DNA of 64,000 nt from Metridium senile (lineage: Eukaryota > Cnidaria > Anthozoa > Actiniaria > Metridiidae). Positions 1-64,000 of this stretch are shown piece after piece. Where the stretch lies: NCBI GenBank assembly GCA_949775045.1, contig OX459098.1:16497581-16561580 (forward strand), read 5' to 3'. The notes under the pieces were generated by a model, which saw only the letters and a program-made list of their open reading frames with translations, was not told where the DNA came from and searched no databases. The position numbers were made by a program, and so were the translations under genes. How positions within the stretch are numbered: the stretch's first letter is position 1; the number at the start of each line of letters is the position of its first letter.

Positions 1-167
1 TTGCGCCATGCAACACAAATCAGGATTTGATCACTCAAGCCTTCGGTAAAGACCAGTCTACAAGAGCATTTATCATGTAACAAAACTATGATATAAATGT
101 CTATTTTCTCGTGTAGGTTAAGTAAAATCGCCAATTTCTATGTGGCAATTATATTTGCTGGAAACTA

Positions 168-427
168 CAATCTTGGCAAAAAGCAAAAACTAGTGAGACA
201 CATTAATGTTTTTTCTTTATTTTGACCTTCAACTGCACTTTTTGGCTATAATCCTCCCCTCCCCCTCCATGCAATGTTGGTTTTCAGTTAATATTTCATG
301 ACTGCCAGGCCAACATTGTGTAGTGGCGTGAGTGGTTTTGAAAACAAATTGAAGCCCTAAAAGCACGCTCATTACGGTAAAGTCTGATTTTGAAAAAAGG
401 TGTCTCACTTAGTTTTTGCCGAGATTG
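168..427. mobile_element. MITE, Tc1/mariner-like (TA target duplication)
   Basis: Terminal inverted repeats are visible: CAATCTTGGCAAAAA at the left and TTTTTGCCGAGATTG at the right, continuing inward through a shared AGTGAGACAC block. Both ends are flanked by TA (166-167 and 428-429), the duplication typical of Tc1/mariner transposition. There is no coding capacity. The superfamily is inferred from the TA only. Confidence 0.65.
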
Positions 428-3228
428 TAGCTAGAGGGTGAGCAGAATGGTGTAGACAACTGGTCACATACATTGACGAGTATAGTGAGCTTAGTATGCA
501 AATCATTAAAAATGGACTTACATCCAGCATGTTCTTCAATGAATTTTCAAGTTTGCTTGAGAATCTAATCTAGTTATTTGTAAATATATATTTGTATCTT
601 CATATATTTATATCAACTTGTATTTTTATATCAATTTGTAAGGGCATCTATAATTATTGGGATGCATTAGAAATAATTATTATTATTATTATTATAGCGC
701 TAGTGTTTAAAACCCGCATCTGAAGAAATTGTTGCTATGTATATATAATTGTCACTTGAGATTGTTACGTAAATACTGCTCGTATATTCCCAGCTCAAGA
801 AGAAAGACAACCTCTGGAACCAGAGTGCACAGGAAGCTGATCTCGAACAAAAATCCACTGAGATTTTAGAGTTCCAAGGAAGATTTGATTGTGCTAGTTC
901 AAAAGTTTGTTTTAATCAACACAGATTATTATAGTCCAAATGTACTTAAAGCCTAACAGAGCATATAGCAAACACCGAATAACAAAACTCGATTGAAGTT
1001 CTAATGGAATTCTTGATTCTCTAGGCAAATCGAACTATCGATTGCTGTACCCTCGGTAACACGAACTATTAATACACCGAACTGTTTTCTTATTTCGTTT
1101 GGAGGCCAGCTCCAGTTATCGAGGGTGGATTATACGTTCGCTAAGCAAACATAACGGTTTTCGAGTTCAAACAAAATGCCAAACAATAAGTCATTGACAA
1201 GTTAATGGAGCATAAAATCCAAGCGAGAATGTTGACTATGAGCGCCAATCAAACGCATCGAGAAACAATAGATGTCTAACACATGGTGTAACGTACTTTT
1301 ATAGAAAAAATGCCAAAAACAACTCTTTATAACGTGGAGTAACTCAGAAAACCAGCATGGTAAAATGAGTAACGAGTCATGAGCCTTCTGCCGATTTTTG
1401 CTCACTTTTGGAGTAAAAGTTGTTACAAGAACATCATACTACGATGAAGCAATATATAGTACAACATTCGCAACGATCAGAGAAGTGGAACTCGTCCCTT
1501 AATGCCACTGCTTCGCATGAAAACGTCGATGAAAATTTCGTAGGTAAGTTTGGTAAAAAAACCTTACGAGCACAGTTAGAAAATTCAAATTGGCTTGAAT
1601 GTGATCATATAGACTATATATTTAAAGTTTGTTTATCGATTGATTTCAAACTTATATGTACATGCATGCATTCCCTTAAACAAATCAAAGTTCCGGCATT
1701 ATTTGCGTAGCGAATCTTGAAAGCAAACATTGAGTGATCTTTTTCAAATTAAAGACAACTATTATAAATGCAATAAAAGTTTTACTTTTAAATACCATAT
1801 ACAGATGTGAGAAATATGATTTTTTGTATTTTCTTAATCATGTACAAATTTATTACTTCTTTATCAACGAATTATTTCGATATGTACAAGTTATAGCAAT
1901 AACTTAATTTATACTGCAAATTTATTCTGACTTATAACTTGTAGTTTGTTTTCAAAGTTCTATAACTTGTTTATGCATTTCCTAAAATCAAGACAAAAAA
2001 CGCTATATAAACGCTATACATATTTTTCCGACCCTAAAAGATACAAAGTTCTATCATTGATAATTATAAATTTATTGACTAAAATAAAAAATAATAATAA
2101 TAGTAAGAATGCACTAGAATAGGCAAATAAATACACAGATTTGTTCATATAAACTTGCTTTTTACATTAGAAAAAGAAAGAATGCACAACGAAAAAGCGA
2201 TATTTACAATGTGTAAAATTTATAGTGAAGTTAACATGACTAAGCTCAAAAAAGGAATATCAAAAAGACAGATTTCCAGATAATGTTACCTGAAATGTTC
2301 ATAAAGTACATGTGGACTCCACAAGGTAAATCATCCTGGGGGCGGATACACACTTATTTCAAAAAAAGGTTGCGGCTTAAGCATCAAGCCATGATGATAA
2401 ATACTGTTTTTGAGAACGGTAATGTAATGAAATCCGACTTGCATTCTAAATAATTATAAATGTAAATATATTTACATTTTTTTTTTGATGATAACAAGTG
2501 TAATTTCAGTACATTACCAACACAAAACCAGCATTCATTTCGGTCTTGGCTTGATCATGATTGCTACGTTGCTAAAGCCGCTACAACGATTTTAAAAAGG
2601 TGTATACTAGAACATGCTGATGTTTTACATGACTGCTAAGTTTAATATTTCCTGTTTGTGTAAGCAAGGCCTCACGAGAGTCTACGCAAGGGGCAAGTGG
2701 ACAATACATAAACGATAAACACTAAGCCTATAATTCACGCGTATATCCGGATATTTTTGAATATTCCACAACGTTTTTGTTGCGGTAAATGACCTCCGTA
2801 CCACATGCATATATGGTTCAATCATTTGAATGCACCCATTCAATGACTAAGTGAGTACGGCATGGGTGTTCGAGCACTCTATGCTATCACCGCTGTGGTC
2901 AGTTCGAGTTTGTTTGATGTGCTGTACTCTACCATGCCACTAGACCAGACTCTATGGGGAATGAGGATTGGAAAAAGACATTTCAAAACGTTTGGCAAAG
3001 GCAAAATGGACTCATCTCAATGCCTTATGGTATTTGCCAATAGAATTTGAGCACATCCATTTTGGAAAGGTTGCTAAATAGCGAAGCAAAATAAACATGA
3101 GACTAAAAATCCTTTCCTTCTTGAACATGAGAATTAAGTTCGAACATCCTTGTTGAAATGGGTGGAAGCATATAATTCCTTTACTTCTTGATGACAGTCT
3201 AACTTATAGGCAAAACATTTGAAATTGA
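428..3228. other. Intergenic AT-rich DNA, no gene recognised
   Basis: A short (ATT)n tract sits near 677-694. Small open frames, the longest 96 codons at 1420-1710, show no recognisable domain, no codon bias and no convincing splice context. I see no RNA gene here. Confidence 0.6.
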
Positions 3229-3230
3229 TA

Positions 3231-3512
3231 CACCCTTCCCGAGAAACTTTGTCACCCGTGAAGTGAAAAGCCTACAAGCTAGTAGCGCAGGGGATTATGG
3301 GTTACCTATGTATACTTTATTAGAACGCAGGGATTTCATGGCCACATTGCCACACTTAATTGTCAATATGTTATTGAGAAATGTCCATTTTAACTTATCA
3401 AACAACAAGAAAGGCGTTCCGAATGCACATTTAGTTTCTGAACTGATCCATGATCCTTTGTGCCACTAGCTTGTGTGCTTTTCACGGGTGACAAACTTTC
3501 TCGGAAAGGGTG
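3231..3512. mobile_element. MITE, TA-flanked inverted-repeat element
   Basis: The left arm begins CACCCTTCCCGAGAAACTTT and the right arm ends with its imperfect reverse complement (TTTCTCGGAAAGGGTG). The arms run about 50 bp and include GTCACCCGTGAA and ACAAGCTAGT. TA flanks both ends (3229-3230 and 3513-3514). Non-coding. Confidence 0.7.
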
Positions 3513-3544
3513 TATAAGCCTGAATTGGAATACTTTTTCCACCT

Positions 3545-3568
3545 GGTCCGTACAAACACGTACGGACC
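3545..3568. repeat. Short perfect hairpin
   Basis: GGTCCGTAC and GTACGGACC are separated by a 6-nt loop. The same GTCCGTAC/GTACGGAC words recur in the inverted repeat just downstream, so this may be a remnant of the same element family. Confidence 0.5.
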
Positions 3569-3634
3569 CGCTACTCGAAACATCACAACAAAAATGGCGC
3601 GCGCCGGGCAAAATACGGGTCATATGATAAAAAA

Positions 3635-3774
3635 CTTATTGACTGAGTTAGGTCGGGCCGTACGGGAAAATATTTGGCTCTTGGTCATTTGTACGGACCT
3701 CGCAACGCTCGTTCCGTACGTCATGACCGCGAGCCAAATATTTTCCCGTACGGCCCTCCCACTAAGTCAATAAG
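3635..3774. mobile_element. Inverted-repeat element (MITE-like) of 140 bp
   Basis: The arms share CTTATTGACT, then GGGCCGTACGGGAAAATATT and TGGCTC, reading inward from both ends, around a short centre with more GTACGGA words. Almost the whole element is palindromic. No clear target duplication was found. Confidence 0.6.
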
Positions 3775-4442
3775 TACTTAATATCGTGGCCATCATTTTT
3801 CAAATATTTGGTGGACGCCCGAAATTCTTTTCGGTCAAAAAATGAATAATTAGCAAGGGCAACCTTTTTGAAATAGGTGTCAGATTCAGGAAGAATGTAA
3901 TCGGATGTGTATTGCATGGCCCTACGCTTTGTGATATATAAAGTGAACTTGAACTTAATGATGAATAGAACTGCATGTGGATGCGTAACGCGAAACCGCA
4001 ACAAAAACTTTGTTGACTTAAAAACACACGTGGAACACGCCTCGAGTTCAAAAATGTATCAATATAGACGTAGTTGGCCATTGTGGAAGCTAAAAATGCA
4101 GTCTAGTCATATTTGATCAAAAAATATCAATAAAATGCAGCCAAATGGACGTATATCAGTGTGTTTTTGATAGAATAGTTCCCATCAGACTGTGAAACAA
4201 TTACTAATAGTCAGTGTTTAATAGTATCTAATATTCATATAATATATATTTCAACAAAAGAAAACAATAGTGTCTATAAGCTTAGTTATTATTTCAGTCC
4301 CGTAAAAATCACTCTATATTCTATTTATCATTTAAGTCTCAGTTACTACGATCTCATGTGATTTGCTTTGCATGTATCATACAACAGATTGACTTAGCAG
4401 CACATCGTAAGGTAAAACAAATTGAAAACGTCTTAGACAAGG

Positions 4443-4832
4443 CAAGGGAGCACGGCAGACTGTTGTTTGTGGTTTGGATATATTCGTTCTTTTGAAGGTT
4501 TTATATTACAACCATCTTTTCAAGTTTTAAATTGCATAAACGGCTTTTTTCGTCAATCGACTGACCAGTTAAAATGCGGGCACAACTATCATTGCCGAGC
4601 GAGTCCCGTAGGGACGAGTAATGTACGAGTGTCACCCGAGAGTTGTAACTCCCCGCGAGCCCCTTCGGGACTCGCTCGCAGAGGCAGGCGCGCCCGCATT
4701 TTTCCCTTGCTGGCGGATAGTCCCATTAATCTGTTGATGTAATTTAAAACGTTGAAAAGATCGTTGTAATTTAAAACCTTCAAAAGATCGAATATATCCA
4801 AACCACAAACAACAGTCTGCCGTGCTCCCTTG
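4443..4832. mobile_element. MITE with long TIRs and 7-bp target duplication
   Basis: The terminal inverted repeats start CAAGGGAGCACGGCAGACTG and extend about 85 bp. The 7-bp direct repeat GACAAGG flanks the element exactly (4436-4442 and 4833-4839). The centre is GC-rich and holds further hairpins (GTCCC-GTA-GGGAC near 4610 and a GAGCCCCTTCGGGACTC arm near 4660). A CAAGGG terminus with a 7-8 bp duplication would suit a hAT-like element, but that assignment is inference. It lies about 120 bp upstream of the C2-gene exon, within the presumed preceding intron. Confidence 0.75.
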
Positions 4833-4951
4833 GACAAGGGACGCACCACAAGATATTGATGGTCAAATATCTAATGTTTCGTCCCTAGGGGGTTGATACA
4901 ACTGATGGAGTATACTATGACTCTGTTACTGACTTCAATCTATTTTCACAG

Positions 4952-5622
4952 TTCCTCTACCCGCCATCATCCTACTTGGTATCCTAGGAGCCTGTCTGAT
5001 TATTGTCATCATCCTTTACTTACTACTTAGACATAATGAAAACAAACTTATGGACAAAGCTGGCGGCAAAGGCCGGCGCATGACCATTGAGTATAAAGCT
5101 GGTTTACTAAATGATGAGGTGGACTGGGACGAGGAGGAACAAATGATTCCTGTTTCAGGACGAGAGTTCATTCAAAAACACGAGGAGTTTTACGCTCTGC
5201 CACCTGTACGAACCGCAGTTTTAGTCGTGTCGGTGACGTTTTCGTCTCGAATCGGACGACTTTTTGTCGAGATAATTCAACTAGAATCATTCGCTAAAGA
5301 AGTAATGCGTTCTGGTATCGCTTCCTCCGTGTCGGTTCACGCGAGATTACAACCACTGCCCGACCAGTTTCGACACAAGACCTCATCGAAAGCAATATCG
5401 AAGCCGATTTTTAACGAAAGGTTTGCATTCGACGGTTTTTGTCGACGCGACTTGGAGAAATGTTGGTTTCGATTTCGCGTCTACTCGAGTAAATCTTTAG
5501 GGCGAGATAAACTTCTTGGACAAGTGGTTGTTGGTGTCATGGAGTTTGAGTTGGATGGGACATGGTCGACGCTAAACTTGGATGTTGCTCCAAGTGAAGA
5601 TGTACACAGGTTGTTCAAGTAG
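4952..5622 (+). CDS. Terminal exon of a single-C2, membrane-anchored synaptotagmin-like protein (partial)
   Basis: A 3' splice acceptor (TATTTTCACAG) ends at 4951 and an open frame runs to the TAG at 5620-5622. The first complete codons give PLPAIILLGILGACLIIVII, a strongly hydrophobic single transmembrane helix, then LRHNENK, an acidic stretch (DWDEEE) and a beta-rich C2-like domain of about 130 residues. Familiar C2 features are present: SSRIGRLFVEIIQLE for strands 1-2, PIFNERFAF, then GRDKLLGQVVVG. The first methionine (5050) lies inside the exon and is not the true start, because the transmembrane helix precedes it and the exon enters with two bases of a split codon. The aspartates that bind calcium in classical synaptotagmin C2 loops are largely absent, so a calcium-independent C2 is likely. 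Upstream exons were not found in the window and may lie left of it or be too short to recognise. Ferlin-like or other C2 families cannot be excluded. Confidence 0.75.
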
Positions 5623-5703
5623 AGAAAAGATTGTAAATAGATTAGTTTTACATAAAGATAGAAATATAGTTTTTATATTTTCTTTTTTTAAGACGTCCGC
5701 TGT

Positions 5704-5709
5704 AATAAA
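5704..5709 (+). promoter_or_regulatory. Candidate poly(A) signal of the C2 gene
   Basis: AATAAA lies about 80 nt after the stop codon. It is a plausible polyadenylation signal by position only; further AATAA-type words occur near 5897. Confidence 0.4.
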
Positions 5710-5924
5710 ACTTGCCGTGCAACATTCAAAAGTTGTGCAAATTCTGTTCGCACAAGCTATAACACTCACGAAACATTTTCAAAATCAATAATATCAATAT
5801 TTATGTATGCATGTAGGGTATAATAACATATATTAGAGTAAAATTGTGCAAGATATCGTTGTGCAACAGTTCATTCATTCATTTGTTTCTATGCATCTAA
5901 TAATAAATGAAATTTTTCGAACTT

Positions 5925-6165
5925 ATAGCCCTTCGTATTGGCTTAAAGGCTCCAAACGTCAGTAAAGTAAAGTCAACATTTCTTACGGTGTTACGAATTT
6001 CATTCTATTACCTATAGTTTACTGATAAAACACCAACGCAGCCTTAGTCTCTCTCGCAGCCGTGTTTAGCCTCGTCACGCAACGTTCCCTGAGGAGGAAC
6101 ACACGACACTAATAACGGCTGCGACGGACAGTAACCCAGCCTAGTTTACTCACTAGTTCCCATCT
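5925..6165. repeat. Dispersed repeat, copy 1
   Basis: This block (GCCCTTCGTATTGGCTTAAA, then CTTACGGTGTTACGAATTTC, then ACTCACTAGTTCCC) recurs in diverged form at about 29665-29815 in the same orientation. Neither copy is coding. The family is unknown to me. The stretch to 6963 otherwise shows only AT-rich non-coding sequence. Confidence 0.55.
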
Positions 6166-6963
6166 AATAATAAGGTAATTGTGAATAGAAAGGTCAAACA
6201 TTACTTATGGGTTTATGGACCTTTGTCTAAATTCTCACTAATATTAAAACAAAAACAGTTAATATTAATAACATTTTAATGTCCCAAGAATGGTATTTTA
6301 TTTGACAGAGTTTTCATGTATTATTACTTTAAAAATATTTACTGTAATTGTTATAAATCCTATTATATGATCATTTCAGAATTTCATTATATATCACTTA
6401 ATTTAGCTAACTATGCATGTCGATGCTCGTGGTTTAAACATGGATTTAGTTTAGTTTTTTACGGTTCCCGTACTATTTGTTAACAAATATTAAACTTTTT
6501 TTACTTTTTGTAATTTTGAACTACATGTACATACGTTACATTGGACCAGCAGGTTTTGTTTTTTTCAATAGAATAAACAACTAAATAGCTTTGAAATTCT
6601 CTGAACAAAAACATGCACCTCAAAGCCAAAGGAAAACAAATTTCATCTATTAAAATCTGATTTCATTCGAGCGATTCGTCACTTTTAACTTAAAAGTTTA
6701 TAAAATAATATTTTCAGAAAAAGTATATTATTTTTTTTTTCAATTAGGCTAACAATTGAATAAGTTACTTTTATAAAGTCTTCATAAAGACGTCTTATGA
6801 GAAAAAACAAAATCATGTTGAAAGACTCGTACTTGTGCTGTTTCGGAACTGAAGTTTTTTTTAAATGATGTCAAAATGGAGGTCCTTTATTCGTTAAGAG
6901 GGACATTAAATAAACGTATTTTTAGGATGTAATAATATGAAGGGCTATTATTTCCCCTTCATA

Positions 6964-7114
6964 GTTCCCTGCGCCATCTTGAAAGGTAACCGGGCCTTTG
7001 AATCAAAGAGAGACGAACGTTGAGCGTGCATTAATGCTAGAGACTATTGAAAGCTCAACGTTCATCTCGCTTCGATACAAAGGCCCGGTTACCTTTCAAG
7101 ATGGCGCAGGGAAC
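6964..7114. mobile_element. MITE with about 40-bp inverted repeats
   Basis: The left arm GTTCCCTGCGCCATCTTGAA continues into AGGTAACCGGGCCTTTG; the right arm is its near-perfect reverse complement ending GCGCAGGGAAC. It lies just past the 3' end of the CoA-transferase gene and may contribute to its 3' UTR. No clear target duplication. Confidence 0.65.
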
Positions 7115-7284
7115 AGTGAATGGGACTATTGTATTAATGAAAATATTCTATAGCCAAAACAGAATAAGACGGAATCAACATGTTGAACGATTTCACCTGG
7201 GTTGCACTGCAGTCTTTTTTTCATCACATTAAGGGGCAGTCCAGTCATATTTTAAAAGCCAAGGATTAAAGTACAGTACATTGT

Positions 7285-10200
7285 TTAGTCTGGTGATGGC
7301 ATGCAGTTTAATCGTTCAAAGGCAGCTTTCTCAAGGCTTTCTCTATGATCGGGATGAGCAACCTTAATCAGTTCGTAAGCACGTTGACGAAGGTTTTTGC
7401 CAAACAAGTGTGCTATGCCATACTCCGTGACTAGATAATGAATGTGAGCCCTTGTTGTAACTACTCCACCTCCTGTATACAGATACAAACATGAAGTCAT
7501 TCATTGAATAAAGAAGAAAGACAACGATAAACAAGGACAAGAAACAAAAAAAAAACAACAACAACAAGGAATTACAAAAAAAAAAACAGTGGAAAATAAT
7601 ATTTAAGGAAAAGGATGCAGAAAAATATGAAAAGAAAGGTATATGAATGAGGAAGAAATGGAAGGATAAGGAAGGGAATGAAGATGAAACGGACAAGGGA
7701 AGGAAAGGAGAGAGAAGAGAAGTGAATAACTTGAGAAATTTCGATCCACGAACTAAAATGGAATGGGAAGGGAAAGGAAAGAAGAAATGGAGAAAAAAGG
7801 GGATGAGAGGGAAGGGAATGAGAGGGACGGGAAGGGAATGAGAGGGAAGGGACGGGAAGGGAATGAGAGGGAAGGGACGGGAAGGGAATGAGAGGGAAGG
7901 GACGGGAAGGGAATGAGAGGGAAGGAACGGGAAGGGAAAGAGAGGGAAAGGACGAGAAGGGAATGAGAGGGAAGGGAATGAGAGGGAAGGGAATTAGAAG
8001 GAAGGGAATGAGAGGGAAAGGAATGAGAGGGAGGGGGAATGAAATAGAAGGATGAGAAGCAAGGGAAGGAAAGGAAAGGGAAAGGGAAGGGAAGGGAAGG
8101 AGAGTTTTACAGTGAAACTTACCCTGTTTTAAGAAAGGAACTATCTTTGATTGCCCTTTGCTTGTAATTGAGTTGATAGCTAGGATAGGTTTACCAAGGC
8201 CGTCCTCTCCTAAAGCTGCACTACGTAGAAAGTCAACCTGCCCTCCCACACCTGAATAACAGTCAAACAAGAAAATCACTACATTACTATTTACAGTGAC
8301 ACACACTAAAGATGTCCTTATATAACCTCTTTCCCAGGACCCTCTCCCTTCCACTCCACCCTAAAGCGAAGGGAGAGGGCACTGGAAACAAGGTTGGACA
8401 TATATTGAGAAAAATGCTCAATAAATAGCCAACAATTGACATTTCAATTAAATCCCTCACTATTTCTTATTTACTAAAACAAATAAATAAAATAAATAAA
8501 TAAATAAAACAAAGAAGTTAATATTAATTAAAAACAAATCATATAAAATCAATAAAATAAATAAAACAAATAAAATAAATAAATAAAATAAATAAAAAAG
8601 ATTTCAAAATAAATAAATAAATAAATAATGATGGGCAGAAGGCATAAAGCCTAGAACAAAAATTAAATATAATATTTCCCAATAACAAATACAATAACAA
8701 GTTAACTGCAGAACACCACTGCAAAAGAAGGCTCTTACCTGAGTACATCCTGGTTCCAATGGAGTCAGACACAACTTGTCCAGTGAGATCAACCTCAATG
8801 CAGGAATTGATCGCTGTGACTTTTGGATTTTGACTGGCTATGGATACACGGTTGGTAAAACCAACATCCATCATAACTACAAGCAAACAAATATTGAATG
8901 AAAGTTAAATAAGTTATTTTGTATTCATTGTTCGTAATTATTCTCGGTAAAATCCTCTAAATAAATAAATAAATATATAAAAAAAAACAGCTTTATAGAT
9001 CATATCTTACCTACAAATGGATTATTGTCAATAAATTCAAAGACTTTCTTGGTACCAATGACAAAACTGCTGACTATACGTCCAGGAAGAATGTTTTTCT
9101 TCTCATTAGTGATAGCACCAGACTCTGCCAGGTCAACCACACCATCACTGAACATCTCAGAATGTATACCAATATCTTTGTGATTCATTAACTCTGCAAG
9201 ACTTGCATCAGGGATAGTGCCAATGCCTACAATACAAAACAAGATTAAAAACATCACTACCAAATATACAATGGCTATCCTGCTTTCTGATTGGTCACAT
9301 TTCTTAGGGTGTGGGATAACATTTTATAAAACTCATTAATTATTCATGAATAATTTACAATACATATACAGTACACTGATACACCTATTTCAAAAAACGT
9401 TGTCGCAATCAAAGCTGCAGTCCACACTCTGAAGCCTGCAAAGTATGTCGGTATTTCTTCTCTTGCAATCGATTTTATATCTACCATTACTGCAACAACT
9501 TGTTATGGTAACATAACAGAAACACATAAAACAAAACTATGCTATAAATAATACAAATAAATTGTTCTAGAAAAAAAGTGCAAGAAATCATAAATTATGT
9601 TCATATTACCGACATCCTTTGCAGGCTTCCGACTAATTAGCTCAGTGGATAGAGCTTCGGATTACTGTACAGAAGGACTGGGTTCAAACCCCGGCCGGAC
9701 CATTACTCAGGGTCTTTAAATAATTGAGAAGAAGTTGCTGCCTTTGATTCTTAAAAAATCTACAAATGATCAGAACTTCACGTCCTCTCGGATAGCAACG
9801 TAAAATGTCTCTCAAAAAAAATAAAAAAAAATAAATAAATAACAACATTGAGGGACGTAAAAGAACTCTGTGTTCAGATTTTTGAAATAAGTGTATATGC
9901 AAGTGACAACATCCACAAGACTTACCCATTTGTAAAGTTGCTCCATCATCTACAAGGTTCTCTGCGATTAGTTTTCCAATTTTCCTGTCCTCGTCTGAGA
10001 TTTTCCCTGGTTTATGTTCATGCAGTGGGAAGTCAGCCACAGTCAGGCAGTCAAGATGAGACTGGTGAATGCCGCCAGGACCATGAGTACGTGGGCATTG
10101 TGGATTTACAAGCCCTGAATTATGGAAAGAACATTACATTCAAGTAAAAGAGATTTACAAAACCTATTTAGAATAAAAACTAACGCAAGAATATGACGTT

Positions 10201-13200
10201 TTGGAGTCATCTTGACTCAATTTTCAAGGCTTTAAAAATTACTGTTAACGTTTACATAATAACCAGCATCTTTTTACTGGTCCTAAATTGGCACAAGAAC
10301 TTTTCAATAAGTGACCAGGAGGAAGCCACAATGAAAGACATTACAAGAACACAGGAGATGAACTAGTTGTGACTTGCAGGACCTAATTCATTGTTGTAAG
10401 TTTTAATCTTTGCATTCTTGTTGGATTTCTGGATAATCAAAAATGTTTTTTTAATTATTGAATTAAAATGTGATGGTCTTCTTCCCTATCTATTTAAAGT
10501 ATTAAGTATCACCATCATTATTATCACCATTGTAGGTCTTCTGGTACAGTGCGGCAAAGAGTGTCAGAACTGGATGACTTTTCACCCCCCTTTTTGCAGT
10601 AAAGTCCCGTTTTAGCAAAGAAAAGCGGGCACATAATAGGATATTTGCACTCTTGTGTCTGCCGTTATCCACCAAAAGGATATCAAAGTTCACCCCCTTG
10701 TCAAATTTCTGGATTCGCACCTGCAGATTATGTGGCAATAAAGATAATTATGCGGTCCAAGATTAGGCGATTTTCCTCCCGGATCTATTTAATGATAATA
10801 TTATGATTTCTTTGGGTGAAAACCAATCATATAATGTATATAAAAAGACAAAAATTATTGCAAAACATTGTGTGGGTTATCGTTGAATCGCCAACTGATC
10901 CAAAAAATATTTTCACAGCTTATAATAATTGTGAAAATTTTCAAAAATATGTGATTTTTATACAATTTTGAGATTTTAGGTGAATTGTGCAGAATAAGCC
11001 TTTTGCAACAACAGGTCACGTGACCCTTCTCCTTCTATATCGAACAGCTGTGTCCAAATGAGCATCAGACATGAATAGAGTACCTCAACATTAGTAAGAA
11101 GGCGAAATATCAGCTCATAAAATGTAACGCGAGGGAAATGGCATTAAATATAAAATTGAATATTTAAGCTTTGCCCACCAGAGCATATTTCCCATACAAA
11201 TCCTTATAAAATATTGAATGTTATATTTAATGCTACTTCTGATATGCTCAACATTAAGAGCTACAACTTTGGCTTATTACTAATATGGAGGTGCTCTTTT
11301 CATTTCTGATGTTCATTTTGACACAGCTGTTCGATTTAAAAGGGCAAGGGTCACGTGACCTGTTGTTGCAAAAGGCCTATTCAAAAACAATAGATACAGG
11401 AGAGTGTTCTGAGACTGATATCAACTTCAAAGTCACTATTCCAGAAGCCCTACCACTGTCATGTACTATCACCATTGTACCCACCTACAATGTACTTTGC
11501 ATTTTTAATAGCTGAACGAGTACAGTCAACACTGGGTCCAAGGGTACAGAACCCATGTTTGTCTGGTGGGCTGACTTGAATCAAGGCAACATCAAGCTCC
11601 ATCAGTTTACGATCAAACAACAATGGGATCTCACTCAAGAATATAGGTGTGAAGTCAGCTCTTCCTTCATTGATAGCTTTACGGCAGTTGGGACCAATGA
11701 ATAATGAGTTGTCTCTAAAAATACCTTCAATAAATGAAAATGAAAATAAGCTAATAAGTTAACAATAAGACTTTTTGTCTTGTAATGAACAGTTGCCGTT
11801 AGATAAAATGGATCAGAGATTAGAACGAAAGATTAGAATATGTACTGGCCAATAAGAAATCTTCTATCTCAAAACATCAAAAACAAGTGGGAAAAAAATA
11901 TCATTAGCTTTGAAATGAAGAATCTGGTAAAGTGCGTGTGTGATTGTGCGTATTATTATTTGTTTTTTTTCCCCGTAAAATTCTTATAGTCATAGATAAT
12001 TAGAAAAGTTAAAATACAAATTCGTAAAATATGTGTATTGTCGTTGTAAGTCGTCATGAATGTTTTTTATAATTTAGTCTATTAGAAATGTAAATAATAT
12101 TAACGTACTGTAGTTATCTCGTGTGTCACATTTATTGTGATAATGATGTGTGTGTGTGTGTTCTTTGTTAATTCTCAATAAAAAAAAGTAACAAAAAAAA
12201 AAAAGGATCAGAGAACTCTAAAAAGTTTTTCCTTAGAAATATGATATTGTTAATTTTATTTTTTGATCACCTATAATATTTTCATTGTACTCACAGTCAA
12301 TCTTTAAGCTTCCAGATTGCAATAGCAAATAATGGGTTAATTTCTTGTTTTTTTTTTAATGTTGAAAATAATTTCTTTTGTTGAAGATTACATCAACTTT
12401 AAGAACAGCGATGTGTCGTTTTGTATGATCAACAACTTTTATTATTTGACAATTGATCAAAAATGAATCTATAGAGTTGTCTCAGTAGTTGAAGTGTGAA
12501 GTAGAAATCTGTGTATACCTTCATATTCCTCACTAACATGTGGTGCAGGGCCATCTGTGTGGATATGAATCACCTCAACATTTTTCAAGTTAGCTGCCTT
12601 ACCCCATCTAGCCATGGCCTCCACTAGAGGGGTAGGGGTTGCAGCAGCACTATGGACATACACTTTCATACCTGATGAAAGACAAAAGTTTAAATATCAA
12701 CAGGTTCTCATTTAAATCTGTACTTTCCCATTTAAATCTGTACTTATGCAAATTTTGTTGATGTGTGCTAAACACGCAGATCAACCAATCCGAGTAGTTG
12801 ACTTCAGAAATAATATACTCTGATTGGTTGATCAGGTGTTTAGCACACATCAACATAATTTGCATAAGTACAGATTTAAATGGGAAAGTACAGATTTAAA
12901 TGGGAAACTGTTAATCATATAACCACACGTATAGCAGTTATATTGTAGTTACACTTGTTCTGAGAAACCTTTTTTTTCATGATTTCACAATCATGGAGTT
13001 ACAGAAAGTTTTTCATGAATCACAGTTTTAGAAATTGCGATGTTAACTCTGATGTTTCAACTAGGCAACATTTGGCGCTTGTTAGACAGATAATCAATAT
13101 TAACTGGATCTAACAGATATACAAAGAATAACACTGCTAGCAATAAACGTCTCATGCAGTTTACACAACCGTTTATATGAAAAAGTGGCAAGTTTTTCAC

Positions 13201-14733
13201 GGATAACCGATTTTGTAATCATGAGTCACAACAGTAAAAATCTGTAAATCACGGGTCATGGGCGAAGATGATTTCATGGATTGACCACGGCTTAAATGTT
13301 TTGTTTTTCACGAAACACATGCGAAATTTCAGATGAATCACGGAAAACCTCTTCCCCACCCTGTTATGATTTGTAAACTACAGGGCAGCAATGTGCACTT
13401 CATATAGCAGTCCATTAAGTCCTCCACATTTCTGTAAAACTGAGATGTACTTTCTCAGTTAATGTGTTGTCCATGTTTAGTGGAGAGCACTGTGTTGTTA
13501 CTAAAATGTTTAATGTACAGGTAATGAGTGTGAGTGTGTTGGATACTAATAAATATTAGCCTCTATAGCTCAGTAGAGTTGGCAACAACACATTGTATCT
13601 TGATGTAAAAACAGTGATTTTTAAATATATACATAGTTTTATAAGTATTTGTCATGGCATTTAAAAGATGATTATTATGATAAATTTGTTCAATTCCTTA
13701 GTTCCTTGCAATTATCTTTTTTCAGAACTATTTCAATGATATGTAATATTGTCTGAAGAAAGTCTGGTGTGCCCCACAAATCATTGTTGAAATAACAACA
13801 ACTAAATTAGACCCTCAGTATGAACAAAATCTTCAAACAAGTCACAGGATGCAATTTTCAAACAAAACTTATCTTTAATAATATTACAATATATCATGAT
13901 TAAGATTAGTTTTTGTGATAAGTTAAATTCAATGTATATGGATTCCAGTCAAAACAAACTTTTAAAGAACTATTATTGTTATAAATGCACTCTAGATGCA
14001 CGCTAACAACCAATCAATCGTAAGTAAATATAATATCATATTAATGGAGACCTTTAAGGGTCAAACAAATCTTCCCAAATACATGATTATTGTATCTAAA
14101 GGAAATTGAAGAAGGCAAATGTATTAGAAAGATTTACTTTTAGATCAAATCTATGCAAATACGAAAATGCCGCAGATGGCAGACAAGGAGAAAATGCCCG
14201 ATTGTGATCGTAGTTGGCTGTCGGTAGGGAACAAAACATTTATTAATTGTTTTTTTTTTTTTCAAAGTGAAACTAGGTATAGCTTTAATACCATTTACAT
14301 TAATCTTTAAACAAATGCACGTTAATAGTGAAATAAAAGCTTGATTCGGTAATAATGAAGCTCCAGGAATAATTTGTTTGCTCTAAATTTTTAGTTTTTA
14401 TTTTCTTACCAGATTGGATAACTTGAACCGCTTCATCGGGAGACTTCCAAATCGGAGTTTTACCACGGATGGGGTGAAACGGCTCTGGCGAATATCCATG
14501 ATAAGAGCGCTCTAAAAAGAGAAAAAATGTGTTGAATTTAAAGTTAGTTTAGTCTTTCCCTAAAGGTAATGTTGAAATCAACTTTACTGCGCTATGAAGA
14601 AGAAGATAAATAGTTATCATTTACCTGTGCTTCGTGACAGACGCCATGTTGGATATTGGGTTTGTACAAGCGCTGCAAGAGGACAACTTAACCTAGTTTT
14701 AAAATGATGGCTGAGGCTCAGTGCTCTAGCCAT
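7285..14733 (-). CDS. Mitochondrial 4-hydroxybutyrate/acetate CoA-transferase family protein, nine exons, complete
   Basis: Coding exons, in gene order on the minus strand, are 14733-14625, 14511-14410, 12671-12519, 11724-11485, 10114-9926, 9226-9011, 8876-8739, 8251-8123 and 7472-7285 (stop TAA). All junctions are GT/AG and they join to 1464 nt, that is 487 residues plus stop, close to the usual family length. The N-terminus (MARALSLSHHFKTRLSCPLA) is Arg/Ser-rich without acids, as in mitochondrial presequences. Family motifs follow: SAAATPTPLVEAM, HTDGPAP, NSLFIGPNCRKAINEGRADF, FLSEIP, PRTHGPGGIHQSHLD, QMGIGTIPDA, IHSEMFSDGVVD, SGVGGQVDFLR, GGGVVTTRAHIHYLVTEYG and LFGKNLRQRA. By family knowledge Glu288 in IHSEMFSDG is the expected catalytic residue that carries CoA. 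The enzyme should move CoA between acyl-CoA and a carboxylate such as acetate in the matrix; the true substrate cannot be read from sequence. Introns hold a SINE, MITEs and a retroposon. Every intron is phase 1. Confidence 0.93.
7640..8105. repeat. Purine-rich minisatellite in the last intron
   Basis: The + strand is almost entirely A and G. From about 7836 a 25-bp unit (GAATGAGAGGGAAGGGACGG plus GAAGG) repeats about four times with variants, then decays to GGGAAGGGAA words. It lies wholly in the intron between exons 8 and 9 of the CoA-transferase gene. The long open frame on the minus strand across it is a by-product of the repeat. Confidence 0.85.
8476..8630. repeat. AAAT/AAATA low-complexity tract
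   Basis: Degenerate (AAAT)n with AAACA variants in the intron between exons 7 and 8 of the CoA-transferase gene. Confidence 0.8.
9627..9842 (+). mobile_element. tRNA-derived SINE
   Basis: The head has a pol III A box (TAGCTCAGTGG, 9638-9648) and B box (GGGTTCAAACCC, 9680-9691) at tRNA-like spacing, with a T-arm stem and a trailing CCGGACCA. The 5' acceptor strand does not pair with the 3' one, so this is not a working tRNA. A non-tRNA body follows (ACTCAGGGTCTTTAAATAAT ...) and an A-rich AAAATAAATAAATAA tail closes the unit. It lies in the intron between exons 5 and 6 of the CoA-transferase gene. Exact ends are approximate because no clear target duplication was found. Confidence 0.65.
10992..11382. 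mobile_element. MITE, family A (GAATA-GGCCTTTTGCAACAAC ends)
   Basis: Inverted repeats of about 110 bp begin GAATAAGCCTTTTGCAACAA and include CAGGTCACGTGACCC, a perfect E-box-like palindrome, and CAGCTGTGT. A second, interrupted copy of the family is at 22719-24900. Located in the intron between exons 4 and 5 of the CoA-transferase gene. No coding capacity. Confidence 0.75.
11820..12204 (+). mobile_element. 5'-truncated poly(A) retroposon with 10-bp target duplication
   Basis: GGATCAGAGA occurs at 11810-11819 and again at 12205-12214, bracketing a 385-bp insert that ends with CAATAAAAAAAAG and a run of 12 A. The insert has no open frame and looks like the 3' UTR of a LINE, with a TG-rich stretch before an AATAAA signal. 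It sits in the intron between exons 3 and 4 of the CoA-transferase gene, antisense to the gene. Confidence 0.7.
12705..12906. mobile_element. MITE, near-complete palindrome
   Basis: Arms of about 90 bp contain a doubled ATTTAAATCTGTACTT unit, then ATGCAAATT and GTTGATGTGTGCTAAACAC, and meet at a short centre with CAACCAATC/GATTGGTTG. In the intron between exons 2 and 3 of the CoA-transferase gene. Confidence 0.75.
12907..14409. other. Remainder of intron 2 of the CoA-transferase gene
   Basis: AT-rich non-coding sequence. I see no repeat with defined ends, no RNA gene and no additional exon here. Confidence 0.5.
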
Positions 14734-15302
14734 GGCTCTATAAACGTAATAGAAACCTTCACCTTCTCAAAAACCAGCAAAAAATGTGGAAAAATGCTCT
14801 AATACTTCGCTCCGGTAAGTCTCGATCGAAATGTCAAGCAACTCTGACGTCATTCTATTAGTATGATAAAACGAGCATTCTGATTGGTTGGCCATTCTGG
14901 TCCCGGGAAAAATGAAATTCTGACTAAAAATTATCCCTGAAATATTCGACCTCGACATTTTCTGTGGAGTTGTGCCGGTTTAGAGAAAACAAAGATAGGT
15001 ATGGAAAAGAAAATTGTTTTGTTTCATTGAATATCGAATACAAATTTCTACCAGGATCAGTGCGGTTAACCTGAATCACATCCTGAAATATTCTTCGCGG
15101 AAGTTCAAATAAAATTTCGGATTCGACGAAGATTAATTTTACATGCAAAATATCATGCGCAGTTTGCACACGGGATATTGAATGATAAAGACAAGGAAAA
15201 TAGAAGAGGGAGGTTTTTTTTGTGACGTATTTTGGTGGCGTGTACACAAGCTGGCCGATGCATGCTGGCCGTCAAAGTTTTTATGAAACTATCGGCAAAG
15301 TG
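14734..15302. other. 5' flank of the CoA-transferase gene
   Basis: The promoter of the minus-strand gene is expected here, but no TATA box or other element is clear enough to call. Small open frames on the minus strand lack support. Confidence 0.4.
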
Positions 15303-15386
15303 TAATATACAAATTAGGTAATACCTAATAGCGGAGCTCCCAGTTTAATTTTTTCTTACAGCATCAATATGTGCATGTAAATACCA

Positions 15387-15495
15387 CTTATTAGATATTT
15401 TCTTGGGTATAATATACGTGCTGATATTTTACGAGTTGCGTACGTTTAATCAGCAAGCAATGAGTAAAATGATACCCAAGAAAATATCTAATAAG
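15387..15495. repeat. Perfect 24-bp inverted repeat inside E1
   Basis: CTTATTAGATATTTTCTTGG and four further bases are repeated in exact inverse orientation at 15472-15495. The same structure is at 19040-19148 in copy E3. It may be a nested small element or part of the family's own terminal structure. Confidence 0.7.
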
Positions 15496-15777
15496 GGATT
15501 TATTATACAACTTACTGTTTATTGTAATTTATATAGCATTTTTCATCGAAAAATATAACCTTTCGGAGATTCAGCGCGCGGAGAGAGAATCAAAACAAAG
15601 CCCTAGAAAAGCCAGTAAAATGTAAGATATTTCTCGCTCTCTTTTTGATTGACATAATGTCAAAAACCTCATTGGCTATCGATGTAGATGACGCCAGCAT
15701 GTAACGCAACGCACGAAAGGAAAGTTTGTCATTTACACGAGGGACGGAGATTTCTCATTGAAAAAAGTCCCATAAAA

Positions 15778-16039
15778 CATAGGCAGCCCAACCACTCCTT
15801 TCGAGGATTTTTTTTCGGGATGGATGGTCAGCAGGGTCAGGTAGGGTCAGGTACCTTATATACTTGTCTCCCGCGGGATTGACCACAGGAACCCCATAAT
15901 CTACAAGCGCGCCACAGGAAACCCAAAGACTACAAGCGCGCGCCAAACAAAGAAACCAAAAGAGTCGCGCGCATTTTTTTCCATTGAATCTTTATTGAAA
16001 AATAAAAAATCCTCGAAAGGAGTAGTTGGGCTGCCTATG
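15778..16039. mobile_element. MITE, family C (CATAGGCAGCCCAAC ends) inserted in E1
   Basis: Inverted repeats CATAGGCAGCCCAAC ... CTCCTTTCGAGGATTTTTT face each other. The 7-bp repeat CATAAAA flanks it (15771-15777 and 16040-16046). The E3 copy at about 19420-19440 has the uninterrupted sequence, a ready-made empty site. The 1.6-kb relative at 23061-24690 has the same ends and also a 7-bp duplication. Confidence 0.8.
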
Positions 16040-16525
16040 CATAAAAGCATGTTAATGGACAATTCATGAATGGAAATTGATTTAATGTAAGTAAAAAAAT
16101 TGTAATAAATTCCACTGCTTTTTCTTAGGTTGGTTATCGTTTTCATTCTATGCACTTTTTCATATTTTTCTCAAATTTTCAACTGTCACTTCAGTCAATA
16201 GTGTTGTTCAGACAAAAAAGTGTTCAGAAATGTTTTTGATGGAAAATACGATTCCCAAACGATAGTGTGAATAGCCTTATTATTATCCCTTTTTATGTTC
16301 TTCGAAGTTCATCTTTCTCCGTGTTATTTTGAATTAATGAAAGCTCTGCTATTAGCAAGTAGTATTTTGTTGTTGTTTGTTTGCCTTTTTTAAGATAAAA
16401 GAAAACTTTGCTTTGTTGGTCTAGTGCTATTTGGAGCGCGCGTCACTTTTGTTCCCGCCGAAATGTAACAGCCAATCAGCATCGCGATGGGCGCGGACGT
16501 CGGACGTACGCTTGGGATACCTGTG

Positions 16526-18955
16526 TAATATACAAATTAGGTAATACCTAATAGCGGAGCTCTAAGTTTTTCAGTTTTCTTACAACATCAAAATGCGCAT
16601 GTAAATATTTTTTGTGCATGGGTCATAAAAACTGTACATGATGTAGACGTATTTGTTCGTATTTGAAAGAAATACTATTTCTTACTGTTCAAGAGTTACT
16701 TGAGAAAAAAACGAGAAATATCATTCTGGGATATATCAAGAGAGGATAAATAAGAGAGCGTATTTTGAGTAACACCAAAACACCTTACCCTTCTCCTAAG
16801 CGTAAAAATTGGCTTCCCCAGCTATACTCCCGTGCGTTGGATTTTGTAACTTCCGAACATTTCCGTACAGGTAAACGTCCGAACAAAATATTTATAGTAA
16901 AAGGACGATCTTCGCCGAAAAAAAAGTTAAAGAAACAAAAAACCTGGCAAAAAAACCCTGAAATCTGAGGATTTTCCTCAGGTTTCAATTCCCCTCAAGA
17001 CTGAAATTACAAAAAAAAAAAAGTAAAGTAGAAAAGTAGAAGAATATCCACGGCTAGCTAGCGATAGCGAGGAAAGTTGTCATGCATATCACCGACACAA
17101 AGTTTTTTCATCAAAAACAAGTTTATAGATAAACTATCAATGGATATTACTTTTCTGTAAGTAGAAAATTGTAGTAAATGTAACTATGCTGTAATGGCCA
17201 TGGAGTTGTTGTCGTTTTAATTTTATGCGTTTTTTCAGTCTTTTCAAATCAACGTGACAAGTTCTATTTTTGGCGCGTTTCAGCATGCAAAGGCACCTTT
17301 TTGCTTCAAAAGCAAGACAAAACGCTGAGAAAGATTTTGAGCTTCAAATTGACAAAAAAAATATTTGAACTAGACCTTAATAGAATGGTAACTATGTATT
17401 AAAAGGAAAAAAGGAAATTTTAAAGCATTTCTTTGTAAAAAAAAAACATTTTTATCGTATTGGATTTACTAAAAAGTAGTCATGGCAAATCTTCAAAACA
17501 AAACAAAAAATTATTTTCAAGTGGAATTAAATGCCTCAAGAATAAGTTCTACCAACACAAGATCGATTTGAAAAGACAAGGATTTTAAAACAAGGTATTT
17601 TATTATGAAAAACTTTGTGTAAAACATAATTTTCGACTTTGAAGTAAAAACTACTAAAAAAGCTCGTTTAGTAAGCATAAAATAGTCAATATTGCTAAAT
17701 AAACAGAAGTTATTCAACCAATTTAAATTGTGTTTGTATTTCAATTTATCTTTGATATTTTCTGTTTATGAGGTTTAAAAAGTACATAAATAAACACCTT
17801 TCAATCGAACAAAGTACAATTTACACATGCACAAACATCGTTTCATGTACGGTTTTTATCTAAAAAAGTAAATAAAATGGAGATAAACCTTTTCTCTTTT
17901 CTTTCTATAATAAAACAGAGAACGGATTTTTCCTTTTTGAGGCTTAATTATCGCAAGTTTTGAGGTGTTTTTTTTTTCACGCTCGGTATATCAAATTAAG
18001 ACTTAAGCAGATTTTTTCTCTCTCAAAAACTTGAAACAAATAATAATCTTGAACTTACTTTATCAGTGATTACTTTCCTGAGGTTTTCTTCTCTTCAATG
18101 ACATTGATCATATTTTGACGAATAAATGTATGTACTTGAATTTTGATGGTTTAAACATTGTTCATAGTTCAACTGCCAAGCTTGAAAATCCTTCAATAAA
18201 CTGTGCCGAGGGAAGATTTGAAGACAGTTTTCATAACAAACAAGGTCGCTTCTTTATCAAATTTGTTTTGAATTGCTGTAGTCTTTTAATATTCTTCCAC
18301 GAAGGTATCTACAAATAGGTTTTCTTGATCTTTTGGAATCAGTCTTTTCTGCTTTTCTTTAGTATAATTTCTTCGTTTTTGTGTCCTTCGAGTTTATGTT
18401 CTTCTTCGGTCAAACTATCTTTGTTCTTCGAAGTTCATCTTTCTCCGTTGTTATTTTGTATTAATGTAAGCTCTGCTATTTTGTTGTTGTTTGTTTGACT
18501 TTTTTGTCGATAAATTAAAAGAACAACTTTGCTTTGTTGATCTAGCGCTATTTGGCGCGCGCGTCACTTTCGTTCCCGCCGAAATATAACAACCAATCAG
18601 CATCGCGATGGGCGCGGACGTCGGACGTCGGACGTACGCTTGGGATTCCTGTGTGAAAACCATCGAAAATCAACTCGATGGGTTACCATTTTTTCTTAAG
18701 TATGGTGCTCCGCTCGCGCGGGCCTTCGGCCCGCGCGGGAGCTCCGCTAAAAACCATCGAAAATAGACTCGATGCATTACCATTTTTTCTTAAGTATGGT
18801 GCTCCGCTCGCGCGGGCCTTCGGCCCGCGCGGGAGCTCCGCTAAAAAGTGCAGAATTATTTAGTCTTTTTCGTATTAAGTGAAATTTTGAACATCAAGAT
18901 AGCAAGTTTTAGGTATTTTACTTTATTTTCCAAATAAATTTATTGATATCTCAAT
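16526..18955. mobile_element. Tandem inverted-repeat element, copy E2
   Basis: It starts with the same sequence as E1 and E3. Its centre (about 17450-18650) matches E3 at about 19820-21020, while its left third differs. The right end carries two copies of a block of about 104 bp with a GC-rich hairpin (18706-18748 and 18801-18842). AGCGGAGCTCC at the left start and GGAGCTCCGCT at the right hairpin are reverse complements, so they may be the true termini. Open frames are short and unsupported. Confidence 0.65.
18706..18748. repeat. GC-rich hairpin with TTCG loop
   Basis: GCTCGCGCGGGCC-TTC-GGCCCGCGCGGGAGC forms a long GC stem closed by C(TTCG)G, among the most stable tetraloops known in RNA. 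Further copies are at 18801-18842 and 21092-21134. Confidence 0.8.
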
Positions 18956-21134
18956 TAATATACAAATTAGGTAATACCTAATAGCGGAGCTCCCAGTTTA
19001 ATTTTTTCTTACAACATCAATATGCGCATGTAAATACCACTTATTAGATATTTTCTTGGGTATAATATACGTGCTGATATTTTACGAGTTGCGTACGTTT
19101 AATCAGCAAGCAATGAGTAAAATGATACCCAAGAAAATATCTAATAAGGGATTTATTATACAACTTACTGTTTATTGTAATTTATATAGCATTTTTCATC
19201 GAAAAATATAACCTTTCGGAGATTCAGCGCGCGGAGAGAGAATCAAAACAAAGCCCTAGAAAAGCCAGTAAAATGTAAGATATTTCTCGCTCTCTTTTTG
19301 ATTGACATAATGTCAAAAACCTCATTGGCTATCGATGTAGATGACGCCATCATGTAACGCAACGCACGAAAGGAAAGTTTGTCATTTACACGAGGGACGG
19401 AGATTTCTCATTGAAAAAAGTCCGATAAAAGCATGTTAATGGACAATTCATGAATGGAAATTGATTTAATGTTAGTAAAAAATTTTTAATAAATTCCACT
19501 GCTTTTTCTTAGGTTGGTTATCGTTTTCGTTCTATGCACTTTTTCATCTTTTTCTCAAATTTTCAACTGTCACTTCAGTCAATAGTGTTGTTGAGACAAA
19601 AAAGTGTTCAGAAATGTTTTTGATGGAAAATACGATTCCCAAACGATAGTGTGAATAGCCTTATTATTATCCCTTTTATTTTTAAGTCATTAAGCTTATT
19701 TTGCTTTTGATAACGCCTTCAAAAAGTGCTTTGGCTGAACAGTCGTTTTACGGCCGCTTTTTACCTTCTTTTATTTTCCAAAGTTAGTTAGGATTCCGGA
19801 TAGAAAAGGTTAAACCTTTTCATCGTATTAGATTTATTAAAAAGTAGTCATGGCAAATCATAAAACAAAACAAAAAGTTATTTTGAAATGGAATTAAACG
19901 CCTCAAGAATTATAAGTTCTACCAACACAAGATCAATTTGAAAAGACAAGGATTTTAAAACAAGGTATTTTATTATGAAAAACTTTGTGTAAAACATCAT
20001 TTTGTTCTGTAAAAAAAACTTTAACGACTTTGAAGTAAAAACTACTAAAAAAGCTCGTTTAGTAAGCATAAAATAGTTAATATTGCTAAATAAACAGAAG
20101 TTATTCAACCAATTTTAAATTATGTTTGTATTTCAATTCATCTTTGATGTTTTCCGTTTATGAGGTAAAACTATGACAAAACGAGTTGAAGATTGAGCTA
20201 ATTTAGGCTGCAAAACAGACCCTACTTTTACACCAAAACTATGACAAATCGAGTTGAAGATTCAACTAATTTAGACTGCAAAACAGTCCCTACGTACTTT
20301 TACACGAAAACTACGACGAAACGAGTTGAAGATTGAACTAATTTTTGAGTTTTGTCTCTCAAAAACTTGAAACAAATGATAATCTTGAACCATGGATAAT
20401 AAAAACACTTGAACTTACTTTATCGGTGATTATTTTCTTGAGGTTTTCTTTCTTCAATGACATTGATCATATTTTGACGAATAGATGCATTCATGTAAGC
20501 TTATGTACTTGAATTTTGATGGATTAAACATTGTTCATAGTTCAACTGCCAAGCTTGAAAATCCTTCAATAAACTGCCGAGGGAAGCAATTTGAAGACAG
20601 TTTTCATAACAAACAAGGTCGCTTCTTTATCAATTTGTTTTGAATTGCTGTAGTCTTTTAATATTCTTCCACGAAGGTATCTAGAAATACGTTTTCTTGA
20701 TCTTTTGGAATCAGTCTTTTGCTTTTCTTTAGTATAATTTCTTCGTTTTTGTGTCCTTCAAGTTTATGTTCTTCTTCGGTCACAACTCTCTTTATGTTCT
20801 TCGAAGTTCATCTTTCTCCATTGTTATTTTGAATTAATGAAAGCTCTGCTATTAGCAAGTAGTATTTTGTTGTTGTTTGTTTGCCTTTTTTAAGATAAAA
20901 GAAAACTTTGCTTTTTTGGTCTAGTGCTATTTGGCGCGCGCTTCACTTTTGTTCCCGCCGAAATGTAACAGCCAATCAGCATCGCGATGGGCGCGGACGT
21001 CGGACGTCGGACGTCGGACGTACGCTTGGGATACCTGTGTAAAAACCATCGAAAATAGACTCGATGCATTACCATTTTTTCTTAAGTATGGTGCTCCGCT
21101 CGCGCGGGCCTTCGGCCCGCGCGGGAGCTCCGCT
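18956..21134. mobile_element. Tandem inverted-repeat element, copy E3 (longest form)
   Basis: It begins like E1 and E2 and ends with the TTCG hairpin at 21092-21134. It contains the material of E1 (left 470 bp and right 250 bp) and of E2 (centre). An internal tandem repeat of about three 65-bp units lies at 20167-20350. No transposase is present, so if mobile it depends on another element. Confidence 0.65.
20167..20350. repeat. Three-copy 65-bp tandem repeat
   Basis: Units start AAAACTATGACAAAACGAGT and run through GAAGATTGAGCTAATTTAGG to a TTTTACAC boundary; the third unit is partial. It is absent from E2. Confidence 0.7.
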
Positions 21135-22105
21135 ATAAAACTGAGTTTTTACACAGTTTTTGAGTCTGTCACGAAGCCTACAAGTCCTTTTTGTCACGTT
21201 CGCCATATTGAAATTCAGTCGTACAAGACACATTCGTGTAAATTTAAAAACATTTACTTCACTTTACAAACAAAATTAACTTCTTGAATTTCACTTATGT
21301 ATATTACCTAACTGCTTTGGAGGTGAAAATCCGATGGCATTTTGTTATGATTTGTGAATATTTTTTCTCCATTGCTAATTCATTTCACGAAGATGGTGTG
21401 TTGATATTTTTCTTTCTTTTTCCGTTAGTAGCATAAAATGTCCTCAAGTCCTATTCATGTGACAGATTGTGCTTTTGTTTTTCCACTGTTTCTGATTTTT
21501 TAGAATCACAACATCGTTTTAGGCAATTTTTTTTCATCAAAACATGAGGCAATCTGTTTGGAAATGCTCTATTGTTATTTTAAAACAATCCTATTTATAA
21601 ACGATGTTAACGAAATCGAAAATTCGAAAATTGAATATTACATTTAATTTTAGCTTTTATAATTGATTTTCAAGAAATCGACAGTTTTGACTCCACCAGG
21701 GGAGGGTGTCTTAGACAATCTTGTCACTTCCGGTAGCGAAAATGGCGATGGAACAGAGGAAATTCCTGCAGCAAACATACATTTCATGATATCTTATGTA
21801 TACTTTTCAGATATCTTGTAAAATCTGCCTGGTTAGCTCCTGGTAAAATATTGTCATTTTCGGAGGCATTTTCTGGTTAAAATGAAATATTTTCTTAGAG
21901 GACTGGGGCGAGCTTTTAAATTATCAGTATTCTGTCCGCAAGCTTCAAAAATGATCCGAATTTTGCTTAACGTATATTTGAAATATAATGTGAATGTCTC
22001 ATAATAGTCTTAATAAATAAATCCTCTCTTGTCTTAAGCCTGTTAATTTTGGAACTGCAGAGATGTGCGCGTTGCAAAAAAAGTGCACGCACTTAACCAC
22101 AGGTA
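21135..22105. other. Intergenic DNA, nothing recognised
   Basis: AT-rich with no supported open frame, RNA gene or repeat with clear ends. Confidence 0.5.
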
Positions 22106-22360
22106 GCCCAAGCAAACAATCTGTGGTTTCTCATATGTCTTTTATGGGAGAATATATGGCGGTTTTAAAAATATATTGTATAAATTATAAAAATAAACAT
22201 TCATACTTTTTTTTATGTTTTACTTTGACTCCCTGTGAAGTTCCAAGCCATTTGGAGCAGTATTGAGCGAGTATTGAACAATTTATACAAATTTTGTATA
22301 TTTTTAAAACCACCATATATTCTACCATAGAATGCTTATATGAAACCACAGATGACTGGC
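22106..22360. mobile_element. MITE, TA-flanked inverted repeat
   Basis: Arms contain CTGTGGTTTC, AGAATATATGG and GGTTTTAAAAATATA in opposite orientation. Ends read TA|GCC and GGC|TA, so a TA duplication is possible. Family unknown. Confidence 0.6.
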
Positions 22361-23010
22361 TACTTTTTGAAATAATTGTTAACTTTTCTTTTAACTGCAA
22401 TGTTTTAATGTGCATTTCAATTCTGATTATATGATTATATGAAAAAATGGGGTGTCCCGAGCTCGTTTTCAAGATAATCAGAATTTAATGGAAGTTTTTG
22501 AGCCCACATCTTTTTGGCTTATTATCTTCAGACATCGAACTTTTGCCACATCGAATCTAATCGTCTTTGAGGCCAGTGGCTAAGAAAAGGCCTATGATTA
22601 CCACTACATATAAGTATCAACACTTTTGCTTAGTGCCAGAAGACGATGTGTGTTAAGTCTGGTTTTAAAAAAAAAAAAGTCTGGTCTACGTTCTTCTACG
22701 TATTTGTGTCCAGCTCTCGAATATAGGCCTTGTGCAACAACAGGTCACATGACCCTAGATCTTTTGAATCGAGCAGCTGTGTCAAAATGAACATCAGAAA
22801 TAATGAAAAGAGCACCTTAATTAACATTAGTAAGAAGGCAAAATCTCATCAAAATCTCTTTACCATCCAGAGCATATTTTCCATACAAATCCTTATGAAA
22901 TATTTAATTATATATTCAATTTCTCCTATACTCAATATTATGAGCTAAAACTTTGCCTTAATTCTTACTTATATTAGAGATGCTCCGTTTCATTTCTGAT
23001 GTGCATTTCT

Positions 23011-24837
23011 AAGGCTCATTGACACTAGCAATTTTGTCGCGTGACAAGAACTACTTTGAACACAGGCAGCCCAACTATTGTCTTTGAGGATTTTTTTTAA
23101 TGACAATAAAGTTATTTTCAACCGCGCGCCGAGCGAAATACATATTGAGAGCGCGGGTGGGGTTCCTGTGGTGTATTTGTTTGAAAGCTCGCGGATGGGA
23201 TTCCTGTGGCTTTTTTTGCAAGCAATTTTTCGGTCGCGCGGAATCGCACGTACGACAAAAAGATCGAAGAAAGTAGTATCTTGATACAAGGTCTGAAACT
23301 CGATGGCGTGGATGGATAGATGTGCGCCGCAGGTTGTGGTGACGGCGAAGACTCAGCGACGAGCGCCGAGAAGGACGCGAGAAGCAATCGACTGACTCGC
23401 CAAAGAAAAACTTTTATATTCAAACTTTTCTTTTGAAACAAGTTTTATTTTCTTATACGGATTTTCACTAAGTAAACCTCTAACAAAAACAAACAGCCAG
23501 TGTGTGAAATTTCTTTCCAAGTTTATTGAAATGCTAAACACATATATAGTTAATATATTTTACAATGTGAAAAAATTTGTTCAAAGTGTATTTAATCAAA
23601 TCTGTAAAGATGTTTTAGCTTTTATAGTTTTTCGAAAATAGTTTATAAAATACAGCTATAAACGCTTCACACTTTCATAACAAATGTATTATTGTTTGAA
23701 CCGCTAAACTAACTAAAGTTTTCACGAAATTAAAGTTGAACTTTTTTGATCCAACTGAATCAAGTGGAAAACTTCGCAAAGCGGCCATCACAAATTCATT
23801 GTTTAGTTCGGGTTTTAGTTGGTTTGAACAAGATAATATTATTCGTTTTGACATAAAAACTTCAGCTCCAATAATTACCTGTACACACCAGGCTACTAGA
23901 AAAGCTTTCCCTCGTTATTTTTTGTTATGGTGAAGAGCATCGTTGACTTCAAAAGCAATTCTCAGTGACACTTGAATTAATCAGGTGTTTTGAATGAAAA
24001 CTCAAATCACTGTAGGTAGCCAGCCACTGCAGTGCAAATCACGATCTTTTTGACTCTTGATTCACCATCCCATGATTTTTCACAATAAAATACATTCTCT
24101 TGTTTTCTTTCTTTGAGTTTTAAGTCATTTTAACAATGCAAAAGTTAAATGCAAGACTGTAATCAACACCTTTTTTCGGCTGTATCGGTGAATGAGCGTG
24201 AATGTGGTCTCGATCGATATTTTCACGATCGCTCCACGATTGCTCCACGATTGTAAAATTTCCGAAATCCGTCACCACAACCTGCGGCGCACCTCGGTTC
24301 CATGCTGCCTTTTTTAAAAATTTATTTTAACCCCTTTGCTGAAGTCGGAGATGATCATACTTTTTACTGTAGTTGAAGATCAAAATAAAGTTTATATATT
24401 CGAAAAAAAATTAAAATTTTCTCCCATGGCTGATTTACTACGCGCGAAACTAAATTTGTCACGTGACCGAGTTTCATACCTTGTCGAAATACCTCTCTCT
24501 TCAACACCGCGCGACTTTGACGAAAAATTGCTTGCAAAAAGCCACAGGAATCCCATCCGCAAGCTTTGAAACAAATACACCACAGGAACCCCACCCGCGC
24601 GCTCAATATGTATTTCGCTCGGCGCGCGGTTAAAAATAACTTTTTTGTCATTAAAAAAAATCCTCAAAGACAATAGTTGGGCTGCCTGTGCTTTGAACAT
24701 GCTCGAAATTTAGTGCAACTTGCTTCGAATTCCTGTCTCCTAAATTCGAGCGTATTAGAAATTGCGGCGACAAATCTACGATATAATCGCCATTGAAATC
24801 GCCGCTCATGTCAAAATTGCTAGTGTAAACGGGCCTT
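23011..24837. mobile_element. Element B (family of 27287-27485), inserted in A and interrupted
   Basis: Ends AAGGCTCATTGACACTAGCA and its counterpart TGCTAGTGTAAACGGGCCTT are inverted repeats. The internal CTACTTTGAACA...TGCTCGAAATTTAGTGC is continuous in the uninterrupted copy at 27287-27485. TA flanks both ends if the element is taken to start AGGC and end GCCT. Confidence 0.7.
23061..24690. mobile_element. Element C, 1.63 kb, inserted in B
   Basis: Inverted repeats of over 200 bp start CACAGGCAGCCCAACTATTG; TTTGAGGATTTTTTT, GCGCGCCGAGCGAAATACAT, GTTCCTGTGG and CACGTGAC/GTCACG words follow. A 7-bp duplication CTTTGAA flanks it (23054-23060 and 24691-24697). A second inner inverted pair, TGCGCCGCAGGTTGTGGTGA at about 23322 and about 24292, brackets the 0.9-kb core. 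The core has only small open frames, so no transposase is visible and the element is non-autonomous. Confidence 0.8.
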
Positions 24838-24950
24838 AACACAGCTGCTTGATTTAAAAGGGGTAGGGTCACTTGACTCGTTGTTGCAAAGGGCCTATTC
24901 AAAGGCAATTAGATTCGATGCAGCAAAAGTTCATCGTCTGAACCAGGCCT

Positions 24951-26000
24951 AAATCCGATCAATTTCCCCTTTTTTAATTTCCTGATTTAGATTTTTGTTA
25001 AAAAAACAAAATCATAACACTCTAAATGAGACACCGATATATAACGCATGATAGCTTTTATGCCCCATGCAGACAAATCTTAATTAAGTTAAAATTTACT
25101 TTACCCATGCATTCAACTCCTTATACAAAGTTCGTCCAGAGGTTCTTCAAAGCACTTCCCTTACTCGGCTTGAATCTGCACGAAATGATATGATATCGTT
25201 GACAGCTTTGTGGACTGTCAGTATATCAAAGGATCATGGGGACTGTTTAACAGTCTAATCAATAATTGAATATAAAAAACCCGGGCAAACAGCTTAACAT
25301 TTGCTTCAACATCCCTTCGATTTTGATTAATGGCAATTTTGAAGCAGTTTGCCACCCCATTTCAACATTGTTGAAACTGTTTGTCCCCTATCCCCTACGT
25401 TCAACCTCTTTCAGCAACCATTCTACAGCGTTCAACAAAATCGAACCAATCCATGTTGAAGTAAATGGTTTCCGTGCCTTAAATGAATGAATAAATCGAT
25501 TGATAAATGAATAACACATGAATGAATGAATGAATGAATGAATGAATGAATGAATGAATGAATGAATGAATGAATGAATGAATGAATGAAAGAATGAATG
25601 AATGAATAATTGCTTGAATGAATAGGTTGATGGATGATTGAATAGATGAATTAGTTATTAAAGGAATGATTGGGTTTATTGAATTTAATGATGATCATAT
25701 ATGAACAGCTGATGTACATAACACTCGGCAGCAGTCCCGCCTAAAAATTAAAGTCCGCCATGACTTCACCTTAACAGTATATATATTACTATTTCTATAT
25801 ATTATTTGATAAATGAGAAACTTCTTTTATATATTCTTTTAATCACATGCAGACATGGAAACTTGCTTTGGTGGATAATATGTTTGCGGTTGTTTTTGAA
25901 TAATGAAAAGTCAATTAAAAAAGTCATTTGGAATTTAACGTCATTTCTAATTTTTATAGAATCGATCTCTTGGCAATTTTATCTCTTTATAAATAATACT
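24951..26000. other. Intergenic DNA with a (TGAA)n microsatellite
   Basis: A run of GAATGAAT units lies at about 25516-25612, fading into degenerate copies to 25650. No gene is supported in the rest. Confidence 0.65.
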
Positions 26001-26139
26001 GGGGCCGGTTGTACGAAGAGTGGGCCGAAAGTTATCCGCGGATAAAAGCTACCCACTGCATAGGTTTTTTTTATAGATTTTATCCGCTGGATAAGGATTT
26101 ATCCGGTGGATAGCGATATTCATTCGTACAACCGGCCCC
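26001..26139. mobile_element. Small MITE (GGGGCCGGTTGTACGAA ends)
   Basis: GGGGCCGGTTGTACGAA at the left faces TTCGTACAACCGGCCCC at the right, a perfect 17-bp inverted repeat. Inner TTATCCGCGGATAA and TTATCCGCTGGATAA words add sub-palindromes. Non-coding. Confidence 0.8.
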
Positions 26140-26846
26140 TGAACCTTTTAAAATATCTAGTTTACTTTTCTTCTAAATTGACTTTTCATATTTTATTATT
26201 ATCATTAATATAACATTGCCAAGATACCCTCAATTTTTTTTTGCTAAGTTCGTTGCTTGAATATTTGTAAACAATTTCTCGTATTAAAGTTGGAATATCA
26301 ATTTTACGCAAGTGGTAAAATATTCATTGTCAAAATATGTCAAAACCCAAAACAAATATTAACACTAATAAATCATTCTGTAATTGCCTGCGCGGATCCC
26401 CTTTGAATTCTACTTATATATACTTACATTGTGAATTAAAACTTTTTCCTTAATTAATCCCTGATACAAAAGTCAAACTAGATAATATCATATCCATTTC
26501 TAGAATTTGATTTATATCTTTACAAAGAGGATTAAAACAATAAATTGGACAGTACCGGGGTTCAAATTACAATGCAAAATGAGTTTTTTTTTTTAATTAA
26601 AATTAAAATTTTTTGAAATAAATTTTTTTGAAATAAATTTTTGTTGCTGACTACTTTTCCTTTCTTTTTCAGATAATTTTAATATATCACTATCAAAACT
26701 TAATGATTAGAATAAATAATTAAGAAATAACTGAACGATGTATGCATGGCGGAGTTGACATTGTCTATCTAAAATACCCGATACTTTCATATTAATTGTA
26801 AACATAAATTTCATAATTCCTATTCCATGTTTACTGTTACTCAGTG

Positions 26847-27109
26847 TGCACCTATCAATGTCTTGCTCCAACGGGGGAATGCGGGCATACCCAGGGGCTA
26901 TTGACATTTTTCGTATCTTTTTGTCAATAGTCCCTATCCTGGGGACGTCGAATTCATATACTTACTCATATATTTACTGTTGTAGACGCAGAACTTTGTG
27001 ATGAAATTGTCAAAAAACATCGAGCAGGCCCAGGTACGGGCAAAGATTATGTTCAATAGCCCGACTTTGCCCGCACTCCCCCTGTTAGGGCAAGACATTG
27101 ATAGGTGCA
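26847..27109. mobile_element. MITE (TGCACCTATCAATGTCTTGC ends)
   Basis: A 20-bp terminal inverted repeat TGCACCTATCAATGTCTTGC is perfect, and the arms continue with AACGGGGGAATGCGGGCA-type sequence and GGGCTATTGA. The 26140-26846 stretch before it shows only AT-rich non-coding DNA. Confidence 0.75.
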
Positions 27110-27286
27110 TTATAGAATAAAAACTTGAATTTTCACGTTTACTTCTAAAACAAATAAACAAGGAATCACTAACTTGCTGAAATGTTAAAAAACGTTAATC
27201 ACATTGACTGCATGCATGATTTATAGAAATACATTACTGCTTATTTTGAATATATAATGTTTATATTCGCAAGTGCTTTATTGTAA

Positions 27287-27485
27287 GGCCCGCGACAAGA
27301 GCTGCGATTTCTATGGCAATTTTATCGCAGCTTTGTCAACGCTACTTTGAACATGCTCGAAATTTAGTGCAACTTGCTGCGCCGCGGATTTTCTGTCTCC
27401 TAAATTCTAACGTATTCGAAATTGCGGCGACAAAGCTGCGATAAAATCGCCATTGAAATCGCCGCTCTTCTCTAAACGGGCCTTT
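27287..27485. mobile_element. MITE, family B, uninterrupted copy
   Basis: AAGGCCCG...GCTGCGATTT and TTATCGCAGCTTTGTC at the left are inverted in GACAAAGCTGCGATAA ... CGGGCCTT at the right. This is the intact counterpart of the split copy at 23011-24837. A diverged direct repeat (TTTTGAATA.ATAATGTTTATATTC) flanks it more loosely at about 27243 and 27596. Confidence 0.75.
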
Positions 27486-27806
27486 ATGCACTTGTTGTAG
27501 TGTTATTAATCTCTACTGTGGCCCTGTAAGTGATAAACTTAATCACAAACGGACCGCATGTATATAGTATATCTAAATAAATTATTGCTTTAATATTTTG
27601 AATAAATAATGTTTATATTCCCGGGTGTTTTATCAGTTATTAACGTCCGTAAAGTTAAAAAGCAACACTCTTAGCTTGTTTATAGTGTAATATAAGTTAG
27701 GATACTTATACCCTAATTGTTGTATACAGGGTATCATTTCCTCTTGCTATGAGTCATGATGGGCAATAATTGTGGTGTTTTCGATTACCGAGAGTGCACT
27801 GTTTGA

Positions 27807-29093
27807 TTACACCATGGAAGTCAATCGATAATCTTCTCGATTTGACGTTTCAACGACAATGCCGCTATTCTGTGGGCTGTCATTTTGAGTTAGTACTTGT
27901 GGAATAGTAGAGCTAATCCTTAACAATTCACAGTGTTTGATTTCCTCGTTTGACGCAAGTACGAAGTTTTTATTTACGATCCCCAGTTCCTTGTTTCCGT
28001 TTTTCGTGACATTTCTTTTGGTCTTTTTGTTTGCTTCTGCCAGAAAACCATTTTCGAGCATTGACGGCTTTGTTTCAGATACTTGGCAGTTGGTGCCGGG
28101 CTTCACTTGACTCAAGCCATCATCAGCTGTCGACGTCATATCTATCTGTAATTGTGTCTCACTAGTTTGCGGTTTTCGTGAAATAATCGTGATCAAAGCG
28201 CGCTTAAAATGCGGCAAACGGAATCCAAATAGGAAAGGGTTAACGCTGCTCGGAAAGAGAACAAATAGAAAGTGCAAATCGCGGAAAATATGATAGGTGT
28301 CACAGTCGCAGGTTCTGCAGAAGTTTAAAACGTAGGCGAAAACAAAGGATGGAGTGTTCAGGAATAGAAAAGCCATTAATATTGCTAGGAACGTTCGTGT
28401 TACTCTAGTATGGTGCTTCACCATTTTGTTCCTATAGCTGTCAAAAGTTGTGTTGTTGTCGGCCCTGGATATTTGAGAAGGAGGTCTAAATTCCCGTCTC
28501 TCTCGATGGTTACGGAGACTTTTGTTGACCCAAAATTGAACAAAAAGAAGCACGGCAACCGTCAACAGAAGTACACAGTTGACAAAGACAAATGTATAAA
28601 CGATGAAATCAACATGGAAGTAAACAACTGATATTCCAGTAGAAATTAACCAGATCATGATCGAGATTCGAATGGAGCGAGAGTAGGTAGATTTCGAGCG
28701 ATATTTTAGAGGGTATGAGATCGAGATACATCGATCTACCGCCAGTGCACCGATGCTCATAATCGACGCGGTGCAAGAGATGAAGAAAAACAGATGGAGA
28801 GCTTTAAGCAAAGAAGTCGAGGCTTTTTGAAATCCTTCCAATCCGTGATAAGCAGCTGACAACGGCAATACAGCAATGCCTTGTATGAGATCAGCTAGCG
28901 CAACGTTCAGGATTAGCAAGTTGAAAGGTGTTCTCAAATTCTTGTGTGGGTTTTTGTAAATCGTGAAGCAAATGAGGAAATTCCACGGCGCAGCGACGAC
29001 GAAAAGAACCAGTGAAATTGCTGTTGAGGAGAAAGAAAGTTCCCTTGGAGCGGTGCTGTTGAAACAGTGTTGCGATTGCCAACCAAAACTCAT
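27807..29093 (-). CDS. Rhodopsin-family (class A) G-protein-coupled receptor, orphan, single exon
   Basis: The 428-residue uninterrupted frame has seven hydrophobic segments at about 23-46, 58-80, 97-120, 140-158, 163-190, 230-258 and 267-290. Class A landmarks are visible: LNVALADLI in helix 2 with Asp68 (2.50 position), AVDRC in helix 3 (residues 118-122, a DRY variant), and NPFLF in helix 7 (285-289, an NPxxY variant). Helix 6 has FLNTP where most class A receptors have CWxP. An N-glycosylation site (NST, residues 12-14) lies in the short N-terminus. The cytoplasmic tail is long, about 130 residues. Start chosen at the first ATG, directly before the first helix. Intronless, lineage-expanded receptors of this type are common in cnidarians. 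The ligand (amine, peptide or lipid) cannot be inferred. Confidence 0.9.
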   Translation of the reverse strand: MSFGWQSQHCFNSTAPRELSFSSTAISLVLFVVAAPWNFLICFTIYKNPHKNLRTPFNLLILNVALADLIQGIAVLPLSAAYHGLEGFQKASTSLLKALHLFFFISCTASIMSIGALAVDRCISISYPLKYRSKSTYSRSIRISIMIWLISTGISVVYFHVDFIVYTFVFVNCVLLLTVAVLLFVQFWVNKSLRNHRERREFRPPSQISRADNNTTFDSYRNKMVKHHTRVTRTFLAILMAFLFLNTPSFVFAYVLNFCRTCDCDTYHIFRDLHFLFVLFPSSVNPFLFGFRLPHFKRALITIISRKPQTSETQLQIDMTSTADDGLSQVKPGTNCQVSETKPSMLENGFLAEANKKTKRNVTKNGNKELGIVNKNFVLASNEEIKHCELLRISSTIPQVLTQNDSPQNSGIVVETSNREDYRLTSMV

Positions 29094-29297
29094 GATGCCC
29101 TACTTAATTTTTTAAAAACTCAATTTTTTTTCAAATTGCAATACGATACGTCTATATCAAGAACTGATCTTTAAACATGCAGTTTTGACATCGAACCGGT
29201 CCGTGTACTCTTTCCTTACCAGTTTATCTGATGCGAACTATCGATATGGCACTTTAAATATCAACTAACAACGAATAAGGGTATCAACACCCGGAAA

Positions 29298-29540
29298 CAA
29301 AAAAGTAAATGTGTACATCAATTTCAGAAATGTTGCAATTGTCCAAGACGATTGAATACAATGCAAAGGAATTGTGGGTAGCTTAATGGAATAATCGAGA
29401 GGCTGTTGAAATGGTTTGAAACATAAAGTAAAGATGTACATCAATTTCTAAAATGTTGTCCAAGACGATTAAATACGATGCAAAGGAATTGTGGGTAGCT
29501 TAAACAATGAATATTCGAGAGGCTGTTAAAATGGTTTGTT
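29298..29540. repeat. Two-copy tandem duplication of about 120 bp
   Basis: GTACATCAATTTC.AAATGTTG, GTCCAAGACGATT, GCAAAGGAATTGTGGGTAGC and CGAGAGGCTGTT occur in order twice with small differences, upstream of the GPCR gene. No function is evident. Confidence 0.75.
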
Positions 29541-29664
29541 CGACGCTGCTACTGCACGAAGTATCTAAACAATAACCTCTTTGTATCTTCTAATTTTCGG
29601 AAATAATAATAATAATTAATAATTATAAATGCTATTTTAACAATCACCCTCCATGTTTATAAAA

Positions 29665-29815
29665 AGACGAAGGGCTAAGGCTCGAAACTTCAGTAAAGCT
29701 AACTTAACATTTTTTTACGGTGTTACAAATTTCATCAGTTTATATATTACCTATTGTTTATATCAAACATCTATACGCAACCTTTACTAGTTTACTCGCT
29801 AGTTTCCATTCCCAA
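29665..29815. repeat. Dispersed repeat, copy 2
   Basis: Diverged copy of the block at 5925-6165: GAAGGGCTAAGGCTCGAAAC, TTACGGTGTTACAAATTTCA, TTTACTCGCTAGTTTCCA. Non-coding. Confidence 0.55.
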
Positions 29816-30289
29816 AAATATTGATAAATTCAGTCATGTTTTTAAGGAGTACCCAGAAGTCCGTCTTTTCGTTTTGTAATATATATATCCTATCGCCTTG
29901 TACAACCTTTTATGAAGTGGTGTAAATGAAGATCATTAATTCATGCACGTGTTTGACTGCGTCACAGCGCATGACAATAATTATTCCATCTTTTCAAGCA
30001 CACATTTTAATGTGTAAAAAGCTCAAGTTTATAATTTGGAAGTGTTGTTAAAAACAGGAAAAGCTATGAATTAGCATTATACCCATTGCACGAACAAATT
30101 TTCCTTTCAAAATCAACAAAAAGATAACTCTTTAATCAAATCTTAAACCAAACCTGGTTTAGTTAACAACATGAGAAGTAAAATATGAAAATAAACATGA
30201 ACGAAAAGAGTAAGAGCAGCTTCTTTTCAGTAAAGCCAGAGAGGCCACTGTGCTAATCATTATAATTGTTTTTTCCTATATGAATATAC

Positions 30290-30770
30290 AGTCAAAGCTT
30301 CATTAAGCGGACACCCTTGGGAAACGAAAAACGTGTCCGTAAGTACTAGAGCTGTCTGCCTAATAGAAAGGGTTCTTAAAACGGGTAAATAACGTAAAAT
30401 AGTCTCGTTTTGCGAGTATCAATAGCACCAAAGCTAATGACCTTGTGGCTGACAAAGTTTTTGACTGAAAAGAGCGACCAACAGTGCAAAAGTTGTCATA
30501 ACGGGAAAGCGAATAAACAGAGGAGGAAGCTATGGATTTGAGGTGGCGTGTGATTATGACATTAGAGGAGCCCAATTCTCTATCAACTGGCTCCAATCTA
30601 AACTGAATAAAGAAGGTTATATTGTTTATAATATAGCTCCTTTTAAGCTTAACTTTTGCATTCGCAACTGAGATAGTTAAACTGATACAATACTGTTAAA
30701 CTTAGAAGTCGATGATGTAAACAAGGACAAATAGATTAAATAAAGTTTTTCTATTTCGAGTGTCCTCTTA
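30290..30770. mobile_element. Possible pogo/Tigger-like DNA transposon remnant
   Basis: ACAGTCAAAGCTTCATTAAGCGGACACC near 30290 resembles terminal repeats I associate with pogo/Tigger elements, and the right side has a loosely inverse TGTCCTCTTATTAA near 30761. The interior has no transposase. The family name rests on memory of such ends and is tentative. Confidence 0.3.
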
Positions 30771-30799
30771 TTAACCCTTTGGTGACGGCCCTGTTAAAA
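30771..30799 (+). repeat. 29-bp direct repeat, left copy
   Basis: TTAACCCTTTGGTGACGGCC followed by CTGTTAAAA is repeated identically at 32686-32714. The two copies bracket the satellite fragment and the CTTG tract. Confidence 0.9.
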
Positions 30800-30841
30800 A
30801 TAAAAACAGCCTTTCTCATTCGAAACGTTTACAAACTAAAA
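30800..30841 (+). repeat. 42-bp fragment of the 1-kb satellite
   Basis: ATAAAAACAGCCTTTCTCAT then TCGAAACGTTTACAAACTAA is identical to part of each satellite monomer (for example about 33539-33580), although the main array starts 2.2 kb further on. Confidence 0.85.
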
Positions 30842-30874
30842 TTATTTAACTTTTACATCCCATGTTGTAGATAT

Positions 30875-32638
<1,764 letters not shown>

Positions 32639-32685
32639 TTTTGTTTTTTTCTTTGTTTGTTTGTTTGTTTATGAACAAATACTTG

Positions 32686-32714
32686 TTAACCCTTTGGTGA
32701 CGGCCCTGTTAAAA
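32686..32714 (+). repeat. 29-bp direct repeat, right copy
   Basis: Identical to 30771-30799. The stretch from here to about 33079 is non-coding with no other recognised element. Confidence 0.9.
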
Positions 32715-33740
32715 CTCGGTGGAATTCCACCGATTTTAGCTTTCTAGGTTTGAGAGTCAGGGCTTTATTCTTTAATTGACTGTGTTATGTGGTAAGTTCG
32801 GCAACATTTGACACTTAATTGATCATCTGAGATCCAAAAATGTGAAATTTACTGTCCTTTGTGTTAAGGTGAACGTTAAAGTGTGCGTTTTTGCGCCATA
32901 GAACAACCACCGTAAACGTTATTTTTCATCTCTAAATTTAGTGCAAAAAATATCATTCAAAAACAAAACTCGGCATTCTTAGAACACGTCAGACCCAGCT
33001 CTTTTGATTTCTTAACTTTTTATTATCCAACACCTTCTACGTGACGCACAATAGCCGTTTCTTCTAGACTCCTTCCGCAAAAACTCGTTTTTCCATTTAA
33101 TAACGAAAAGCATTATGGGTAATTATGCAAAGTTTCGACAGCACATGGGCATTTCAAACGCAAGAGCAATAATCAACAAGTGGAAGTAGAGTATTAAATA
33201 CAAAGTGATACATGCATACGTGCCATCCGAAGTATAAAACAAGCACTCCCTACAACGTGTGGGTTGTCTTGGATGAAACTCGCTTGCAATGCGATATCGA
33301 GTTGACCCTACTCCCCACTGGGAATAAGAACAATAAGATTAGCATAACAATAAACCTGCCCTGAAAGACTAGGATTTTTCAATTGTATAAATCGAGTGAC
33401 GCTTAGTTAGTGTACGTATAGGAATTATCATTTATAGCTTAGGGGCTGGTTCTCTCCTCCCTTCGGACGAGCTGGGTGTGGGGAACGGAGAGCGCGTGAG
33501 TTTTTTCTTTTTCTTTAATTTTTTCTTTTCTTTTTCTGATAAAAACAGCCTTTCTCATTCGAAACGTTTACAAACTAAAAAACTCGTTTCTGCATTTAAT
33601 AACGAAAAGCACTATGGGTTATTATGCAAATTTTCGACAGCACATGGACCAGATCCCAATTCTTTACATTTTATAAGTGCTCAGTCACCAGCTCCAACCG
33701 GACGAAAATTGCACCGATTGCCATCTTTACAAGTCGAAAC

Positions 33741-33944
33741 TCAATAAAATTGCCTTGGTTGGTTTTGGTATCTACTATTGGCAGGTAGGGAATTCCATGT
33801 TTTTGCCCCGTTATAGCAAAACGAAGATTCAAAATTTTGCGAAGATTGGTACTTAGCAGTTCTTGCTAACGGTAAGCGAAGCTGCAGATCTTTGCTTCTA
33901 GTATTGTAATCAGTGGAATTGACTAGAAAACCGGAACTGCTCAT
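33741..33944 (-). pseudogene. Fossil LINE reverse-transcriptase C-terminus within the satellite monomer (representative copy)
   Basis: On the minus strand each monomer encodes a 67-residue frame with DYNTRSKDLQLRLPLART and YNGAKTWNSLPA, the hallmark C-terminus of CR1/L2/RTE-like LINE ORF2 proteins (compare YNTRCK and AAKLFNSL in the intact LINE at 56434-59841). Just upstream, across one in-frame stop, VYKCLNSLARA continues the same family pattern. The monomer thus contains about 100 codons of a dead LINE. Equivalent frames occur at 34750, 36791, 39309, 40957, 41965, 49542, 50560, 51590, 52616, 53642, 54669, 55695, 60336, 61362, 62389 and 63416. It is not expected to be translated. Confidence 0.75.
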
Positions 33945-36900
33945 TTAACAGGTATCTGCCCGGGCTAGACTATTTAGGCATTTGTATACCAGCATACAAT
34001 TCTACTGAAAATTTCTGTCAAAAGTATTAGGAGAAAGTAAGATTTAATTCATTTTTTTTTTTTTTTTTTTTTTCCATGCCTTCAAAGATTGCAGCAGCGC
34101 GCCTCTGTATAACCTGTCTAGGTACTCTTTCCTAGTGTTTCTACTGCATCCGTGCATTTCAAACGCAAGAGCAATAATCAACAAGTGGAAGTAGAGTATT
34201 AAATACAAAGTGATACATGCATACGTGCCATCCGAAGTATAAAACAAGCACTCCCTACAACGTGTGGGTTGTCTTGGATGAAACTCGCTTGCAATGCGAT
34301 ATCGAGTTGACCCTACTCCCCACTGGGAATAAGAACAATAAGATTAGCATAACAATAAACCTGCCCTGAAAGACTAGGATTTTTCAATTGTATAAATCGA
34401 GTGACGCTTAGTTAGTCTACGTATAGGAATTATCATTTATAGCTTAGGGGCTGGTTCTCTCCTCCCTTCGGACGAGCTGGGTGTGGGGAACGGAGAGCGC
34501 GTGAGTTTTTTCTTTTTCTTTAATTTTTTCTTTTCTTTTTCTGATAAAAACAGCCTTTCTCATTCGAAACGTTTACAAACTAAAAAACTCGTTTCTGCAT
34601 TTAATAACGAAAAGCACTATGGGTTATTATGCAAATTTTCGACAGCACATGGACCAGATCCCAATTCTTGACATATTTTTTATAAGTGCTCAGTCACCCG
34701 CTCCAACCGGACAAAAATTGCACCGATTGCCATCTTTACAAGTCGAAACTCAATAAAATTGCCTTGGTTGGTTTTGGTATCTACTATTGGCAGGTAGGGA
34801 ATTCCATGTTTTTGCCCCGTTGTAGCGAAACGAAGATTCAAAATTGTGCGAAGATTGGTACTTAGCAGTTCTTGCTAACGGTAAGCGAAGCTGCAGATCT
34901 TTGCTTCTAGTATTGTAATCAGTGGAATTGACTAGAAAACCGGAACTGCTCATTTAACAGGTATCTGCCCGGGCTAGACTATTTAGGCATTTGTATACCA
35001 GCATACAATTCTACTGAAAATTTCTGTCAAAAGTATTAGGAGAAAGTAAGATTTAATTCATTTTTTTTTTTTTTTTTTCTTTTTTTCCATGCCTTCAAAG
35101 ATTGCAGCAGCGCGCCTCTGTATAACCTGTCTAGGTACTCTTTCCTAGTGTTTCTACTGCATCCATGCATTTCAAACGCAAGAGCAATAATCAACAAGTG
35201 GAAGTAGAGTATTAAATACAAAGTGATACATGCATACGTGCCATCCGAAGTATAAAACAAGCACTCCCTACAACGTGTGGGTTGTCTTGGATGAAACTCG
35301 CTTGCAATGCGATATCGAGTTGACCCTACTCCCCACTGGGAATAAGAACAATAAGATTAGCATAACAATAAACCTGCCCTGAAAGACTAGGATTTTTCAA
35401 TTGTATAAATCGAGTGACGCTTAGTTAGTCTACGTATAGGAATTATCATTTATAGCTTAGGGGCTGGTTCTCTCCTCCCTTCGGACGAGCTGGGTGTGGG
35501 GAACGGAGAGCGCGTGAGTTTTTTCTTTTTCTTTAATTTTTTCTTTTCTTTTTCTGATAAAAACAGCCTTTCTCATTCGAAACGTTTACAAACTAAAAAA
35601 CTCGTTTCTGCATTTAATAACGAAAAGCACTATGGGTTATTATGCAAATTTTCGACAGCACATGGACCAGATCCCAATTCTTTACATATTTTTTATAAGT
35701 GCTCAGTCACCAGCTCCAACCGGACGAAAATTGCACCGATTGCCATCTTTACAAGTCGAAACTCAATAAAATTGCCTTGGTTGGTTTTGGTATCTACTAT
35801 TGGCAGGTAGGGAATTCCATGTTTTTAACCCGTTATAGCAAAACGAAGATTCAAAATTTTGCGAAGATTGGTACTTAGCGTTATAGCAAAACGAAGATTC
35901 AAAATTTTGCGAAGATTGGTACTTAGCAGTTCTTGCTAACGGTAAGCGAAGCTGCAGATCTTTGCTTCTAGTATTGTAATCAGTGGAATTGACTAGAAAA
36001 CCGGAACTGCTCATTTAACAGGTATCTGCCCGGGCTAGACTATTTAGGCATTTGTATACCAGCATACAATTCTACTGAAAATTTCTGTCAAAAGTATTAG
36101 GAGAAAGTAAGATTTAATTCATTTTTTTTTTTTTTTTTTTTTTTTTTTCCATGCCTTCAAAGATTGCAGCAGCGCGCCTCTGTATAACCTGTCTAGGTAC
36201 TCTTTCCTAGTGTTTCTACTGCATCCATGCATTTCAAACGCAAGAGCAATAATCAACAAGTGGAAGTAGAGTATTAAATACAAAGTGATACATGCATACG
36301 TGCCATCCGAAGTATAAAACAAGCACTCCCTACAACGTGTGGGTTGTCTTGGATGAAACTCGCTTGCAATGCGATATCGAGTTGACCCTACTCCCCACTG
36401 GGAATAAGAACAATAAGATTAGCATAACAATAAACCTGCCCTGAAAGACTAGGATTTTTCAATTGTATAAATCGAGTGACGCTTAGTTAGTGTACGTATA
36501 GGAATTATCATTTATAGCTTAGGGGCTGGTTCTCTCCTCCCTTCGGACGAGCTGGGTGTGGGGAACGGAGAGCGCGTGAGTTTTTTCTTTTTCTTTAATT
36601 TTTTCTTTTCTTTTTCTGATAAAAACAGCCTTTCTCATTCGAAACGTTTACAAACTAAAAAACTCGTTTCTGCATTTAATAACGAAAAGCACTATATATT
36701 TTTTATAAGTGCTCAGTCACCAGCTCCAACCGGACGAAAATTGCACCGATTGCCATCTTTACAAGTCGAAACTCAATAAAATTGCCTTGGTTATTGCCTT
36801 GGTTGGTTTTGGTATCTACTATTGGCAGGTAGGGAATTCCATGTTTTTGCCCCGTTATAGCAAAACGAAGATTCAAAATTTTGCGAAGATTGGTACTTAG

Positions 36901-37192
36901 CAGTTCTTGCTAACGGTAAGCGAAGCTGCAGATCTTTGCTTCTAGTATTGTAATCAGTGGAATTGACTAGAAAACCGGAACTGCTCATTTAACAGGTATC
37001 TGCCCGGGCTAAACTATTTAGGCATTTGTATACCAGCATACAATTCTACTGAAAATTTCTGTCAAAAGTATTAGGAGAAAGTAAGATTTAATTCATTTTT
37101 TTTTTTTTTTTTTTTTTTTTTTTCCCTGCCTTCAAAGATTGCAGCAGCGCGCCTCTGTATAACCTGTCTAGGTACTCTTTCCTAGTGTTTCT

Positions 37193-38672
37193 TTTTTTTT
37201 TTTTTTTTTTTGAAATGTTTTTATTGAAAAACATGTAGAGTTTTATTTACATCAACTTAAGCTATTTACATCGACTTTGTATCAGCTTTATGTCAGCTTA
37301 GTATTCATTCACTTTTCTAATAATAATTGTCCCAATGCTTGACTATCCAGACATCGTGCTGTAACATTATTCTTAGAGTTTCAATTGCATAATGCAATTT
37401 CGAAAACATATAATCTTTAATCCATAGTTTTTTATGATTGTCACTCAAACATATAGAGGTATTATTCGCTGTGCATAATGCACATATTTCTATATAGTTC
37501 TTATAAATATTTGTCTTCGTGATACAACCACATACAGTTGCTCTGAGCATATCAGATTGTTTTAGTTGTTTCAAAAGGATCTCGACTGTTACGGTTTTAC
37601 CACCAATTTCTCGTAGTTGTTGACAAAAGGTCTCTATAGGATCATGTATCATACTAATTCCAGTTTTCATATTCGAGGTTGGTGTCATCCTAAACCTTTT
37701 CATGTCATCTTCAAACTTCTTTTTCTTCCTTTTTAAATCAGCAAAGTGTCTTTCAATTTCTTCTGTCTTTTTACGATTCAGTTCTGCTTCTGCTCCTTTT
37801 CGTTCTTTTTCTTCTTCTCTTTGCTGCTTCATCTCTTTCGAAGGCCATTCAATTGGTGGTGCTTTCGAGTTGCACGGTTGTGTTTTTTGTGAGGCATGGT
37901 CTTGTAGCATTTCTTTGTCTTTACTTTGCTCTTTGTCTTTACTTTGTTCTTTGTCTTTTATTTCCTCTTCATTATGGGATGGTTCATCCTTCTCATCAAC
38001 GTTTTCATCTGAATTTTCATCTTCACTTGATGTCTCATCGGTACTAGTTTCATCAGTCATCTCATCATCAGTTTTCTCATGTTCGGATTCATCAGGTTTT
38101 GCTTCATCTTCAATTGGACACGTGTCCATCATCGTCGTCATCACAACTGCTTGCGAAGTCGATGGTTCCATAGAAACAGTTTCAGTAGGAGCATCACGTG
38201 TCTTCAGTAGTGTGGGAGCGCATTGTTCGACCACATCCATCGGAACATCTTGTTGCACTATGGCACGGTGTTCAACAACTTTAGCAGAAACAATTCGCTG
38301 CGCATCCTTCACACTGGGTTTACGTTGTTCGACTACTTGCACCCTCAGGTCGCTTGTGAGATCATGGCGTGGCTGAGGCTTGCGCCTTCGCCGTTGCCTA
38401 CGACTCTTCTTTGGCGTTGCTTGGGTTTCTTTGCGTTTCGTAGTAAACTTGATAATTACTTTTGCCCCGTCGTTCCACTCAACAATAGTCCATCTTGGGT
38501 CAGCACAGTTGGAAAGGAACTCGGTGAGACGACTCCAAAGCTTCGGGTGAAGCTGAGCATCTGCTGGCATATCTGTAAAATAAAAAATCTTCTCTTCCTG
38601 TAGCACAGGGTTTATATCCTTGCCGAGTCGTCCAGCATCACTGCAGAGTACCACGCCAAACGCTTGTATCCA
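37193..38672 (-). mobile_element. Poly(A) retroelement inserted in the satellite, 5'-truncated
   Basis: It reads 5' to 3' on the minus strand and ends in about 19 A (T run at 37193-37211) preceded by an AATAAA-type signal. A 29-bp satellite sequence is duplicated exactly at its borders (37164-37192 and 38673-38701, ending CTAGTGTTTCT), the signature of target-primed insertion. The last 75 bp before the A run match the 3' end of the Tx1-type LINE at 42368-47877 at close to 90 percent by eye. The rest does not match. The ORF is open right to the 5' junction, so the copy is 5'-truncated. Confidence 0.85.
37317..38670 (-). CDS. Unrecognised basic/acidic coiled-coil protein of the retroelement (N-terminus missing)
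   Basis: About 450 codons are open from the 5' junction to TAA. There is no upstream ATG: the frame is already open at the insertion border and a GTG precedes the first internal Met. In order the protein shows a globular start (KLWSRLTEFLSNC ... WTIVEWNDGAKVIIKF), a strongly basic patch (RRQRRRRK) suited to nucleic-acid binding or nuclear import, an acidic Glu/Asp/Ser/Thr-rich middle, a KDKEQS repeat, a charged coiled coil (EMKQQREEEKERKGAEAEL) and a C-terminal segment with several Cys. No reverse transcriptase, endonuclease or zinc knuckle is visible. It may be an ORF1-type protein or a captured host coding sequence. I do not recognise the family. Confidence 0.5.
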
Positions 38673-39619
38673 CTGTCTAGGTACTCTTTCCTAGTGTTTC
38701 TACTGCATCCATGCATTTCAAACGCAAGAGCAATAATCAACAAGTGGAAGTAGAGTATTAAATACAAAGTGATACATGCATACGTGCCATCCGAAGTATA
38801 AAACAAGCACTCCCTACAACGTGTGGGTTGTCTTGGATGAAACTCGCTTGCAATGCGATATCGAGTTGACCCTACTCCCCACTGGGAATAAGAACAATAA
38901 GATTAGCATAACAATAAACCTGCCCTGAAAGACTAGGATTTTTCAATTGTATAAATCGAGTGACGCTTAGTTAGTCTACGTATAGGAATTATCATTTATA
39001 GCTTAGGGGCTGGTTCTCTCCTCCCTTCGGACGAGCTGGGTGTGGGGAACGGAGAGCGCGTGAGTTTTTTCTTTTTCTTTAATTTTTTCTTTTCTTTTTC
39101 TGATAAAAACAGCCTTTCTCATTCGAAACGTTTACAAACTAAAAAACTCGTTTCTGCATTTAATAACGAAAAGCACTATGGGTTATTATGCAAATTTTCG
39201 ACAGCACATGGACCAGATCCCAATTCTTTACATATTTTTTATAAGTGCTCAGTCACCAGCTCCAACCGGACGAAAATTGCACCGATTGCCATCTTTACAA
39301 GTCGAAACTCAATAAAATTGCCTTGGTTGGTTTTGGTATCTACTATTGGCAGGTAGGGAATTCCATGTTTTTAACCCGTTATAGCAAAACGAAGATTCAA
39401 AATTTTGCGAAGATTGGTACTTAGCAGTTCTTGCTAACGGTAAGCGAAGCTGCAGATCTTTGCTTCTAGTATTGTAATCAGTGGAATTGACTAGAAAACC
39501 GGAACTGCTCATTTAACAGGTATCTGCCCGGGCTAGACTATTTAGGCATTTGTATACCAGCATACAATTCTACTGAAAATTTCTGTCAAAAGTATTAGGA
39601 GAAAGTAAGATTTAATTCA

Positions 39620-40320
39620 TTATGGGATGGTTCATCCTTCTCATCAACGTTTTCATCTGAATTTTCATCTTCACTTGATGTCTCATCGGTACTAGTTTCA
39701 TCAGTCATCTCATCATCAGTTTTCTCATGTTCGGATTCATCAGGTTTTGCTTCATCTTCAATTGGACACGTGTCCATCATCGTCGTCATCACAACTGCTT
39801 GCGAAGTCGATGGTTCCATAGAAACAGTTTCAGTAGGAGCATCACGTGTCTTCAGTAGTGTGGGAGCGCATTGTTCGACCACATCCATCGGAACATCTTG
39901 TTGCACTATGGCACGGTGTTCAACAACTTTAGCAGAAACAATTCGCTGCGCATCCTTCACACTGGGTTTACGTTGTTCGACTACTTGCACCCTCAGGTCG
40001 CTTGTGAGATCATGGCGTGGCTGAGGCTTGCGCCTTCGCCGTTGCCTACGACTCTTCTTTGGCGTTGCTTGGGTTTCTTTGCGTTTCGTAGTAAACTTGA
40101 TAATTACTTTTGCCCCGTCGTTCCACTCAACAATAGTCCATCTTGGGTCAGCACAGTTGGAAAGGAACTCGGTGAGACGACTCCAAAGCTTCGGGTGAAG
40201 CTGAGCATCTGCTGGCATATCTGTAAAATAAAAAATCTTCTCTTCCTGTAGCACAGGGTTTATATCCTTGCCGAGTCGTCCAGCATCACTGCAGAGTACC
40301 ACGCCAAACGCTTGTATCCA
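39620..40320 (-). pseudogene. Re-duplicated 5' part of the retroelement, 3' half lost
   Basis: It matches 37971-38672 with a constant offset of 1648 bp. At its left edge the satellite (AAGATTTAATTCATT) runs straight into ATGGGATGG; TTCATT is common to satellite and element at this point, a 6-bp microhomology. The poly-T tail and last 780 bp of the element are gone. The reading frame now ends in satellite sequence (ELNLTFS). This arose by DNA recombination, not by a new retrotransposition. Confidence 0.85.
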
Positions 40321-42755
40321 CTGTCTAGGTACTCTTTCCTAGTGTTTCTACTGCATCCATGCATTTCAAACGCAAGAGCAATAATCAACAAGTGGAAGTA
40401 GAGTATTAAATACAAAGTGATACATGCATACGTGCCATCCGAAGTATAAAACAAGCACTCCCTACAACGTGTGGGTTGTCTTGGATGAAACTCGCTTGCA
40501 ATGCGATATCGAGTTGACCCTACTCCCCACTGGGAATAAGAACAATAAGATTAGCATAACAATAAACCTGCCCTGAAAGACTAGGATTTTTCAATTGTAT
40601 AAATCGAGTGACGCTTAGTTAGTCTACGTATAGGAATTATCATTTATAGCTTAGGGGCTGGTTCTCTCCTCCCTTCGGACGAGCTGGGTGTGGGGAACGG
40701 AGAGCGCGTGAGTTTTTTCTTTTTCTTTAATTTTTTCTTTTCTTTTTCTGATAAAAACAGCCTTTCTCATTCGAAACGTTTACAAACTAAAAAACTAGTT
40801 TCTGCATTTAATAACGAAAAGCATTATGGGTAATTATGCAAAGTTTCGACAGCACATGGACCAGATCCCAATTCTTGACATATTTTTTATAAGTGCTCAG
40901 TCACCCGCTCCAACCGGACAAAAATTGCACCGATTGCCATCTTTACAAGTCGAAACTCAATAAAATTGCCTTGGTTGGTTTTGGTATCTACTATTGGCAG
41001 GTAGGGAATTCCATGTTTTTGCCCCGTTATAGCAAAACGAAGATTCAAAATTTTGCGAAGATTGGTACTTAGCAGTTCTTGCTAACGGTAAGCGAAGCTG
41101 CAGATCTTTGCTTCTAGTATTGTAATCAGTGGAATTGACTAGAAAACCGGAACTGCTCATTTAACAGGTATCTGCCCGGGCTAGACTATTTAGGCATTTG
41201 TATACCAGCATACAATTCTACTGAAAATTTCTGTCAAAAGTATTAGGAGAAAGTAAGATTTAATTCATTTTTTTTTTTTTTTTTTTTTCCATGCCTTCAA
41301 AGATTGCAGCAGCGCGCCTCTGTATAACCTGTCTAGGTACTCTTTCCTAGTGTTTCTACTGCATCCATGCATTTCAAACGCAAGAGCAATAATCAACAAG
41401 TGGAAGTAGAGTATTAAATACAAAGTGATACATGCATACGTGCCATCCGAAGTATAAAACAAGCACTCCCTACAACGTGTGGGTTGTCTTGGATGAAACT
41501 CGCTTGCAATGCGATATCGAGTTGACCCTACTCCCCACTGGGAATAAGAACAATAAGATTAGCATAACAATAAACCTGCCCTGAAAGACTAGGATTTTTC
41601 AATTGTATAAATCGAGTGACGCTTAGTTAGTCTACGTATAGGAATTATCATTTATAGCTTAGGGGCTGGTTCTCTCCTCCCTTCGGACGAGCTGGGTGTG
41701 GGGAACGGAGAGCGCGTGAGTTTTTTCTTTTTCTTTAATTTTTTCTTTTCTTTTTCTGATAAAAACAGCCTTTCTCATTCGAAACGTTTACAAACTAAAA
41801 AACTCGTTTCTGCATTTAATAACGAAAAGCACTATGGGTAATTATGCAAATTTGCGACAGCACATGGACCAGATCCCAATTCTTTACATATTTTTTATAA
41901 GTGCTCAGTCACCAGCTCCAACCGGACGAAAATTGCACCGATTGCCATCTTTACAAGTCGAAACTCAATAAAATTGCCTTGGTTGGTTTTGGTATCTACT
42001 ATTGGCAGGTAGGGAATTCCATGTTTTTGCCCCGTTATAGCAAAACGAAGATTCAAAATTTTGCGAAGATTGGTACTTAGCAGTTCTTGCTAACGGTAAG
42101 CGAAGCTGCAGATCTTTGCTTCTAGTATTGTAATCAGTGGAATTGACTAGAAAACCGGAACTGCTCATTTAACAGGTATATGCCCGGGCTAGACTATTTA
42201 GGCATTTGTATACCAGCATACAATTCTACTGAAAATTTCTGTCAAAAGTATTAGGAGAAAGTAAGATTTAATTCATTTTGTCTTTTTTTTTTTTTTTTCC
42301 CTGCCTTCAAAGATTGCAGCAGCGCGCCTCTGTATAACCTGTCTAGGTACTCTTTCCTAGTGTTTCTTTTTTTTTTTTTTGAGATGTTTTTATTCAAAAA
42401 CATGTAGAATTTTATGTACATCAACTAAGCTATTTACATCAACTATATATCATCGTGGCTCTACATTTACATATTCAATAATTACTATATTTTCAATATT
42501 TACATGTGGTAAGTTAGTCACTATGTAATCTTATTTGTTTCTTAGTTTCATTTTAATCTATTATGTAATTCCTTGTAGATACTGTGACGTTCAGCACTTA
42601 TTCAACTGTGAACTTTCTATTGTAATCAATTATTATACTTTAGCTACGTGATCACTTATGTACATAATCACTTGTTGTACTAAGTATTTCTGGCCTTATT
42701 CTATTTCGTAGCTTATATATCCTGTGGTTTATTCTGATGACCGTTTAATTTACTT

Positions 42756-43146
42756 TGTATATCAGTGCGTGCTTTTATAGACAATCACTTACGCGTACTG
42801 TTTAAATTTTTTAAAGTCATCATTATAGCACTTCGCTAACAGCTGAATACACATATTCACTATTTTTAGCTACAAGCTAACGCACTGGAGTTTCATGCTA
42901 TTTTGATACTTCATTTCACGCTTTTGTATTATAGCAGTCTTGTGACCACTTACTTACTTTGTATATCAGTACGTTTTTTTTTATAGACAATCACTTACGC
43001 GTACTGTTTAGAGTTTTGAATCATCCTTATAGCACTTCGCTCCCAGCTGAATACCATGTATTCACTATTTTTAGCTACAAAGCTAACGCGCTAGAGTTTC
43101 ATGCTATTTTGATACTTCATTTCACACTTTTGTATTATAGCAGTCG
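42756..43146. repeat. Two-copy tandem repeat of about 190 bp in the LINE 3' UTR
   Basis: TTGTATATCAGT, TATAGACAATCACTTACGCG, TATAGCACTTCGCT, TTCACTATTTTTAGCTACAA and GTATTATAGCAGTC occur in the same order in 42756-42940 and 42958-43146. Confidence 0.85.
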
Positions 43147-43246
43147 CAAAAAGACACAAAAACATTAGATCAGCTAAAGCGTGCTAAAATATCACCCACC
43201 CCCCAAGTTTTGCAAAACATGACATCAGAGAGACGTACACGGTCAA

Positions 43247-46200
43247 TTAGAATTCTCTCTCTGAATCATGACGACACAGACGGATGACATCACGGTAGGA
43301 AACAATACTACGATCAAAAGTCGCACGGTTACGAAACACCCAAATAGCTTTCAGCATACATTCAATAACAAAAACAATTATCGTATCCTCCCTACGATTC
43401 CTTGCAAAGGAACAAAAGAAAACATTTTTAACGTCAATACAAAACTCTCTTGGCAAAATGCTTCTTAGTACAAACAACACCCAACCCCAAGCTTTTTTCA
43501 CTCTAGGACACTCTAAAAAACAATGCACACTCGTTTCTGGTTTACTACACACCGCACACCCTGTCTCTACAATATTATGTCCCCAGTCTTTCAACGTCAC
43601 TCTAACTTTCGTCACACCCTGAACTATTCTCCATCTCACTTCTCTCACAGTTGTAATCGCCATAGATTTTTTAAAGGCACCCCACACATTTCCCCAATTC
43701 ACACCCCTCACTCTATTACACCACATTCTCTCGCACCTTGGCTTAACATACACTTTACTAACCATAAGCAAATACAGCGCACGTACAGTCACATCAGCTT
43801 TTACATCAAAACATCTAAGATCCTCTAATACTTTCACATGATAATCTGGTATCACACCGGACGAAGGCAACAAATTCGTACTCAGACACAATAAATCTTT
43901 TACACATTTAGCAACACGATTACCCACCAAGTACCTCATATAGCAGAAATCCATGCACTGCTCACGGCGCAACATCGACAAAACGTTCACCACATGTAAG
44001 GCTCTAATACGCAAGCTGAAGTCCACCATGCCTAAACCCCCCTCCTTTATTGGCAACAAACATGTCTCTCGACGAATTAGCTCTACTTTACCCCCCCAGA
44101 CAAAGCCCCAAATCAGCTTGTTTACTGTCTTCACAATGTCACTAGGAACAGACAACACTCTCGCCCCATACTCTAATTTCGCTAGCCCCAAAACCTTCAC
44201 TATTAGAACCCTACCCCAGATTGATAATTTCCTACCCGACCACCTATTTAAACCCCCTTTCAGCTTATCTACTTTTCCCACCCAATTCTCATCCCTTACT
44301 TCATCCCCAAACCAAATCCCCAGAATTTTCATTTTGACCACCCACTTAATCCCACAAGGTTTATCCACTCTACTCTTGAAACTCCCAACCCACATTGCTT
44401 CCGATTTACCCCTATTCAGTCTTGCCCCAGTACCCCTCCCAAAAAAGTCCACCATATCCAAGACCCTCCCCACCGACGAAGCATCTCTCAGCAGCAGAGT
44501 TGCATCATCCGCGTACTGTACTATTTTCGATTCCCTCCCACCCGACCCAGGTATAAGAAATCCCCTCACCCCCTCAGCCGCTCGGATGTTGCATGCTAAG
44601 ACCTCTGCCACCAACACATAGAGCATTGGTGACAGAGGGCAACCCTGTCTTATCCCTTTCCCCAAAACAATATTCCCCGTTAACGCACCATTACAGATCA
44701 CTCTTGCACTCACCCCCTCGTACAACACTCTCATCCACCCCCGAAAGGAATCCCCAAATCCAAAACACTCTAGCACTCTATTCAAAAAACCCCTGTCCAC
44801 CCGATCAAACGCTTTCTCTTGATCGAGTGAAAGTACTACTCCCCCCTGCCCTAATCTCTCAATGTCACACAGCATATCACGCACAAAATTTAAATTTTCA
44901 AAAATGGACCTCCCCGGTATCCCACACGTTTGGTCGCTCTCTGTCACTTCTCCCATCACACCACTCAACCTCCCCCCCAGAGCTTTCGCAACAATCTTAT
45001 AGTCAACATTAAGAAGGGAGATAGGCCGCCAGTTACGTAGGTCAGACCTATCACCCTTCTTAAATAGTAACCTCACTACACTCCTCACCATACCCTCCGG
45101 AAAAAACCCTTTGTCATAACTCTTATTTGCAACTTTAACTAAAAAAGGTAGTAACAAATCTTCAAACTGCTTATAAAACTCCAAGGACAACCCATCCTCC
45201 CCCGGTGTTTTCCCCATACTCATCCCTTTCACTGCCTTTTCCATTTCTCCCACACTTATCAGACCCTCACACTTTTCACACGACTCACTCTCTAAACCCC
45301 TTTCTATCTTTGTAAGCAATTCATTCTGTACACTCCTCTCCGTGCTTTCCTCTTTATACAGTTCCTTATAAAATCGCTCAATAATCCCAAGTTTCCCTCT
45401 CTGCTCTCCATCTTCTGCACCGTTCTCGTCTATCAAAACATCAATCTCATTACTTGTCCCATGCTCTTTAATAAGGCTGAAAAAATACCTGGTAGGTTTC
45501 TCTCCCTCCTTAACCTTAACCCTGCTTCTTATTTTCACCCCTTCAAAATCACTTTCCACAATTTGTTTCAGACGACATTCTAACCTCTCGATTTGCGTAT
45601 TGACATCCTGTCCGTTGCTAAGCATTCTTTTTAATGTTATAATCTCCTTTGTTATTACGTTTTTTTTAAGTCTTTTCATTCTCGCTCTGTTCTTACTAAT
45701 CTTTATAATACGTTTTTTCATACGATTCTTTAAGTCACTCCACTCCTCCCATTCACTCCCCACACTTAACTCTAGTTCAATTTCTAACCACTCCCTCATC
45801 TCTCTAACAAAGAATTGATCATTTAATAAGTCACAGTTGAATTTCCATAACCCACCCCCCTTGCCTGTCCTCCCCCTTGCAACGTAAATTTAACCCCATC
45901 GTGGTCGGATACACCCAACGGCTCAACAAAAAGAGATGAGAATTTGCCCATCAACCCCCGCGAAAAGTATACCCTATCTAACCTTGATCCCACCCCCTGA
46001 CCGAACCACGTAAAATGTGACGCACCCCCATAGAGATGTATCCACCCATCAACTAGGTCAAGGTCAGACAAAAGATACCCTAACTCCTTCGAGCCCTCCC
46101 TATTTGCACCGGACACACACGACGAATCAACATTACGGGACACACAATTAAAATCGCCAGCCATGATTAACAGCGTATTTGGAAAAACATATTGATACAA

Positions 46201-46569
46201 TTTACCAAAAAATACTTTACGTTCACGTAAATCAACTGGAGCGTACACACAAAGAAAGGTATAGCGCGCCCCTCCCCATTCAACCAAAACACTCATTACC
46301 CTCCCCTCTGTGTCACGCAACTCATCAATCACTCTTATGTTCTTTCGTTTTTTGAAAACAATACCCACCCCCGCACGCCTCGCCCCTCCAAATCTCCAAA
46401 ACCCAAACCCGCCCCATTCATTTTGAAAGCGTTCAGCCTTCACCATACAATCAACATGCGATTCTTGTACGAACAAAACATCCCACCGAGACAATGCAGA
46501 CGCAACAATACCACATTTAAGGGGCGAACCAATCCCACGGACATTAATGCTAATACACTTTAAGGACAT
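43247..46569 (-). pseudogene. LINE ORF2: endonuclease plus reverse transcriptase, one frameshift
   Basis: The first part (46569 down to about 45850) is an APE-type endonuclease: SINVRGI, QESHVD, GDFNC and SDHDGV motifs. The frame then ends at TAA (45823-45825), while the next frame reads WKFNCDLLNDQFFVREMREW across the break and continues for 850 codons to 43247. One frameshift near 45845-45860, beside a run of C (CCCACCCCCC), explains this. The second part has reverse-transcriptase motifs GKTPGEDGLSLEFY, NWRPISLLNVDYK, SLDQEKAFDRVD, GIRQGCPLSP and VQYADDATLLL (catalytic YADD near 44505-44516), then a C-terminal Cys-His cluster (CAVCSKPETSVHCFLEC). Length would be about 1100 residues if joined, normal for this group. 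The sense strand is G-rich and C-poor. A real lesion or a sequencing error are both possible. Confidence 0.9.
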
Positions 46570-46701
46570 GAATTTGCATAAGGACTTTTACAACCACACA
46601 ACAAAGGGTACGATACAAGGAACATGAAAGAACTATACAATACATACACAATACAACGTAAAACAGCGCAAAAATTAGCATATTTACCTAGCATGGACAA
46701 T

Positions 46702-47835
46702 CTAACGTTTTGGAATCTTTTTTTCCGCTACTGCTTTAGGATCAGTATTCTCGTCGTTTTTCCTTTTAGAGCTGACCGTTGTCCATGGCATTTCAGTGTC
46801 ATCGTTTAGAAAGCCTGCAATAGAGAATGAAACACCCCCTGCCCCAAACAACCGCTCAGTACCCTCGTTTAAAACCTCAACAGTTTCATGTCCTATATCA
46901 CCCTGAGCTATAGAGTTTGAGTCTTCTTTTTCTGCTTTATCTTGTTCTGTTTCTTGTTGTTCTGTTTCTTGTTGTTCTGTTTCTTGTTGTTCTGTTTCTT
47001 GTTGTTCTGTTTCTTGTTGTTCTGTTTCTTGTTGTTCTGTTTCTTGTTGTTCTGTTTCTTGTTGTTCTGGTTCTTCTTGTGTGGATATTTCTTCTTCATT
47101 TGCCTCCAGTCGCGTTGGCGAAGCTGGGCTTGCAATTTCTTGGTCCTTGTCGTGTGCGTTCGCCAAACCCGCGTAGTAGTCATCTTCTTGACTTTGGCAT
47201 CTTTGCTCCGAATGCCCAACCTCACTGCAGTATTGGCACACCAAATTCTCGTCGCATTCATTTGCCATATGTCCGATTCCTTTACAGTTATAACACTTTA
47301 CATATGGACAGTTTTTCAGTAAATGGTATGTCGAAGCACAGTTACGGCACGTTTTAGTTTGACCATAGTGGTACACTCGACATTCAAATCCCTCTATCTT
47401 CACGAAGGATGGGATGGGCCTACGTATCGCCATTGATACGGTTCTTATTCCATTGTCGACAGTAGGGTAACCGATAATTTTGTCATTTCTGACTTTATAC
47501 ACGTGGCCAAATTCGCTCATGTACGCTTTTAGCTCGTTATTGTGTACTTCGTATGGTACTTGATACACTTTGACAAACACCATTCCCCCATCAGCCGGAG
47601 TGATGATTACCGGTCCCCCATTAACAATTATCGTCTGCAAATTCAGAACATCTTCAACTATCATATGCGTCTTGAAGGTAATTAAAGTCGTTTTGTCCCC
47701 AGCATCTTGCACGCATACAATGTTACCGCTCGGTATTTCCTCCAAGGCTTCAAAAGCGTCAAGAATCTCACTCGGAGTGGCATAGCATTGGGCCACACGA
47801 ACAGTATTCGGTCTTTTACGTCTCAAGTTCACCAT
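46702..47835 (-). CDS. LINE ORF1: RNA-binding protein with three CCHC zinc knuckles
   Basis: The start is taken as the ATG at 47835, since the frame's upstream start codon is GTG. The protein has about 377 residues. VFVKVYQVPYEVHNNELKAY resembles the start of an RRM-like fold. Three cysteine clusters follow: CRNCASTYHLLKNC (divergent, lacking the Gly), CYNCKGIGHMANEC and CQYCSEVGHSEQRC, the latter two classical CX2CX4HX4C knuckles. A QQETE pentapeptide is then repeated eight times (15-bp DNA repeat at about 46949-47070), followed by a short C-terminus. Such ORF1 proteins bind the element's RNA as a chaperone. The frame is intact, suggesting recent activity. Confidence 0.85.
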   Translation of the reverse strand: MVNLRRKRPNTVRVAQCYATPSEILDAFEALEEIPSGNIVCVQDAGDKTTLITFKTHMIVEDVLNLQTIIVNGGPVIITPADGGMVFVKVYQVPYEVHNNELKAYMSEFGHVYKVRNDKIIGYPTVDNGIRTVSMAIRRPIPSFVKIEGFECRVYHYGQTKTCRNCASTYHLLKNCPYVKCYNCKGIGHMANECDENLVCQYCSEVGHSEQRCQSQEDDYYAGLANAHDKDQEIASPASPTRLEANEEEISTQEEPEQQETEQQETEQQETEQQETEQQETEQQETEQQETEQQETEQDKAEKEDSNSIAQGDIGHETVEVLNEGTERLFGAGGVSFSIAGFLNDDTEMPWTTVSSKRKNDENTDPKAVAEKKIPKR

Positions 47836-47862
47836 TTCGATCACAATCTGTTCAAATCCAAA

Positions 47863-47880
47863 GATAAGAACAGATACTAC
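47863..47880 (-). other. 18-nt match to U2 snRNA at the LINE 5' end
   Basis: On the minus strand the element's first bases read GTAGTATCTGTTCTTATC, identical to the conserved U2 snRNA region that holds the GUAGUA branch-site recognition sequence (compared from memory of vertebrate U2). The first three bases overlap the satellite target duplication. The match stops where the element's own sequence begins (TTTGGATTTG). Confidence 0.7.
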
Positions 47881-50800
47881 TCTTTCCTAGTGTTTCTACT
47901 GCATCCATGTATTTCAAACGCAAGAGCAATAATCAATAAGTGGAAGTATCACTGAGTATTAAATACAAAGTGATTAGTCTTACGTGCCATCCGAAGCATA
48001 AAACAAGCACCCCCTACAACGTGTGGGTTGTCTTGGATGAAACTCGCTTGCAATGCGATATCACATTGAATGCGCGAGTTGACCCTTCTCCCCACTGGGA
48101 ATAAGAACAATAAGATTAGCATAACAATAAACCTGCCCTGAAAGACTAGGAGTTTTCAATTGTATAAATCGAGTGACGCTTAGTTAGTCTACGTATAGGA
48201 ATTACCATTTATAGCTTAGGGGCTGGTTCTCTCCTCCCTTCGGACGAGCTGGGTGTGGGGAACGGAGAGCGCGTGAGTTTTTTCTTTTTTTTTTAATTTT
48301 TTCTTTTCTTTTTCTGATAAAAACAGCCCTTCTCATTTGAAACGTTTACAAACTAAAAAACTAGTTTCTGCATTTAATAACGAAAAGCATTATGGGTAAT
48401 TATGCAAAGTTTCGACAGCACATGGACCAGATCCCAATTCTTGACATATTTTTTTACAAGTGCTCAGTCACCCGCTCCAACCGGACAAAAATTGCACCGA
48501 TTGCCATCTTTACAAGTCGAAACTCAATAAAATTGCCTTGGTTGGTTTTGGTATCTACTATTGGCAGGTAGGGAATTCCATGTTTTTGCCCCGTTGTAGC
48601 GAAACGAAGATTCAAAATTTTGCAAAAGATTGGTACTTAGCAGTTCTTGCTAACGGTAAGCGAAGCTGCAGATCTTTGCTTCTAGTATTGTAATCAGTGG
48701 AATTGACTAGAAAACCGGAACTGCTCATTTAACAGGTATATGCCCGGGCTAGACTATTTAGGCATTTAATTTGTATACCAGCATACAATTAATTGTACGG
48801 AAAATTTCTGTCAAAAGGATTAGGAGAAAGTAAGATTTAATTCATTTTTTCATTTTTTTTTTCCTGCCTTCAATGATTGCAGAAGCGCGCCTCTGTAACC
48901 TGTATAGGTACTCTTTCCTAGTGTTTATACTGCATCCATGCATTTCAAACGCAAGAACAATAATCAACAAGTGGAAGTATCATTGAGTATTAAATACAAA
49001 GTGATTAGTCTTACGTGCCATCCGAAGCATAAAACAAGCACCCCCTACAACGTGTGGGTTGTCTTGGATGAAACTCGCTTGCAATGCGATATCACATTGA
49101 ATGCGCGAGTTGACCCTTCTCCCCACTGGGAATAAGAACAATAAGATTAGCATAACAATAAACCTGCCCTGAAAGACTAGGAGTTTTCAATTGTATAAAT
49201 CGAGTGACGCTTAGTTAGTCTACGTATAGGAATTACCATTTATAGCTTAGGGGCTGGTTCTCTCCTCCCTTCGGACGAGCTGGGTGTGGGGAACGGAGAG
49301 CGCGTGAGTTTTTTCTTTTTTCTTTTCTTTTTCTGATAAAAACAGCCTTTCTCATTCGAAACGTTTACAAACTAAAAAACTAGTTTCTGCATTTAATAAC
49401 GAAAAGCATTATGGGTAATTATGCAAAGTTTCGACAGCACATGGACCAGATCCCAATTCTTGACATATTTTTTATAAGTGCTCAGTCACTCGCTCCAACC
49501 GGACAAAAATTGCACCGATTGCCATCTTTACAAGTCGAAACTCAATAAAATTGCCTTGGTTGGTTTTGGTATCTACTATTGGCAGGTAGGGAATTCCATG
49601 TTTTTGCCCCGTTGTAGCGAAACGAAGATTCAAAATTGTGCGAAGATTGGTACTTAGCAGTTCTTGCTAACGGTAAGCGAAGCTGCAGATCTTTGCTTCT
49701 AGTATTGTAATCAGTGGAATTGACTAGAAAACCGGAACTGCTCATTTAACAGGTATATGCCCGGGCTAGACTATTTAGGCATTTAATTTGTATACCAGCA
49801 TACAATTGTACGGAAAATATCTGTCAAAAGGATTAGGAGAAAGTAAGATTTAATTCATTTTTTTTTTCCTGCCTTCAATGATTGCAGAAGCGCGCCTCTG
49901 TAACCTGTATAGGTACTCTTTCCTAGTGTTTATACTGCATCCATGCATTTCAAACGCAAGAACAATAATCAACAAGTGGAAGTATCATTGAGTATTAAAT
50001 ACAAAGTGATTAGTCTTACGTGCCATCCGAAGCATAAAACAAGCACCCCCTACAACGTGTGGGTTGTCTTGGATGAAACTCGCTTGCAATGCGATATCAC
50101 ATTGAATGCGCGAGTTGACCCTTCTCCCCACTGGGAATAAGAACAATAAGATTAGCATAACAATAAACCTGCCCTGAAAGACTAGGATTTTTCAATTGTA
50201 TAAATCGAGTGACGCTTAGTTAGTCTACGTATAGGAATTACCATTTATAGCTTAGGGGCTGGTTCTCTCCTCCCTTCGGACGAGCTGGGTGTGGGGAACG
50301 GAGAGCGCGTGAGTTTTTTCTTTTTTCTTTTTCTTTTTTCTTTTCTTTTTCTGATAAAAACAGCCTTTCTCATTCGAAACGTTTACAAACTAAAAAACTA
50401 GTTTCTGCATTTAATAACGAAAAGCATTATGGGTAATTATGCAAAGTTTCGACAGCACATGGACCAGATCCCAATTCTTGACATATTTTTTATAAGTGCT
50501 CAGTCACCCGCTCCAACCGGACAAAAATTGCACCGATTGCCATCTTTACAAGTCGAAACTCAATAAAATTGCCTTGGTTGGTTTTGGTATCTACTATTGG
50601 CAGGTAGGGAATTCCATGTTTTTGCCCCGTTGTAGCGAAACGAAGATTCAAAATTGTGCGAAGATTGGTACTTAGCAGTTCTTGCTAACGGTAAGCGAAG
50701 CTGCAGATCTTTGCTTCTAGTATTGTAATCAGTGGAATTGACTAGAAAACCGGAACTGCTCATTTAACAGGTATATGCCCGGGCTAGACTATTTAGGCAT

Positions 50801-53800
50801 TTAATTTGTATACCAGCATACAATTAATTGTACGGAAAATTTCTGTCAAAAGGATTAGGAGAAAGTAAGATTTAATTCATTTTTTCATTTTTTTTTTCCT
50901 GCCTTCAATGATTGCAGAAGCGCGCCTCTGTAACCTGTATAGGTACTCTTTCCTAGTGTTTATACTGCATCCATGCATTTCAAACGCAAGAACAATAATC
51001 AACAAGTGGAAGTATCATTGAGTATTAAATACAAAGTGATTAGTCTTACGTGCCATCCGAAGCATAAAACAAGCACCCCCTACAACGTGTGGGTTGTCTT
51101 GGATGAAACTCGCTTGCAATGCGATATCACATTGAATGCGCGAGTTGACCCTTCTCCCCACTGGGAATAAGAACAATAAGATTAGCATAACAATAAACCT
51201 GCCCTGAAAGACTAGGATTTTTCAATTGTATAAATCGAGTGACGCTTAGTTAGTCTACGTATAGGAATTACCATTTATAGCTTAGGGGCTGGTTCTCTCC
51301 TCCCTTCGGACGAGCTGGGTGTGGGGAACGGAGAGCGCGTGAGTTTTTTCTTTTTTCTTTTTCTTTTTTCTTTTCTTTTTCTGATAAAAACAGCCTTTCT
51401 CATTCGAAACGTTTACAAACTAAAAAACTAGTTTCTGCATTTAATAACGAAAAGCATTATGGGTAATTATGCAAAGTTTCGACAGCACATGGACCAGATC
51501 CCAATTCTTGACATATTTTTTATAAGTGCTCAGTCACCCGCTCCAACCGGACAAAAATTGCACCGATTGCCATCTTTACAAGTCGAAACTCAATAAAATT
51601 GCCTTGGTTGGTTTTGGTATCTACTATTGGCAGGTAGGGAATTCCATGTTTTTGCCCCGTTGTAGCGAAACGAAGATTCAAAATTGTGCGAAGATTGGTA
51701 CTTAGCAGTTCTTGCTAACGGTAAGCGAAGCTGCAGATCTTTGCTTCTAGTATTGTAATCAGTGGAATTGACTAGAAAACCGGAACTGCTCATTTAACAG
51801 GTATATGCCCGGGCTAGACTATTTAGGCATTTAATTTGTATACCAGCATACAATTGTACGGAAAATTTCTGTCAAAAGGATTAGGAGAAAGTAAGATTTA
51901 ATTCATTTTTTCATTTTTTTTTTCCTGCCTTCAATGATTGCAGAAGCGCGCCTCTGTAACCTGTATAGGTACTCTTTCCTAGTGTTTATACTGCATCCAT
52001 GCATTTCAAACGCAAGAACAATAATCAACAAGTGGAAGTATCATTGAGTATTAAATACAAAGTGATTAGTCTTACGTGCCATCCGAAGCATAAAACAAGC
52101 ACCCCCTACAACGTGTGGGTTGTCTTGGATAAAACTCGCTTGCAATGCGATATCACATTGAATGCGCGAGTTGACCCTTCTCCCCACTGGGAATAAGAAC
52201 AATAAGATTAGCATAACAATAAACCTGCCCTGAAAGACTAGGATTTTTCAATTGTATAAATCGAGTGACGCTTAGTTAGTCTACGTATAGGAATTACCAT
52301 TTATAGCTTAGGGGCTGGTTCTCTCCTCCCTTCGGACGAGCTGGGTGTGGGGAACGGAGAGCGCGTGAGTTTTTTCTTTTTTCTTTTTCTTTTTTCTTTT
52401 CTTTTTCTGATAAAAACAGCCTTTCTCATTCGAAACGTTTACAAACTAAAAAACTAGTTTCTGCATTTAATAACGAAAAGCATTATGGGTAATTATGCAA
52501 AGTTTCGACAGCACATGGACCAGATCCCAATTCTTGACATATTTTTTATAAGTGCTCAGTCACCCGCTCCAACCGGACAAAAATTGCACCGATTGCCATC
52601 TTTACAAGTCGAAACTCAATAAAATTGCCTTGGTTGGTTTTGGTATCTACTATTGGCAGGTAGGGAATTCCATGTTTTTGCCCCGTTGTAGCGAAACGAA
52701 GATTCAAAATTGTGCGAAGATTGGTACTTAGCAGTTCTTGCTAACGGTAAGCGAAGCTGCAGATCTTTGCTTCTAGTATTGTAATCAGTGGAATTGACTA
52801 GAAAACCGGAACTGCTCATTTAACAGGTATATGCCCGGGCTAGACTATTTAGGCATTTAATTTGTATACCAGCATACAATTGTACGGAAAATTTCTGTCA
52901 AAAGGATTAGGAGAAAGTAAGATTTAATTCATTTTTTCATTTTTTTTTTCCTGCCTTCAATGATTGCAGAAGCGCGCCTCTGTAACCTGTATAGGTACTC
53001 TTTCCTAGTGTTTATACTGCATCCATGCATTTCAAACGCAAGAACAATAATCAACAAGTGGAAGTATCATTGAGTATTAAATACAAAGTGATTAGTCTTA
53101 CGTGCCATCCGAAGCATAAAACAAGCACCCCCTACAACGTGTGGGTTGTCTTGGATAAAACTCGCTTGCAATGCGATATCACATTGAATGCGCGAGTTGA
53201 CCCTTCTCCCCACTGGGAATAAGAACAATAAGATTAGCATAACAATAAACCTGCCCTGAAAGACTAGGATTTTTCAATTGTATAAATCGAGTGACGCTTA
53301 GTTAGTCTACGTATAGGAATTACCATTTATAGCTTAGGGGCTGGTTCTCTCCTCCCTTCGGACGAGCTGGGTGTGGGGAACGGAGAGCGCGTGAGTTTTT
53401 TCTTTTTTCTTTTTCTTTTTTCTTTTCTTTTTCTGATAAAAACAGCCTTTCTCATTCGAAACGTTTACAAACTAAAAAACTAGTTTCTGCATTTAATAAC
53501 GAAAAGCATTATGGGTAATTATGCAAAGTTTCGACAGCACATGGACCAGATCCCAATTCTTGACATATTTTTTATAAGTGCTCAGTCACCCGCTCCAACC
53601 GGACAAAAATTGCACCGATTGCCATCTTTACAAGTCGAAACTCAATAAAATTGCCTTGGTTGGTTTTGGTATCTACTATTGGCAGGTAGGGAATTCCATG
53701 TTTTTGCCCCGTTGTAGCGAAACGAAGATTCAAAATTGTGCGAAGATTGGTACTTAGCAGTTCTTGCTAACGGTAAGCGAAGCTGCAGATCTTTGCTTCT

Positions 53801-56258
53801 AGTATTGTAATCAGTGGAATTGACTAGAAAACCGGAACTGCTCATTTAACAGGTATATGCCCGGGCTAGACTATTTAGGCATTTAATTTGTATACCAGCA
53901 TACAATTGTACGGAAAATTTCTGTCAAAAGGATTAGGAGAAAGTAAGATTTAATTCATTTTTTCATTTTTTTTTTTCCTGCCTTCAATGATTGCAGAAGC
54001 GCGCCTCTGTAACCTGTATAGGTACTCTTTCCTAGTGTTTATACTGCATCCATGCATTTCAAACGCAAGAACAATAATCAACAAGTGGAAGTATCATTGA
54101 GTATTAAATACAAAGTGATTAGTCTTACGTGCCATCCGAAGCATAAAACAAGCACCCCCTACAACGTGTGGGTTGTCTTGGATAAAACTCGCTTGCAATG
54201 CGATATCACATTGAATGCGCGAGTTGACCCTTCTCCCCACTGGGAATAAGAACAATAAGATTAGCATAACAATAAACCTGCCCTGAAAGACTAGGATTTT
54301 TCAATTGTATAAATCGAGTGACGCTTAGTTAGTCTACGTATAGGAATTACCATTTATAGCTTAGGGGCTGGTTCTCTCCTCCCTTCGGACGAGCTGGGTG
54401 TGGGGAACGGAGAGCGCGTGAGTTTTTTCTTTTTTCTTTTTCTTTTTTCTTTTCTTTTTCTGATAAAAACAGCCTTTCTCATTCGAAACGTTTACAAACT
54501 AAAAAACTAGTTTCTGCATTTAATAACGAAAAGCATTATGGGTAATTATGCAAAGTTTCGACAGCACATGGACCAGATCCCAATTCTTGACATATTTTTT
54601 ATAAGTGCTCAGTCACCCGCTCCAACCGGACAAAAATTGCACCGATTGCCATCTTTACAAGTCGAAACTCAATAAAATTGCCTTGGTTGGTTTTGGTATC
54701 TACTATTGGCAGGTAGGGAATTCCATGTTTTTGCCCCGTTGTAGCGAAACGAAGATTCAAAATTGTGCGAAGATTGGTACTTAGCAGTTCTTGCTAACGG
54801 TAAGCGAAGCTGCAGATCTTTGCTTCTAGTATTGTAATCAGTGGAATTGACTAGAAAACCGGAACTGCTCATTTAACAGGTATATGCCCGGGCTAGACTA
54901 TTTAGGCATTTAATTTGTATACCAGCATACAATTGTACGGAAAATTTCTGTCAAAAGGATTAGGAGAAAGTAAGATTTAATTCATTTTTTCATTTTTTTT
55001 TTCCTGCCTTCAATGATTGCAGAAGCGCGCCTCTGTAACCTGTATAGGTACTCTTTCCTAGTGTTTGTACTGCATCCATGCATTTCAAACGCAAGAACAA
55101 TAATCAACAAGTGGAAGTATCATTGAGTATTAAATACAAAGTGATTAGTCTTACGTGCCATCCGAAGCATAAAACAAGCACCCCCTACAACGTGTGGGTT
55201 GTCTTGGATAAAACTCGCTTGCAATGCGATATCACATTGAATGCGCGAGTTGACCCTTCTCCCCACTGGGAATAAGAACAATAAGATTAGCATAACAATA
55301 AACCTGCCCTGAAAGACTAGGATTTTTCAATTGTATAAATCGAGTGACGCTTAGTTAGTCTACGTATAGGAATTACCATTTATAGCTTAGGGGCTGGTTC
55401 TCTCCTCCCTTCGGACGAGCTGGGTGTGAGGAACGGAGAGCGCGTGAGTTTTTTCTTTTTTCTTTTTCTTTTTTCTTTTCTTTTTCTGATAAAAACAGCC
55501 TTTCTCATTCGAAACGTTTACAAACTAAAAAACTAGTTTCTGCATTTAATAACGAAAAGCATTATGGGTAATTATGCAAAGTTTCGACAGCACATGGACC
55601 AGATCCCAATTCTTGACATATTTTTTATAAGTGCTCAGTCACCCGCTCCAACCGGACAAAAATTGCACCGATTGCCATCTTTACAAGTCGAAACTCAATA
55701 AAATTGCCTTGGTTGGTTTTGGTATCTACTATTGGCAGGTAGGGAATTCCATGTTTTTGCCCCGTTGTAGCGAAACGAAGATTCAAAATTGTGCGAAGAT
55801 TGGTACTTAGCAGTTCTTGCTAACGGTAAGCGAAGCTGCAGATCTTTGCTTCTAGTATTGTAATCAGTGGAATTGACTAGAAAACCGGAACTGCTCATTT
55901 AACAGGTATATGCCCGGGCTAGACTATTTAGGCATTTAATTTGTATACCAGCATACAATTGTACGGAAAATTTCTGTCAAAAGGATTAGGAGAAAGTAAG
56001 ATTTAATTCATTTTTTCATTTTTTTTTTCCTGCCTTCAATGATTGCAGAAGCGCGCCTCTGTAACCTGTATAGGTACTCTTTCCTAGTGTTTGTACTGCA
56101 TCCATGCATTTCAAACGCAAGAACAATAATCAACAAGTGGAAGTATCATTGAGTATTAAATACAAAGTGATTAGTCTTACGTGCCATCCGAAGCATAAAA
56201 CAAGCACCCCCTACAACGTGTGGGTTGTCTTGGATAAAACTCGCTTGCAATGCGATAT

Positions 56259-59200
56259 AATAATAATAATAATAAACTTTATTCAACACAGAATACAAAA
56301 AGGAAAACCTTATTTACATTGTAGCTGTGCGTATAAATAAATTAATAAATAAATAATTAAATTACTCTTAGACTATAAAACTATGTTATTATAAAATATA
56401 TACGATAGAATACAAATAAAAATTAAAATTATATCAAATATTTGTCCAATAAGAATTTTTAAAAGCTTTAACAGTAGTTGATTTTTTTACATTTTCACCA
56501 AGGGAGTTAAACAGTTTAGCTGCAGAAAAGGAAAACGAGCGAAGGCCAGATCTAGAAGAAACTTTAGTCATATGTATATTATTTTTACAACGAGTATTAT
56601 AGCTATGTACATCAGAATTCAGAGTAAATATTTTAGATAAATAAGAAGGACAAAATCCATTTAAACATTTAAAAACAGTAAGACATTTATTAAAGTTCCA
56701 CCTAGCAGTTAGCGTTATCCAACCAAGACTTTTTAGCAATGTCTCTGTATGAGTCTCTCTGACTCTCTTTTGTAGGATAATTCGCGCTCCCCTTCTTTGC
56801 AGACGATGGAGTCTCTCAAGACTAGTGGGATCAGCATTAGTCCAAATTACATCGCAGTACTCGTATAAGGGCTGGATTAGGGATGTATGCAACTGTCGAC
56901 AAGTGTCTACGTTTAGAAATTTCCTAATTCTACTCAACAGACTTAGTCGACGTGAAATCTTTGCAGCAACAGTGTCTATATGAGAGTGCCAATTTAAATA
57001 AGAGTCAAATGTCAATCCAAGATATTTCATAGTATCTGTGAATTCTAGAGTGGATCCGTCAATCGATAGAATAGGTTTAGCGCACCTGGTAAGCCTCTGC
57101 CTACTTCCAAACAGCATCACCTTCGTCTTTTTACAGTTTACTAACAACTCATTGACATTGAACCAATTATTCAGGTGATTTAGATCTCGCTGAAGAGTAG
57201 ATTGAATGTTACCAACATCTTTACCAGCAAAAAATAATGCTGTATCATCAGCGTAAATTACAACTTTACTGTCCTTGACAACACTTGGCAAATCGTTTAT
57301 GAATATTGTAAACAACAGTGGACCAAGTACTGATCCTTGTGGGACCCCCAGAGTAAGATCAAAGCAATCAGATAAAGTACCATTGACGCAGACAGATTGT
57401 GACCTTTGTTTCAGATAGTTATCGAACCAATTTAAGGTGACACCGCGTATACCAATATTCTCTAGCTTGTACTTTAGTAGAGGATGACTGACCATGTCGA
57501 ATGCTTTGCTGAGGTCGAGAAAAATTGCACCTATGACATTTCCTCTGTCAAAGTTCTTCAGGATATAATCAGAGACATCCAAAAGGGCAGTACATGTAGA
57601 ATGTCCACGCCTGAAGGCAGATTGATGTGGAGAGAGAATCCTATTAGATACCAAATGATCATGAACCTGCTGATGGACAGCACGTTCAAGAATTTTCATC
57701 ACAACAGGAAGCACCGAGATAGGCCTGTAGTTATTTACATCAGTTAAATCACCAGATTTATGCAGAGGAGTAACAGTGGCCGACTTCCAGGACTTTGGTA
57801 CTTCACCGGTCATAAGGGACAAATTATATATGGTGGTGAGAGGTTTGGCCAGGGTATCAGCACCAAGCTTCAGTAAACGAGTAGGAATGTTATTAAGACC
57901 AGAGGACTTTTTAACACGAAGCGAGGAAAGCTCCTTTCGCACAAAGTCAGATGATATTTTTTTGAAGGAAAAGTCAGATATGCCCGCAGCAGAACTGCTA
58001 AGAACTACACCTGAACTGCCACTTGAAGATCCAAATGCACCACGCAGTCGAGTTCCAATAGACGTGAAGAATTCATTGAAACAGCGAGCAATATTTGAAT
58101 TATCAGTGTATCTCAATTCATCGTAGACAAGTTCATGCAAAGACTGTTTATTTTTCTTTGGGATCAGCTTTCTGATGGTTGACCAGATCTTGGAAGGGTC
58201 GTCGGCATCATTGGAAAGTAAGGTGTTATAATGATCCCGTTTAGCCTCATTGATAAGATTAGTAACCTTGTTTCTTGACTTTTTGTAGCGAACCCAATCC
58301 TCATTCGACTTAGATCTTACTGCTTTGCGTTTGCAAGTACCTCGAGTTTTGATAGAAGTCCTGATTTCTTCGGTCATCCAAGGCGGTTGGCTACCACGAA
58401 CACGAAGAGTACGTAGAGGAACAAATTTGTTACAGAGATCTTCAAGAAAGGTCTTCATGCAGAACCAGGCATCATCAGGGTTATCAAAAAGGCTAACAGT
58501 ATCCCAAGGAACATCTTCTAGGTCTTTATTAAAGGCTTTAGGATCAAAGTTCTTAAAACTGCGGACGTTGATCACCTTTGCTTTAGGTCGTGGAGTTTTG
58601 CAGGTCCTGTTACAGTAAATCAAATAATGATCACTGATGGAGAGATCAAGGACACCAGAGTTGGACACACGATGACTTGCGTTGGTAAAAATTAGATCAA
58701 TAGTAGTAGAAGAATGTGGCGTGACACGAGTTGGCTCCTTTATAAGTTGTTTAAGGCCAATGTCTTTCATCTTTTTGACAAAATCTTTTCCCTGTTTTGA
58801 AGCAGTGTCGCAATTAAAGTCTCCAAGCAAGTAAAATTCAGAGGTTTCGAAGTCAATATCCTCCACGTAATTAAGCAGTCTAGAATAGAAGGTAGTAACA
58901 TCTGGAGGGCGATAAACAGAACCAATGAGCAAAGGTTTAGATCGTAGAAACTTGATGCTACAGAGAACTATTTCCAGGTCGTTAAAGTCAGAAGACAAGG
59001 AAATGCGATCGAAAACAAAACATTCCTTTAGATAAATAGCCGTTCCACCGCCATTTCGGTTCCTATCACGACGTTCCAATTGATAGCCGTCAATAAGAAT
59101 TTCTTCATTAGAAATAGAGTCGTCCAACCAAGTCTCGGATAAGGCTATGACATCTGGTTTAGTATCGTGGGTAAAAAGACGTAGCTCTTCAATATGTTTT

Positions 59201-59869
59201 ATAACACTGCGGATATTCAAATGAGCCATTGTAAGACCCTTTATTTGTTTGAAGCTGAAACCATCAAGCGTGGCGGGAAATTTAAATTCAGAGTTTGCCA
59301 AGTTATTACTATCAGAAATGCAGTCATTTCCATCCGTTGATTCAAAAAATGAGCTGTTCACTGTAGGTAACAGACATTTGATGCAGAACCAGTCGTTATC
59401 TGGAGTTTGTAGTTCCGATATGCACTTTCGATGAAATGTAAACATACAACCAGAACAAGAAATATGGCGCTGATTCCTCCTAACCGTCGAAGTACAAGCT
59501 CCACATGTAGGTCGTCTAACAGTAGGTCCAGGGTTTAAATTAATATCGTTAGATAGTAAAAGCAAAGTTGACGATAAATACGTGGATAAAGATACTTTGC
59601 CACGACCAAAAGAGCTTTTTAGACGCTTGACAGATCTCGACATCAACTGGATATTATGAACACTAGTGAGCTTGTTCAGGATTTCTTGACCAAAACGATG
59701 CTTGGGACTACTGAAATTACCGTACAATGACTGTAGGTAATTCAGATTTAAATTTGAATCACCATAAATCGGCTGTGTGATATATAGAGAGCGTAAAACA
59801 ACGAAAATATTGAGAGCTAACAAAAGCCCTCTAACCGCCATTATGCTAATTATGATAATTCAATTTCGT
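56259..59869 (-). mobile_element. CR1/L2-type LINE, apparently full length, inserted in the type II satellite
   Basis: The element is 3611 bp, flanked by a 4-bp ATAT duplication (56255-56258 and 59870-59873). The distance between the neighbouring monomer anchors exceeds one monomer by exactly 3615 bp, which confirms the borders. The 3' end on the minus strand is AATAAAGTTTATTATTATTA, a short microsatellite tail rather than poly(A), as in CR1/L2-type elements. The 5' leader before the ATG is only about 28 nt. Confidence 0.92.
56434..59841 (-). CDS. LINE polyprotein: hydrophobic leader, 2A-like motif, PHD finger, endonuclease, reverse transcriptase
   Basis: One intact frame of 1135 residues. 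Order: a hydrophobic N-terminus (residues 5-16, LLLALNIFVV region); a 2A-like sequence SNDINLNPGP at 97-106; a PHD finger at 113-156 (C113, C116, C129, C132, H137, C140, C153, C156); an APE-type endonuclease from about 204 (MAHLNIRS, ALSETWLDD, GDFNCD, SISDHYLIY); and the reverse transcriptase (YRPISVLPVVMKILE, SAFRRGHST, FLDLSKAFD, GVPQGSVLGPLLF, VIYADDTALFF with YADD near residue 861). The C-terminal LINE domain has YNTRCK and AAKLFNSL. No stop, frameshift or missing catalytic motif is visible, so this copy could encode an active enzyme. In related CR1 elements the PHD finger is usually on a separate ORF1. Confidence 0.92.
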   Translation of the reverse strand: MAVRGLLLALNIFVVLRSLYITQPIYGDSNLNLNYLQSLYGNFSSPKHRFGQEILNKLTSVHNIQLMSRSVKRLKSSFGRGKVSLSTYLSSTLLLLSNDINLNPGPTVRRPTCGACTSTVRRNQRHISCSGCMFTFHRKCISELQTPDNDWFCIKCLLPTVNSSFFESTDGNDCISDSNNLANSEFKFPATLDGFSFKQIKGLTMAHLNIRSVIKHIEELRLFTHDTKPDVIALSETWLDDSISNEEILIDGYQLERRDRNRNGGGTAIYLKECFVFDRISLSSDFNDLEIVLCSIKFLRSKPLLIGSVYRPPDVTTFYSRLLNYVEDIDFETSEFYLLGDFNCDTASKQGKDFVKKMKDIGLKQLIKEPTRVTPHSSTTIDLIFTNASHRVSNSGVLDLSISDHYLIYCNRTCKTPRPKAKVINVRSFKNFDPKAFNKDLEDVPWDTVSLFDNPDDAWFCMKTFLEDLCNKFVPLRTLRVRGSQPPWMTEEIRTSIKTRGTCKRKAVRSKSNEDWVRYKKSRNKVTNLINEAKRDHYNTLLSNDADDPSKIWSTIRKLIPKKNKQSLHELVYDELRYTDNSNIARCFNEFFTSIGTRLRGAFGSSSGSSGVVLSSSAAGISDFSFKKISSDFVRKELSSLRVKKSSGLNNIPTRLLKLGADTLAKPLTTIYNLSLMTGEVPKSWKSATVTPLHKSGDLTDVNNYRPISVLPVVMKILERAVHQQVHDHLVSNRILSPHQSAFRRGHSTCTALLDVSDYILKNFDRGNVIGAIFLDLSKAFDMVSHPLLKYKLENIGIRGVTLNWFDNYLKQRSQSVCVNGTLSDCFDLTLGVPQGSVLGPLLFTIFINDLPSVVKDSKVVIYADDTALFFAGKDVGNIQSTLQRDLNHLNNWFNVNELLVNCKKTKVMLFGSRQRLTRCAKPILSIDGSTLEFTDTMKYLGLTFDSYLNWHSHIDTVAAKISRRLSLLSRIRKFLNVDTCRQLHTSLIQPLYEYCDVIWTNADPTSLERLHRLQRRGARIILQKRVRETHTETLLKSLGWITLTARWNFNKCLTVFKCLNGFCPSYLSKIFTLNSDVHSYNTRCKNNIHMTKVSSRSGLRSFSFSAAKLFNSLGENVKKSTTVKAFKNSYWTNI

Positions 59870-62800
59870 ATATCACATTGAATGCGCGAGTTGACCCTTC
59901 TCCCCACTGGGAATAAGAACAATAAGATTAGCATAACAATAAACCTGCCCTGAAAGACTAGGATTTTTCAATTGTATAAATCGAGTGACGCTTAGTTAGT
60001 CTACGTATAGGAATTACCATTTATAGCTTAGGGGCTGGTTCTCTCCTCCCTTCGGACGAGCTGGGTGTGGGGAACGGAGAGCGCGTGAGTTTTTTCTTTT
60101 TTCTTTTTCTTTTTTCTTTTCTTTTTCTGATAAAAACAGCCTTTCTCATTCGAAACGTTTACAAACTAAAAAACTAGTTTCTGCATTTAATAACGAAAAG
60201 CATTATGGGTAATTATGCAAAGTTTCGACAGCACATGGACCAGATCCCAATTCTTGACATATTTTTTATAAGTGCTCAGTCACCCGCTCCAACCGGACAA
60301 AAATTGCACCGATTGCCATCTTTACAAGTCGAAACTCAATAAAATTGCCTTGGTTGGTTTTGGTATCTACTATTGGCAGGTAGGGAATTCCATGTTTTTG
60401 CCCCGTTGTAGCGAAACGAAGATTCAAAATTGTGCGAAGATTGGTACTTAGCAGTTCTTGCTAACGGTAAGCGAAGCTGCAGATCTTTGCTTCTAGTATT
60501 GTAATCAGTGGAATTGACTAGAAAACCGGAACTGCTCATTTAACAGGTATATGCCCGGGCTAGACTATTTAGGCATTTAATTTGTATACCAGCATACAAT
60601 TGTACGGAAAATTTCTGTCAAAAGGATTAGGAGAAAGTAAGATTTAATTCATTTTTTCATTTTTTTTTTCCTGCCTTCAATGATTGCAGAAGCGCGCCTC
60701 TGTAACCTGTATAGGTACTCTTTCCTAGTGTTTATACTGCATCCATGCATTTCAAACGCAAGAACAATAATCAACAAGTGGAAGTATCATTGAGTATTAA
60801 ATACAAAGTGATTAGTCTTACGTGCCATCCGAAGCATAAAACAAGCACCCCCTACAACGTGTGGGTTGTCTTGGATAAAACTCGCTTGCAATGCGATATC
60901 ACATTGAATGCGCGAGTTGACCCTTCTCCCCACTGGGAATAAGAACAATAAGATTAGCATAACAATAAACCTGCCCTGAAAGACTAGGATTTTTCAATTG
61001 TATAAATCGAGTGACGCTTAGTTAGTCTACGTATAGGAATTACCATTTATAGCTTAGGGGCTGGTTCTCTCCTCCCTTCGGACGAGCTGGGTGTGGGGAA
61101 CGGAGAGCGCGTGAGTTTTTTCTTTTTTCTTTTTCTTTTTTCTTTTCTTTTTCTGATAAAAACAGCCTTTCTCATTCGAAACGTTTACAAACTAAAAAAC
61201 TAGTTTCTGCATTTAATAACGAAAAGCATTATGGGTAATTATGCAAAGTTTCGACAGCACATGGACCAGATCCCAATTCTTGACATATTTTTTATAAGTG
61301 CTCAGTCACCCGCTCCAACCGGACAAAAATTGCACCGATTGCCATCTTTACAAGTCGAAACTCAATAAAATTGCCTTGGTTGGTTTTGGTATCTACTATT
61401 GGCAGGTAGGGAATTCCATGTTTTTGCCCCGTTGTAGCGAAACGAAGATTCAAAATTGTGCGAAGATTGGTACTTAGCAGTTCTTGCTAACGGTAAGCGA
61501 AGCTGCAGATCTTTGCTTCTAGTATTGTAATCAGTGGAATTGACTAGAAAACCGGAACTGCTCATTTAACAGGTATATGCCCGGGCTAGACTATTTAGGC
61601 ATTTAATTTGTATACCAGCATACAATTGTACGGAAAATTTCTGTCAAAAGGATTAGGAGAAAGTAAGATTTAATTCATTTTTTCATTTTTTTTTTTCCTG
61701 CCTTCAATGATTGCAGAAGCGCGCCTCTGTAACCTGTATAGGTACTCTTTCCTAGTGTTTATACTGCATCCATGCATTTCAAACGCAAGAACAATAATCA
61801 ACAAGTGGAAGTATCATTGAGTATTAAATACAAAGTGATTAGTCTTACGTGCCATCCGAAGCATAAAACAAGCACCCCCTACAACGTGTGGGTTGTCTTG
61901 GATAAAACTCGCTTGCAATGCGATATCACATTGAATGCGCGAGTTGACCCTTCTCCCCACTGGGAATAAGAACAATAAGATTAGCATAACAATAAACCTG
62001 CCCTGAAAGACTAGGATTTTTCAATTGTATAAATCGAGTGACGCTTAGTTAGTCTACGTATAGGAATTACCATTTATAGCTTAGGGGCTGGTTCTCTCCT
62101 CCCTTCGGACGAGCTGGGTGTGGGGAACGGAGAGCGCGTGAGTTTTTTCTTTTTTCTTTTTCTTTTTTCTTTTCTTTTTCTGATAAAAACAGCCTTTCTC
62201 ATTCGAAACGTTTACAAACTAAAAAACTAGTTTCTGCATTTAATAACGAAAAGCATTATGGGTAATTATGCAAAGTTTCGACAGCACATGGACCAGATCC
62301 CAATTCTTGACATATTTTTTATAAGTGCTCAGTCACCCGCTCCAACCGGACAAAAATTGCACCGATTGCCATCTTTACAAGTCGAAACTCAATAAAATTG
62401 CCTTGGTTGGTTTTGGTATCTACTATTGGCAGGTAGGGAATTCCATGTTTTTGCCCCGTTGTAGCGAAACGAAGATTCAAAATTGTGCGAAGATTGGTAC
62501 TTAGCAGTTCTTGCTAACGGTAAGCGAAGCTGCAGATCTTTGCTTCTAGTATTGTAATCAGTGGAATTGACTAGAAAACCGGAACTGCTCATTTAACAGG
62601 TATATGCCCGGGCTAGACTATTTAGGCATTTAATTTGTATACCAGCATACAATTGTACGGAAAATTTCTGTCAAAAGGATTAGGAGAAAGTAAGATTTAA
62701 TTCATTTTTTCATTTTTTTTTTTCCTGCCTTCAATGATTGCAGAAGCGCGCCTCTGTAACCTGTATAGGTACTCTTTCCTAGTGTTTATACTGCATCCAT

Positions 62801-64000
62801 GCATTTCAAACGCAAGAACAATAATCAACAAGTGGAAGTATCATTGAGTATTAAATACAAAGTGATTAGTCTTACGTGCCATCCGAAGCATAAAACAAGC
62901 ACCCCCTACAACGTGTGGGTTGTCTTGGATAAAACTCGCTTGCAATGCGATATCACATTGAATGCGCGAGTTGACCCTTCTCCCCACTGGGAATAAGAAC
63001 AATAAGATTAGCATAACAATAAACCTGCCCTGAAAGACTAGGATTTTTCAATTGTATAAATCGAGTGACGCTTAGTTAGTCTACGTATAGGAATTACCAT
63101 TTATAGCTTAGGGGCTGGTTCTCTCCTCCCTTCGGACGAGCTGGGTGTGGGGAACGGAGAGCGCGTGAGTTTTTTCTTTTTTCTTTTTCTTTTTTCTTTT
63201 CTTTTTCTGATAAAAACAGCCTTTCTCATTCGAAACGTTTACAAACTAAAAAACTAGTTTCTGCATTTAATAACGAAAAGCATTATGGGTAATTATGCAA
63301 AGTTTCGACAGCACATGGACCAGATCCCAATTCTTGACATATTTTTTATAAGTGCTCAGTCACCCGCTCCAACCGGACAAAAATTGCACCGATTGCCATC
63401 TTTACAAGTCGAAACTCAATAAAATTGCCTTGGTTGGTTTTGGTATCTACTATTGGCAGGTAGGGAATTCCATGTTTTTGCCCCGTTGTAGCGAAACGAA
63501 GATTCAAAATTGTGCGAAGATTGGTACTTAGCAGTTCTTGCTAACGGTAAGCGAAGCTGCAGATCTTTGCTTCTAGTATTGTAATCAGTGGAATTGACTA
63601 GAAAACCGGAACTGCTCATTTAACAGGTATATGCCCGGGCTAGACTATTTAGGCATTTAATTTGTATACCAGCATACAATTGTACGGAAAATTTCTGTCA
63701 AAAGGATTAGGAGAAAGTAAGATTTAATTCATTTTTTCATTTTTTTTTTTCCTGCCTTCAATGATTGCAGAAGCGCGCCTCTGTAACCTGTATAGGTACT
63801 CTTTCCTAGTGTTTATACTGCATCCATGCATTTCAAACGCAAGAACAATAATCAACAAGTGGAAGTATCATTGAGTATTAAATACAAAGTGATTAGTCTT
63901 ACGTGCCATCCGAAGCATAAAACAAGCACCCCCTACAACGTGTGGGTTGTCTTGGATAAAACTCGCTTGCAATGCGATATCACATTGAATGCGCGAGTTG

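What the first reader, a model, noticed from the sequence alone, without database searches (positions are those of the whole stretch)
47835..47897. Tx1-type LINE begins with an 18-nt piece of U2 snRNA
At the 5' junction the minus strand reads satellite duplication, then GTAGTATCTGTTCTTATC, then LINE sequence. The 18 nt equal the invariant branch-site recognition region of U2 snRNA. Established knowledge: the Keno family of the Tx1 clade inserts specifically into U2 snRNA genes. Two explanations follow. This LINE may be a Keno-like element whose parent sits in a U2 gene and was transcribed with U2 5' flank. Or the reverse transcriptase may have jumped onto U2 RNA during 5' end attachment. The first would mean a U2-specific LINE has landed in a satellite.
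Basis: partly seen in the sequence, partly recalled or inferred. Interest (0 to 1): 0.87.

Follow-up and report, generated by a model that had tools for sequence, protein, structure and literature searches.

The report
Satellite LINE bearing U2 target relic
In a sea anemone genome, a family of jumping genes that inserts at one exact spot of a satellite repeat begins with a short piece of the U2 snRNA gene, most likely left from an ancestor that lived inside U2 genes, so the element carries a record of its former target.

Summary
The minus strand at 47880-47863 equals nt 33-50 of the host's own U2 gene (15 nt U2 only; GTA shared with the satellite). Host: Metridium senile, chromosome 4. The head is not a one-off: all 10 copies found of this LINE with both ends (family A, four chromosomes) carry it, all at one base of a ~1 kb satellite. 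Sister family B (6 of 6 heads seen) carries U2 nt 37-50 at another site of that satellite. Close relatives in the same genome live in the U2 locus: family C (ORF2 74% identical) ends poly(A)|U2 nt 39, and element X lies between two copies of U2 nt 39-52. A distant LINE, D, carries U2 nt 1-44 into the satellite. Best reading: A and B descend from a U2-resident LINE whose RNA kept U2 leader; the target changed to the satellite and the leader stayed as a fixed head. Satellite leader may be carried likewise: in 7 of 9 testable A copies the 5' flank differs from the copy's own array, though three rest on one base. No A or B copy was found in U2. Template jumping, chance or one stray landing fit less well. 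New variant of a known kind: a target switch with the old target still written in the element.

The parts
47863..47880 (-). U2 head: host U2 snRNA gene nt 33-50 (nt 33-35 GTA shared with the satellite)
47878..47896 (-). 5' copy of the 19-bp target duplication GAAACACTAGGAAAGAGTA (satellite)
42381..47862 (-). LINE body, family A, this copy
46702..47844 (-). ORF1, 380 aa, zinc knuckle; holds a 15-bp tandem repeat at 46942-47080
45823..46569 (-). ORF2, first part: AP-type endonuclease; frame broken between this and the next part in this copy
   Evidence: copies open over the whole ORF2
43247..45799 (-). ORF2, second part: reverse transcriptase and zf-RVT
42389..42394 (-). AATAAA polyadenylation signal
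42367..42380 (-). poly(A) tail, 14 A
42348..42366 (-). 3' copy of the 19-bp target duplication
47846..47875 (-). 5' hairpin ATCTGTTC...GAACAGAT, 14-nt loop; one arm is U2 head (U2 nt 38-45), the other LINE body; same arms in family B
37192..38672 (-). element E: non-autonomous-looking passenger, 445-aa ORF, last ~90 bp like the family A 3' end, same first-nick site, 28-bp target duplication

Best explanation
The window holds one copy of a LINE family (A) that inserts at one base of a ~1 kb satellite. Its first 15-18 nt are a relic of the U2 gene. An ancestor sat in U2 genes with the first nick at U2 nt 38/39 (shown for relatives C and X) and the second near nt 50 (inferred; X shows 52). Its RNA included U2 leader upstream of the insertion (inferred for A and B; supported by D copies with U2 nt 1-44 and 23-44). 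One such RNA was reverse transcribed into the satellite. The cDNA end joined at a GTA microhomology, the rest of the U2 leader was lost, and nt 36-50 stayed (inferred). The endonuclease then kept the satellite as its target (shown: 10 of 10 A copies; B at a second site). The RNA still carries upstream target sequence, now about 30-45 nt of satellite in front of the U2 relic, which anneals to the nicked satellite and gives the exact 5' junction (inferred from mosaic flanks; the least certain step).
For: Exact 18-nt identity to host U2. Head in 10 of 10 A copies and 6 of 6 B copies whose 5' end was seen, all ending at U2 nt 50. A copies lie on four chromosomes in several array types; nine are 98.1-99.6% alike, L017 about 93%, while flanking satellite between copies ranges from about 97% alike to far less. 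Family C: 5 of 5 genome hits match from U2 nt 1, 3' end poly(A)|TCTGTTCTTATCAG. Element X: U2 nt 39-52 on both sides, ORF1 40% identical to A and B. ORF2 of A, B and C one clade, 100/100. D: U2 nt 1-44 in the satellite, nt 23-44 elsewhere. Mosaic 5' flanks in A and in 2 B copies.
Against: No A or B copy was found in a U2 gene (17 matches, 16 with the head, all 16 in satellite; the 17th lacks the head). The ancestral junction at nt 50 is therefore not seen; X shows 52, D about 37-52, C 26-28. Some ORF2 places (C3:5.70 Mb, C1:41.83 Mb) were not examined, and the U2 array has runs of N. Of the 7 mosaic A flanks three rest on one base; in L009 and L015 the 3' copy also differs from the single empty site in hand; L014 and B copies L022 and L023 match their own array. 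Some copies may not be independent (L009/L013 share an array, L022/L023 look like duplicates). The ORF2 tree leaves A, B and C unresolved and lacks X; the direction U2 to satellite rests on ORF1 identities (A-B 51%, A/B-X 40%, C to the others 23-29%) and on U2 being the published Keno target.
Confidence: 0.84

Rival explanations
1. Template jumping: in an A/B ancestor the reverse transcriptase ran off the LINE RNA and copied part of a free U2 snRNA; the fragment was then inherited.
For: U2 RNA is abundant, and snRNA/LINE chimaeras are known in mammals (recalled, not looked up). No A or B copy is in U2.
Against: A jump onto U2 RNA should start at or near its 3' end; the heads of A, B and most D copies end at nt 43-52, where U2-resident X and D have their 5' junctions, and one D head begins at nt 1.
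Confidence: 0.08
2. Chance or convergence: the 5' end of A/B is a conserved hairpin that happens to resemble U2.
For: The head forms one arm of a perfect 8-bp hairpin kept in A and B, so selection on a hairpin could hold the sequence.
Against: Exact 15-18 nt identity in the right orientation at the element's very end, covering the published Keno/Utopia target, in families whose close relatives live in U2.
Confidence: 0.03
3. One stray landing of a U2-specific LINE in a satellite, later copied with the satellite by recombination.
For: All A copies are in satellite arrays; L009 and L013 share one array type, and some other flanks are about 97% alike.
Against: Several copies lie in array types much less alike than the LINEs; in L010, L012, L013, L014 and L016 left and right flank are of one type (98-99.8%); poly(A) tails differ.
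Confidence: 0.04
4. About the carry-over step only (does not exclude the main reading): the 5' flank mosaics come from gene conversion between arrays, or mutation, not from satellite sequence carried on the RNA.
For: Satellite arrays exchange sequence; three of the seven A cases rest on one base.
Against: The foreign stretch is short and on the 5' side; in L012 and L016 the 3' copy is own-array right after the poly(A).
Confidence: 0.3

Closest known systems
Keno (Tx1 clade, U2 snRNA gene-specific LINE)
   Same: AP-type endonuclease LINE; relatives C and X join U2 at nt 39 (TCTGTTCTTATCAG), the published Keno 3' flank (passages of PMC4640811 and PMC6136364).
   Different: The window's family is in a satellite, in none of the 10 copies in U2; U2 is only a 15-18 nt relic at its 5' end.
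Utopia / YURE / NeSL
   Same: Same U2 site; the paper argues that NeSL arose from Utopia by a target change, and that YURE prefers a U2-derived satellite (PMC4640811, passages).
   Different: They carry a restriction-like endonuclease; the satellite here shows no U2 match of its own beyond the junction (12-mers, window).
R1 of Drosophila melanogaster
   Same: Full-length transcripts are inferred to carry 6-27 nt of upstream 28S, which anneal to the target (PMC2718515, passages).
   Different: R1 keeps its 28S target; here the carried piece of the old target became a fixed part of a family with a new target.

Membership tests
Keno | inserted in U2 snRNA genes with 3' flank from nt 39 | tested here: not met
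   family A: 0 of 10 copies in U2, all in satellite. Met by relatives C and X
Keno | AP-type endonuclease | tested here: met
   PF03372, E 1.5e-16
Tx1 clade | RT phylogeny inside Tx1 | tested here: inconclusive
   nearest solved structures are L1 ORF2p (E 2e-58) ahead of R2 (1e-16); no named Tx1 reference was in hand
Tx1 clade | ORF1 with zinc knuckles, ORF2 with endonuclease, RT and zinc motif (recalled) | tested here: met
   zf-CCHC, Exo_endo_phos, RVT_1, zf-RVT
Target-specific LINE | independent insertions at one base of a repeat | tested here: met
   10 of 10 A copies at one satellite base, in several array types on four chromosomes; 6 of 6 B copies share one 5' junction, though L022/L023 may be duplicates
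Utopia | restriction-like endonuclease | tested here: not met
   AP-type endonuclease instead; no restriction-like domain reported by Pfam

The most novel reading that the evidence does not exclude
These LINEs keep a layered record of their targets at the 5' end. Each RNA carries tens of bases of the host sequence upstream of its insertion, used to anneal to the next target. When the target changes, the old layer is sealed in. Family A reads satellite, then U2, then LINE body, so the order of target switches can be read from the ends of living copies, and the carried leader may itself help hold or change target choice.
Probability: 0.55. Interest if true: 0.8.

Novelty: new variant of a known kind. 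Interest (0 to 1): 0.68.

Why it matters
How site-specific retrotransposons change targets is mostly inferred from trees. Here one genome holds U2-resident relatives, satellite-specific families, and a piece of the old target fixed at the latter's 5' end. That makes a target switch directly testable, and points to co-transcribed target leader as part of both precise 5' joining and target change.

Tried and rejected
Rejected: template jump, chance, a single stray landing (see rivals). Rfam at gathering score over the whole window gave 0 matches; at E up to 10 over 42300-48100 it gave 3 weak ones (snR68, mir-2001, mir-204), no U2 or ribozyme. A blast of X's 5' region against A, B, C, D, U2 and satellite DNA showed nothing significant in the 30 rows printed (best E 0.025), but the listing was cut by position, so it is no proof of absence; kinship of X shows at protein level. 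The genome-wide count of GTATCTGTTCTTATC did not complete. The 3' ends of D copies were not reached. The C4:14.138 Mb copy is B-like at its 3' end and in satellite, its 5' end was not seen. Other ORF2 places were left unexamined. Genome searches warn that counts of repeats are lower bounds. The Keno literature search gave 4 papers; Kojima 2015 on snRNA-headed SINEs is not held, and Kojima and Fujiwara 2004 was not read.

Full report
What is there. On the minus strand at 47880-47863 the window reads GTAGTATCTGTTCTTATC, between satellite sequence and the start of a LINE. The LINE runs to 42381. It has ORF1 with a zinc knuckle, an AP-type endonuclease, a reverse transcriptase and a zf-RVT motif, an AATAAA signal and 14 A. 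The 19-bp sequence GAAACACTAGGAAAGAGTA stands on both sides, so the copy entered by target-primed reverse transcription. ORF2 of this copy is broken in frame; two other A copies (L012, L016) are open over the whole of it.

Host. Contig C1 of the held genome is 66,427,095 bases, exactly the longest scaffold of Metridium senile, and C2 to C4 and C15 agree with Table 2 of that paper (passages of PMC11362738; loci table). C5 and C9 differ by about 0.01-0.02 Mb, and total and contig count (389.3 Mb, 169) differ from the paper's 390.9 Mb and 250, so the held copy is not identical to the published set. The window is C4:16,497,581-16,561,580. A GPCR gene in the window is closest, among named hits, to sea anemones.

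The head belongs to the family. A 120-base search of the whole genome gave 17 matches. Ten are family A (the window and L009-L017), all with the 18 nt. Six (L019-L024) are family B, with U2 nt 37-50. One (L018) is a fragment without the head, outside the satellite. All ten A copies sit at the same satellite base, on C1-C4. Nine are 98.1-99.6% alike, L017 about 93%; some have internal gaps or inserts. The 1 kb of satellite beside them ranges between copies from about 97% alike to far less. L009 and L013, 44 kb apart, share one array type, so the number of independent insertions is below ten. In five copies left and right flank are of one type (L010, L013, L014 above 99%, L012 98.5%, L016 97.7%); L015 gives 95% and the window 93%; the rest could not be compared. 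Several separate insertions at one site are the best reading. B joins the satellite at a different base, GCTTGTTTTA, in 6 of 6 copies; L022 and L023 are near-identical neighbours and may be duplicates. In four B copies where I could judge it by eye (L019, L021, L022, L024) the satellite resumes some 70-80 bp downstream.

U2 and its residents. The genome has a U2 array on C1 at 1.813-1.872 Mb, unit 1413 bp: 20 full-scoring genes, one disrupted, and a further match on C3. The host U2 has the 18 nt at nt 33-50. In and near the array lie LINEs with ORF2 74-78% identical to the window's, and one broken copy at 61-71%. Family C: 5 of 5 genome hits match from U2 nt 1, and in the four junctions read the element starts after nt 26-28. 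Its 3' end in the array is poly(A) followed by U2 nt 39, the published Keno and Utopia 3' flank (passages of PMC4640811 and PMC6136364). C-type tails followed by U2 from nt 39 also stand in L048 (5 nt of U2) and L063. Element X has U2 nt 39-52 on both sides (one mismatch on the left, two extra bases before it on the right), so a 14-bp U2 duplication. Over the X stretch of ORF1, A-B is 51%, A-X and B-X 40-41%, C to the others 23-29%. The ORF2 tree joins A, B and C with full support but not their order; X was not in it. A distant LINE, D (33% over 705 residues), has six copies at its 5' end: one on C3 in the satellite with U2 nt 1-44 at its head, from the first base of U2; five on C1 at 1.66-1.74 Mb, near the U2 array. 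Of these, L060 has nt 23-44 and L058 nt 23-52 behind similar non-U2 sequence (perhaps not independent), L059 about nt 9-37 with mismatches, and L057 and L056 follow C and X with 5 and 14 nt of U2 between.

Carry-over today. In family A the satellite just before the head often does not match the copy's own array. Of nine copies with an empty site from the same array in hand (L017 has none), seven differ from all of those sites within 32 nt (L009-L013, L015, L016), the window copy matches the units on one side only, and L014 matches. Edits: one in L010, L011 and L013, two in L009, three in L012 and L015, seven in L016 (an indel and one base). L012's 5' flank is identical to L010's, and L010 and L012 are among the most alike LINE pairs (99.6%); in L012 and L016 the 3' copy of the duplication matches the own array. 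Against this, in L009 and L015 the 3' copy also differs (two and one) from the single empty site in hand (L012 read by eye). L012 still has its own array's marker further up, which puts the foreign stretch at about 28-45 nt. In B, L021 shows two foreign bases within 30 nt and L019 one; L022 and L023 match their own array; L020 and L024 could not be judged. Gene conversion is possible but does not predict a foreign 5' side beside a native 3' side.

How it most likely works. Shown: the head, its identity with host U2, satellite targeting at one base, U2-resident relatives using the nick at 38/39, and a U2-headed D copy in the satellite. Inferred: A and B descend from a U2 resident joined after nt 50; its RNA kept U2 leader; on landing in the satellite the cDNA joined at GTA; the endonuclease then kept the satellite as its target; and the RNA now carries satellite leader that anneals to the target. 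For R1 in Drosophila, carried target leader has been proposed from junction data (PMC2718515 passages).

What is new. Target-specific LINEs, Keno in U2, and target changes in the Utopia/NeSL group are in print. A family with a new target that still wears a fixed piece of the old one, with U2-resident relatives in the same genome, did not show in the listings of my searches. That is a limited library, of which I read passages only, and the 2004 and 2015 Kojima papers most likely to bear on it were not read.

Noticed in passing
window 38672-37192 (and a cut copy 40320-39616): Element E: 445-aa ORF without Pfam match, last ~90 bp like family A's 3' end (91% to L012), inserted at the same first-nick site with a 28-bp duplication; looks like a passenger of family A.
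   Followed up: partly
window 33281-64000: The ~1026-bp satellite seems, read by eye, to contain remains of the C-terminal coding part of another LINE; one spacing is 4641 bp and holds a full endonuclease-RT ORF at 59841-56434.
   Followed up: no
window 30875-32637: (TTGC) microsatellite, about 441 copies, 100% matches.
   Followed up: no
L046, C3:3909263: LINE D copy in the same satellite with U2 nt 1-44 at its head, from the first base of U2; its 3' end was not reached.
   Followed up: partly
L048, L056, L063 (C1:1.716-1.742 Mb): LINEs stacked in the same U2 site, C then D and C then X then D, separated only by 5-14 nt of U2.
   Followed up: partly
L019-L024: Family B has a constant 5' junction but variable 3' junctions, with an apparent target deletion of ~70-80 bp in the four copies judged by eye.
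   Followed up: partly
window 47846-47875: The U2 head pairs perfectly (8 bp) with LINE body 14 nt on, in A and B; why the body holds a complement of U2 nt 38-45 is unexplained.
   Followed up: no
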